Positions 1 to 51,469 of a stretch of 51,469 nucleotides of DNA are shown in pieces. Both the position numbers and the translations under genes were made by a program. How positions within the stretch are numbered: the stretch's first letter is position 1; the number at the start of each line of letters is the position of its first letter. Below the pieces are notes generated by a model. It searched no databases. It was not told the origin of the DNA and saw only the letters and a list, made by a program, of their open reading frames with translations. The stretch is from Bacteroidales bacterium (GTDB taxonomy: Bacteria; Bacteroidota; Bacteroidia; Bacteroidales; Muribaculaceae), in the NCBI GenBank assembly GCA_020859845.1, contig JAJBVL010000038.1, positions 1-51,469 on the forward strand, in the 5' to 3' direction.

Positions 1-1
1 G

Positions 2-721
2 GCCGATCCCCTCCAAGAAGCCGGCATCGCTATCCCAGTATTGGTGAAAAACCCCGTCAACCCCGACCTCGAACTATGGATTGGCGCTATGCAGCGCATC
101 TACAACGCCGGCATACGTCGTTTGGGAGCCATCCATCGTGGCTTTAGCACCTATGGCAAGCATCTCTATCGCAACATGCCCCAGTGGCATATCCCCATAG
201 AGCTGCGTCTGCGCTTCCCCAATCTGCCCATCATCTGCGACCCCTCGCATATAGGCGGCAAGCGTGAACTGATAGCCCCACTGGCCCAGCAGGCTCTCGA
301 CATGGGTTTCAACGGCCTCATCATCGAGAGCCATTGCAACCCCGACTGCGCTTGGAGCGACGCCGCGCAGCAGCTCACCCCCGAGATACTCAACTTCATA
401 CTCAACACCCTGGTAGTGCGCGACACCAAGCAGACCACTGAGAGCCTCACACTCCTACGCCAACAGATCGACCAGATAGACAACGAACTACTCGAGGTGC
501 TCAGCAAGCGTATGCGTGTGTCGAGAGAAATAGGTCAATACAAAAAGGAACACCGAATGCCCGTGGTGCAAGCCAACCGCTTCAACGACCTTCTCAACAC
601 CCGCGAGAAGTTGGGCAAGGAGATGGGTATGAGTATCGACTTTATGAAGACTGTGCTATTGGCCATCCACGAGGAGTCGGTACGCCAGCAGATAGAGGTG
701 CTTAACGATCGCGCAAAATGA
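2..721 (+). CDS. Bifunctional 3-deoxy-7-phosphoheptulonate synthase / chorismate mutase, C-terminal part (5' truncated by window)
   Basis: Frame open from base 2. DAHP-synthase-like CDPSHIGGKRELIAPLAQQALDMG followed by an AroQ-type chorismate mutase domain (LRQQIDQIDNELLEVLSKRM). Adjacent to prephenate dehydrogenase. Confidence 0.9.
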   Translation, partial: ADPLQEAGIAIPVLVKNPVNPDLELWIGAMQRIYNAGIRRLGAIHRGFSTYGKHLYRNMPQWHIPIELRLRFPNLPIICDPSHIGGKRELIAPLAQQALDMGFNGLIIESHCNPDCAWSDAAQQLTPEILNFILNTLVVRDTKQTTESLTLLRQQIDQIDNELLEVLSKRMRVSREIGQYKKEHRMPVVQANRFNDLLNTREKLGKEMGMSIDFMKTVLLAIHEESVRQQIEVLNDRAK

Positions 722-1491
722 AAATACTCATCTTAGGGGCCGGCAAGATGGGCTCGTTCTTCTCCGACCTCTTATCGTTTACCCACGAGGTGGCTGTCTA
801 TGACCCCGATCCACGACGCTTGAGATTCTCCTTTAACGCGTTGAGGATGCAGAGCCTTGACGAAATAGATGCCTTCGAGCCCGAATTGGTCATTAATGCC
901 GCTACGGTGAAGTATACCATTAGCGCTTTTGAACAAGCCCTCCCCCACCTCCCCGCCAATTGTATCATCAGCGACATTTCATCGGTGAAGACAGGATTGC
1001 CAGACTTTTACGCACGTAGTGGCCACCGCTTTGTGTCGACCCACCCAATGTTTGGCCCTACGTTTGCCTCGCTGAGCAATCTGGCCAACGAGAATGCCAT
1101 TATCATCACTGAAGGCGACCATCTGGGGCGCGTATTCTTCAAAGACCTCTACCAAAGCCTTCACCTCCACATCGAGGAGTATAGCTTTGAGGAACATGAC
1201 AAGACAGTGGCCTACTCCATTGGCATCCCTTTTGCCTCCACCTTGGTGTTTGGCTCGGTAATGAAGCATCAAGACGCCCCTGGCACCACCTTTAAGCGCC
1301 ATATGGCTATAGCGAGAGGAGTGTTGAGCGAAGACGACTTCTTGCTAAGCGAAATACTCTTCAATCCTGAGACCCCTGGACAAATAGCAAAGATACAGGA
1401 GCGTCTGAGCGAGCTCCAAGACATCATCCAGCGCAGAGACACTCCAGCTATGAAAGCCTTTCTCACCGAGGTGAGAGAGAATATTAAATAG
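718..1491 (+). CDS. tyrA: Prephenate dehydrogenase
   Basis: N-terminal Rossmann motif ILGAGKMGSFF, STHPMFGP motif, overlaps the upstream aro gene by 4 bp. Confidence 0.85.
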   Translation: MKILILGAGKMGSFFSDLLSFTHEVAVYDPDPRRLRFSFNALRMQSLDEIDAFEPELVINAATVKYTISAFEQALPHLPANCIISDISSVKTGLPDFYARSGHRFVSTHPMFGPTFASLSNLANENAIIITEGDHLGRVFFKDLYQSLHLHIEEYSFEEHDKTVAYSIGIPFASTLVFGSVMKHQDAPGTTFKRHMAIARGVLSEDDFLLSEILFNPETPGQIAKIQERLSELQDIIQRRDTPAMKAFLTEVRENIK

Positions 1492-1542
1492 AGGGATAGA
1501 GCTGCGCATAGAGAGATAGAGCTGCGCATAGAGGGATAGAAA
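1491..1542. repeat. 20-bp tandem repeat, about 2.5 copies (gagRgatagagctgcgcata)
   Basis: Direct reading: gagggatagagctgcgcata / gagagatagagctgcgcata / gagggataga. Confidence 0.8.
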
Positions 1543-1618
1543 GCAGTCCGTAGGGAAATTGCAGCCGAATTAAAGGCGGAAGTTTTGCAATATCCCACGG
1601 ATTGCTTAATTTTGTGGC

Positions 1619-1626
1619 TACATTTG
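1619..1626 (+). promoter_or_regulatory. Bacteroidetes -7 element TACATTTG upstream of the Fur-family gene
   Basis: Matches TAnnTTTG, 19 nt before the ATG at 1645. Confidence 0.5.
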
Positions 1627-1644
1627 TATAGTCTGGCCTTCACA

Positions 1645-2103
1645 ATGAGCGACGAAAAAAACCTCAATGCAGCTATGGCGGTGTTGACTCAATACTTGCT
1701 ACAACACAAGTTGAGGCGCACCCCTGAGAGATTTGCCATCCTTGAAAAAGTGATGGCCACTAACTCTCACTTTGGCATTGACGACCTCCATGCCACGCTC
1801 GAGGCTGAAGGCTACCACGTGAGCCTCTCCACAGTCTACAACACAATGACCCTACTGGTGGATGCTGGCCTGGCCCGACGCCATATCTTCGGCAAGGAGC
1901 CTCCCAAGTATGAGAAGCTTGTAGGCCCGGCGAGTCACCATCATCTGGTGTGTACTCACTGCGGGAAGGTGCGTGAGATAAAAGACGCTGAGATTGATGC
2001 CCTGCTGTCGTCGCGGCGCTATGGCAAGTTTCATCCCATGTATACCGACTTATATATCTACGGTATATGTGCGCGTTGCAGTAGGCGCAAGAAGAAAGAA
2101 TAG
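1645..2103 (+). CDS. Fur family transcriptional regulator
   Basis: RRTPERFAILEKVMATNSHFGIDDLHATLEAEGYHVSLSTVYNTMTLLVDAGLARR, HHHLVCTHCGKV and CARC motifs. Start set at 1645 rather than the ORF-track start 1585. Confidence 0.9.
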   Translation: MSDEKNLNAAMAVLTQYLLQHKLRRTPERFAILEKVMATNSHFGIDDLHATLEAEGYHVSLSTVYNTMTLLVDAGLARRHIFGKEPPKYEKLVGPASHHHLVCTHCGKVREIKDAEIDALLSSRRYGKFHPMYTDLYIYGICARCSRRKKKE

Positions 2104-2158
2104 TCTTCCAATAAGAATAATAAACATTCACTGACCAATATATATTTCTGTTAGTAAG

Positions 2159-3439
2159 ATGAAAGTAGACGTATTGCTCGGCCTCCAATGGGGCGATGAA
2201 GGCAAAGGTAAAGTAGTAGACGTATTGACCCCTCGCTATGACCTCGTGGCACGTTTTCAGGGTGGACCCAACGCTGGCCACACCTTGGAGTTTGAAGGTA
2301 AAAAATACGTGCTCCGCTCTATACCATCGGGCGTCTTTCAGCAAGGACGCACCAATATCATCGGCAACGGTGTGGTGCTCGACCCCGTGCTCTTTCGCGA
2401 AGAAGCTGAAGCCCTTGAAAAGAGTGGCGTAGACCTGCGCCATCTCCTCAAGATCTCCAAGAAGGCTCATCTCATACTTCCCACCCATCGCCTCCTCGAT
2501 GCCGCCAACGAGCGCGCCAAGGGAGGAAGCAAGATAGGGACGACAGGCAAGGGTATAGGCCCTACATACACCGACAAGGTGAGCCGCAACGGCCTGCGTG
2601 TAGGCGACACACTCCATAACTTCAAAGCCAAATATGAGGCCGCTCGCAATCGCCATCTCGACATGCTACGGGCCATGGGCGAAGAGCCCGACATCACGGC
2701 CTTGGAAGAGAAATGGCTTGCTGCCATCGACTACCTGCGCACCTACGAGCTTGTAGACAGCGAACACCTCATCAACAAAGCTCTGCGTGAAGGAAAATCG
2801 GTGCTTTGCGAGGGTGCACAAGGCACAATGCTCGATGTAGACTTTGGCTCCTATCCCTTTGTGACATCAAGCAATACGGTCACTGCTGGTGCATGCACAG
2901 GCTTGGGAATAGCTCCCAATCGGATAGGCGAAGTGTACGGTATCTTCAAGGCCTACTGTACACGTGTAGGTAGTGGCCCCTTCCCTACCGAGCTCTTTGA
3001 CGAGACTGGAAAGCGCATTCGCGACTTGGGCCATGAATATGGTGCTGTCACAGGCCGCGAACGCCGTTGTGGCTGGATTGACTTGGTAGCTCTCCGCTAT
3101 GCCATCATGATCAATGGCGTCACCCAGCTGATAATGATGAAGAGCGACGTGCTCGACGACTTTGACGAAATCAAAGCCTGCGTGGCCTATGAAATCGACG
3201 GCAAGCGTGTGGACGACTTCCCCTTCTCCATCGAAGAGGAGAGCTTAAAGCCTATCTACGTGACTCTGCCAGGATGGAAGACCCCAATGAGCCAAATGCA
3301 TAGCGAGGAGGAATTCCCTCAAGCTTTCCGCGACTATATCGCCTTCCTCGAAAAAGAGCTTGCTACGCCCATCACCATTGTCTCCATAGGGCCTGACCGC
3401 AAGCAGACCATCGAGCGCCATCACTCCGCCAACGCTTGA
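2159..3439 (+). CDS. purA: Adenylosuccinate synthase
   Basis: LLGLQWGDEGKGKVVD, GGPNAGHT, GTTGKGIGPTYTDK and CEGAQGTMLDVDFGSYPFVTSSNT motifs. Confidence 0.98.
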   Translation: MKVDVLLGLQWGDEGKGKVVDVLTPRYDLVARFQGGPNAGHTLEFEGKKYVLRSIPSGVFQQGRTNIIGNGVVLDPVLFREEAEALEKSGVDLRHLLKISKKAHLILPTHRLLDAANERAKGGSKIGTTGKGIGPTYTDKVSRNGLRVGDTLHNFKAKYEAARNRHLDMLRAMGEEPDITALEEKWLAAIDYLRTYELVDSEHLINKALREGKSVLCEGAQGTMLDVDFGSYPFVTSSNTVTAGACTGLGIAPNRIGEVYGIFKAYCTRVGSGPFPTELFDETGKRIRDLGHEYGAVTGRERRCGWIDLVALRYAIMINGVTQLIMMKSDVLDDFDEIKACVAYEIDGKRVDDFPFSIEEESLKPIYVTLPGWKTPMSQMHSEEEFPQAFRDYIAFLEKELATPITIVSIGPDRKQTIERHHSANA

Positions 3440-3509
3440 TGGCTAAAGCGATTAAGCGATTCACCGATTGAAAACTTATCAACCTCTTTAACCCAAAATC
3501 ACAATACCA

Positions 3510-4757
3510 ATGGCAAAAGTTAAGCCTTTCAAGGGTGTACGCCCTCCCCGCGAACTCGTGGAGGAGGTGGCATCGCGCCCCTATGACGTCCTCAACAGCG
3601 AAGAAGCTCGTCAAGAAGCGGAGGGCAACCCTCGCTCGCTCTACCACATCATCAAGCCGGAGATCGACTTCGGCCCTGAAGTGGATGAGCACGACCCGCG
3701 AGTATATGAGCGTGCCGTGGCCAACTTCCACGCTTTTCAAGACAAAGGATGGCTCGTACAAGACCCCGAAGAACACTACTACATCTACGCTCAAACGATG
3801 GATGGCCGCACCCAGTATGGCATCGTCATAGCTGCCAACGTGGCCGACTATATGGAGGGCCGTATCAAAAAGCACGAGCTCACGCGCCGCGACAAAGAGG
3901 AGGACCGCATGAAACACGTGCGCGTCAACAATGCCAACATCGAGCCCGTATTTTTTGCTTTTCCCGACAATGAAGTGCTCGAAAAAGTGATTAAGACTGT
4001 CACCGCCGAAAAGCCCGAATATGACTTTGTGGCCCCTGATGGCTTTGGCCACCACTTCTGGGTAATCTCCGACCCTGATATCATTAACACCATCACTGAG
4101 GAATTTGCGCGCATACCCTATCTCTACATCGCTGATGGCCACCACCGCACAGCTGCCGCTGCGCTTGTAGGCAATGAAAAGGCTCAGCAAAATCCTCACC
4201 ATCGCGGCGACGAGGAGTACAACTACTTCTTAGCAGTTGCTTTCCCAGCAAGCCACCTCAAGATTATCGACTACAACCGCGTGGTGCGCGACCTTAACGG
4301 CCTCACGCCAGAGGAGTTTTTGAAGCGCCTTGAGAAGGACTTCGTAGTGGAAGACAAAGGTACAGAAGTGTATCATCCCTCAAGCCTCCACAACTTCTCG
4401 CTCTATCTTGGCGGCCATTGGTATTCCCTGACAGCACGCCCTGGACGCTACGACGACAACGACCCCATAGGAGTGCTCGATGTCACGATCTCGAGCGACC
4501 TCATCCTACGCGATATTCTCGGCATCACCGATCTGCGTAGCGACAAGCGCATCGACTTCGTAGGAGGAATCCGTGGCTTGAAAGAGCTGAAACGCAGGGT
4601 GGATTCAGGAGAAATGGCCGTGGCCTTGGCTCTCTACCCCGTGTCGATGAAGCAATTGATGGATATCGCCGATAGCGGTAATATCATGCCACCCAAGACC
4701 ACCTGGTTTGAGCCCAAGCTACGTTCAGGCCTCGTAATCCACAAGCTCGATGAATGA
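3510..4757 (+). CDS. DUF1015 family protein
   Basis: KPFKGVRPPRELVEEVASRPYDVLNSEEAR and YIADGHHRTAAA motifs typical of DUF1015. Confidence 0.85.
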   Translation: MAKVKPFKGVRPPRELVEEVASRPYDVLNSEEARQEAEGNPRSLYHIIKPEIDFGPEVDEHDPRVYERAVANFHAFQDKGWLVQDPEEHYYIYAQTMDGRTQYGIVIAANVADYMEGRIKKHELTRRDKEEDRMKHVRVNNANIEPVFFAFPDNEVLEKVIKTVTAEKPEYDFVAPDGFGHHFWVISDPDIINTITEEFARIPYLYIADGHHRTAAAALVGNEKAQQNPHHRGDEEYNYFLAVAFPASHLKIIDYNRVVRDLNGLTPEEFLKRLEKDFVVEDKGTEVYHPSSLHNFSLYLGGHWYSLTARPGRYDDNDPIGVLDVTISSDLILRDILGITDLRSDKRIDFVGGIRGLKELKRRVDSGEMAVALALYPVSMKQLMDIADSGNIMPPKTTWFEPKLRSGLVIHKLDE

Positions 4758-5232
4758 CCTGCCACAGCATCTCGCTATAGAGCCCTTTACCACACCAGCG
4801 GCCACCTATCTTAAGGAGGCCGCTGGCTTTTGGTGGGGGCGATGGTGGTGGACAATCATTGTCCCTTTATCAGCCTGTAGTCTACTTGCCATGATAGACA
4901 TTCGGTGGCTCTTTGTGGCTCTGGTAGTGGCCTTTCTTATTGTGCCAGGCGTGATGGTGAATCTCTACGTCTATTACCTGCTGACACCCGAAGCGCGACG
5001 CATGATCCTTACCAAGAGGGTGGAGCTCCACCCCGATGGGGCGCTTACCATCCATTACTGCGATGAGACTCAGCCTTTACCTTCAGAACACATACCTGCC
5101 TCCCTTATCCACCACTGGAACTATGGCTCGCGACATGCCACAGCCTTTCTATCAACACGTCCGGTGAGTTTTCTGGTAATTCCCTACGACGACGTGCTTC
5201 AGAAAGAATCCCAGCGTCAGGACGATATTTAA
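4750..5232 (+). CDS. Small membrane protein of unknown function
   Basis: Two hydrophobic segments in the first ~80 aa; 8-bp overlap with the preceding CDS suggests coupling. Confidence 0.6.
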   Translation: MNDLPQHLAIEPFTTPAATYLKEAAGFWWGRWWWTIIVPLSACSLLAMIDIRWLFVALVVAFLIVPGVMVNLYVYYLLTPEARRMILTKRVELHPDGALTIHYCDETQPLPSEHIPASLIHHWNYGSRHATAFLSTRPVSFLVIPYDDVLQKESQRQDDI

Positions 5233-5266
5233 CATCGTAAATAGTTATAGATATTTAATAATTGCT

Positions 5267-5274
5267 TACCTTTG
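5267..5274 (+). promoter_or_regulatory. Bacteroidetes -7 element TACCTTTG upstream of the secreted-protein/TonB operon
   Basis: Matches TAnnTTTG, ~49 nt before ATG 5323. Confidence 0.55.
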
Positions 5275-5322
5275 CGGGGTATATACTTTTAAATCTCATA
5301 ATTTATCTTAAATTTCACATCA

Positions 5323-5799
5323 ATGCTTAAAAAGTTATTACTCACAGCAATGGTAGCAATGGGCGCTCTGGGTATGCAAGCTGAGTCGATGTATCTGCAC
5401 ATCACGCAGAAGGACGGCACAGTGAAGGTTGTAGACCTCGACACCATTGATCGCTTGGTGTTCAACAACGGCTCGATGACAGCACTCAAGGGTGACCAGA
5501 CGGTGACCGAGGTTGAAGTGGCCGGTGTTGAAAAGATGGGGTTCTATGAAGACGATGACCCCGCAGTAGGCATTAAGACCGTAAAAACTACCGACGACGC
5601 TTTCGCGTTGGATCGTTCTGGCATCCTCACAATCGGAGCCACCACAGCCACGGTGCTCCGTGTCTATGACCTCCAGGGTGCAGAGGTGGTCAGTGTCCCC
5701 GGTCTCAAGACTGGCATGAAGGTCGACCTTTCATCCTTGAAAGGCGGCATCTACGTGATCTCTATGGGAAGTAAAACAGCTAAAATCACTGTAAGATGA
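5323..5799 (+). CDS. Secreted protein with T9SS type A-like C-terminal sorting domain
   Basis: Signal peptide MLKKLLLTAMVAMGALGMQA; C-terminus VYDLQGAEVV...DLSSLKGGIYVISMGSKTAKITVR resembles Por secretion tails. Confidence 0.7.
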   Translation: MLKKLLLTAMVAMGALGMQAESMYLHITQKDGTVKVVDLDTIDRLVFNNGSMTALKGDQTVTEVEVAGVEKMGFYEDDDPAVGIKTVKTTDDAFALDRSGILTIGATTATVLRVYDLQGAEVVSVPGLKTGMKVDLSSLKGGIYVISMGSKTAKITVR

Positions 5800-7409
5800 A
5801 CCGACTTCTACTCCTTACCTTAGCATCCTCATTGGCTCTTGGAGCTACAGCCGCCCTGCCCAAAGCCCTTTACGTCAAGAAAGGCGACAATTTTCAGAAA
5901 TATTCGTTTGGCGTGGCTGAGGACCTGCGCTTCTCATCGGATGGCAACATACTCTACATCACTGGTTATGGCGAAGGCATTCAGCTGAGCGACATCGACT
6001 ATATCACCTTTGAGGCACCTGTGGATGAGCTCGGTCTTACACCCGACCAGCAAAAACAGCGCCTGGTAGACATAGGCCAGAAGTGTTTTGACATGGTTGA
6101 CCTTGATCAGCACGCAAAGCTCATCAAGACTATCGACTATTTCTGCCAGCATTATGCGTCATACAAAGTGCCGGATGAATATTACGACATCTACGACAAC
6201 GACTTCTCGCGTTCATCCTCCTACAGCGCCATGGTAAAGGCTTTGCGTGCCCTCAAGGCTATCGCTCAAGGCAATGGGGCAGCCTCGCGTGCAGCCACTA
6301 ATGCAGCCGTGGATATATGGAAGGCCGAAGATTTCTTTGGTGTCTATGAGCCACAAGAATCTCCACGTCGCCACTGGGAACGTACCTCCACTGACATTGA
6401 AGGCCTCCAAGTGAATTTCACCGACAAGGAAGGCGCAGCCTGCACATTCCTCTTGACTACTAGCGACCCCTCAACCGACTGGATCGAGAGCGACTTCACC
6501 TGCCGTATCCCTTCTCATGTAAAGGTCACCCTCACCCGGAGCGAAGAACTGCTGGCAAGTGTGGATATCGACTTCACAGTGGACAATGAGGCCAAGAGCC
6601 TTGCCATCGACCTAACCGCTCAAGCCACCAACTATGCCGCTAAGGTGACAAGCCAGACGACTATTGACAACTACGGCATATCGGAGAATGTCAAGGTGAT
6701 GATGGGCAACGATGTGCTTGCCACCTGTGTGGCACGCCTTAATGGAGTAAACCTCACCGACTATGAGCGTTGGCGCACAGAGATGGAAGAGTCGACCACC
6801 GACGACGAATACTACGACGAGGCCAACGATGAGTGGGTATGGATTAAGGGCGATCGCCAGCAGCTGATTGCCAACCACTTTATCAACGCTTCAGCCGTGG
6901 CTGATGTGATAGGCGAGCTACAACTCTATGGACGCATCTCCAAGCTCTACTATGTATTTGAGACCATGGACGCTGAAGAGGAAGACCTTTGGGATCGCAC
7001 CGTAGACCCCGACAAGGGTACAATCACCTATGACGATCCTGGTGAGAAAGCTAAGATATTGAGCGTAGTGAACTGTCTCAACAACTACTGCGACGTCACT
7101 TTCTACTACGATGGTTCATCGCAACAGCAAGGCCATATCACCTTTGACCTCTTTGACGATATCGATTCATGGTATACCTCAGGCTACTGGGACGAAGAGG
7201 CGGATGAGTGGGTAGAAGAAGAGATGACCTGCGTGGAACATTACTATGAACTCCAGCCCATCCTCACCTTCCCCGACCTTACAGGCTATGCTATCAACGG
7301 TGATGAATATTTCAACAAGACCAACTTTGGCGACCTCGTAACCTCCTACGACGACCTTATCGACACCTACGAGAAGATTGTGGATAGCGAGGATGATGAT
7401 GACAAGTAG
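5796..7409 (+). CDS. Secreted protein of unknown function
   Basis: Signal peptide MNRLLLLTLASSLALGATA; 4-bp overlap with upstream gene; acidic tail. Confidence 0.65.
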   Translation: MNRLLLLTLASSLALGATAALPKALYVKKGDNFQKYSFGVAEDLRFSSDGNILYITGYGEGIQLSDIDYITFEAPVDELGLTPDQQKQRLVDIGQKCFDMVDLDQHAKLIKTIDYFCQHYASYKVPDEYYDIYDNDFSRSSSYSAMVKALRALKAIAQGNGAASRAATNAAVDIWKAEDFFGVYEPQESPRRHWERTSTDIEGLQVNFTDKEGAACTFLLTTSDPSTDWIESDFTCRIPSHVKVTLTRSEELLASVDIDFTVDNEAKSLAIDLTAQATNYAAKVTSQTTIDNYGISENVKVMMGNDVLATCVARLNGVNLTDYERWRTEMEESTTDDEYYDEANDEWVWIKGDRQQLIANHFINASAVADVIGELQLYGRISKLYYVFETMDAEEEDLWDRTVDPDKGTITYDDPGEKAKILSVVNCLNNYCDVTFYYDGSSQQQGHITFDLFDDIDSWYTSGYWDEEADEWVEEEMTCVEHYYELQPILTFPDLTGYAINGDEYFNKTNFGDLVTSYDDLIDTYEKIVDSEDDDDK

Positions 7410-9414
7410 ACATGGCCCGTTGACCTTGATACGTAAACTTTTCATTTCACTAACCTTATCCCTGAGCGCCGTGCCACTACTGGCCGGCGCTCAGTCAAGA
7501 GATACGGTGGAGATTGACCTGCAGACCGTAGAGGTGAAGGGCAATCTCCACCGCAGGCTCTTTAAGACATCCACCGACGGATCTACATCAATCAGCCGCC
7601 AAGCTCTTGTAGCTCTTCCTCAACTGATGGGCAACGTGGATCCCATAAAAGCTCTGCAGGCTCTGCCCGCAGTGAGCAGTGGCGGGGATATCGGTGGTGG
7701 CCTATATGTCCAGGGGTGTTCATCGTGGCAGAACTATATCTCCATCAACTCTGTGAGAGTGATCAACCCCATGCATATGCTTGGGATTTTCTCTGTGTTT
7801 AACACCCCCCATTTCGACAGCTTTCAGCTATCCCCTGTACCCTATGCTTCATCTCCCGACATAGTGGGGAGCTGCTTCTCGGCGAGCAACAATGCGCTGA
7901 CCGATACAGTCATTAGCCTCGAGGCTACCGCAGGTCTTATTGATAGCCATGCCACTCTCCGCCTACCTCTGCGGTCTGGCGGATCCTCGCTTACGCTTTC
8001 GGGGCGTGCCACCTACGTCGATCTCCTATTTGGCAACGCATTGGCCATCGACCATAGTCAGCTCCATTACGGTTTTCAGGACATCAACGCTACGTATACC
8101 TCCATAATAGGCTCCTCCGACTATACTCTACAAGCCGACATTCTCTATAGCCACGACCGTCTGCGCCTCGAAGAAGAAGGATATAGCGCCGATGGACGGT
8201 TGGGGTGGCACAATCTTGCGGCTGGGCTCTCACTCGCCAATCCACGTTGGAGCCATCAGCTCTCAGTCAGCGCCTATGGGAATCGTTTTGACCTGCAACA
8301 AGGAGGCAACCTATACATCCTTCCCTCATCGGTGACGATGCTCGAAGAGGCTACCCAATGGAGCTATAAAGAATTCACCTGTGGCTGGGATGGCACAGTG
8401 GCATGGTTCACTCCTCAATACGACAAGAACAGATACTCACCTCTCCATACCCATTCATTTAGCGCAGCTATTTACGGAGCGATTGACTGGCCAATATCCT
8501 CTTGGCTCACTATAAGTCCGGGTCTGCGATTAAGCTACTACAGCAGCGGCGGCTTTAATCGACCTTATCCCTTACCTCATCTCGACCTCTCAGTGGGTTT
8601 CACTCGATGGCTAAAGCTGGGAGCGGGATATTGCATGGTGATGCAACCTACTCATTTCATCAAAGAGAGTGGGGCTGGACTTCCCACTGACTATATAGTC
8701 AATGCTTCGCGGGTATTCAAGCCACAGACAGCCCAAGCCTTCCACCTCAATCTTAATGGTGTATTGCCATGGGGCTACACCTTCACTTTAGGAGGATATT
8801 ATCGTAGCCTACGCCACATAACGGAGTATGATGGGTCGATTCTCAACATGGTCAATGCTGGCTATGACCCCCTCAGCGACCTTCGTCAAGGCAATGGTCG
8901 CACCTATGGATTCACAGCAATGATGGCTAAGGTAGAGGGCCCACTGACCGCTACCCTTTCCTATACCCTTAGCCGCGCAGAGGGACGCTTTGAAGATCTG
9001 AACGACTATCGGTGGATCCCCCTCTCGCATGACCGCCGCCACGACCTCAGCCTCACCTTGACGTGGCATCCACGCCGCGAGCTGGAGATAGGAGCTACGG
9101 GAGTTTATGCCACAGGATTTCCCTTCACTGAGGCCTCAATGGGGTATATGATAGGCGAGAACCTTATCTTTGAATATTATCCTCACAATTCTTCTCGCCT
9201 GCCGGCTTACAAACGTATCGACTTGGGCGCAGGCTGGACATTTAACTCCAGAGAGAGACTCAAGCATAAAGTCAACCTGTCTTTCTACAACCTATTGGGA
9301 TGGCATAATGTGCTCTTTAGCTACGTGTCCTATTCACCTGAGCATGGAGTGCGACATCGCCAATCAAAAATGAAACTCATCATCCCATCCATCAGTTACA
9401 CTATATCCCTATGA
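7378..9414 (+). CDS. TonB-dependent receptor / outer-membrane beta-barrel protein (true start may be an ATG near 7400)
   Basis: Signal-peptide-like LIRKLFISLTLSLSAVPLLAGAQ, plug-like VDPIKALQALPAVSSGGDIGGGLYVQG, many amphipathic beta strands. Confidence 0.8.
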   Translation: MWIARMMMTSRHGPLTLIRKLFISLTLSLSAVPLLAGAQSRDTVEIDLQTVEVKGNLHRRLFKTSTDGSTSISRQALVALPQLMGNVDPIKALQALPAVSSGGDIGGGLYVQGCSSWQNYISINSVRVINPMHMLGIFSVFNTPHFDSFQLSPVPYASSPDIVGSCFSASNNALTDTVISLEATAGLIDSHATLRLPLRSGGSSLTLSGRATYVDLLFGNALAIDHSQLHYGFQDINATYTSIIGSSDYTLQADILYSHDRLRLEEEGYSADGRLGWHNLAAGLSLANPRWSHQLSVSAYGNRFDLQQGGNLYILPSSVTMLEEATQWSYKEFTCGWDGTVAWFTPQYDKNRYSPLHTHSFSAAIYGAIDWPISSWLTISPGLRLSYYSSGGFNRPYPLPHLDLSVGFTRWLKLGAGYCMVMQPTHFIKESGAGLPTDYIVNASRVFKPQTAQAFHLNLNGVLPWGYTFTLGGYYRSLRHITEYDGSILNMVNAGYDPLSDLRQGNGRTYGFTAMMAKVEGPLTATLSYTLSRAEGRFEDLNDYRWIPLSHDRRHDLSLTLTWHPRRELEIGATGVYATGFPFTEASMGYMIGENLIFEYYPHNSSRLPAYKRIDLGAGWTFNSRERLKHKVNLSFYNLLGWHNVLFSYVSYSPEHGVRHRQSKMKLIIPSISYTISL

Positions 9415-10274
9415 AACATCTTGCTATTTCATTCTGTCTCTCCGTTTCATTCTGTCTCTCTATCCTTCTGAGCCTATGCCTCTCCGCCTGCGCCGACGAC
9501 GAAGTGGAGCGCCTCACCAATGCCGACATGCCCCTGGTGGTAGAAGGTTGGATAGAGGAGGGGGAATATCCTGTGGTGATGGTGACACGTGCCGTGAATC
9601 TTCTTGACACGATAGGCGATCTCGAACAGTATGTAGAGAAATGGTGTAGAGTGACCATTAGCGACGATGCTCAATCGGTGATCCTAACAGGAAGGGTTGA
9701 CAAGAACTACACTCCACCATTTGTCTACACCACCTCGGCCATCAAGGGACAGATGGGCCATACATATCATCTCAAGGTAGAGACCGAGAGCCAGACCGTG
9801 GAGAGCGATGCTACCATTCTCCCCTACACCAAAATTGATTCTTTGCGAGTGAAGCCATGCTTAGATACTGATACCCTCTATCGTCTTGTGGCTTATCTAT
9901 CGCCCGACCAGGAGGGCTACTATAAGTTTTTTAGCCGCGTCGTAAATGAAGAGACACGTTATTACTCATCTTTTTTGGGCACATTTGATGGCCTCACCTA
10001 CAATACCTCGAATGGAATTGACGTTATGAAAGGAATCCATGACACCTATGAGGGACACTTCACTCCCTACTATCATTTGGGCGATACAGTGAGAGTCAAA
10101 CTCTGCAGCTTGGAGCCCTCACTATATGCCTTTTGGAAGGCTTACGAAGACGCGGTGTCGCTATCGGGCAACCTCTTCTTCACTTCCACCAAAGGGTGTC
10201 CTTCTAATATCCCCGGTGCCCTTGGCTACTGGGCAGCGTATGGCTATTCAGCGCGGACCATCGTCATCAAATAA
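9411..10274 (+). CDS. DUF4249 family lipoprotein
   Basis: Lipobox-like LCLSAC; LVVEGWIEEGEYPVVMVTRAVNLLD typical of DUF4249; overlaps the TonB receptor by 4 bp. Confidence 0.75.
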   Translation: MKHLAISFCLSVSFCLSILLSLCLSACADDEVERLTNADMPLVVEGWIEEGEYPVVMVTRAVNLLDTIGDLEQYVEKWCRVTISDDAQSVILTGRVDKNYTPPFVYTTSAIKGQMGHTYHLKVETESQTVESDATILPYTKIDSLRVKPCLDTDTLYRLVAYLSPDQEGYYKFFSRVVNEETRYYSSFLGTFDGLTYNTSNGIDVMKGIHDTYEGHFTPYYHLGDTVRVKLCSLEPSLYAFWKAYEDAVSLSGNLFFTSTKGCPSNIPGALGYWAAYGYSARTIVIK

Positions 10275-10311
10275 CTACTTTAAGACATTACAGACTAAAG
10301 CAACATAGTAA

Positions 10312-11097
10312 ATGAAGATTTCTATCATACAGACCGACATCGCATGGGGTAATCCCGAGCTAAACCGCCAACGCCTTTCATCTATGATAGACGAAGAGGT
10401 GGCTCGCGAAGGTGCATCAGATCTTTACGTCCTCCCTGAAATGTTTTCTACGGGGTTTGCTATGGAGCCTGAGGCAGTAGCAGAGAGCGACGGGGCCACC
10501 CTAAGATGGATGGCGGCCCTTACCTATCGGCTGAATGCTGCTATCTGTGGGAGTGTGGCCACGGAGGAAAAAGATCAAGAGGAGGGTGTAAAAAGATATT
10601 TCAATCGCCTCTACTTCGTCACGCCAGAGGGTGAGACAACCCTCTACGACAAACATCATCTCTTCACTTTTAGCGGAGAGCATGAGCATTATACCGCAGG
10701 CAAGGATAGAAGTGAGCTGACCTTTTGCGGGGTGAGGTTTCGGCTGGCCATATGCTACGATATTAGATTCCCTTGGTGGCTAAGAAATCGGCCAGAAGAG
10801 CCTTACGACGTATTGATCGTAGTGGCTTCATGGCCTCAAAGCCGACGCGCTGTATGGGATATCCTCCTACGCGCTCGCGCCATAGAAAATCAAGCCTACG
10901 TGGTGGGAGTAAATCGTATCGGCTCCGACCCAAGTTGCGATTACGACGGTGGCTCGGCGATCATTAGTCCGTATGGAGGCATTTTAGTGGCTGCCTCCGA
11001 CAATAAGAGCGAAATAAAGAGCGCAACAATCGACCTCGGTCGTCTATATAATTTTCGCCGCAAATTCCCCGTTCTTAACGACAGCGATCCTCAATAA
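10312..11097 (+). CDS. Carbon-nitrogen hydrolase (nitrilase superfamily, omega-amidase YafV-like)
   Basis: VLPEMFSTGFAM, YDKHHLFTFSGEHEHYTAG, RLAICYDIRFPWWLRN. Confidence 0.9.
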   Translation: MKISIIQTDIAWGNPELNRQRLSSMIDEEVAREGASDLYVLPEMFSTGFAMEPEAVAESDGATLRWMAALTYRLNAAICGSVATEEKDQEEGVKRYFNRLYFVTPEGETTLYDKHHLFTFSGEHEHYTAGKDRSELTFCGVRFRLAICYDIRFPWWLRNRPEEPYDVLIVVASWPQSRRAVWDILLRARAIENQAYVVGVNRIGSDPSCDYDGGSAIISPYGGILVAASDNKSEIKSATIDLGRLYNFRRKFPVLNDSDPQ

Positions 11098-11136
11098 TCT
11101 CTCAAGAATACAATACTCCACTCCAAGTCCTTTGCC

Positions 11137-12948
11137 ATGAGCAAAACATCAGAGCCCCAACTTCCATCGGACCATATACCATTGCGGCCTATTAGAGATT
11201 TCATCTCTGCCCAGGACCCGCGCGACCGTCATTTCTTCATTCCCTCTTACCAACGAGGATATCGCTGGGAGCCCAAAGAAGTGAAAGCGCTTCTTGACGA
11301 CATCAAAGAGTTTGTCTTAGAGCAGTCGCTAAGCCAGGATGTACGCCGGCCATATTATTGTCTTCAACCTATAGTGGTAAAGCCACGCGATATCGACGGC
11401 GTGGCCTATTGGGAGGTTATAGATGGCCAGCAACGGCTCACTACCCTTTGGTTTATTCTCAATGAACTCAAGAAAGGCACCGACGACTACGCCGACGACG
11501 AGCTCTTTACAATCACTTACCAGACTCGCCCCAACCTCAACCTCGATAATATCTCTCCGCGCCAAGACATTGATAGCTTCTACATGAACCGTACTAAAGA
11601 CACCGTCAGGTCATGGATAGCTTCACGGCGTCGGCTAAAGGATGTAGCCCTTAGCGACATCCGTAAATGCCTTTTCGTATCGGCCGATACGGGATCGGTC
11701 AAAATCATTTGGTATGAGGATAACAACCGCGAGGAGATAGACGCCATCAAGACCTTCAATAGTATCAATAAGGGGAAAATAGGCCTTACGAGCAGCGAGT
11801 TGGTAAAAGCTCTCTTCTTACTTTATTATGACAACGACAACGTAATGAGCCATGAAGTTGCCACCGAATGGTATCGGATGGAGAAGGAACTTCAAGACCC
11901 CTCGTTCTGGAGTTTTCTGGCAAATGCGGATTACCAACCCGATACTCATATCGACCTGCTCCTCGACCTAATGACCAACCGCTCTCCAGAAGATGACAGC
12001 GACTATGTATATAAGCGCTTCCAAGCTCTCTTTGACGATACCACAGGAGAGGAGAAGATAGTGGGAGTGGATAAGACGAGGATTTGGGCAGAACTTAAAC
12101 GAATATTTGGTGTGCTTGTCTTCTGGTATCAGGAGCCAGAAATCTACCACTATGTAGGCTATGTGGTAGCCATAGGTACTCCTCTCTCTGAAATATACAA
12201 TTCTACTCAAGGCCTACGCAAAGACGAGATTGCCTCCACGCTTAAGAATATAATCCGCGACAAGCTTTCACTCAACGCCGACTCTCTGCGTCAACTCTCC
12301 TACGCCTCCCCTAAAACGTGGCCTACACTTTTGCTCTTCAATGTCCTGACTTCGGCATCGATGGGAAGTGGGCGTTTTGACTTCCTTGCGTTTAAACAAG
12401 TGTATAAAAAGCGCTACACTTACCATAAAGAGCATATAGCCTCCAAGACCGACAACTCCCTGACGCGCAATGAAGATAAACTTCTATGGTTAGGGAGTCT
12501 GGAGAGCCTTACGCGCTATGTAGCGAGTAGCAAGCTGAAAATCTGGCAGAGCCTTCTATCCCAAGCCAAAGAGATAGCTAAGGATATTGAGGGCAAAAAG
12601 GAATCGGCGCAAGAGAGCTTTAAGAGAATCTACGCCGAGGTGGTAGGCATTGTGGAAGCGGGAAGTATTGACGAAGGCGACAAAGATAATATCAGCAATC
12701 TGGCTCTGCTGGATTCTCATCTCAATCAAAGCTATGGCAATGCCCTCTTCCCCACAAAGCGTCAGCGTATCATCCAAAGCGACAAGATGGGCAATTTCAT
12801 TCCCCCGGCAACTCGCAACGCTTTCTTGAAGTATTACTCCGACAAAGATACAAATTCAACCCATTGGGACACTATTTGGAATCAAGATGATGCCACCGCT
12901 TATCTTGATCAGATGGTGACTACCTTAAGTGATGGTTTCCTATTATAG
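11137..12948 (+). CDS. DUF262 domain protein with DUF1524/HNH-like C-terminal region (GmrSD-like)
   Basis: IPSYQRGYRW and VIDGQQRLTTLWF (DUF262). C-terminal YHKEHIASKT and ISNLALLDSHLNQSYGN resemble the DUF1524 EHI...NLxLLxxxlN signature. Confidence 0.8.
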   Translation: MSKTSEPQLPSDHIPLRPIRDFISAQDPRDRHFFIPSYQRGYRWEPKEVKALLDDIKEFVLEQSLSQDVRRPYYCLQPIVVKPRDIDGVAYWEVIDGQQRLTTLWFILNELKKGTDDYADDELFTITYQTRPNLNLDNISPRQDIDSFYMNRTKDTVRSWIASRRRLKDVALSDIRKCLFVSADTGSVKIIWYEDNNREEIDAIKTFNSINKGKIGLTSSELVKALFLLYYDNDNVMSHEVATEWYRMEKELQDPSFWSFLANADYQPDTHIDLLLDLMTNRSPEDDSDYVYKRFQALFDDTTGEEKIVGVDKTRIWAELKRIFGVLVFWYQEPEIYHYVGYVVAIGTPLSEIYNSTQGLRKDEIASTLKNIIRDKLSLNADSLRQLSYASPKTWPTLLLFNVLTSASMGSGRFDFLAFKQVYKKRYTYHKEHIASKTDNSLTRNEDKLLWLGSLESLTRYVASSKLKIWQSLLSQAKEIAKDIEGKKESAQESFKRIYAEVVGIVEAGSIDEGDKDNISNLALLDSHLNQSYGNALFPTKRQRIIQSDKMGNFIPPATRNAFLKYYSDKDTNSTHWDTIWNQDDATAYLDQMVTTLSDGFLL

Positions 12949-12957
12949 ACTATCAGT

Positions 12958-15372
12958 ATGAAAGACTATACCCTTCTTGAACTCCTGGAGAACTACAATA
13001 TCGTGATCCCCCCGATACAACGCGATTACGCTCAGGGGCGCACCTCGCAACGCATCACCGATCTACGTCGCGACTTTCTGGATGATATTTTTCAAGCTCT
13101 GTCAGACGACAATGCCCCAGCCCTACGACTCAACTTTGTCTACGGAGATGGCGACGATGGCATGACCTTTATCCCCATCGACGGTCAGCAGCGACTCACC
13201 ACCCTTTTTCTCCTTCACTGGATGTTGGCGCCCGACGACCAGCTATCAGCGTTGCGCCACGAAGATATGCCCACTCGCCCGAGTAGATTTTCTTATCAAG
13301 TGCGCACGTCGTCAAAGGACTTCTGTGATCGTCTTGTCAACAACCCTACCCATACGATTCATCGTCCCGACGCCGAGACTTTGTTATCCTCTGCTATTAA
13401 AAACGAGAGCTGGTATCTATGGGAATGGCGAAGTGACCCCACCATTCAAAGCATGCTCAAAATGATCGACGATATAGAAGCTCGAATCACTCCGGAGATG
13501 AAAGACGATATGTGGCAGCGACTCATAAGTGGAGCTATAACATTCAACTGGCTTCCGCTCCACAACTATCATCGTGTCAACGACCTATTTGTAAAGATGA
13601 ACGCTCGCGGACGTGAGCTCTCTGCCTTTGACAAGTGTAAATCGACCATCGAGCAACTCCTCTATAAAGCAGCTTATAAAGCCGCCTTCAAGGACCGCGA
13701 TGAGAAAGCTATGGAGCGCACGCATCAATGGGGCTGCAAAGTTGACAATCAATGGATGAATGGATTTTGGAAAGAGTTTAGCATAGCCATCTCCGACGAT
13801 GACGATGAAAAGACTTCGTCATATAAACTGCGTAGCATTGAAGAGTATTATCTACGCTTTCTCCGCCAGATGATGACGCTTCCTCTCTATCTTAACATCA
13901 CCAATCTCTGGGCAGCCAAAAGGAAAAGCCAGGAGATTTTAAATGATTTGTGTCAACGAGCCACGACCGGCGACCTTACACGCTTATTGACGGATATGGG
14001 ACAAGCCCAACTCCTCCCTCTCTTCTATTTTAATCAAGTAGAACGGTCAATCGACGGCATGATGGCCAATGAAGGCGAAATATTTCAGAGGACAAAGTTT
14101 CCGGTTTGGCTCGTGCCCAAAGATGAATCTCTTCTCCACCTGTTTACCCTCGCCGATGATGAGCTCACCTATCGCCAGCGGACGTTGTTGGTGGCGCTTC
14201 AATGTTTTACTCTGCTTTGTCCTTACTCGGAATGGGATAGAGAACTGACAGCATGGGTAAGGATCCTTTCCAATCTCATCACTCAGACCGACATCGACAG
14301 CGAGAACTTTCCCCGAGTATGTCAAGGGATATATGAGATGGCCCACAAAGTCTTAAAACCACGAAGAGATAGGAAGGATAAAGACAGCAGTGTGGAATGG
14401 TATTTCGCCCATGGAGGACGCATAAAGGCAATGCGCGGAGTGCAAGTTGAGGAAGAGCAAAAGAAAGCCGCCTTGATGCTCCGTTCACCTGCTTGGCGCG
14501 CTGCTATACTCCGTGCCGAGGGTCTCGACTGTCTGCGAGGGTGTCTGCGCATGCTTCTCTCCGACCTTGATTATACCCATACTACCGACGATGTGGATTT
14601 TTTTAATACGAAGGTTGACAACCTCGCTGCCTTGTTTCCTATCAATAGTGAAACAGGCAGAACCGCAATGACCAGCCACGCTGCCGAGGACAATCTACTT
14701 CTTCGCTCTTTCTTGGGACATCTGAAACGCGACGAATCGATATGGCGAAGCTATCCTATCTTCAACAACGACCTCACTACATGGCGATTAATCCTCACAG
14801 GTGCCTGGCCCGACCATAAAGACAATATGGAGGATTGGCGCCAAGCACTAACAGCAATTCTTTCTAAGGCCGAGATTTCCATCCCTGAGCAGCCCGAGCG
14901 CAATTATGGCTGGATCAAGACACTTGTGGAAGATAAGCCTATGCTTGCTCGCGTAGTGGAGATGCGCAATTGCTGGATACGCACCTATCACAACCATACA
15001 GCCATCTATCCAAGCGCTGCCGGTATTTTCTTCGATACGCCCCTACGTGACATGGTGATAAATGAGCTGGCTTCTCAACGCTATGGCCACTTTGAGCTGC
15101 GTTATGGATCTCTGATTGAGGGCACCACCTACATGGTGGCCAACGCTGTGGGCTTCGTGCTCGATGGAGTGGCTTATGAATGGAATGAATATACCAATAA
15201 GGTATATGCCGAACGTCGCTCCGTGTATCTAAATCCTCCCGATGGCAAAGAGTGGGAAGGGCATTCCTTCTTACCCGAGCCTCAGAACGGCCTTGATATA
15301 CCTACTTATATCAGCACCTATTTTATCCCTGCCCTTAAGGCTCTATCGCCTATTTTAGTCACTAAACAATAA
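12958..15372 (+). CDS. DUF262 domain protein, large, no obvious HNH motif
   Basis: IVIPPIQRDYAQGR and PIDGQQRLTTLFLLHWML; starts 9 nt after the upstream DUF262 gene. Confidence 0.8.
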   Translation: MKDYTLLELLENYNIVIPPIQRDYAQGRTSQRITDLRRDFLDDIFQALSDDNAPALRLNFVYGDGDDGMTFIPIDGQQRLTTLFLLHWMLAPDDQLSALRHEDMPTRPSRFSYQVRTSSKDFCDRLVNNPTHTIHRPDAETLLSSAIKNESWYLWEWRSDPTIQSMLKMIDDIEARITPEMKDDMWQRLISGAITFNWLPLHNYHRVNDLFVKMNARGRELSAFDKCKSTIEQLLYKAAYKAAFKDRDEKAMERTHQWGCKVDNQWMNGFWKEFSIAISDDDDEKTSSYKLRSIEEYYLRFLRQMMTLPLYLNITNLWAAKRKSQEILNDLCQRATTGDLTRLLTDMGQAQLLPLFYFNQVERSIDGMMANEGEIFQRTKFPVWLVPKDESLLHLFTLADDELTYRQRTLLVALQCFTLLCPYSEWDRELTAWVRILSNLITQTDIDSENFPRVCQGIYEMAHKVLKPRRDRKDKDSSVEWYFAHGGRIKAMRGVQVEEEQKKAALMLRSPAWRAAILRAEGLDCLRGCLRMLLSDLDYTHTTDDVDFFNTKVDNLAALFPINSETGRTAMTSHAAEDNLLLRSFLGHLKRDESIWRSYPIFNNDLTTWRLILTGAWPDHKDNMEDWRQALTAILSKAEISIPEQPERNYGWIKTLVEDKPMLARVVEMRNCWIRTYHNHTAIYPSAAGIFFDTPLRDMVINELASQRYGHFELRYGSLIEGTTYMVANAVGFVLDGVAYEWNEYTNKVYAERRSVYLNPPDGKEWEGHSFLPEPQNGLDIPTYISTYFIPALKALSPILVTKQ

Positions 15373-15377
15373 TTCTT

Positions 15378-15875
15378 ATGAGTACTCCTGCATTCCTCTC
15401 CTCTCTGCCTGAAGGCCCTTCAATCCAAGAGCGCTTCGACGAAATGAGCCAAGTGGTGGCTCTCCCCTCTAAGGTCAACGGCCTTCAAGATTATCAATCA
15501 TTTCGGCAGCTGGTGATAGACCATATCCTCCTTCCCCAAAATATTATTAGCTTAGACGTGGCCGATATTATGTCGATGGCTCGAGAGGAAAAGGCCATTC
15601 TCGATGCCTCTATCTGCTATACCTCCTCGCCCACTACATTCAGAAAAGCAGTAGATGAGACTATGAAAGCGCTCTGCGAAGCTCATCCTGAGCTCCAATT
15701 GGCGGGAGTGTGCCTCAATATAGAGTCGCGTAGCGATGTCACTATGTTAACAATGGCTGATCTACACACTCTCTTTGAAGAAAATCCTACGGTCGACGTG
15801 ATGTTTGGCATCGCCAAGGCCCAGCCTACCCTCGAGTGGGAAATGATCGTGACGCTGATATGTAAATTTTTATAA
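15378..15875 (+). CDS. Small protein resembling a standalone FtsZ C-terminal domain
   Basis: LVIDHILLPQNIISLDVADIMSM resembles FtsZ IxDLITxPGLINLDFADVxxVM; LAGVCLNIESRSDVTMLTMADLHTLFEENPTVDVMFGIAKAQPTLEWEMIVTLICKF resembles the FtsZ GVLxNITGGxDLxLxEV...VIFGxxxDxxLxDExxVTVIATGF block. No GTPase domain (no GGGTGxG). Confidence 0.55.
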   Translation: MSTPAFLSSLPEGPSIQERFDEMSQVVALPSKVNGLQDYQSFRQLVIDHILLPQNIISLDVADIMSMAREEKAILDASICYTSSPTTFRKAVDETMKALCEAHPELQLAGVCLNIESRSDVTMLTMADLHTLFEENPTVDVMFGIAKAQPTLEWEMIVTLICKFL

Positions 15876-15886
15876 GTTTTGGCTGG

Positions 15887-15909
15887 CCTATGAAATGATT
15901 TTTCATAGG
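15887..15909. promoter_or_regulatory. Perfect inverted repeat CCTATGAAA-TGATT-TTTCATAGG (candidate operator or transcript hairpin)
   Basis: 9-bp arms and 5-nt loop read directly; no T-tract follows. Confidence 0.6.
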
Positions 15910-15917
15910 TGGGTGTG

Positions 15918-15925
15918 TAATTTTG
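15918..15925 (+). promoter_or_regulatory. -7 element TAATTTTG upstream of the AAA ATPase
   Basis: Matches TAnnTTTG, 19 nt before ATG 15945. Confidence 0.45.
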
Positions 15926-15944
15926 TGGCATAATCACAGACTTT

Positions 15945-18026
15945 ATGGAACCAAAGACACTCTTAAGCCACATGCGCCTCGCAGCCACTAAGCTGCGTCA
16001 TGGCCATCTAAAACGCCCAGCTGCCCTCGTCGCCTCCCTTAAAGCGGTGGCAGAGTCTCTCTCTCTATCCTCTATCGAAGAAGCAATAGTTTTCGTTGCC
16101 GTGTTTGATCGCCAATGTGGAGGAGCAGCCACCACTATAGAGGATCTTTCCAGCTACTACGACTGCTCTACCTTGGAGGTAGTAGAATTCACTCCTCATA
16201 TAAAAACGCTAAGAGAGCGAGGGCTTATGTCTTTGGACAATCCTTCAGAGCATATGGTCATGGAGCAAAGCTTCAAGATTAGCATCGATATCATGAATAT
16301 GATTATCGAAGGTCGCGAGGTCTCCATTTCCCCAATCCAGCCACGACGGGAGTTTGACCAATTTGATTTCTGCAAAGTGGTCCATTCTCTGATTGAAAAG
16401 CGGAGCAACAACACTATCCTCACCTCAATGCTCATGAAGCAAATAGAGGAAATGGAGGATGAGCATTCCTCTCTTCCTTTAATAGAGAAAGCCAAAAGTC
16501 AACTTATGGATATAGCCGATCGCTGCTTGCTCTATGAGGTGTGCAACGACTTTATCCAAGACTCCGATGGAGGAAACACCACCATAAGCTCCACACTTAA
16601 GGATATCTATGACCATTACATGGATAGCGTAAAAGTCAAGCGCCAGTTGCTCGACTTGATTCATCCCCTCCTTACCAGCAACTTGGTAGACCTTACCGAC
16701 GACGATGAGCTGCGCTTATCCTCACCCGGCATAGAGATACTCTTTGGAGACGAAGCCTCGCTCTACGCCAAAGGCTACGCCAATCTCGATAGATATACGT
16801 TTGTCAACAATCTCTACCGAGAGATCAACGACAACGACATGTCGATGAGCACACGCAAGCAGTGGAGCCTGCTGCGCATCTTAGCCCGCTACGAGAAAGC
16901 CAACCCTCAACTCAACTTCATCACCACCCTCTCTCATCTCATTCGCGACAAAGAGGATCGTCTGCTATTCTACATGATATGCCGCGAGCTTATCAACAAC
17001 GACCAGTATGTCATGTGGCAACTCAACGAGCTCTATCCCAAGGAAGAGGAAATGAAGGTGCAGCGCCGATTGAAAAACGGTCTTCATCCTCTGGTAATGT
17101 ATGGACTGGTGACGGTAGAAAAAGATAGCATGTTTGACCGAGCCATACTAAAACTTACCGACAAAGCTCTCGACCTCTATCTTGAGAGCGACGCCTCGCT
17201 CTTCCAGTCGGCCGTACAAGATTGCGATATAATTCAGCCCGACACCATTGGTGGCAAAAATCTATTCTTCGAGCCAATACTCCAACAACAGCTTTCCACC
17301 CTCCAAGAGAGCCTGCAAGAGAAAGCCTACGATGCTCTCTGCCGACGACTTGCAGAAAAGAATCTCCCCACGGGGGTGGCTGTGCTGCTCTACGGCGAGC
17401 CAGGCACCGGAAAGACTGAGAGCGTGATGCAACTGGCACGCGCCACTGGTCGCAAGATATATCACGTGGACATCTCCAAGACCAAGAGCTGCTGGTTTGG
17501 CGAGAGCGAGAAGATAATTAAAGAGGTGTTTGAAAACTATCGTAAGCTTTGCAAGAAGTGTAGCCGACGACCCATCTTGCTCTTCAACGAGGCCGATGCA
17601 GTCTTCTCGAAGCGCAAAGACGTAAACCATAGCAATGTGGCTCAGACCGAGAACGCCATCCAAAACATCCTTCTTGAGGAGATGGAGCGCCTTGATGGCA
17701 TCCTCATTGCCACCACCAATCTCGCCACCAATCTCGATGCAGCCTTCGAGCGCCGCTTTCTCTTCAAGATACGCTTTGAGCGTCCAACGTCAGAGGTTAA
17801 GAGCCGTATATGGATTGATAAGTTGCCAACTCTTCAACCCTCAGAGGCTCTTCAACTCTCGCAAAGCTACGATTTTAGCGGAGGCGAAATAGACAACATC
17901 GTCAGAAAAGCCACTCTCGAAGAGGTAATCACTGGCACTCTCCCGTCTCTTCCCCGTATCTTAGAGCTCTGCTCGCAAGAGAAACTCGCATCCACCTCAT
18001 CCCATCGACGCTTAGGATTCGCCTAA
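15945..18026 (+). CDS. AAA+ ATPase with long N-terminal region (CDC48/FtsH-type ATPase module)
   Basis: Walker A YGEPGTGKTES, Walker B-like PILLFNEADAVF, sensor IATTNLATNLDAAFERRFLF. Confidence 0.85.
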   Translation: MEPKTLLSHMRLAATKLRHGHLKRPAALVASLKAVAESLSLSSIEEAIVFVAVFDRQCGGAATTIEDLSSYYDCSTLEVVEFTPHIKTLRERGLMSLDNPSEHMVMEQSFKISIDIMNMIIEGREVSISPIQPRREFDQFDFCKVVHSLIEKRSNNTILTSMLMKQIEEMEDEHSSLPLIEKAKSQLMDIADRCLLYEVCNDFIQDSDGGNTTISSTLKDIYDHYMDSVKVKRQLLDLIHPLLTSNLVDLTDDDELRLSSPGIEILFGDEASLYAKGYANLDRYTFVNNLYREINDNDMSMSTRKQWSLLRILARYEKANPQLNFITTLSHLIRDKEDRLLFYMICRELINNDQYVMWQLNELYPKEEEMKVQRRLKNGLHPLVMYGLVTVEKDSMFDRAILKLTDKALDLYLESDASLFQSAVQDCDIIQPDTIGGKNLFFEPILQQQLSTLQESLQEKAYDALCRRLAEKNLPTGVAVLLYGEPGTGKTESVMQLARATGRKIYHVDISKTKSCWFGESEKIIKEVFENYRKLCKKCSRRPILLFNEADAVFSKRKDVNHSNVAQTENAIQNILLEEMERLDGILIATTNLATNLDAAFERRFLFKIRFERPTSEVKSRIWIDKLPTLQPSEALQLSQSYDFSGGEIDNIVRKATLEEVITGTLPSLPRILELCSQEKLASTSSHRRLGFA

Positions 18027-18178
18027 ACGTTGTCCTCTTGAGCATTGAAAGCCTAAGAACCACGCCTCTCGTTGGCTCTTAACCTTTTTAACTCTTGGAG
18101 TGAAAAAACCTTAATCTTTAATCTCTCTCCACACCAATAATGTTTTATTAACAAAGCGCTCCTGAGCCTGCCACAGTG

Positions 18179-18199
18179 CAACGCTGCTCAGCAGCGTTG
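18179..18199. repeat. Perfect inverted repeat CAACGCTGCT-C-AGCAGCGTTG
   Basis: 10-bp arms with 1-nt centre, read directly. Confidence 0.7.
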
Positions 18200-18304
18200 A
18201 CCCACAACTATAAACAACATAAACAACCCTAACAACCCTAACAACCCCAACACCTCTAACAACCCACAACTCTCAACCATAACCCCTTACTCTTAATTAC
18301 TATT

Positions 18305-19639
18305 ATGCATTCCCTCCGCTTCACACTATTAGTTATGACGAGCCTTGCAGGTGGCGTATTTGCTAGCGCTCAGTCCGCTCCAAGCGATGAAAACAATGCG
18401 CTTATCATTACGCGCACCACGCCGCGGGATTCAGCGATCCTGAAGGACGTGCGTCCCACAGGTCCTCGTGCAGTCCCCGTACCTAAATTCGTAGTAAAAA
18501 GTCGTAGTGGTAGCTTCTTGATGACTATCGGCGGCCAAATCAACCCCATCATGGGTTGGGACCTTGGCAACGACCTCGACAAAGTAGATGGCGCAGGTAT
18601 CAACTTCGTGACACAGATGATACCCGTGCCGTCGGTCAAAGGCAAGAAAGGCGACTACTACATCAACGCTCTCAATGCCGACCTCGACTTCACTATCGTG
18701 GGATTTGCCGGCACCGAAAATCAGCTGACTGGATATATTAAGTTTGGCACAAACGGTATCTCCAATCAGGTGCAGATGAAAGACGCCTACATCTCGTGGC
18801 GCAATTTCACTGGGGGCTTGAAAAACACTTTGATACAAGACGGCGATGCCATGCAGCCACCGACAATTGACCCCGAAGGCCCTTCGGGATGCTTAGCCAC
18901 ATCGGTGTATGAAATCAGCTACACGTCGCCGAGCTACAACGGATTTCAATATGCTATAGGTCTTGATATGCCTACATGGTATTCGAGTAATGGTGTTTAT
19001 CGTGGCAAGGACTTCCCGCGCTACGATGGCCAGCAGGTGGCCGACTATGGCGAGGCTGAACAGATGGTGCCCGATATACCAATGTATATACAGTATCAAG
19101 GCACGCCCAACAACCGTGTGCGTGTGTCGGGTATCATCCGCAACTTCTCTTATCGCGACCTACTGACCGACAAGACGCGCCATATGTTGGGATGGGGTGT
19201 GATGCTCAGCGGCAATCTGTCGCCCGACTCCCACGTCATCTTCTACTATCAGTGCGCCTATGGCAAAGGCATCGGCGCTTATCTGCAGGATATCGCAGGC
19301 ATGCCTCTCTCGTTTGTCCCCAACGACAGCAAGCCCGGCCATATGAAGGCTTCCCCTATGATGGGTCTCAACCTCGGATTGACAATCAACTTCAACTCCA
19401 AATGGCAGTTTAACATCATGGGGTCGGAATCCCGCATATGGAAGGTGGGTGAATATGCCACTGTCGCCGCCGACGATTGCAATTACAAGTACGCCCTCTA
19501 TGGCGCTGCCAATATCTTCTACAACATCACTCCTTATCTTCAGTGGGGCGTAGAATATCTCTATGGCAAACGCCAGACGTGGGATATAGGCTCAGGTCAC
19601 GACAATCGTATCCAGACCCAGCTTCTCTTCACTTTGTAA
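18305..19639 (+). CDS. Outer-membrane porin-like beta-barrel protein
   Basis: Signal peptide MHSLRFTLLVMTSLAGGVFASAQ; beta-barrel-like alternation; terminal F-containing strand (RIQTQLLFTL). Confidence 0.7.
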   Translation: MHSLRFTLLVMTSLAGGVFASAQSAPSDENNALIITRTTPRDSAILKDVRPTGPRAVPVPKFVVKSRSGSFLMTIGGQINPIMGWDLGNDLDKVDGAGINFVTQMIPVPSVKGKKGDYYINALNADLDFTIVGFAGTENQLTGYIKFGTNGISNQVQMKDAYISWRNFTGGLKNTLIQDGDAMQPPTIDPEGPSGCLATSVYEISYTSPSYNGFQYAIGLDMPTWYSSNGVYRGKDFPRYDGQQVADYGEAEQMVPDIPMYIQYQGTPNNRVRVSGIIRNFSYRDLLTDKTRHMLGWGVMLSGNLSPDSHVIFYYQCAYGKGIGAYLQDIAGMPLSFVPNDSKPGHMKASPMMGLNLGLTINFNSKWQFNIMGSESRIWKVGEYATVAADDCNYKYALYGAANIFYNITPYLQWGVEYLYGKRQTWDIGSGHDNRIQTQLLFTL

Positions 19640-20441
19640 AAGGATCGCCAGCAGGATCACGGCTCACCACCCATCGCAGGGCATTAATGAGCAGCAGATT
19701 CTGAGTGGGGTCGATATACTCCTCATCCCCGTGGCCCATATTGAGATAGATCATCCGATAACGATTGTTGGTCCACACCACGGGAAAATCGCCCCAGCTA
19801 ATCACATCCTTTAGACCGATAGGATAATTTTTTGGAGACAAAGTTAATAGTACCGTCACGTCGGGATTTTCCCGGGGTGACGGTTGCCACATAAACCATT
19901 CAGAGCTCGCCGACACAAACTCCTTGGGGAGATTTTTGGTCACGGGATGGTCCTCTACGTCCACCTCCAGGAGGACAGGTTGAGGAGGCCAATTGTTGCA
20001 CAAGAATTGTCCACATCCAAGAAACTGGTTGAGCCACGCCCAATTGGTGTTGCGGTCATTGTAGCCCGCAGCATGAAAGCCTACCCAGCCCCCTCCATTC
20101 TCCATATATTCTTGAAAAGCCTCGCGAGCCCCTGGGGACGAAGGAGCATCGTTGAGCATCACGATGACGTTGTAGTCCTTAAGGTCGTTGTAGGTATAGC
20201 GGTTGAAGTCGGTAGTGACATCCATTATCCACCCCTCGCCATAGGTGAGCTTATGGAGAAACTCCAGCGACTGACGAGCAAAATCTTGATGGGCGGTCTC
20301 CACATGCTCGTTGTGGTATACCAGAGCCTTAAAGCGTGGAGCCTTGGCATAGTTGCCAGGATAGCCAGAGGGGTCCTGCGCCCAAGCAGATGCAGAAACC
20401 AAAATGGCCAGAGAGGCCAGTGTCTTAAGATATGAAATCAT
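19629..20441 (-). CDS. Secreted ThuA domain protein
   Basis: Signal peptide MISYLKTLASLAILVSASAWA; ALVYHNEHVETAHQDFARQSL...YNVIVMLND...WVGFHAAG. Start 20441 chosen over the ORF-track start. Confidence 0.8.
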   Translation of the reverse strand: MISYLKTLASLAILVSASAWAQDPSGYPGNYAKAPRFKALVYHNEHVETAHQDFARQSLEFLHKLTYGEGWIMDVTTDFNRYTYNDLKDYNVIVMLNDAPSSPGAREAFQEYMENGGGWVGFHAAGYNDRNTNWAWLNQFLGCGQFLCNNWPPQPVLLEVDVEDHPVTKNLPKEFVSASSEWFMWQPSPRENPDVTVLLTLSPKNYPIGLKDVISWGDFPVVWTNNRYRMIYLNMGHGDEEYIDPTQNLLLINALRWVVSRDPAGDPFTK

Positions 20442-20463
20442 ATATGGGTGGCGTTGATGGTTA

Positions 20464-22884
20464 TTAATAATCGGTGATAGAAGCCAATAGAGATAGCCAT
20501 TTGCTGGCCGAGGTGACCCACACTTCCTTGTAGCAAGCGTTGTTGGTCTGCGGCCAATAAGGCTCGTCGCTGTCGCCCAAAGTACGTATCCCCACCGGCA
20601 TTGCCCCAGTAAGTTCGCCGCTCGAGAAGTTGTCCATCTGGGGATAGAGACGGCCTTCGCCGTAGATAAGCGATTGACCAAAGGGATTGAGACCCGTCTG
20701 CCAGTAAAGCTGCTGGCGAGCGATGTCCATAAGGCTATCGTCGTGGAGAAAAGCTCCGCAGAGAGCGGCGCAGCGCCCGCTGGTGAGATGCACGGCCGTG
20801 TTGCCGTTGTAGATATTAAACCATACTGGAAAGCGTTTAACATACGTCCCCTCTGCCACCATCTCACCTTGGCTTAGCTGAGCGTGATAGCGCTCGGAGG
20901 CATCGTCAGGAGGGAACAGATGGATGGCATAAAAGGCAGCCGTGTCTTGAGGCTCCCAACTTTTATATACTCCGCTTGGCAACATCCCATAGGGATAGGT
21001 AAAAGCCATCAACGCCTTAAGATGAGAGCCATAAAGGCTGATGGCCTTGGCCCACTGTGGATACGCGTCATGTAGCGGCTGGGTGGCGCACAACTCTGTC
21101 AAGGCTTCGATATAGAGATGCTCGCGGCTCTGATGGATGGCATGGGCAAGCGAGCTATGGGTGTTGTCGCGATAAAAATATCCACGTAGCAGGGGTTCTT
21201 GCATATCTATCCCCTTCTCTTGACAATCGAGCACATACTCCATGGCCATAGCAGCTCGCTGAGCATAACGAAGGTCGCCGGTCAACCGATAGAGGAGGCT
21301 CGCGGCCCATGAGATAGTGGCTTGGTAAAGACAGGGAGAGGTATAAAACGTATGTTCGTAGGGCTGGGTGAAGATATCTGGACCGTCGAGCATATATTTC
21401 TCCTCGGCAAAGGCAAAGTCTTCCTCGGCCACGCGCCTTAAGTATTGCTGCAGCATAGGATCGTTGGAGAGCGTCATTGCTGCATAAGCCTCATAAGCGG
21501 CATAAAGAAAATTATCGTAGGCATTGTTTTGCACCCTTACGCTCTTAATATCGTCCAGAGTGCCAAACACTCCGTCTTGCCATATCAGAAGCCCCATGCT
21601 GCTGGCATGATAGCCATCTCCATAACGATTGCGCAGCACAAACTCCAATCCCCACTCTGCCTCCTCCAGAAGACGAGCTGCCAGGGCTGGATTTTTATCT
21701 TTTACCGCTTTATAGGCTTGAAGCAGGGAGTGGGCCATGTCGGCCGTCTGGAGAGTCTGCTGTGAGAGGTCGCCTGCGTCGTGCCATCCGCCGCTGAAGG
21801 AAATGCTCTTTCCGGCGTGGGTGGATAACAGGTCGTAATGGCACGTGGAGTGCACTCCCGGCACAGGATATCCACAGCGTTGGCCCAAAAGAAAATTGAG
21901 CACACGCCATTGAGAGTTGTCCCACAGTTGGGCATCAATCATGAATGGCTCGGTCTCCATCCCACCCGCGCGGAGATAATAATGGCCCGGTTGGGTCCAC
22001 GAGGAGAAATCCATTACGCCATATCTCCCTATGGTGGTATCCACCATGTCGACCGGCCATTGACCCACCACCGAGTCGGTGGCCAAATCTACCAGATCAA
22101 ATGTAGATGCTGTCGGCGTTGGGAGCGATTGAGGCGCGACGAGAGCGCGCTTAGTGCCATGAGTGTCGTAGCCCGATGTGGCATATACGATGCGTCCTTC
22201 TTGAGGCATCCAGCCACTCACTTTTTCGGGCGCCTCCACTTGGCGTAGCTGCAGGTCGGTGATAAGGTATAGAGCGCTGTCGCCAGTAGTAAGGTCGCGC
22301 CCATTGATGACGGTATAGAACGTCAGCCGCTCAACCTCGTCGCGCTGGTATTCGTCAATCTCCACCACACAGGTGTTCCACTGATGGTTGACCAAGTTGA
22401 TAAGGTGAGCACCACTGGGAGTGTTGTATCCGGCCTTGGACTCTTGCGCCCGATTCTCAAACACCAGATTAAGATTGACCACACGCGCTCCGTCACATTC
22501 GGGACGGACTCTGAAGAACAGCTGATTATAGCCTTCCCAGTCATCGCCTCCAACCTCAAGCGAGGTGGAGGCGCGCCCGTAAGTGGCATAGTCTGGGTCG
22601 TTGGCAGAGCCTACGGCACGCTTCCCTGTGCAGGATGCATATTGCAGCCTCAGCGTGTCGCTCCGCATTTCATCCCCCATGAGACAGCGCTGAGCCTTGA
22701 CTGGCTTCTTCATCAGCCAAGCTTCGAGGCCATGGGCAGTGTCGAGTGGCAATGGTGTGTGCACCAAGCCGCTCTCCACCACCTGACGCTCGAGGAGGGT
22801 GTCGGGACATAAGTATCGGTCATGAGCCGACACCCCCCACAAGCCACAGGCTGCCATCATTATTATTCCTACTACTTTTCTCAT
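20464..22884 (-). CDS. Glycoside hydrolase family 9-like (cellulase/endoglucanase-type) secreted enzyme
   Basis: FSGGWHDAGDLSQQTLQTADMAHSLLQAY (GH9 GGWyDAGD), N-terminal Ig-like region, WQTGLNPFGQSLIYG. Start at MRKVVG. Confidence 0.85.
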   Translation of the reverse strand: MRKVVGIIMMAACGLWGVSAHDRYLCPDTLLERQVVESGLVHTPLPLDTAHGLEAWLMKKPVKAQRCLMGDEMRSDTLRLQYASCTGKRAVGSANDPDYATYGRASTSLEVGGDDWEGYNQLFFRVRPECDGARVVNLNLVFENRAQESKAGYNTPSGAHLINLVNHQWNTCVVEIDEYQRDEVERLTFYTVINGRDLTTGDSALYLITDLQLRQVEAPEKVSGWMPQEGRIVYATSGYDTHGTKRALVAPQSLPTPTASTFDLVDLATDSVVGQWPVDMVDTTIGRYGVMDFSSWTQPGHYYLRAGGMETEPFMIDAQLWDNSQWRVLNFLLGQRCGYPVPGVHSTCHYDLLSTHAGKSISFSGGWHDAGDLSQQTLQTADMAHSLLQAYKAVKDKNPALAARLLEEAEWGLEFVLRNRYGDGYHASSMGLLIWQDGVFGTLDDIKSVRVQNNAYDNFLYAAYEAYAAMTLSNDPMLQQYLRRVAEEDFAFAEEKYMLDGPDIFTQPYEHTFYTSPCLYQATISWAASLLYRLTGDLRYAQRAAMAMEYVLDCQEKGIDMQEPLLRGYFYRDNTHSSLAHAIHQSREHLYIEALTELCATQPLHDAYPQWAKAISLYGSHLKALMAFTYPYGMLPSGVYKSWEPQDTAAFYAIHLFPPDDASERYHAQLSQGEMVAEGTYVKRFPVWFNIYNGNTAVHLTSGRCAALCGAFLHDDSLMDIARQQLYWQTGLNPFGQSLIYGEGRLYPQMDNFSSGELTGAMPVGIRTLGDSDEPYWPQTNNACYKEVWVTSASKWLSLLASITDY

Positions 22885-22973
22885 TGCTTCGATACAAAAA
22901 TACGAGTGCAATATTACGCACAAAAGTAAAGCGAAGGGTCGAAAAAACGTCATTTTTCTTCCACTTCCTCTCG

Positions 22974-24113
22974 CTATATCTTAATATATATCCTCTTAAG
23001 ATACAAGGGCAACCCTACGAGCCAGCATACTCCCACGAAGAGCAGCGCATAGATGAGCGAGGCCAACTCTCCAGCTCCGAGCCATGAACACAAACAGTCG
23101 TCGTAGACCCATGAGGCCAACGATTGGCGCGACCCAGTGCTCGTAGTCCAGCTGATAGCCCCACTGGCCACGGCCAATATCGAGCTAAATACATAGAGCG
23201 CCAGCGGATTGACGCCAAACGCCTCAAATCCCCTACACCATCTCTTCCAGCCCTTTACGTCGATGGCCCATATCAGTAGGGCTAAAAGCGTGGAGGCCAA
23301 GCCGCAGGTGGTCAGCACAAACGTTGGCGACCAAATCTTCTTGTTGATAGGCATCCCGTAGTCGAGAAGCAGGCCGCTGAAGGTGAGCAGCGCTCCGAGG
23401 ATAAAGAGAGTGGTCATGCGGCGTTGGTTATCGCGATTTTCTATGATCTTTAGGCCAGCCCAAAAGCCTATCAACACGTGGGCTATCGAAGGAAGGATGC
23501 CCAGAAGGCCCTCGGGATCAAATTTAATAGGTCCATCGGGTGTCCAGTCAGTATACATATGCTCTGGCCCCAGCACAGCCATATCCACGCGAGCTATGAT
23601 ATTTTGAGTGCTCATCTCCCAGCCACGACCCGTGATTAGAATCACGGCGTAGATACCTAAAAATAGAGCAATTATCCACCCTAAGGCGCGTCGATGAGCC
23701 ACAAGCCCTATCAGAGCGCCGCCAAGATAGCTGATGGCCAGTCGCTGAAGCACGCCCAAAGTCCTTACCCCCGTAAAAGTCTCCCATAGACTCTCATGCC
23801 TTCCCCAGAACAGACCTCCGAGCCACGCGAGGCCCCAGCCGATGGCAAATATAATGACGGAGCGGCGCAGTATCTTCCACACAGCCGCTGCTCGGCGATC
23901 GCGATATTTGCGCAGCGACAGGCAGGTGGAGATGCCCATAATAAACATAAAGAAAGGGAAGACGAGGTCGGTAGGCGTCAAGCCATTCCACTGTGCATGA
24001 CGCAGCGGGGCATAAATCGTGCCCCACGAGCCGGGATTGTTGACAAGAATCATTCCAGCTATGGTGATGCCACGCAGGATGTCGAGTGCTAATAAGCGAT
24101 TGTTGGATGCCAT
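22974..24113 (-). CDS. DUF5009/HGSNAT-like membrane acyltransferase
   Basis: RLLALDILRGITIAGMILVNNPGSW and LTPTDLVFPFFMFIMGIS; multiple TM segments. Confidence 0.85.
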   Translation of the reverse strand: MASNNRLLALDILRGITIAGMILVNNPGSWGTIYAPLRHAQWNGLTPTDLVFPFFMFIMGISTCLSLRKYRDRRAAAVWKILRRSVIIFAIGWGLAWLGGLFWGRHESLWETFTGVRTLGVLQRLAISYLGGALIGLVAHRRALGWIIALFLGIYAVILITGRGWEMSTQNIIARVDMAVLGPEHMYTDWTPDGPIKFDPEGLLGILPSIAHVLIGFWAGLKIIENRDNQRRMTTLFILGALLTFSGLLLDYGMPINKKIWSPTFVLTTCGLASTLLALLIWAIDVKGWKRWCRGFEAFGVNPLALYVFSSILAVASGAISWTTSTGSRQSLASWVYDDCLCSWLGAGELASLIYALLFVGVCWLVGLPLYLKRIYIKI

Positions 24114-24180
24114 AGGTGTTGCTACTTTTTCTATTCTCACGCTAAATTACAATAAAATCAATGACCATGGCGCAAGATAA

Positions 24181-24200
24181 CGAAATTTCGACTACTTTTG
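24181..24200 (+). promoter_or_regulatory. Candidate umuDC promoter: TACTTTTG (-7, 24193-24200) abutted by palindrome CGAAATTTCG (24181-24190)
   Basis: TAnnTTTG match; perfect 10-bp palindrome immediately upstream. Confidence 0.45.
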
Positions 24201-24236
24201 TACTCTATCCAACCTCCTTCCCCTCTTGCCTCTCCA

Positions 24237-24327
24237 CTTTTGACTTTTGACTCATCACTTTTGACTTTTCACTCTTGACTTTTGACTTTTCACTCTTGAC
24301 TTTTGACTTTTCACTCTTGACTCATCC
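24237..24327 (+). repeat. 13 tandem heptamers (CTTTTGA and variants), with three 21-bp units CTTTTGA-CTTTTCA-CTCTTGA, abutting the umuD start
   Basis: Phased by eye; the array ends 2 nt before ATG 24330. Confidence 0.9.
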
Positions 24328-24329
24328 CC

Positions 24330-24764
24330 ATGCCTCGACTACATATCTTTTCTGCTTGTCTTGACACGATAGCTGCTATCCCTTACGCCGATGGCGGCAT
24401 TAAGGCTGGCTTTCCCTCCCCGGCTCAAGACTATCTCACAGAGAGCATCGACCTCAACAACGTCTTGATACGCCAACAGGAGACCACCTTCTATGCCCGC
24501 GTAGATGGCGACTCGATGAGCGGTGCTGGCATCTTTGATGGCGACCTCGTAATCATCGATAAGGCGCTTGAGCCTCAGTCGGGCGACCTCGTGGCTGCCT
24601 ATCTCGACGGTGAGTTTACGCTCAAGAAGTTTGTCATGGATGATTCTGGCCAATTCGGGTGGCTTGTGCCAGCCAATCCCCGATTTCACGCTATACGTCT
24701 CTCGGCCGACGACGACTTCCGTGTGTGGGGCGTCGTGACCGGTGTCATCCGCAAGCTTCGCTAA
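24330..24764 (+). CDS. umuD: UmuD-like S24 peptidase / translesion repair protein
   Basis: AGFPSPAQDY cleavage region, VDGDSMSGAGIFDGDLVIIDKAL, followed by umuC. Confidence 0.9.
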   Translation: MPRLHIFSACLDTIAAIPYADGGIKAGFPSPAQDYLTESIDLNNVLIRQQETTFYARVDGDSMSGAGIFDGDLVIIDKALEPQSGDLVAAYLDGEFTLKKFVMDDSGQFGWLVPANPRFHAIRLSADDDFRVWGVVTGVIRKLR

Positions 24765-24809
24765 CCACAGCAACAACTCCAACCACTCCAACCACTCCAA
24801 CAACCTCCC

Positions 24810-26072
24810 ATGCTCTACGGCCTTGTTGACTGCAACAACTTCTTCTGTTCGTGCGAAAGGGTATTCCACCCCGAGCTGCGCGAGCGTCCAGTCGTAGTGC
24901 TGAGCAACAACGATGGTTGCATCGTGGCGCGTTCCAACGAAGCTAAGGCGCTTGGTCTCAAGATGGGCGAGCCGTTTTATCAAGTAAGAAAGGTGCTCGA
25001 GGACAATGGTGTGGCCGTCTTCTCCTCCAACTATGCTCTCTATGGCGACATGAGCCGCCGAGTGATGTCGCTCCTGTCGCGCTACACGCCCCATCTTGAC
25101 GTCTACTCCATCGACGAAGCCTTTCTCGACCTGGAGGGAATAGCCGACGTCAATCAATATTGTATCGACATGGCACGCCACATACGTCGCGGCACGGGTA
25201 TCCCCGTATCCGTAGGGGTGGCCCCTACCAAGACTCTCGCCAAGATGGCCAGCAAGTTTGCCAAGAAATATCCCGGCTATCAGAGCGTGGCGATGATTGA
25301 CACCCCCGAAAAGCGCGAGAAGGCCCTCCGTCTCTTCCCTATCGAGGATGTGTGGGGAATAGGACGCCGCATAGCTAGGCGCCTGCACAGCGTAGGCATC
25401 ACCACTGCCTGGGACTTTGCTCAGCGCCCTGCCGAGTGGGTAAAGCGCTGCTTCACCATCACAGGGCTACGCACGTGGCAAGAACTCAACGGACGCGATG
25501 TGGTGTCGATCGACGAGCTTCCCCACAAGCAGACCATCTGCACCTCGCGCTCCTTCCCCGACCAAGGACTGTCGGAGCTAAAAGATGTGGAGGAGGCCCT
25601 GGCCAACTTCATCTCCTCATGCTCGCGCAAGTTGCGCGAGCAGTCGACTGTCTGCGAGGCAATGACCATCTTTGCCTACACAAGCCGTTTTCGCGAGGAT
25701 ATCCCTGGCGACTATATCCACGCCGACATCCACTTTGGAGTGGCCACCAACTCGCTCACCGAGATGGTGGATGCCGGCATCCAGACTCTCCGCGCCTATT
25801 GGAAGCCCACACGCTTCTTCTACAAGAAAGCAGGATGCATAGTGTGGGCCATCAGTCGCGCCTCGGCCGTACAGGGTTCGCTCTTCGACAGTGTAGACCG
25901 TCCTAAAAGCCAGCGCTTGATGCAGGCCATCGACACTATCAACCGTCGCAATGGGCGCGACACGGTGCGCACCGCCATTCAAGGCTACTCCACAGCGTGG
26001 CATCTGAAGAGCCAATACCTCTCCCACCCCTATACCACATCGCTGGCCCACATCCTCCGCCTTAAGATATGA
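24810..26072 (+). CDS. umuC: Y-family DNA polymerase V catalytic subunit UmuC
   Basis: LVDCNNFFCSCERVFHPELRERPVVVLSNNDGCIVARSNEAKALG, YSIDEAFLDL. Confidence 0.95.
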   Translation: MLYGLVDCNNFFCSCERVFHPELRERPVVVLSNNDGCIVARSNEAKALGLKMGEPFYQVRKVLEDNGVAVFSSNYALYGDMSRRVMSLLSRYTPHLDVYSIDEAFLDLEGIADVNQYCIDMARHIRRGTGIPVSVGVAPTKTLAKMASKFAKKYPGYQSVAMIDTPEKREKALRLFPIEDVWGIGRRIARRLHSVGITTAWDFAQRPAEWVKRCFTITGLRTWQELNGRDVVSIDELPHKQTICTSRSFPDQGLSELKDVEEALANFISSCSRKLREQSTVCEAMTIFAYTSRFREDIPGDYIHADIHFGVATNSLTEMVDAGIQTLRAYWKPTRFFYKKAGCIVWAISRASAVQGSLFDSVDRPKSQRLMQAIDTINRRNGRDTVRTAIQGYSTAWHLKSQYLSHPYTTSLAHILRLKI

Positions 26073-26120
26073 CTATAATTTATCTACCCTTATATCAATC
26101 TCAACACAAACCACAATCCA

Positions 26121-27392
26121 ATGAAGCTATCCTCACTTTCGATGCTCCTTGTCGGTGCCTCCCTCTGCTATGCGCCGGCGAGCCTTAAAGCCGATGACGG
26201 CCAGCTGAAGTTTACAAAAAACGCTGAGGCTATCGTGTTTTCATCCGAGGCTACATCGCCACAAAGCGATGGTTATCGTATCCCCGCCATCGCACGTCTG
26301 TCCGACGGCAGTCTTATAGCCATGGCCGACCTGCGCCCAGGCACCTGGCGCGACCTTGGCAACAACAACCACATTAGCGTCATGGGTCGCACCCTCCCCT
26401 ACGTCGACGGTCAATACGCTATGATATGGACCCCCCAAGTGGCCATAGCCGAGGGCATGGACAGCGTGAGCTCTGGCCTCTACTTTGCTCATGGCGATGC
26501 AGCGCTGATGAGCGACGGCAAGGGCAACGTATTGCTGATGTGTGCCTCTGGCGATATCAACACCGGGCCTGGTCATCCACTGGTGGCTCGCTACATAAGC
26601 CACAACGACGGTGCCGACTGGGAGGTCACCGACCAGACTCTCCCCGTAGAGAGCCTCTACAATGGCGGCGAGTATAGCCACTTCTTCACCAGTGGCCGTA
26701 TCCTCCAAAGCCGCATCATTGAGCACAACGGCATACCACGTATCTATGTGGCCGTGGCAGGTAGTGCCCCCCACAATGCAATTCTCTACTCCGACGACCT
26801 CGGCGAGACATGGCAGTTGCTGGGCTTTGCGGGCAATGCTCAAGAAGCCATCATGGAAGAGCTCCCCGATGGCAGCGTGCTCTACAGCGCCCGCCAGAAT
26901 CGCTGGGGCTTGAATGGCCGTGTGTTTATGGTCTACACCTACGATGATCCCTCCTTCACCTCTGGCTCGTGGAGCGATATGAAGGTGATAGAGAGCGGCG
27001 ATGGCGACGGCCTGGGCGCTTCCCATTCGTGCAATGGCTCGATGCTTCTCCTCCACAAGCCTGAGTGGGGCAAGAAGCACGTGCTCCTCCACTCCGCTTC
27101 GCAGACCCCCAAGCGTCAGCGTGTCACCGTCTATTACAAGATTATCGACGAAGATCAGCCCGAGCTATGGCGCAACCCCGACTTTTTCGTCACCGACTGG
27201 ACTCCACTCAGCCAGCTGACCGACAACAATTCGGCCTACTCTACAATGGTGGAGGACCAAAACGGCAATGTGGCCATCCTGCTTGAAGACACCAACTACA
27301 CCACCGAAGGCGAGAAATATCCATTCGGAGAGAGCACCGATGGTTTCTACGACATCAAGTATATCAACTTCTCAGTGGACTTCGCCGAGTAA
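26121..27392 (+). CDS. Secreted exo-alpha-sialidase (neuraminidase, GH33-like)
   Basis: Signal peptide; YRIPAIARLSDGSLIAMADLR (sialidase RIP motif); Asp-box SDDLGETW. Confidence 0.9.
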   Translation: MKLSSLSMLLVGASLCYAPASLKADDGQLKFTKNAEAIVFSSEATSPQSDGYRIPAIARLSDGSLIAMADLRPGTWRDLGNNNHISVMGRTLPYVDGQYAMIWTPQVAIAEGMDSVSSGLYFAHGDAALMSDGKGNVLLMCASGDINTGPGHPLVARYISHNDGADWEVTDQTLPVESLYNGGEYSHFFTSGRILQSRIIEHNGIPRIYVAVAGSAPHNAILYSDDLGETWQLLGFAGNAQEAIMEELPDGSVLYSARQNRWGLNGRVFMVYTYDDPSFTSGSWSDMKVIESGDGDGLGASHSCNGSMLLLHKPEWGKKHVLLHSASQTPKRQRVTVYYKIIDEDQPELWRNPDFFVTDWTPLSQLTDNNSAYSTMVEDQNGNVAILLEDTNYTTEGEKYPFGESTDGFYDIKYINFSVDFAE

Positions 27393-27407
27393 AAAAGCGG
27401 CTCCCTC

Positions 27408-28409
27408 TTATACCTGAGAGATGAGATAGACCACGTAGGCCACATAAACAGCTGTCAGGAGCGCACCTTCCACACGAGTGATGGTGCGCTCTTTGTATAG
27501 CCACCCCACAAGCCAGAAGAGCACCGACGCGCCTACGAGCGTCAGCAAGTCGACATTGTTGATACCTCCAAAGGGGAGCGGCGCCACTGTGGCCGTCAAG
27601 CCCAAAATCAAGAATACGTTCATGATATTGCTCCCTATCACATTCCCTACGGCCAAACCCGGCTTACCCTTGATGGCTGCCACTACAGAAGTGGCGAGCT
27701 CGGGAAGCGACGTGCCCCCAGCCACTATCGTAAGGCCGATTATAGCCTCGCTGAGACCCAGTTGTCGGGCTATGCCGCTGGCCCCCTCCACAAATCTATC
27801 TCCACCCCACACCAAGGCGCCAAGGCCCACCACTATCCACGCTACAGCCTTCCATACAGCCATAGGCTTTGTGGAAGCAACGGCCCCTTCTCCCTCATGA
27901 GCAATTGTCGACATGCTGGCCACGCCAGCATCTTTGGCTCCAGTGTCCTTGGCCGAAATGATGGTATGACGCATAAAGAGGCCAAGCGCCAGCAGCAAGA
28001 AGATGCCGTCAACGCGAGTAATCACATTCTCTCCGTCGCCATCAAGCCATCCGCTATTGCCCAAAATGAGCACTACCACCGAGGAGGCTATCATGATGGG
28101 AATCTCGGTGGTCATCACGCTACGCTCCACCACGATGGGTCTCACCATCGCTGTCACTCCTATGATGACCAGTACATTCATGATATTGCTACCCACGACA
28201 TTGCCCACAGCCAGCGTGGGGCTGCCCATCAATGCCGACATAAGCGACACTATCAGTTCGGGCGCTGATGTGCCAAAGGCCACGATAGTCAAGCCTATTA
28301 TCAAGTCGCTGACGCCAAGGCGCGAGGCTATGGCTGATGCACCATCAGTCAGAGCGTTGGCGCCTACAAGGATGAGGAGGAGGCCGATTACAAACCAGAG
28401 GATATCCAT
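27408..28409 (-). CDS. Calcium/sodium antiporter, CaCA family
   Basis: Two alpha-repeats: GLTIVAFGTSAPELIVSLMSALMGSPTLAVGNVVGSNIMNV and GLTIVAGGTSLPELATSVVAAIKGKPGLAVGNVIGSNIMNV. Confidence 0.93.
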   Translation of the reverse strand: MDILWFVIGLLLILVGANALTDGASAIASRLGVSDLIIGLTIVAFGTSAPELIVSLMSALMGSPTLAVGNVVGSNIMNVLVIIGVTAMVRPIVVERSVMTTEIPIMIASSVVVLILGNSGWLDGDGENVITRVDGIFLLLALGLFMRHTIISAKDTGAKDAGVASMSTIAHEGEGAVASTKPMAVWKAVAWIVVGLGALVWGGDRFVEGASGIARQLGLSEAIIGLTIVAGGTSLPELATSVVAAIKGKPGLAVGNVIGSNIMNVFLILGLTATVAPLPFGGINNVDLLTLVGASVLFWLVGWLYKERTITRVEGALLTAVYVAYVVYLISQV

Positions 28410-28652
28410 ATATAATAATCGAGGCTGTGGGACAGCCTTCCACAGAGGCAGGCTGTTAATAGTGATGGAGAGAGTGCAAAAATAGTGATTTTTTCTGAGG
28501 AGGATAATAAAAATACCGAGAGGAATCGGCATCATAGCCTTCTTTTAGGCCATTGATGCGTTTTCCTCCCGGCTGCCGTGTGTCATACCTAAGTATTAGA
28601 CGGACATCGTAAAAGAGTCTTTATGCGTATGTCTTTCAGAGTAGAATTCTCA

Positions 28653-29345
28653 CTATGCATCTTCTTCGTCAAAGAAGCCCTGCGAGGCTTTTTTTAACCT
28701 TTCCTTCATCATCGAAGGAGCAGCACCTGGGCATTCCTGAGCGAGCCTGTCGGCGCGGGCATAATATTTTTGGCGGCAGGCGTTCTGGTGGTCAAACATC
28801 TCACGCGTCCCGGCATCATCCTGCTTAAACTCCAGGGCATTGTCGATGTTGAGCGACGAGGCTGCCCGCTGCACGTCGATATTTGCTCCGATGAAGTTGA
28901 AGTTCCATCCCATCTCTTTCAGTTCGTCAATCATGTTGGCCACCCTGGCGCGGGTGTAGTGGCGCGACGAGTTCTCCATGCCGTCGGTAATAATAGTGAC
29001 GCTACCTATGGCCATTGGCTTGCTATTGACCACTGAGCGTAGGTCGACGAGGGTTGACCCCACAGCATCGTAGAGCGGGGTGCCTCCCCATGGGTCGTAA
29101 AGCTCGCCGTTGATATGGCTTACGGCCCCGATGGGCTGGTTCTTGATGAGGTAGCGCGATGGGCGACGGTCGTTTGACTGGAAAGCGAAGATGCTTACGT
29201 AGTGGTCTTGCGTAGTGGCAAACGCCTCCTGGGCCGAGCGAATAGTGTTGATAGTCTCGTTGCAACCGCTGATTGTCTGGCTCTTCACGCAGTCCATACT
29301 CCCGCTCTCGTCGAGGATGATAAGGTTGTAGATTTCGGTCTTCAT
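28653..29345 (-). CDS. von Willebrand factor type A domain protein
   Basis: LIILDESGSMD (MIDAS DxSxS), TIITDGMENSS. Start at MKTEIYNL. Confidence 0.8.
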   Translation of the reverse strand: MKTEIYNLIILDESGSMDCVKSQTISGCNETINTIRSAQEAFATTQDHYVSIFAFQSNDRRPSRYLIKNQPIGAVSHINGELYDPWGGTPLYDAVGSTLVDLRSVVNSKPMAIGSVTIITDGMENSSRHYTRARVANMIDELKEMGWNFNFIGANIDVQRAASSLNIDNALEFKQDDAGTREMFDHQNACRQKYYARADRLAQECPGAAPSMMKERLKKASQGFFDEEDA

Positions 29346-29547
29346 AAGCGTTGTCTTGAAGGTTGAAACAGTTGATGTGTTAATATGACACCGCAAAGAT
29401 ATTGTGTATTTACGACACTACAAAATTTTTTAGCGTATTTTTGACACAAGAACTGAATTTTTCTTTAATTATTTTGCTCCGACCACTATTTATGCCTATC
29501 TTCGCGCATAGGTAAAACTGCAAAGGAATAAAGGAACAACAGCGACC

Positions 29548-30498
29548 GTGGCTAAAGTATTATATGAAAATTATGTGTGGCTCATCGATCAGCTACGCCG
29601 GCGCCCAGCATCGCTCCGCGAGTTGAGCGAAGCCTACTCGCGTTCAAGCCTTAGCGACGATGGCAAAGGGCTTTCGACACGCACCTTGTATAATTGGCGC
29701 GAGAAGATCATAGATATCTTTGATATCCAGATTGTTTACTCTGACGCTGACCATCTCTACCATCTTGAGGACGCGGAGAAGGCCGACCGCGACGAGCGTC
29801 TGAGGTGGCTCAGGCAGTCGCTGGCCGTCAACGATGCTCTCTATGGCAGTAGGCGTCTGCGCGAGCGTATACTCTTGGAGCCAATCCCATCGGGCGAACG
29901 CTATCTTATGCCATTGATTGAAGCCATGAATCTCTCTCGGCGGGTCAAGATAGAGTATCGTCGCTTTGGCCACGATGATTCGCCGGCGGCGGTCGTTGAG
30001 CCTTTCTGTCTAAAGATCCACCAGCGCCGTTGGTATCTGCTGAGCCGTATCCCTGGCTCCGAGCCATCCACGAGTGGCCTCATGGAGCCTTCTCCCTATG
30101 GGCATCTCCGCCTTTACGCTCTCGACCGTGTAAAGAATATAGAGATCACTGAGGAGCGGTTTGAGATGCCAGCGTCCTTCTCCGCCGAAGAATATTTTCG
30201 CGATTATTTTGGAGTATGCGTGGCCTATGGGCTGCCGCTCGAGCGCATCCTCTTGCGTGTCGACGCCAGCCAGCGCGATTATATAGAGACGCTCCCCCTC
30301 CACACTTCACAAACCTGCGTGGAGGAGAACGACGAATATGCCATCTACGAGCTCCGCCTCCATCCCACCATCGACTTCTTCCGCGCCATCCTCGCCCTTG
30401 GCGCCGAGGCTGAGGTGCTAGCCCCCGAAGGCCTACGCGACCTTCTTGCCCAAGAATGCTCCGTCCTCAACGACATCTACCAAGGACTAATCCCTTAA
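29548..30498 (+). CDS. WYL domain protein, putative transcriptional regulator
   Basis: N-terminal HTH-like region (STRTLYNWREKI); VKIEYRRFG, FCLKIHQRRWYLLSRI (WYL-type). Confidence 0.8.
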   Translation: MAKVLYENYVWLIDQLRRRPASLRELSEAYSRSSLSDDGKGLSTRTLYNWREKIIDIFDIQIVYSDADHLYHLEDAEKADRDERLRWLRQSLAVNDALYGSRRLRERILLEPIPSGERYLMPLIEAMNLSRRVKIEYRRFGHDDSPAAVVEPFCLKIHQRRWYLLSRIPGSEPSTSGLMEPSPYGHLRLYALDRVKNIEITEERFEMPASFSAEEYFRDYFGVCVAYGLPLERILLRVDASQRDYIETLPLHTSQTCVEENDEYAIYELRLHPTIDFFRAILALGAEAEVLAPEGLRDLLAQECSVLNDIYQGLIP

Positions 30499-30502
30499 CG
30501 CT

Positions 30503-30814
30503 ATGCAACGCCCCGAAGCCCTAAAGAAAATTAAAGCCGTTCTCCAACGAGTAGCTCCCCAAGCCGAGGTAATACTTTTCGGCTCAGAGGCACGAGGAGA
30601 GGCACGTCCCGACTCTGACTTCGACCTTCTTATCTTAGAAGAAACGAAAGTTACCTACGAACGTCTTTTAGAGATTACCGGCCCCTTGTACACTTTACTA
30701 TGGGAAGAAAATATTAATGTTAGTCCCATAGTAATGACGCGTAGCGAATGGTATGACCGTCCTATCCCCACCCCATTTTATCTAAACGTACTCAAAGAAG
30801 GCATCAGAATATGA
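30503..30814 (+). CDS. MNT-type nucleotidyltransferase domain protein (MntA antitoxin-like)
   Basis: ILFGSEARGEARPDSDFDLLIL = GSxxRG...SDxDL nucleotidyltransferase motif. Confidence 0.85.
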   Translation: MQRPEALKKIKAVLQRVAPQAEVILFGSEARGEARPDSDFDLLILEETKVTYERLLEITGPLYTLLWEENINVSPIVMTRSEWYDRPIPTPFYLNVLKEGIRI

Positions 30815-30955
30815 AACTGGTGGTGCTATTCTGTCGCTTACATTAGGGAATCTCGAGCTTTTGCGATGGCGCTATTTTTTACACACCCTCTTTTACCAAG
30901 TTTCCAATAAGAAGTGTAACGACTTGCCAAAGAGAAAACCACATATTTTAGCCAC

Positions 30956-31054
30956 ATTGCTGCAAGTTTACCGCAACTTTTAGTAAAAACTGCGGCAACT
31001 TTGCAGCAATTTTTAGACAAAACTGCTACAATCTTGCCGCAATTTTGCTTGGAG
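30956..31054. repeat. Three degenerate 33-bp direct repeats upstream of the AAA_14/DUF4143 gene promoter
   Basis: ATTGCTGCAAGTTTACCGCAACTTTTAGTAAAA / ACTGCGGCAACTTTGCAGCAATTTTTAGACAAA / ACTGCTACAATCTTGCCGCAATTTTGCTTGGAG. Confidence 0.75.
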
Positions 31055-31080
31055 GTATTGATTTTGTCATGGAAGAGAGT

Positions 31081-31088
31081 TAACTTTG
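31081..31088 (+). promoter_or_regulatory. -7 element TAACTTTG for the ATPase gene
   Basis: Matches TAnnTTTG, 16 nt before ATG 31105. Confidence 0.5.
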
Positions 31089-31104
31089 TAGAAAAATTTG
31101 CGAT

Positions 31105-32277
31105 ATGGAACAACTCTTGCTGCGCTACCATCATGCGCTTGAAAGCACTCCTACCCAATTCGTGAGGTACCTGGATTCCCAAATTGATTGGGAATCCCGT
31201 CTTATCGGTATACTGGGAGCCCGAGGAGTGGGTAAAACCACTCTGATGCGCCAACGCATAAAGATGCATGAGGACATATCCACTACGCTTTATGTAGATG
31301 CCGGCGACATATATTTTGCCACCCATAGACTATACGACTTGGCAGAAAATTTCTATAAGAACGGAGGAAAAAAGTTGTTTATAGATGAAATTCATCGCTA
31401 CGACAATTGGTCCACGGAGATAAAGATGATCTATGACTTTCTCGAAGATTTCAAAGTGGTCTATTCAGGTTCATCAATCTTAGATCTTGAGAAGGGTGGT
31501 GCTGACCTCTCACGCCGTAAGAGTCAACACTATCTTTATGGATTGTCATTCCGTGAATTCTTAAAGTGGAAACATGGCGTTGAAGTTCCGGTAATGACCC
31601 TTGACGACATCTTAAAAAATAAAGAATCCATTCTTCCTTCCACCTTACGCCCAGTAGCATTGTTTAAGGAGTATCTAAAGACAGGATATTATCCCTTTAG
31701 CGATGTACCCGACTTTTGGGACAAGCTCACCGCTACGGTGTCAACCTCCTTGGAACGCGATATTCCCCAATACGCCAAACTGACAATGGGCTCTATAAAG
31801 AAAATTAAGAAATTATTCTTTTTCTTGGCCCAGCATGTGCCATTCAAGCCTAATGCTTCTAAAATAGGTGCCACATTGGGCATAGACCGCAACGATATTC
31901 CTGATTTGTTGGAATATCTCAACCGCGCACAACTGATTTCCATGGTTAGTATGGCAGGCAATGGCATGGCAAGCATTCGAGAAGCAGAAAAACTATTTCT
32001 CGACAATACCAGCCTCTCCTATGCCTTATCTGATCAAACTCCCGATATTGGCACCCTAAGAGAAACCGCCTTTTGCCAAATGACACGTGTCACTGAGAAG
32101 GTATTGGCATCGCCCTCTACTGATTTCTTCATAGGAGGCAAATCGTTTGAAGTTGGAGGCCCCAACAAAGGTACGCAACAAATTGCAGGGACCACCAATT
32201 CCTATGTGGTACGCGACGATACCGAATACCGCTCCTTCAATTTTATTCCCCTCTGGCATTTCGGATTCCTTTACTAA
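31105..32277 (+). CDS. AAA_14 / DUF4143 ATP-binding protein
   Basis: IGILGARGVGKTTLMRQ (Walker A), KKLFIDEIHRYDNW (Walker B), YSGSSILDLEKGGADLSRR; DUF4143-like C-terminal region. Confidence 0.9.
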   Translation: MEQLLLRYHHALESTPTQFVRYLDSQIDWESRLIGILGARGVGKTTLMRQRIKMHEDISTTLYVDAGDIYFATHRLYDLAENFYKNGGKKLFIDEIHRYDNWSTEIKMIYDFLEDFKVVYSGSSILDLEKGGADLSRRKSQHYLYGLSFREFLKWKHGVEVPVMTLDDILKNKESILPSTLRPVALFKEYLKTGYYPFSDVPDFWDKLTATVSTSLERDIPQYAKLTMGSIKKIKKLFFFLAQHVPFKPNASKIGATLGIDRNDIPDLLEYLNRAQLISMVSMAGNGMASIREAEKLFLDNTSLSYALSDQTPDIGTLRETAFCQMTRVTEKVLASPSTDFFIGGKSFEVGGPNKGTQQIAGTTNSYVVRDDTEYRSFNFIPLWHFGFLY

Positions 32278-32288
32278 AAGAGTTGATG

Positions 32289-33527
32289 TTACTCACACAA
32301 TTTTAGGAGGTGGTCGTGGGCAGCGGTCCAGGGGAGGTAGAGAGGCCAGTCGGCAGCGAGAGGCGTTGGGCGCTCGTTGAGGTCTACGCGCAGGTAAATG
32401 GCGCCTGATGGCGCCTCGAAGAGCAGCATCTGCAGATTGGCTCCCAGTGGCACCACCGCAAAGTCGCGCCAATGCTCATCCACCGTCAGATAGTCATCTG
32501 CCACGTAATAACATCCCGGCAACTGCATCAGCGACAACAGCGGCATCAACGTCTCAGCGTGGCCAAAGCGTAGCCTCGCGTCAATCCCGCTCTCATGGCT
32601 CAGCAGGCTATCCGTGGTCAGCACAAGCGCCCTTAGCAGCGGCGCTGCTATCTCCGCAGGCAGCGATGATAGGCTGCTGGCCGTCCGCGTCAGATAGTGG
32701 TCGAGGTTGGACACTCGCCATAGGCCGTTGACCTCTTCCAGAGTGAAAAACGTTGACATCTGGCTTGGCAATCCCATAGCGCTGAGCGACCTCACCACGT
32801 TATATTCCTCCATAGCCAACTTTCTCCTATGCCGATCGTCGCCAAAGGGATAGTCCTCGCCCAGCGCACGCTCAATGGCCGACGTGGGGCAAAGCTCATT
32901 CTCCACCACCGTCAAGGCTCTGCCAAGCGTTTCCCCTTTCTTCCAAGCCACATAGACGCTATCCACCTCAAAAGGTCGCAACAATGCGTCGTTGCATCGC
33001 CCTGTCTTCGTGGCAAATTCAATATCGGTGGATTCTCTATCAAGCTGATGAGTGAAGCTATACATGCTCATCATGCAGCGTGGCACATAGCTCGACAGCG
33101 CCTCTACCCTCGCCTCCTGCATCAGTTCGGGGAAGGCCTTGTAAAGTCGCTCGGCAATGCCTCGCTCCTCGGCCATGCCCAGAGAGTCGAGAGCGCCCCA
33201 CTGCCCCGAGCTAAGCCGCTCTATCTCCTCCACCGTCAGAAGCAGTTGGCGTCCAAGCGGCGTCAGAGTACCCAGCGAATCAGCGCGGTGGAGAGCCTCG
33301 CTCAAGTGGCGACAGTCCTTGGCCGACGAAGGATATCGAGCGCCATGACGCCCCACATGGTTGACCATCACCAGCCGCAAGGAATCAGGAGCAGCCACTC
33401 GCTCCTCGGGAGCTTGATAAGGCATCATCGATCCCTCGCACTCAGCAAAACTATACAACCTCCCTTGACCCATAGCCAACTGGGCTATCGCCAAAAGCAT
33501 CACTACAAGCAGCTCCTTGATTCTCAT
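32289..33527 (-). CDS. Secreted histidine-type (acid) phosphatase family protein
   Basis: Signal peptide; VNHVGRHGARYPSS (RHGxRxP). Confidence 0.85.
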   Translation of the reverse strand: MRIKELLVVMLLAIAQLAMGQGRLYSFAECEGSMMPYQAPEERVAAPDSLRLVMVNHVGRHGARYPSSAKDCRHLSEALHRADSLGTLTPLGRQLLLTVEEIERLSSGQWGALDSLGMAEERGIAERLYKAFPELMQEARVEALSSYVPRCMMSMYSFTHQLDRESTDIEFATKTGRCNDALLRPFEVDSVYVAWKKGETLGRALTVVENELCPTSAIERALGEDYPFGDDRHRRKLAMEEYNVVRSLSAMGLPSQMSTFFTLEEVNGLWRVSNLDHYLTRTASSLSSLPAEIAAPLLRALVLTTDSLLSHESGIDARLRFGHAETLMPLLSLMQLPGCYYVADDYLTVDEHWRDFAVVPLGANLQMLLFEAPSGAIYLRVDLNERPTPLAADWPLYLPWTAAHDHLLKLCE

Positions 33528-33560
33528 CCTTCAATCCTTTATTCCTTTAATCCTTTATTC

Positions 33561-35618
33561 CTATCTGTGTTCTCCTTCACTACAGGGCCGCGAAGCCGCC
33601 GACCCCTCCGTAAGGTTGTCGCGGCGCAACAACGCTTCGATCTGCGGGTCGCGACCACGGAAGCGGCGATAGAGGACGGCGGGGTCCTCGGTGCCGCCAC
33701 GCTCCAGTATCTCGCGGCGCAATCGGTCGGCAGCTTCCCGCGAGAAGATGCCCTTCTCTTTGAAAAGTTCAAAGGCATCGGCATCAAGCACCTCGGCCCA
33801 CTTGTAGCCATAATACCCCGCAGCATAACCCCCCGAAAAGATGTGGCCAAACTGCGGTGAAATCAATGCGCCCTCCACCATCGCGAAGGGGCTGACAGCG
33901 GCTATAGCACACTCCTCAAGAGCCTCTACGCTCTCGCTCACAGGCTGCTCTATAGTGTGCCACGCCATATCGAGATAGCCAAACGTCAGCTGACGCATGC
34001 AGGCATAGGCCGCTCCATAGGTCTCGGCCTCCTTCATCCGTTGCAAGGTGTCCTCGGGGATAGCTTCCCCCGTGATATAATGGTGGGCAAAGGTGTCGAG
34101 CCACTCACGCTGCGTCAGGAAGTTTTCGTTAAACTGCGACGGAAGCTCCACAAAGTCGCGAAACACGTTGGTACCACTAAGCGTCGTGTAGCAGCAGCGC
34201 GACAGCAGCGAGTGGAGAGCATGTCCTGTCTCGTGGAGTAGAGTCCTCACCTCGCTCGGCGTGAGCAGTGACGGTCGATCACCTACGGGGCGGGTGAAGT
34301 TCATCACTATCGACACTTGGGGCCTCACGTCGTGGCCATCCTCGTCGTGGTGTTGTTCGCGTATGTCGGTCATCCAAGCCCCTGGTTTTTTGGTGTCGCG
34401 AGGGAAAAAGTCGGTATACAAGAGGCCCATCGGATGGCCTTCGCTATCTTTTACCTCGTAGGCCACCACCTCAGGATGATACACTGGGATGTCCACCCGC
34501 TCCATCTTCAGTCCATAGAGGCGCTCGGCGAGCGAAAAGACGCCCTTTACCGTGGCCTCCAGCTCGAAGTAAGGACGCATCGCCTCTTCGTCGTAGTCAT
34601 ATAAGGCCTTACGCTGCAGGTTGGAGTAATAGCTATAATCCCACGGCATCAGCTTGAAGTCGGCGCCCTCACTGAGGCGGGCAAACTCCTCAAGCGCCTT
34701 CAACTCTCGCCTCATTGGCTCTTTGTAAGCAGCTTTGAGCTTATCAAGCAGGCCATACACACCCTCGGGATTGTGAGCCATCCTCATCTCCAGCCGATAA
34801 TCGGCATAGGTCTTATAGCCGAGCAGTCGGGCTATGGCGAGGCGCGTATTGGCTATCTCCTTCACCACGTCGAGATTGCTCCACTCTCCTTGTATATTTC
34901 TCCCATTATAGAGGCGATAGAATCGCTCGCGCACGTCGCGACGCCTCCCGTGGCGCTGCACAGCCATATAGGTAGGTTGCGCCAAGGTGAAGAGATGCTC
35001 TCCCGGGCGCCCCTCCTTTTCAGCATCCATCGCCGCCAAGGCTACCACATGGTCAGGCAATCCCTCCATCTCTTCAGGGCTGAGCCAAATCTTATGCGCG
35101 GCCAGCTCGCGCACCACGTTTTGGCCAAACTGCGTAGTAAGTTCTGTCAACCGGCTCACCAAGCGTTGATACTCCGTGCGAGTTTCCCCTTCGAGCAACG
35201 CTCCTGAGCGCTGAAAGCTCTTGTAGGTAAGCTCCAGCAGTCGGCTATCCTCTACCCCCAACTCTGGCTGCGAGTCGTAGACCGTCTTTATGCGCTGCCA
35301 TAGGCCTTCGTTGAGCGAGATGCGTGTCTGATAGTCGGCCAGCAGCGGTGCCATCGCGGCAGCTATCTCCATCATGCGTGGGGTGGAGAGTGCCGATTGC
35401 ATAGGATAAAACACTCCCAGCGTCCGCGTCAAGTCGGCGCCGGCGCGCTCCAGCGCCACCACCGTGTTGGCCATCGACGGTGGCTCTGGATTGCTCACTA
35501 TATCATCCACCTCCTTTAGGGCCTTTTCAATGCCCGTCTTGATGGCTTCGGGATAGTTTTCTTCGGTGATTTGGTCAAATGGTGGGTATTCCCACGCCGT
35601 AGCTACGAGTGGATTCAT
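33561..35618 (-). CDS. M3 family oligopeptidase / peptidyl-dipeptidase
   Basis: TLLHETGHALHSLLS (HExxH of M3); FFPRDTKKPGAW; YYGYKWAEVLDADAFELF. Confidence 0.92.
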   Translation of the reverse strand: MNPLVATAWEYPPFDQITEENYPEAIKTGIEKALKEVDDIVSNPEPPSMANTVVALERAGADLTRTLGVFYPMQSALSTPRMMEIAAAMAPLLADYQTRISLNEGLWQRIKTVYDSQPELGVEDSRLLELTYKSFQRSGALLEGETRTEYQRLVSRLTELTTQFGQNVVRELAAHKIWLSPEEMEGLPDHVVALAAMDAEKEGRPGEHLFTLAQPTYMAVQRHGRRRDVRERFYRLYNGRNIQGEWSNLDVVKEIANTRLAIARLLGYKTYADYRLEMRMAHNPEGVYGLLDKLKAAYKEPMRRELKALEEFARLSEGADFKLMPWDYSYYSNLQRKALYDYDEEAMRPYFELEATVKGVFSLAERLYGLKMERVDIPVYHPEVVAYEVKDSEGHPMGLLYTDFFPRDTKKPGAWMTDIREQHHDEDGHDVRPQVSIVMNFTRPVGDRPSLLTPSEVRTLLHETGHALHSLLSRCCYTTLSGTNVFRDFVELPSQFNENFLTQREWLDTFAHHYITGEAIPEDTLQRMKEAETYGAAYACMRQLTFGYLDMAWHTIEQPVSESVEALEECAIAAVSPFAMVEGALISPQFGHIFSGGYAAGYYGYKWAEVLDADAFELFKEKGIFSREAADRLRREILERGGTEDPAVLYRRFRGRDPQIEALLRRDNLTEGSAASRPCSEGEHR

Positions 35619-37822
35619 TGGTTGAGAGTGGCGTCTATGACGAGGTCGATGAGCAGCGGGTCCACTCCCCGCTGGAGCAATACGTCGCGGTCGGCCTTCA
35701 TCTGGTCGGTAAAGTGTTGATAAGAGTCGATAGGGGTCAGCTGTATGCTGCGCTTATAGGAGTCGACCGCCTGTCGCACGTGGCCTTGCGCCAATCGCAG
35801 ATGGCCTTGGTTGAGAGCGTCGGTGGCCGTCAGTTGGTCGGGAGCGAGTTTAGAGTAGTAGGCCTCAGCGCGCTCCAGATCGCCCTGGAGGAAGAGACAC
35901 CAAGCGATTGGTCTCACGGCTTTTTGGCTCTTCTGATCGAGGTATTCCACCTTGAAGTATTGTTTCAAGGCCTCGTCGTGGAGCCCCTGGGCCATCAGGC
36001 AGTAGCCGAGGTTGAGAGCCGTGTTGATATCCTCTGGGGCGGCTTCAGCCAGTTGGCGATAGTAGCGAGCAGCCTCGGCGTGGTTGCCCATCAAGCGATG
36101 GCAATAGGCCAGGCGCTTGAGGGTCCACTGGCTGTCGGGACGTAGCAGATGGGCCTTCTCATACATCTTGAGAGCCTCGTCGAGCTCGCCTCCCTTCTGC
36201 AGGCAAAATCCGGCCTTCTGATAGAGCTCAGGCGCGTTGTCGCCTCGGCGCAGCATCAACTGGTAGATGCTGAGTGCATCATTATAATATTGGCGCTTGA
36301 AGTAGAATTCGCCCACGAGCTTTAGCAATTCAGAGTCAATCAACGCATCTCCTATTAGAGGAAGCTCTATCAAGTTGATAGGCGACAGGAATGGGTCGGC
36401 AAACTCTCCTTTGCGGCGGAAGAGTTTGAAGAAGCGGTAGAGATCTTGTACATAGTGGTTCACCTCGTATTCCCTCATGCGTTCGTCTTGCAGCAGGAGC
36501 GACTGTTGCAGCTCGGCGATGTTGACGTTTTGGGCTCGTAGCTGCTCCATCATCAGTCGGCTTTGGGCCTCCGAGACATTGCTCATCGAGAGGGCCATCG
36601 AGTAACGGTCGCTGTGGCAGAGCACACCGCAATTCTCTATCAAGCTCCCCAGCTCGTCGGCAAATTGACCCATGGCTTTCTTCACCTCGCTATGCTGGGG
36701 AAAGAAGGGCAAAAACCAGTTGGCCACCTCGCTAAAGAAGGGGAATGTCTTCAAGTGGGCAAAAGCCCCCATCATCACGTCGCCGCCGTCGGCCTGCAGC
36801 TCCGTCAGCTGCTTCATCTTGTCGGCGAGGCCGCTCTCCTCCATCAGCTCTTGCCATTCGGGGTTTTCCTCGTCGATGAGCTGGGGGTCGCGTTCCTGCA
36901 ATTCTTGTAGGCGCCGACTTATCTCCGGGCGAAGCTTGAGCATTTCGGGTATCAGTTCGTCGTGCATCTTGCGGTTGATGCGCTCGGTGTCGCGTGTGCG
37001 GATATATTGCATAAATACCATCCTGACATCCTTTTCCCACTGCGGGTCGTCGGCCAGCGCCTTTAGTCGGGAGCTGAGGCGCGAGCCGCCCAGCACCGTG
37101 CGATTCATCCACATGGCCAGCAGTAAAGCGGCCAGGGCCACCATCCTAAGGTCGCTGTTCTTGTCGGCGTAGATGTCGGCGAGCAGCAGCAGTCGGCGCT
37201 CGTCGTAGTATTCCAGTGCGCCAAGCATCACTGCCGAGAGCATTTGCTGCCTCACAGGCCTTCCAGCCACGGGGCTCATGATGAGCTGGCGCAGGGCGTA
37301 GACGTCGTCGCTGGTGAGGGGATGGCTCACCCATGTGCGGTGAAACGCCCGTGTGGCGCGAGCCTCAAGCTCTTGCTCCATCTGGTCGGCTTGCTGCTCG
37401 TTGCTCGCCTCAATACCAGTCATAGTGGCCATGTTGAGACGGTCGAGGGTCTTGAGGTAGCTCTCTATCAGTCGGCCTATGGTGTCGCCGCGCTGCAGCT
37501 CTTCGTAGCGCAAGGTGTTGAAGTATAGGGTTGGCGCCGTGGGTTTTGCACACTGACGCATCAGCGTGTTGGCGAGGTTGAGCACGCCCTTTGATATGTC
37601 GGCATAGACCGCCCCGCGGCTTGGGTCGGCCACGCCATCGAGGGCGTATTTCATCATATATGTATATTGCGACTGGAGCGAGCGGAGTTCCTCGGCCACC
37701 TCCCAGGGGCTGTGCATGGCTTGCGTCATAGCCTCCAGATGGCCAAAAGCCTCCGTCAAGCGATGGCGCTGAAGAGCGTCCTCCACCGCCTGCTTCATCT
37801 GTCGTAGTTGTTTTAGTTCCAT
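35615..37822 (-). CDS. TPR repeat protein (~735 aa)
   Basis: Consecutive TPR-like repeats (APELYQKAGFCLQKGGELDEALKMYEKAHLLRPDS...); 4-bp overlap with the M3 peptidase gene. Confidence 0.85.
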   Translation of the reverse strand: MELKQLRQMKQAVEDALQRHRLTEAFGHLEAMTQAMHSPWEVAEELRSLQSQYTYMMKYALDGVADPSRGAVYADISKGVLNLANTLMRQCAKPTAPTLYFNTLRYEELQRGDTIGRLIESYLKTLDRLNMATMTGIEASNEQQADQMEQELEARATRAFHRTWVSHPLTSDDVYALRQLIMSPVAGRPVRQQMLSAVMLGALEYYDERRLLLLADIYADKNSDLRMVALAALLLAMWMNRTVLGGSRLSSRLKALADDPQWEKDVRMVFMQYIRTRDTERINRKMHDELIPEMLKLRPEISRRLQELQERDPQLIDEENPEWQELMEESGLADKMKQLTELQADGGDVMMGAFAHLKTFPFFSEVANWFLPFFPQHSEVKKAMGQFADELGSLIENCGVLCHSDRYSMALSMSNVSEAQSRLMMEQLRAQNVNIAELQQSLLLQDERMREYEVNHYVQDLYRFFKLFRRKGEFADPFLSPINLIELPLIGDALIDSELLKLVGEFYFKRQYYNDALSIYQLMLRRGDNAPELYQKAGFCLQKGGELDEALKMYEKAHLLRPDSQWTLKRLAYCHRLMGNHAEAARYYRQLAEAAPEDINTALNLGYCLMAQGLHDEALKQYFKVEYLDQKSQKAVRPIAWCLFLQGDLERAEAYYSKLAPDQLTATDALNQGHLRLAQGHVRQAVDSYKRSIQLTPIDSYQHFTDQMKADRDVLLQRGVDPLLIDLVIDATLNQ

Positions 37823-37865
37823 TTAGTTAAGCGTGTTTGAGGGTTAAAAGCTGAAAAGCTAAAGA

Positions 37866-37920
37866 TGCTCTATCTCTCTATCTCTCTCTTTCTATCTCTC
37901 TCTCTTTCTATCTCTCTACA
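37866..37920. repeat. Low-complexity CTCTAT/CTCTTT tract in the 5' leader of the TPR gene
   Basis: ctctatctctctatctctctctttctatctctctctctttctatctctct. Confidence 0.8.
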
Positions 37921-38159
37921 AATATAATGCCAATTTTCTGAAAAGGCACAAAAAAAGAGAGAAACTCTCACGAGTGCCTCTCTCTCCATTCATCACATTA
38001 TGCTTATTAGTGCTAATTTCCTTGTTTGACTATAAAACGCCACGGCCCCAGTAAAGGTTCATATAAATGGCTAAACTGCGCAGATTTAACCATCTTTAAG
38101 TTCCAACGCTACCAACCGTTAACGCCCATGGGCGGGTTGCGCATCTCAGTTAAAGCTAT

Positions 38160-38167
38160 TAACTTTG
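38160..38167 (+). promoter_or_regulatory. -7 element TAACTTTG upstream of the GNAT gene
   Basis: TAnnTTTG match 34 nt before ATG 38202. Confidence 0.5.
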
Positions 38168-38201
38168 TCGCCCGAAACTTTCTACACCTAATTATACTAA
38201 T

Positions 38202-38690
38202 ATGATACGCCCCGTCCATCCCTCCGATATATCGCGCATCTGCGAGATCTACAACCATTATGTGGTCAACACCACGGTCTCCTTCGAGACCACGCCGCTC
38301 ACCCTCGCCCAGATGAAGAGTCGCGTGGAGGGAATAGCCGCCGAGCATCCCTACTATGTGTGGGAGGATGAGGTCTCGGGGCGCGTCATAGGGTTTTGCT
38401 ACGTGCATCCGTGGAAAGATCGTCCAGCCTACGCTGGAGCCATGGAGACCACCATCTATCTCGCTCCAGAGGCCACAGGGCATGGCATAGGCCGACTGCT
38501 GATGGAGCGGCTCATCGCCGACTGTCGCCAGCGTGGCTACTACTCCTTGATAGCTTGCATCACCGGTGGCAATCTACCGAGCATCCGTCTCCACGAGGCC
38601 CTGGGCTTCACCCAAGTTTCCCACTTCGAGGCCGTAGGCCACAAACTGGACCTCACCCTCGACGTCGTCGACTACCAGCTCCTGTTTTAA
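38202..38690 (+). CDS. GNAT family N-acetyltransferase (phosphinothricin acetyltransferase-like)
   Basis: MIRPVHPSDISRICEIYNHYVVNTTVSFETTPLT; PEATGHGIGRLLMERLI. Confidence 0.9.
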   Translation: MIRPVHPSDISRICEIYNHYVVNTTVSFETTPLTLAQMKSRVEGIAAEHPYYVWEDEVSGRVIGFCYVHPWKDRPAYAGAMETTIYLAPEATGHGIGRLLMERLIADCRQRGYYSLIACITGGNLPSIRLHEALGFTQVSHFEAVGHKLDLTLDVVDYQLLF

Positions 38691-38760
38691 GTCAAAAGTC
38701 AAAAGTCAAAAGTCAAAAGTACCATCCGGAGGAGTATTAAGTCAAAAGTGCCATGCGGCA
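38691..38760 (-). repeat. Left inverted array: (GTCAAAA)n plus GGAGGAGTATTAAGTCAAAAGTGCCATGCGG
   Basis: Reverse complement of the unit in the 39158-39323 array. Confidence 0.9.
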
Positions 38761-38796
38761 GAAAAATTAACATTATAATCAATAGACTATAAATTT

Positions 38797-39156
38797 ATGA
38801 AAACTGATGCTAAAACAATAATGTCGGAAGATTTTGCTCTTGAAGTTGTAAAGATTGTAAAGTACCTAAAAGAAGATAGGGATGAGTACATAATGAGTAA
38901 ACAGCTTTTACGGTCAGGTACATCTATTGGAGCTAATATTGCTGAGGCTAACTGTGCTGAAAGTCGAGAAGATTTTATTCATAAACTGGCAATTTCCCAA
39001 AAAGAGGCAAATGAAACAATCTATTGGCTTAAACTTCTTTATAGAGCTCAATATCTTCCAGAGGCCAAATACAAACCTCTATCTGACACTTGTTGTTCTT
39101 TATTGAAGTTACTCTCCAAAATAATAGCCACTGTTAAAACCGGGGGCAAGAAGTAA
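38797..39156 (+). CDS. Four-helix-bundle protein (S23/23S rRNA intervening-sequence protein family)
   Basis: FALEVVKIVKYLKEDRDEYIMSKQLLRSGTSIGANIAEANCAESREDFIHKLAISQKEANETIYWLKLL, typical of the S23/IVP family. Confidence 0.93.
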   Translation: MKTDAKTIMSEDFALEVVKIVKYLKEDRDEYIMSKQLLRSGTSIGANIAEANCAESREDFIHKLAISQKEANETIYWLKLLYRAQYLPEAKYKPLSDTCCSLLKLLSKIIATVKTGGKK

Positions 39157-39157
39157 C

Positions 39158-39323
39158 TCTTTTGACTTTTGACTTAATACTCCTCCGCATGGCACTTTTG
39201 ACTTTTGACTTAATACTCCTCCGCATGGCACTTTTGACTTTTGACTTTTGACTTTTGACTTAATACTCCTCCGCATGGCACTTTTGACTTTTGACTTTTG
39301 ACTTTTGACTTTTGACTTAATAC
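39158..39323 (+). repeat. Right array: (CTTTTGA)n blocks separated by three CTTAATACTCCTCCGCATGGCA units, running to the priA stop codon
   Basis: Heptamer copy number varies between otherwise identical units, read directly. Confidence 0.95.
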
Positions 39324-41776
39324 GGGTCCACGTCGTAGTAGACTTGGGCGCCACGCATGGCTGGCATACGGCTCTGGTGAAGCTCCTCGTTGAGCGCTCG
39401 CAGTATCTCCTTCAACTTACTCATCGACGCAGTCAGCTCCACCTTTAGCATCAACTTGCGTATATACATGTTTTGTACTCGCCCCACCAGCGGCTCCTCC
39501 GGCCCAAACACACGGTTGCCAAACAACTCGCGTAGCCGCCGCCCATAAGCCACCGCTACCTCGTCGACCTCTCGCGGGTCGCGATGCTTGATGTAAATAT
39601 AGATAATCTTGGTGAACGGAGGATAGCCATAGCGCCTCCGCTCCTCTACCTCGTGGGCGTAAAACCCCTCGTAGTCATGAGCCACCAGATACTGCATCAG
39701 CGGATGCTCCACATTGTAAGTCTGCACAGCCACCAGGCCCGGCTTGTCGCGACGCCCAGCGCGCCCCGCCACCTGCGCCATCATGTTGAACGCCCGCTCC
39801 GCCGAGCGGAAGTCGGGCTGGTTGACCAGTGCATCGGCGTTGACTATCGCCACAGTGCTCACCCCCGCGAAGTCAAGGCCCTTGGTCACCATCTGAGTCC
39901 CCACCAATATCTTAGTCTTCCCATCCGAAAACTGATTGATAAGCCGCTGATAGCCCTCCTTGTTGCGCGTCGTGTCGAGGTCCATACGCGTAGTGGGGAC
40001 GCCCGGCCATAGACGCTCCACCTCCCCCTCTATACGCTCCGTGCCATAGCCTACGATCTCTATCCCCGGCTCCTTGCACACGGGGCAGATGGTAGGCAGC
40101 GGATAGAGCGTACCGCAGTAGTGACACACCAGACGGTCCACATGCTTATGGTAGGTCAGCGACACGTCGCAATGCTCGCAGCGAGGCACGTAGCCACACT
40201 TCCTACACAGCGCCATCGGCGCATACCCACGGCGGTTGAGAAACACTATCGCCTGCTCACCGCGAGCCACCGCGTCGGCCACCAGCCGCTGCGTCCTCAG
40301 CGCAAAAGCCCCATCCATCTCTCCCTTGAGGCGAGCACGTTTCAGGTCGATTAGCTCCACCTCTGGCAGAATGGCGCCAGCAAATCGCTCGGTAAGCCTT
40401 GCGAGGCCATATTTGCCATTCGTGGCCTTGTAATATGTGTCGATGGCCGGAGTGGCGCTACCCAGCAGAGCCTTAGCCCCGTGCTGACGCGCCAGGACGA
40501 GCGCCGCGTCGCGAGCGTTGTAGCGCGGTGCTGGGTCGGCCTGTTTGTAGCTCGGGTCGTGCTCCTCGTCGACTATCACCAGTCCCAGTTGGGCAAACGG
40601 CAGGAATAGCGCCGAGCGAGCACCTATCACCAGGCATGGCTCGCGCTCCTGAAGCATTTTGCGCCAGATATCCACGCGCTCGTTGTCGGAAAACTTCGAG
40701 TGATAGATAATCACTCGGTCGCCGAGCACACGCTGCAGGCGTTCCGTCAGTTGGGTGGTCAGCGCTATCTCTGGCACGAGAAACAGCACCTGTCGCCCAC
40801 TCTCCATGGCGTAGTTGGCCAGATGGATATATATCTCCGTCTTGCCGCTGGAGGTCACCCCATGGAGCAGACACACGTCTTTCTCCCTCCATTGATCATT
40901 GATTGCTTGCAGAGCCACTCGCTGAGCCACCGACAGTTCTGGCAACGGCTGCGGCAACATACCTCGACTGTCAAAACGATTCACCACCCGCTGCTTAAGC
41001 GCTATGAGGCCCTTCTTGGCCATGGTCTGAAGCACAGACAGCGTGGCGTCGGCACGCTCCATCAGAGCGCTCCTCACCACCTCGGCCTTCTCTTCGCCTC
41101 GTGTCATGTCGAGCAGCGCCAGTAGCGCCGTCTCTTGCTTAGGAGCGCCCTTCACTGCCCCGAAGCCACGCTCCAAGTCTTGCTTATTATTAGGGTCGAT
41201 CAGCAGCTCCACATAGTTGACCTTCTTGGGGGTATATCGCTCCTGCAGTCGCTCCTTGACGATGATGGCTCTCTTGTCGAGCAGCCGTGAAATGATGGTG
41301 TTGATGCCAGCGAAGCCAGTGGCCTTTGCCAGTTGGTCGAGGGTCATGGCCTTGTCGGTCTTGTCGAGCGCGGCCATCACTATCAGTTCGCGCTCCGACA
41401 GACGGTTGTCCATCGCCTCCTCATAATCGGGGGCCAGCTCCACGCTCGTTTCGCTCTCAATCCTCAGCCCCGTAGGCACTGCTGCGCGATACACCTCCCC
41501 TACTGTACACAAGTAATACTCCGCTATCCAGTGCCAGAGCTGCAGTTGCGAGCGCGTGACGATGGGGGCCTGGTCGACCACCTCCACCACCTCCTTCACC
41601 CTGTAACCCTCAGGGGCAGGCACGTCGATGGCCGTCACGATGGCCGTATACTGCTTCTTCGAGCCAAAAGGCACTATCACCCTCTGGCCAATCTTCACCA
41701 CCCCCAGCGTCTCAGTATCGATGGAGTAGGTAAAGGTAGGAGCCAGCGGCAGCGGCAATATCACATTTACGAGCAT
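39317..41776 (-). CDS. priA: Primosomal protein N' (replication restart helicase PriA)
   Basis: LLHGVTSSGKTEIYIHLA, IVDEEHDPSYKQ, CRKCGYVPRCEHCDVSLTYHKHVDRLVCHYCG zinc-binding, GTQMVTKGLDF. Confidence 0.97.
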   Translation of the reverse strand: MLVNVILPLPLAPTFTYSIDTETLGVVKIGQRVIVPFGSKKQYTAIVTAIDVPAPEGYRVKEVVEVVDQAPIVTRSQLQLWHWIAEYYLCTVGEVYRAAVPTGLRIESETSVELAPDYEEAMDNRLSERELIVMAALDKTDKAMTLDQLAKATGFAGINTIISRLLDKRAIIVKERLQERYTPKKVNYVELLIDPNNKQDLERGFGAVKGAPKQETALLALLDMTRGEEKAEVVRSALMERADATLSVLQTMAKKGLIALKQRVVNRFDSRGMLPQPLPELSVAQRVALQAINDQWREKDVCLLHGVTSSGKTEIYIHLANYAMESGRQVLFLVPEIALTTQLTERLQRVLGDRVIIYHSKFSDNERVDIWRKMLQEREPCLVIGARSALFLPFAQLGLVIVDEEHDPSYKQADPAPRYNARDAALVLARQHGAKALLGSATPAIDTYYKATNGKYGLARLTERFAGAILPEVELIDLKRARLKGEMDGAFALRTQRLVADAVARGEQAIVFLNRRGYAPMALCRKCGYVPRCEHCDVSLTYHKHVDRLVCHYCGTLYPLPTICPVCKEPGIEIVGYGTERIEGEVERLWPGVPTTRMDLDTTRNKEGYQRLINQFSDGKTKILVGTQMVTKGLDFAGVSTVAIVNADALVNQPDFRSAERAFNMMAQVAGRAGRRDKPGLVAVQTYNVEHPLMQYLVAHDYEGFYAHEVEERRRYGYPPFTKIIYIYIKHRDPREVDEVAVAYGRRLRELFGNRVFGPEEPLVGRVQNMYIRKLMLKVELTASMSKLKEILRALNEELHQSRMPAMRGAQVYYDVDPY

Positions 41777-41779
41777 CGC

Positions 41780-43024
41780 TTAATCTGGTTTACGATATTT
41801 CTCCATAATTTTGGCTGGCGGCTCCTCGCGCTCGAGCAGCGCCTTCATCTCGTCCATCGCCGACGCCACATGCTCAAAGTACATGCGATACCCCTCGCAG
41901 AGATAGTTCAGCCCCGTCTCGCCGTCAGCGGTGATGGCAAACCGATTGCGCGGACACTCGCCGTTGCACGCCTTCAGCCACCGACATTCCCTACACTGGC
42001 GTGGCAGCAAGTCGCGCTTGTCAGCGCCAAACTGCGTCTGCCGCTCCGAGCCCATCATCTCGATGATTGTCTGCTCGTGGATATTGCCGAGGCGGTATTG
42101 GGGAAACACGAAGTGGTCGCAGGAATACACATCGCCATTCCACTCCATCGCCGCCGCATGTCCGCAGGTGGGGGCCAGTGTGCAGATGCCGGGAGGTACA
42201 CCTACCCAGTTGGCCAGCGTGGCATCGAAGAGTTGCACAAACACCTTGCCCACATCCTGCTTCACCCATTCGTCGAAGATCTCTATCAGAAATCGACCCC
42301 ATTGACGCGGCTCCACGCTCATCGGGGTGATGGCACCGTCGTTGTCCACTGCCGCCAAGTGGCCATCGGCTTTCTGACGCTCCACGATGGGCGTAAACTG
42401 CAGATACTGACAGCCTATCTCCTTGAAGAAACGGTAAAACTCCAGCGGATGGTCGCCATTGTAGTCGTTGACCACGGCCAAGGCGTTCCATTCCACGCCA
42501 TGCTTCTGCAGCAGATGGATGCCGCGCATCACGTTCATAAACGTAGGCTTGCCACCGCGTGCGCGACGATACTCGTCGTGAAACTCCTGCGGCCCGTCGA
42601 TCGACACTCCCACCAGCCAGTTGTTGGCCTTGAGGAAGCGACACCACTCGTCGTTCAAGAGCGTGGCGTTGGTCTGCAGACAGTTGACTATCAGTCGTCC
42701 CTTGCCATACTCGCGCTGCAGATCCATCGCTTTACGATAGAAGTCGAGTGGGCGCATCGTCGCCTCTCCGCCATGCCATGTGAACATCACCTCGCCCGAC
42801 GTGGAGCTGGCGATATACTGGCGCGTAAACTCCTCCAGAGTGGCCTCGCTCATCAGTTGGCGCTTGGCCTCGGGATAAAAGTCTTTCTTCTCCAGATAGT
42901 AGCAATACTCGCAGGCCAGATTGCAAGCCGACCCCACCGGCTTTGGCATCACGTAGATAGGATGCGCAAAGGGGGTGGCCACAATAGGCTCTTGGCTCGT
43001 CGGGCGGTCAGTCTTCAAGGGCAT
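41780..43024 (-). CDS. Anaerobic sulfatase-maturating radical SAM enzyme
   Basis: CNLACEYCYYLEK (CxxxCxxC), TWHGGEATMRPLDFY, C-terminal Cys clusters (CRECRWLKACNGECPRNR). Confidence 0.92.
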   Translation of the reverse strand: MPLKTDRPTSQEPIVATPFAHPIYVMPKPVGSACNLACEYCYYLEKKDFYPEAKRQLMSEATLEEFTRQYIASSTSGEVMFTWHGGEATMRPLDFYRKAMDLQREYGKGRLIVNCLQTNATLLNDEWCRFLKANNWLVGVSIDGPQEFHDEYRRARGGKPTFMNVMRGIHLLQKHGVEWNALAVVNDYNGDHPLEFYRFFKEIGCQYLQFTPIVERQKADGHLAAVDNDGAITPMSVEPRQWGRFLIEIFDEWVKQDVGKVFVQLFDATLANWVGVPPGICTLAPTCGHAAAMEWNGDVYSCDHFVFPQYRLGNIHEQTIIEMMGSERQTQFGADKRDLLPRQCRECRWLKACNGECPRNRFAITADGETGLNYLCEGYRMYFEHVASAMDEMKALLEREEPPAKIMEKYRKPD

Positions 43025-45398
43025 AGCTCAGCACCTCTCTTACATCGTTGACGTAGACAAACTGTAGCCCCTCGCGATACACCTCTCGGATGTCTTCCAC
43101 ATCCTTTCGGTTGGTTTCCGAGAGCAGGATAGTGTCGATACCAGCGCGCTTGGCGGCGAGGATCTTCTCCTTGATGCCTCCCACGGGAAGCACCTTGCCG
43201 CGTAGCGTTATCTCGCCCGTCATGGCTATCCGTGGCTTTACCTTGCGGCCTGTCAGAGCCGAGGCTATCGAGGTGGCCATTGTGATGCCTGCCGAGGGTC
43301 CATCCTTGGGTATCGCTCCTTCGGGCACATGGATATGAAGCGCGCGGTCGGTGAAAGCATCATCGGCTATGCCTATCTCCTTGGAGTGAGCTCGCACGTA
43401 CTGGAGGGCAATCGTAGCGCTCTCCTTCATCACGTCGCCGAGGTTGCCCGTCAGCGTCAGTTTCTCGCCCTTTGCCGGGGCCAGCGAGCTTTCGATGAAC
43501 AGAATCTCTCCCCCGGCAGCCGTCCATGCAAGGCCTGTCACCACCCCTGGGTATTCGTTCCCCTCATATCTATCCTTGGTATAGATGGCCACGCCCAGCA
43601 GTTCCTTTAGCTGTTCAGGCCCCACCTCCTGCGTTTCGTCGGCTTCCTGGCTCACGATGGCCAGCGCCAGGCGCCTTGCCACCTTGGCCAGCTGCTTCTC
43701 CAGCTGACGCACACCGCTCTCGCTCGTATACTGCTCGATGATGGCCGTGATAGCCTCGTCGGTGATAGTATACCGCTCCGGGTCGATGCCACACTCGCTC
43801 CACACCCTCGGCACCAGATGGCGCCGCGCTATCTCCAGTTTCTCCTCCAGCAGATAGCCCGAAATGCTTATCACCTCCATACGGTCGAGCAGCGGCTGCG
43901 CCACCGTCGAAAGCGTATTTGCCGTAGCGATAAACACCACGCGGCTCAGGTCGAAGTCCACGTCGACATAGTTGTCGTGGAAGTGGCTGTTCTGCTCAGG
44001 GTCGAGCACCTCGAGCATAGCCGCTGCCGGGTCGCCGCGAAAGTCGCTGCTCATCTTGTCAATCTCATCGAGCAGCATCACCGGGTTGCGGGTCCCTACC
44101 CTGCGCATAGCCTCGATAATGCGACCCGGCATCGCGCCGATATACGTGCGGCGATGGCCTCGAATCTCGGCCTCGTCGTGCAGACCGCCAAGCGACACCC
44201 TGTGGTATTCCCTACCCAGTGCCCGTGCTATCGACTGACCCAGCGACGTCTTGCCCACGCCCGGCGCACCCACCAGGCATATTATAGGAGCGTGGCCTTC
44301 GGGACGCAGCTGCATCACGGCCAGTTGCTCCAGGATTCTCTCCTTCACCTTCTCCAGCCCATAATGGTCGGCGTCGAGCGTCTCGCGGGCGGCTTTGATG
44401 TCGCAGTGGGCGGGGCTCTCCTTGTCCCACGGCAGGCTGAGGAGCGTTTCGAGATATGTATATAAGGTGTAATATTCGGGGCTCTGGGGGTTCATGCGGT
44501 CGAGCTTCTCCACCTCGCGGTCAAACACTGCGCGAGCCGCCTCCGAAAGCTTAGTCTCGTTGGCGCGCTCTTTGAAGCGCGTGGCGTCGGTCTCGTCGCC
44601 ATACAGTTCCTTGCGTATCGACTCCATCTGTTCGTGGAGGAAAGCCTGGCGCTGCTGCTCGGTGATGTGCTGCTTCGTTCGCTCCTGTATCGAACGTGAG
44701 ATGGCCACCATCTGCTCGTTGCGGCTCAGCTCCATCAGCAGTTTGAAAGCACGCTGCTTTGGGCGGGCCACCTCAAGCATCTCCTGCCTCACGGATACTG
44801 GCGTAGGCAGGTGGGTAGCCACCATGTTGACCACGGCCACAGCATCGTTGAAGTTTTCGAGGTTGATGGCCAGGTCGGCGGGACCATCTTGTATCGAGCG
44901 CATAAGCTTGAGCGCCGTGTGTTTGATAGCCGTGGCGAGAGTGAAAAACTCGCGGTCGATGCTGCGGGGTCTCGGTTCGCGTATCACCTTCACCTCAGCC
45001 GTCAGCGCGTCCTTACAAGGATTGTACATCGACGCCCTCAGTTTCCTAAACTTATCATTGGCGGCGAGGATGGCAGTCTTCGAGCCATCTGGGAGGTCAA
45101 AGACCTTGAGCACCGTCGCCACTACGCCATAGTCGTAGAGGTCGCGAAGCTTGGGCTTCTCAATCTCGGGGCGCCGCTGACACACCACACCGATAGGTTC
45201 GCCCTTTTCATAGGCCCATTCGGCAATCTTCACCGTGCTCTCGCGCCCCAACGAGATGGGGAACGTCACGCCGGGGAACAGCACGAAGTCGCGCGTAGGC
45301 AGCAGAGGCAGCGCCATCGGGTCCACCTCCTTAAACTTTTTCTCGGAGGCATCAAAGCTCAGATGCCCCACCCTTGTCATATCGTCATCATTTTTCAT
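43008..45398 (-). CDS. lon: ATP-dependent endopeptidase Lon (start may instead be Met at 45380)
   Basis: [75 protein letters not shown] catalytic Ser/Lys. Confidence 0.97.
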
Positions 45399-45402
45399 GC
45401 TG

Positions 45403-45410
45403 CAAAGGTA
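45403..45410 (-). promoter_or_regulatory. -7 element TACCTTTG (minus strand) for lon
   Basis: Reverse complement CAAAGGTA only 4 nt upstream of the called ATG. Confidence 0.5.
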
Positions 45411-45488
45411 AACAATTCTGACGAATAAGAGGCGCATTAACCGCTTAAACGCACCAGTCATAGCCCCCGCTGCGGCAGCTTTCGCAGT

Positions 45489-45577
45489 GCAGCGGCCCTC
45501 CGCTGCTTATGTATTGCGGCTGCCCCAGCCGCCCATGTACCGCGGCTGCCTCAGCCGCACGCGGCGGCGAAGCCGCC
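45489..45577. repeat. Cluster of four REP-like mini-hairpins (GCAGCGG/CCGCTGC, 2x GCGGCTG/CAGCCGC, GGCGGC/GCCGCC)
   Basis: Perfect stems at 45489-45506, 45516-45532, 45542-45558, 45563-45577. Confidence 0.85.
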
Positions 45578-45698
45578 CACCACAAGACGACCTTAAAAGC
45601 CTAAAAGCTAAAAAGTCTAAGACCCCAGCCTTTCCTCTTGACTTTTGCCTTTTGCCTTTGCGCAAAGCGCTTGCCTCTTGACTTTAAGGCGAAGCCCA

Positions 45699-45788
45699 CT
45701 TTTGACTTTTGACTTTTGACTCTTGACTTTAAGGCGCAGCCCACTTTTGACTTTTGACTTTTGACTCTTGACTTTAAGGCGCAAAGCG
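45699..45788 (+). repeat. Two 45-bp tandem units: 3x CTTTTGA + CTCTTGA + CTTTAAGGCGCAGCCCA
   Basis: Read directly; a partial further unit lies upstream from ~45675. Confidence 0.85.
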
Positions 45789-45865
45789 CCTTATTTTTCT
45801 CTTTCCCAAAGATTATCTTTTGATAATAATTTTGTCCTCACACTTTTAATTTTAGAAATTATGCG

Positions 45866-45873
45866 TACCTTTG
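45866..45873 (+). promoter_or_regulatory. -7 element TACCTTTG facing the polysaccharide locus
   Basis: TAnnTTTG match in an AT-rich context. Confidence 0.5.
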
Positions 45874-46046
45874 CACCGATCTTCCCACACAGGACGCCAT
45901 CGCGACGTTCCTCCCTCACGACCCAGTCGCCCCATCATCCTTTACAACTCACTGACTGCTAGAAAGATACACCTTCCAGCAGGAATAAAAGACTTACCCC
46001 TCCCCCATCCACTCATCGTAGAGCACGGCGCCCTCGCGTGCTCAAC

Positions 46047-46106
46047 CACGGACCCACACGGAGGAACACGGACCCACACGGATTGCACTGATCCACACGG
46101 ATTCCA
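46047..46106 (+). repeat. Three 20-bp tandem repeats (CACGGACCCACACGGANNNN)
   Basis: CACGGACCCACACGGAGGAA / CACGGACCCACACGGATTGC / ACTGATCCACACGGATTCCA. Confidence 0.8.
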
Positions 46107-46275
46107 GCTTGATAGCATTTCGGAGGGGCCGGCGGCCTCGCGGCCCCCATCATCGGAGGAAAACGTCAGGCGACATCGTAGGTTGGGCAGCTTGCCCGAC
46201 CGCCCAGGCGAAGGTAACTTACCCCCGAGGCTCCATCCTCATAGCCCCGAAGGGGAGATACGGAATCCCCTCCGT

Positions 46276-46327
46276 GCGGCTGAGGCAGCCGCTTTACATA
46301 GGCGGTTGAGGCAACCGCACTACATAG
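46276..46327 (-). repeat. Pair of REP-like hairpins, inverted relative to the 45507-45558 pair
   Basis: GCGGCTG-AGG-CAGCCGC and GCGGTTG-AGG-CAACCGC joined by TTTACATAG. Confidence 0.85.
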
Positions 46328-46647
46328 CCTCCGGGCCACTTTTTACTCAACGGCCACCATGTCCTCCTCCATCGCTTTCATAGCCCGTGCCCGTGACTTT
46401 TGCTCTGACGACACCATCACACGCCTACGAACAGATTCCGAGTGTTGGTACTATCGCCAATATAGGCTTAATACTCATCCGTAAAGATATTTACACCGAA
46501 ACTAACCGGCTTGTTAGCAACCATATCCTGTCATCTACTCGGCTGCGTGATGCCTTCCTTCTTCCAGTTCACGCTGGGCGTGGCCAGCATTTACAATCTT
46601 TTAAAGAGGAGAATGACGATGATTAGCATTAGGGAAACCTTGAAGTG

Positions 46648-46757
46648 GTGGGGCAGCGCAATTCTGGGGCAGAACTCTAGCAGAGAGTTGCAAGGTTACA
46701 GGGCTGGCATTCTGGATAGTAGAAGAGCGCTGGAGGTTCGACTCCTCACTGCCCCAC
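46648..46757 (+). other. tRNA-like element: acceptor-like stem and canonical T-loop, no convincing cloverleaf
   Basis: GTGGGGCAG (46648) pairs with CTGCCCCAC (46749-46757); GAGG-TTCGACT-CCTC T-arm-like hairpin just upstream of the 3' strand. Confidence 0.35.
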
Positions 46758-46867
46758 TTTTTCTCTCCAATGATTCCATGAGCGTCCCCTCCCCGCGAGG
46801 CGCCAAATCCCCACTTCCCTTTCTCAGCAGCAGGGTAGATTTTTGATACTTACCGCACTACTTAGCC

Positions 46868-47449
46868 ATGACTTTCCAAGTTCGCTTTAGCATCTTTTGC
46901 GACACGGTCATCTCCGATATAAGGAGCAAAGCTCTGACTTGGAAGGCCTATAAATCTATATTAAGCACTTTCGATAGCGGCCTTATCCCCATCAACGAAA
47001 CCTATCATTGCGCCAAAGCGGCTCTTGACAAGGTCGAGGCCCTCCGCGCTACATCCCTCTTCCCCCTCGAAGATGCACCTAAGCCATTTCCAACCAAGTC
47101 CATCGAGAAAATAACCGAGACTCTCCTTGCAACCTGTCTCAAAGATGACCACACCACCGACTTTTGGTGTTTCTACTACCTTCTTCCTGGTCTCCGCATC
47201 TTATTTATAGATCTGGCAGGAAAATCCCCACAAGACATTGTCTTCTATAATGGTCTCTCTCTCGCAGCCATTCTCCTCCAAAACCTTGACGACAAAGACA
47301 TACCCAAAGAAGAGCTAGAGTCCTTTGACAAAGCCTTTAAGCGCTTCGTCAACGTCCTGGAAGTTATTGAGCCCCGAGAATTCACCCGACAATTTTCAAG
47401 CCTACCTCTTCTCCCATTCCCTTACGAAAAGAAACGAAAGCCCAAATAA
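46868..47449 (+). CDS. Hypothetical protein preceding the polysaccharide operon
   Basis: Uninterrupted 193-aa ORF with plausible composition; ends 18 nt before the next CDS; no family recognised. Confidence 0.55.
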   Translation: MTFQVRFSIFCDTVISDIRSKALTWKAYKSILSTFDSGLIPINETYHCAKAALDKVEALRATSLFPLEDAPKPFPTKSIEKITETLLATCLKDDHTTDFWCFYYLLPGLRILFIDLAGKSPQDIVFYNGLSLAAILLQNLDDKDIPKEELESFDKAFKRFVNVLEVIEPREFTRQFSSLPLLPFPYEKKRKPK

Positions 47450-47467
47450 ACGCACCAAATACATTTT

Positions 47468-49279
47468 ATGCAAGCAATAATCCTTGCCGCAGGCATGGGT
47501 CGTCGCCTTGGTGAATGGACCAAGGACAACACCAAATGTATGCTGCCGGTCAATGGGGTACGCCTCATCGACCGCATGCTCGACCAATTGTCTCGCCTCA
47601 ACCTGTCGCGTGTAATCATCGTCGTAGGCTACAAAGGCCAGAACGTAATCGACTATATTGGCGACCGATATGCCGACAGGCTCAAGATAGAGTACCACAA
47701 CAACCCAATCTACGACAAGACCAACAACATCTACTCCCTCTCGCTCGTGAAGGACAAGATGACCGAGGACGACACGCTTCTCATTGAAAGCGACCTCATC
47801 GTAGATCCGAGGATGTTTGATCTCATACTCTCCGATCCTTTCCCCAATCTGGCCCTCGTGGCCAAATACGAGACTTGGATGGACGGGACAATGGTTCGCA
47901 TAGACAATGACAACAACATCGTCAACTTCGTTCCCAAGGAAGCCTTCCGTTATGAAGACACTCCCCTCTACTACAAGACCGTCAACATCTACAAGTTTAG
48001 CAAGGAGTTTTCAAAAAACCAATACATACCTTTTTTGGAGGCATACGTAAAGGCGCTTGGCAACAACGAGTATTACGAGCAAGTGCTACGCGTCATCATC
48101 CTTCTCAAAAACGCAGAGATGAAAGCCAAGCCAGTTGGCGAACTTCCTTGGTACGAGATAGACGATGTGCAAGACAAAGACATAGCGGAGACCATCTTCT
48201 CCAAAGACGAAGAAAAGCTGGCTAAATACATGAAGCGCTACGGAGGCTATTGGCGTTTTGAGCATCTGCTTGACTTCTGCTATCTCGTCAATCCTTTCTA
48301 TCCTCCCCAGAAGATGCGAGATGAGATACAAGCCAACTTTGACAGACTGCTGACAGAATATCCATCGGGCATGTTTGTCAACAGTCTTCTTGCCGGCAAG
48401 ACCTTCAACGTCAAGCAAGAATACATTGTGGTGGGCAACGGCGCTGCGGAGCTCATCAAGAGCCTCATGGAAGGTGACGAGGGGAAGATTGGAATAGTTT
48501 ACCCGACATTCGAGGAATACCCTCATCGTAAGCGCAAAGAGGATATAGTAGCCTTCTTCCCCGATAATCGCGACCTCTCCTACACGGCTGACGACCTTAA
48601 GCATTTCTTCAATGACAAAGACATCAAGACGCTCCTGCTCATAAACCCCGACAATCCCTCGGGCAACATGATACCAGCCACAGAGGTGCTGATGCTTTGC
48701 GCTTGGTGTAAGGAGCGTGGCATCACACTCATCGTTGATGAAAGCTTTGTGGACTTCAGCGAGGCTTGGGAGACCAGCAGCCTTCTGCTGAACGAGATAT
48801 TGGAAGCCTACCATAATCTCGTGGTGATGAAATCCATCTCCAAGAGCTATGGCGTCCCAGGCCTACGACTTGGTGTGCTTGCCTCTGGAGATACGGAGCT
48901 TATCAGTCGCATCAAGAAGGATGTGGGCATTTGGAACATCAACTCCTTCGGTGAGTTTTATCTCCAGATAAGCGACAAGTATTTCCGCGACTACAAGAAG
49001 GCCTGCGCCAAGTTTCAGGAAGTGCGCGGTGAGTTTTTCGAGGAGCTTTCAAAGGTGCCATTCCTCCGCGTAATCCCCTCGCAAGCCAATTACTTCCTTT
49101 GCGAGATTACAGACCGTTTCACCTCTAGAGAACTTGCCGAACTGCTTCTTACCCGCCACAACATCCTCATCAAGGACTGCGACACCAAAACGGGCCTTGA
49201 AGGCCGCAATATGATTCGCGTGGCAGTTCGTGACCGCAAAGATAATCATGCCTTAGTTGAGGCTTTAAATTCTCTGTAG
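47468..49279 (+). CDS. Fused nucleotidyltransferase (LicC-like) / PLP-dependent class I/II aminotransferase
   Basis: N-terminus MQAIILAAGMGRRLGEWTKDNTKCMLPVNG; C-terminal half LLINPDNPSGNMIPATEVL...ITLIVDESFVDF...VVMKSISKSYGVPGLRLGVLAS (PLP lysine). Confidence 0.9.
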   Translation: MQAIILAAGMGRRLGEWTKDNTKCMLPVNGVRLIDRMLDQLSRLNLSRVIIVVGYKGQNVIDYIGDRYADRLKIEYHNNPIYDKTNNIYSLSLVKDKMTEDDTLLIESDLIVDPRMFDLILSDPFPNLALVAKYETWMDGTMVRIDNDNNIVNFVPKEAFRYEDTPLYYKTVNIYKFSKEFSKNQYIPFLEAYVKALGNNEYYEQVLRVIILLKNAEMKAKPVGELPWYEIDDVQDKDIAETIFSKDEEKLAKYMKRYGGYWRFEHLLDFCYLVNPFYPPQKMRDEIQANFDRLLTEYPSGMFVNSLLAGKTFNVKQEYIVVGNGAAELIKSLMEGDEGKIGIVYPTFEEYPHRKRKEDIVAFFPDNRDLSYTADDLKHFFNDKDIKTLLLINPDNPSGNMIPATEVLMLCAWCKERGITLIVDESFVDFSEAWETSSLLLNEILEAYHNLVVMKSISKSYGVPGLRLGVLASGDTELISRIKKDVGIWNINSFGEFYLQISDKYFRDYKKACAKFQEVRGEFFEELSKVPFLRVIPSQANYFLCEITDRFTSRELAELLLTRHNILIKDCDTKTGLEGRNMIRVAVRDRKDNHALVEALNSL

Positions 49280-49280
49280 A

Positions 49281-50183
49281 ATGGGCCCTAAGTATATCTC
49301 AAACGAAGACATTCAGAAACTGGACATTTCTCCCGCTACCTGCGTTGAATGGGTGAGGGAGTCTTTCCTAATCAAGAAAGAATGCCAGCTTCCCAAGAAG
49401 ATACCCGTTCATCCTCAAGGGGATGATTTCATCACCACGATGCCATGCCTTCTTCCAGAGGAAATGCACAGGTTTGGTGTCAAGGTAGTGTCACGGACTG
49501 AGGGACGTCATCCAGCTTTAAAAAGTAGTCTTACCCTGTATGACACAATCTCGGGGGATGCAATAGCGCTAATGGATGCGGATTGGATAACCAATATGCG
49601 CACTGGAGCAGTAGCTACTTTAGCGATAAAGACTTTGCGCAAACCCGACTCCAAAGTTTATTCTTTCATTGGGCTTGGACAGATTGCTCGAGCTACATTA
49701 AAGTGCCTTGCTGACGTGACGACTGATGAAGTTCTTACAATCCGTCTGAAGAGATACAAAGATCAAGCCGAACGGTTTGCGGAAGAGTTTAGCCACCACA
49801 CCAATCTCACATTCGAGATAGTAGACGACATGAGAAGTCTTGTCCAAGGCGCAGATGTGGTAGTGTCGGCCATAACATCGGCCAAGGAGATGCTTGTGGA
49901 AGACGTTAACTGGTTTGAACCAGGAGTGCTTTTAGTGCCTATACACACCCGAGGATTCCAAAACTGCGACACTGTCTTTGACCATGTCTTTGGGGATGAT
50001 TACGACCATATCAAGGGGTTCCAATACTTTGATCAGTTCAAAGCCTTCGATGAACTAGGAGAAGTGCTCCGAGGTGAAAAACAAGGAAGGACCTCATCGG
50101 AAGAGAGAATCATAGCCTACAACTATGGCTTAGCTCTCCATGACGTTTATTTTGCAGCGAAACTATATAAATTGGTATTCTAA
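49281..50183 (+). CDS. Ornithine cyclodeaminase / mu-crystallin family protein
   Basis: SLTLYDTISGDAIALMDADWITNMRTGAVATLAIKTL; FIGLGQIARATLKCL. Confidence 0.88.
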   Translation: MGPKYISNEDIQKLDISPATCVEWVRESFLIKKECQLPKKIPVHPQGDDFITTMPCLLPEEMHRFGVKVVSRTEGRHPALKSSLTLYDTISGDAIALMDADWITNMRTGAVATLAIKTLRKPDSKVYSFIGLGQIARATLKCLADVTTDEVLTIRLKRYKDQAERFAEEFSHHTNLTFEIVDDMRSLVQGADVVVSAITSAKEMLVEDVNWFEPGVLLVPIHTRGFQNCDTVFDHVFGDDYDHIKGFQYFDQFKAFDELGEVLRGEKQGRTSSEERIIAYNYGLALHDVYFAAKLYKLVF

Positions 50184-51283
50184 ATGATCTCTGAACTTAA
50201 GCATCTTGTAAGAAACAGAATTTTCTCCTTTCGCCAAAAGCGCATAGCATTAACGTCTCAAAGGCATGAGATACTTAACTCGCTGAGGGGGGGGTAGTTA
50301 CACCTCTTTCTTCAGAGGAGAAAATTTATGTAAAAAGCAAATGGGGTAGAATATGCCCGTTCCCAAAACAGGCATATCCAGAACTTGAACTTTTTAAATT
50401 TTTTCGAGGTTCGATTGAAGACATATGTCCTCTCATTGTTTTCAACCCTTATATTCTTTGGGAATTGAATCCAAGAAACGAAGAGGCAACTATACGTGAC
50501 AAGGGCATATTAGACGTAATTTGGGACTCTAAAAAGACGCCTCCTCTCCTTGCCAAAAATATAAGAGGTGCTTTTCTTTCTAAAGATTCAAGATTAATAA
50601 CAATGAAACAAGCAATCCAAACAATTATGGAGGCCGAAACTGACATTGTTATTAAACCTTCAATAAATTCATGTTGTGGAAGAGGAGTTCAGATTCTTAA
50701 GAAGGATGTGTTGAGTGCCAAAAATTTAGATACTGTTTTAAAAGGCTTCAATAGTGACTTCGTCATCCAAGAGAAAATTCAGCAGAGTGAGGAAACAGCA
50801 AAATACAATCCTACATCTTTAAACACTTTCAGGGTCACATCTCTTCTAATCAATGGAGAATTTTCAATACCTATGATAAATTTCAAAATTGGAGCAGATG
50901 GTAAAGAGGTAGATAATATTGGCGGAGGGAATGGAGGCACTATGACTGGTGTAGATTTAAGAACCGGTGCCCTTTCTTTAGGAATGAATTCTAATTTTGA
51001 AATTATAGAGGAACGTGGAGGCTCTAAATTAAATGAGTGTTGCATTTCCGCTCTTGACAAAATAAAAGAATTCACAAAAGAATTACATCTAAGAATTCCA
51101 ATGATGAGGTTCGTAGGATGGGATATTGCATTAAATAAAGATAACACTCCTATTTTAATTGAGGCAAACGTCAACTACCCAGGAATTGAATTTGAGCAGT
51201 TGTTGAGTGGACCTTGTTTTGGGAAGAGAACTCAAGAAGTTATTGAATACATCCAAGAACGCATAAAACGCCGGAATGAGTGA
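50184..51283 (+). pseudogene. ATP-grasp family protein, frameshifted at an 8-G tract (possible phase-off allele)
   Basis: ATG 50184 reads MISELKHLVRNRIFSFRQKRIALTSQRHEILNSLRGG* and stops at the G tract (50287-50294). One extra G continues VVTPLSSEEKIYVKSKWGRICPFPKQAYPELELFKFFRGS...WELNPRNEEA into the 50465 ORF (VIKPSINSCCGRGVQIL, DIALNKDNTPILIEANVNYPG). Confidence 0.85.
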
Positions 51284-51469
51284 CCTAAAAAAGAAAGCGA
51301 TAAATGGTGCCATTTGGTCCAGCCTCAACCGATTTGGAGGACTAGGAATCTCGTTTATCACTAATATTATACTCGCCCGTTTGTTAACCCCCGATGATTT
51401 TGGCATTCTTGGAGTCTTATTCGTTTTTATTGCCCTTAGTCAAGCTTTTATTGATGGAGGGTTTGCATC
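51276..51469 (+). CDS. Oligosaccharide flippase (Wzx-like), N-terminal part, truncated by window end
   Basis: MSDLKKKAINGAIWSSLNRFGGLGISFITNIILARLLTPDDFGILGVLFVFIALSQAFIDGGFA. Confidence 0.88.
   Translation, partial: MSDLKKKAINGAIWSSLNRFGGLGISFITNIILARLLTPDDFGILGVLFVFIALSQAFIDGGFA

Follow-up and report, generated by a model that had tools for sequence, protein, structure and literature searches.

In the window, the whole stretch of 51,469 nucleotides that was analysed, which comes from a gut bacterium, two DUF262 genes (DUF262a and DUF262b) with a probable role in phage defence are followed by a short gene, here called Z (product P0001), and then by a stem-loop, a promoter-like element and an AAA ATPase gene (Table 1). 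Five intergenic bases separate the stop of DUF262b from the start of Z. Both DUF262a and DUF262b carry a GmrSD_N domain with the DGQQR motif. The GmrSD_C match at the end of DUF262a is weak (E 0.0093, 16.3 bits against a cut-off of 23), with an EHIAS motif at 432. The original prediction had read the Z product by eye as an FtsZ C-terminal domain standing alone. The ORF is present as claimed, and the quoted peptide blocks are found in its sequence.

Table 1. Coordinates of gene Z, its parts and its neighbours in the window.
Feature	Position	Strand	Remarks
DUF262a, GmrSD_N	11137..12948	+	E 1.3e-28; DGQQR at residue 96; weak GmrSD_C/HNH-like C-terminal match
DUF262b, GmrSD_N	12958..15372	+	E 5e-21; DGQQR at residue 75; recurs together with DUF262a as a two-gene unit
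Z (P0001), predicted free-standing FtsZ C-terminal-domain protein	15378..15875	+	ATG to TAA, 165 aa
Z residue map			1-38 family-variable; ~39-51 helix H7-like; 52-61 T7 loop; 62-164 H8-S7-H9-S8-H10-S9-S10
Z codons D60 and D63	15555..15566	+	equivalents of the FtsZ T7-loop/H8 catalytic aspartates
Z codon H103	15684..15686	+	family signature, present in every member but not a conserved FtsZ position
Stem-loop between Z and the AAA gene	15882..15914	+	z -3.35; without a clear T run
TAATTTTG, Bacteroidota -7-like (TAnnTTTG) element preceding the AAA gene	15918..15925	+	consensus match only
AAA ATPase, 693 aa	15945..18026	+	nearest model in PADLOC is IetA, with a score well short of the NCBIfam cut-off

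The stem-loop is the probable end of a DUF262a-DUF262b-Z transcript. The AAA ATPase was rejected as a third partner, because the stem-loop and the promoter-like element lie in between and its examined homologues are not close to Z or DUF262b; it is probably a separate unit. Full-length homologues of this ATPase, approximately 43% identical, occur in several Muribaculaceae genomes. Assignment to the IetAS defence system was likewise rejected, since the gene scores 78 bits against an IetA cut-off of 510 and the next gene resembles a DcaP porin, not the IetS protease.

Direct searches with P0001 against Pfam, NCBIfam, PADLOC, PHROGs and PDB sequences return no match, and the protein falls below detection by Pfam's own FtsZ_C model (PF12327). 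A first scan of genome contigs with P0001 is also blank. Because these single-sequence searches are empty, the reading by eye required an indirect test through homologues. In a search of 198 family genomes, P0001 has two homologues, one in genome G168 (29% identity, E 2.9e-13) and one in G035 (27%, E 3.4e-6), both from other genera than the window's genome. The G035 homologue aligns to full-length FtsZ ORFs of other Bacteroidales, within their C-terminal domain. A three-sequence profile matches full FtsZ, in the same register, in at least most of 396 family genomes and recovers at least six further free-standing members, all from genus g23; both counts are lower bounds. With P0001, the eight homologues form a family of nine intact ORFs in nine genomes and four genera. 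The profile of all nine has a match in 181 of 228 Bacteroidales genomes and matches FtsZ in nearly all of the 181, with a best E of 7e-15 and an E of 2.3e-11 for the host's own FtsZ. Tandem runs of two or three full-length ftsZ-like ORFs are present in genomes G227, G301, G402, G340, G219, G264, G267, G280 and G389.

The reverse comparison is congruent with these matches. Scored against an HMM of FtsZ C-terminal domains taken from 31 Bacteroidales ORFs, all nine free-standing proteins rank above every one of 9,900 shuffled control sequences, and P0001 has an E of 6e-4. In hhalign comparisons with the Bacteroidales FtsZ C-terminal domain, P0001 alone scores 3.3e-5, P0001 paired with its DUF262-linked sister (L002) 3.4e-9, and all nine sequences 3.2e-19. 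The same three queries have no match to the FtsZ N-terminal domain (P > 0.04), and the 165 residues contain no GGGTGTG domain. The predicted homology, the T7/H8 register drawn by eye and the missing GTPase domain are thus all borne out. Judged from its sequence, Z is a diverged, free-standing FtsZ C-terminal domain (H7, T7 loop and H8 to S10) that lacks the GTPase domain. It is not an FtsZ, because the N-terminal GTPase domain is absent.

The single-sequence AlphaFold2 model of P0001 is poor (pLDDT 38); its best PDB matches are FtsZ, though not significant. In the model built from P0001 and four homologues, which is also weak (pLDDT 46), the elements follow the order H7, H8, S7, H9, S8, H10, S9, S10, as in the FtsZ C-terminal domain. 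All 50 of the 50 listed PDB matches to this model are FtsZ (best E 4.8e-5). Foldseek also scores residue similarity, so these fold matches are not fully independent of the sequence.

Family members are 14-29% identical to P0001. In the nine-protein alignment, M1, D60, D63, D76, H103 and G144 are invariant. In a second alignment, which adds FtsZ to the nine, F164 is also invariant, and the invariance of D76 is less sure because Asp 76 of P0001 is shifted by one relative to the other members. Apart from M1, the two alignments agree on only four residues that never vary in the family: D60, D63, H103 and G144. D60 and D63 align with the aspartate pair that FtsZ carries in its T7 loop and H8; both are conserved in nine of nine family members and in 31 of 31 FtsZ sequences. 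Many other FtsZ-invariant positions have drifted in the free-standing family, for example the equivalents of R86, S97, P98 and E125. Eight of the nine members have another residue in place of the T7-loop asparagine that never varies in FtsZ. In the unrooted tree, the FtsZ sequences form one group (95/93 support) apart from the free-standing sequences, and the branches are very long. The two DUF262-linked Z proteins are sisters in this tree; two independent linkages are therefore not claimed. In one close pair of family members dN/dS is approximately 0.2, a value estimated from few changes.

The Z family is sporadic in genera g1, g4 and g8. No free-standing copy outside the Muribaculaceae is present among the matches listed for the nine-sequence profile in the 228 Bacteroidales genomes, and tblastn of phage and plasmid sequences returns no Z homologue. 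No natural protein made of the FtsZ C-terminal domain alone was found in the literature, and no Pfam, NCBIfam, PADLOC or PHROGs model recognises P0001. The family appears to be undescribed and is known so far only from the Muribaculaceae.

The gene order in the window is DUF262a-DUF262b-Z. In G168, which carries the closest homologue, it is Z-WYL-DUF262a-DUF262b on a single strand. The original prediction tied the FtsZ-like protein to DUF262 genes, and a search for a homologue beside such genes yielded this one other genome. Elsewhere the linkage does not hold. Seven of the nine family members are not beside DUF262 genes, but adjoin or lie near GDE_C glucosidase, SIR2, PAD_porph, YgjP or other genes, and six of them, all from g23, adjoin ordinary metabolic genes. 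The DUF262a-DUF262b pair, at times accompanied by a WYL gene, is itself common, with 38 loci in 37 of 198 family genomes; Z is nearby at two of these loci (the window and G168) and absent at 36, where some contigs are short. The link is real but narrow: it survives as an adjacency that recurs once with a different gene order, and fails as a general rule. Because the linkage is missing from seven of nine members and 36 of 38 loci, the FtsZ domain is an occasional accessory of the DUF262 pair and not a core part. At genome level, Z and DUF262b co-occur in six of nine Z genomes compared with 37 of 198 genomes overall (P 0.0016), a comparison confounded by relatedness. Within g23, Z is present in four of four DUF262b carriers and in two of four other genomes, which is too few to tell.

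Several other features recur around the DUF262 pairs. WYL-domain genes occur beside or near the pairs at five loci (L053, L055, L069, L070 and L045) and are 38-40% identical to the WYL gene of G168, which suggests a three-gene unit of WYL, DUF262a and DUF262b. Short PLD-like proteins of approximately 170 aa (PLDc_2 in L069) are found near pairs at L069, L078, L079 and L086. Ahead of its C-terminal half, which then reads into DUF262b, the DUF262a gene of G168 (L045, ~3526-3809) changes frame close to a stretch of seven G; phase variation, decay or an assembly error may explain this. Two PAD_porph-family genes, one beside Z (L049, 10486-11319) and one overlapping the end of DUF262b (L057, 7403-8251), are 49% identical. 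A shared PAD_porph accessory of Z and DUF262b was rejected as weak, because such genes are widespread in the family and as a rule not close to DUF262.

In FtsZ, the T7 loop enters the GTP pocket of the neighbouring subunit and starts hydrolysis (PMC8456036). DUF262 proteins are established phage-defence NTPases (PMC10952713), and DUF262 clustering near GmrSD genes has been reported (PMC4619093). The reading put forward here, tentatively and at somewhat under even confidence, is that Z would be an FtsZ synergy-loop module, recruited as an accessory of the DUF262 system, and would dock on host FtsZ, cap it or modulate it, so that division is slowed or stopped. Z would act at the longitudinal interface of FtsZ, where its T7 loop, bearing D60 and D63, would face the GTP pocket of a host subunit. 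There Z would cap the protofilament end, drive GTP hydrolysis, or both. In the genomes of the window and of the closest homologue, it would have been added to the GmrSD-like NTPase/nuclease unit DUF262a-DUF262b. The likely setting would be a response to phage or stress, with division arrest occurring alongside DUF262 activity or being triggered together with it.

This proposal draws on the retention of D60 and D63 among very few invariant positions at 14-29% identity, while other FtsZ-invariant positions drifted, and on the predicted element order together with the profile and fold matches. The accessory role is consistent with a DUF262 linkage that persists across two genera, in which Z is 29% identical and the gene order differs, and with the sporadic presence in g1, g4 and g8 expected of an accessory gene. 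A function of the proposed kind is in keeping with the dN/dS of the close pair, few as its changes are, and with the defence role of DUF262 proteins. The loss of the T7-loop asparagine in eight of nine members calls for caution on catalysis, and catalysis in trans by Z may be impaired. Nor would a defence role be general, because the six g23 members adjoin metabolic genes. D60 and D63 could also have been kept for folding, for example as H8 caps, which counts against action at the FtsZ interface.

The best alternative, although an unlikely one, is that Z is a decoy or guard that imitates the FtsZ surface bound by phage inhibitors, and that binding is relayed to the DUF262 pair, leading to attack on DNA. 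In FtsZ, the synergy-loop surface of the C-terminal domain is where T7 Gp0.4 binds, and CapRel-Ebc is activated by the resulting Gp0.4-FtsZ complex (PMC13423816); a free-standing Z would correspond to that same surface. The two DUF262-linked members are fast-evolving sisters, as an arms race predicts. However, most family members have no adjoining effector, conservation is centred on the two catalytic aspartates and not on the whole inhibitor-binding face, and there is neither a phage or plasmid homologue by tblastn nor a known trigger. It is similarly doubtful that the fold was repurposed as an interaction scaffold, for example a specificity or regulatory subunit of DUF262a or DUF262b, with no link to FtsZ or division. 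The very low identity, the loss of the T7 asparagine, the gain of the family-specific H103 (with an Asp near 76) and the mixed genomic contexts are in line with such a scaffold. A scaffold would not need the invariant D60 and D63, though, and a DUF262-subunit role cannot be general when family members also occur without DUF262 neighbours. The invariant T7-loop aspartates speak more for a role at the FtsZ interface than for a generic interaction domain.

A decaying, functionless fragment of an ftsZ duplicate, or a chance alignment, is very improbable. The protein is short and its single-sequence match weak, but the ORFs are intact in nine genomes of four genera with shared invariant residues, the one close pair has a dN/dS near 0.2, and the family is separate from FtsZ in the tree. 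Chance is excluded by the shuffle-controlled HMM and the order-wide matches of the nine-sequence profile.

Z shares with the FtsZ C-terminal domain (PF12327) the T7/H8 aspartates, a significant profile match and, as predicted by the weak model, the H7-T7-S10 order and top fold matches to FtsZ. Unlike FtsZ, it has no N-terminal GTPase domain, C-terminal linker or tail peptide, and its family has mostly lost the T7 asparagine (eight of nine), carries its own signature H103 and lies below Pfam detection. The upstream genes resemble GmrSD type IV restriction (DUF262/DUF1524) in the GmrSD_N domain and DGQQR of both and in the weakly GmrSD_C-like end of DUF262a. They differ from GmrSD in that two DUF262 proteins stand side by side with an FtsZ C-terminal-domain gene and the GmrSD_C match is below the Pfam cut-off. 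With CapRel-Ebc there is already a case of immunity sensing phage attack at the synergy-loop surface of FtsZ, but that system relies on the full FtsZ of the host and on a fused toxin-antitoxin, whereas here a separate gene for the domain lies beside DUF262 genes and sensing is hypothetical. The small blockers of FtsZ assembly SulA, MciZ, CbtA, Kil and Gp0.4 would be functional analogues of Z. They are not FtsZ homologues, whereas Z is a piece of FtsZ itself.

In a broader picture, which is improbable, a free-standing FtsZ synergy-loop domain would be linked to the pair of DUF262 nucleases as their bait or brake, and immunity would bear its own copy of a phage-attacked FtsZ surface. If the Z family acts on FtsZ, the regulator would have been made out of its own target and would put to the test whether a T7 loop still works when a separate protein supplies it. 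If Z is bait, it would broaden the recent observation of immunity that responds to phage attack on FtsZ. Both readings are testable, as the gene is short and amenable to point changes.
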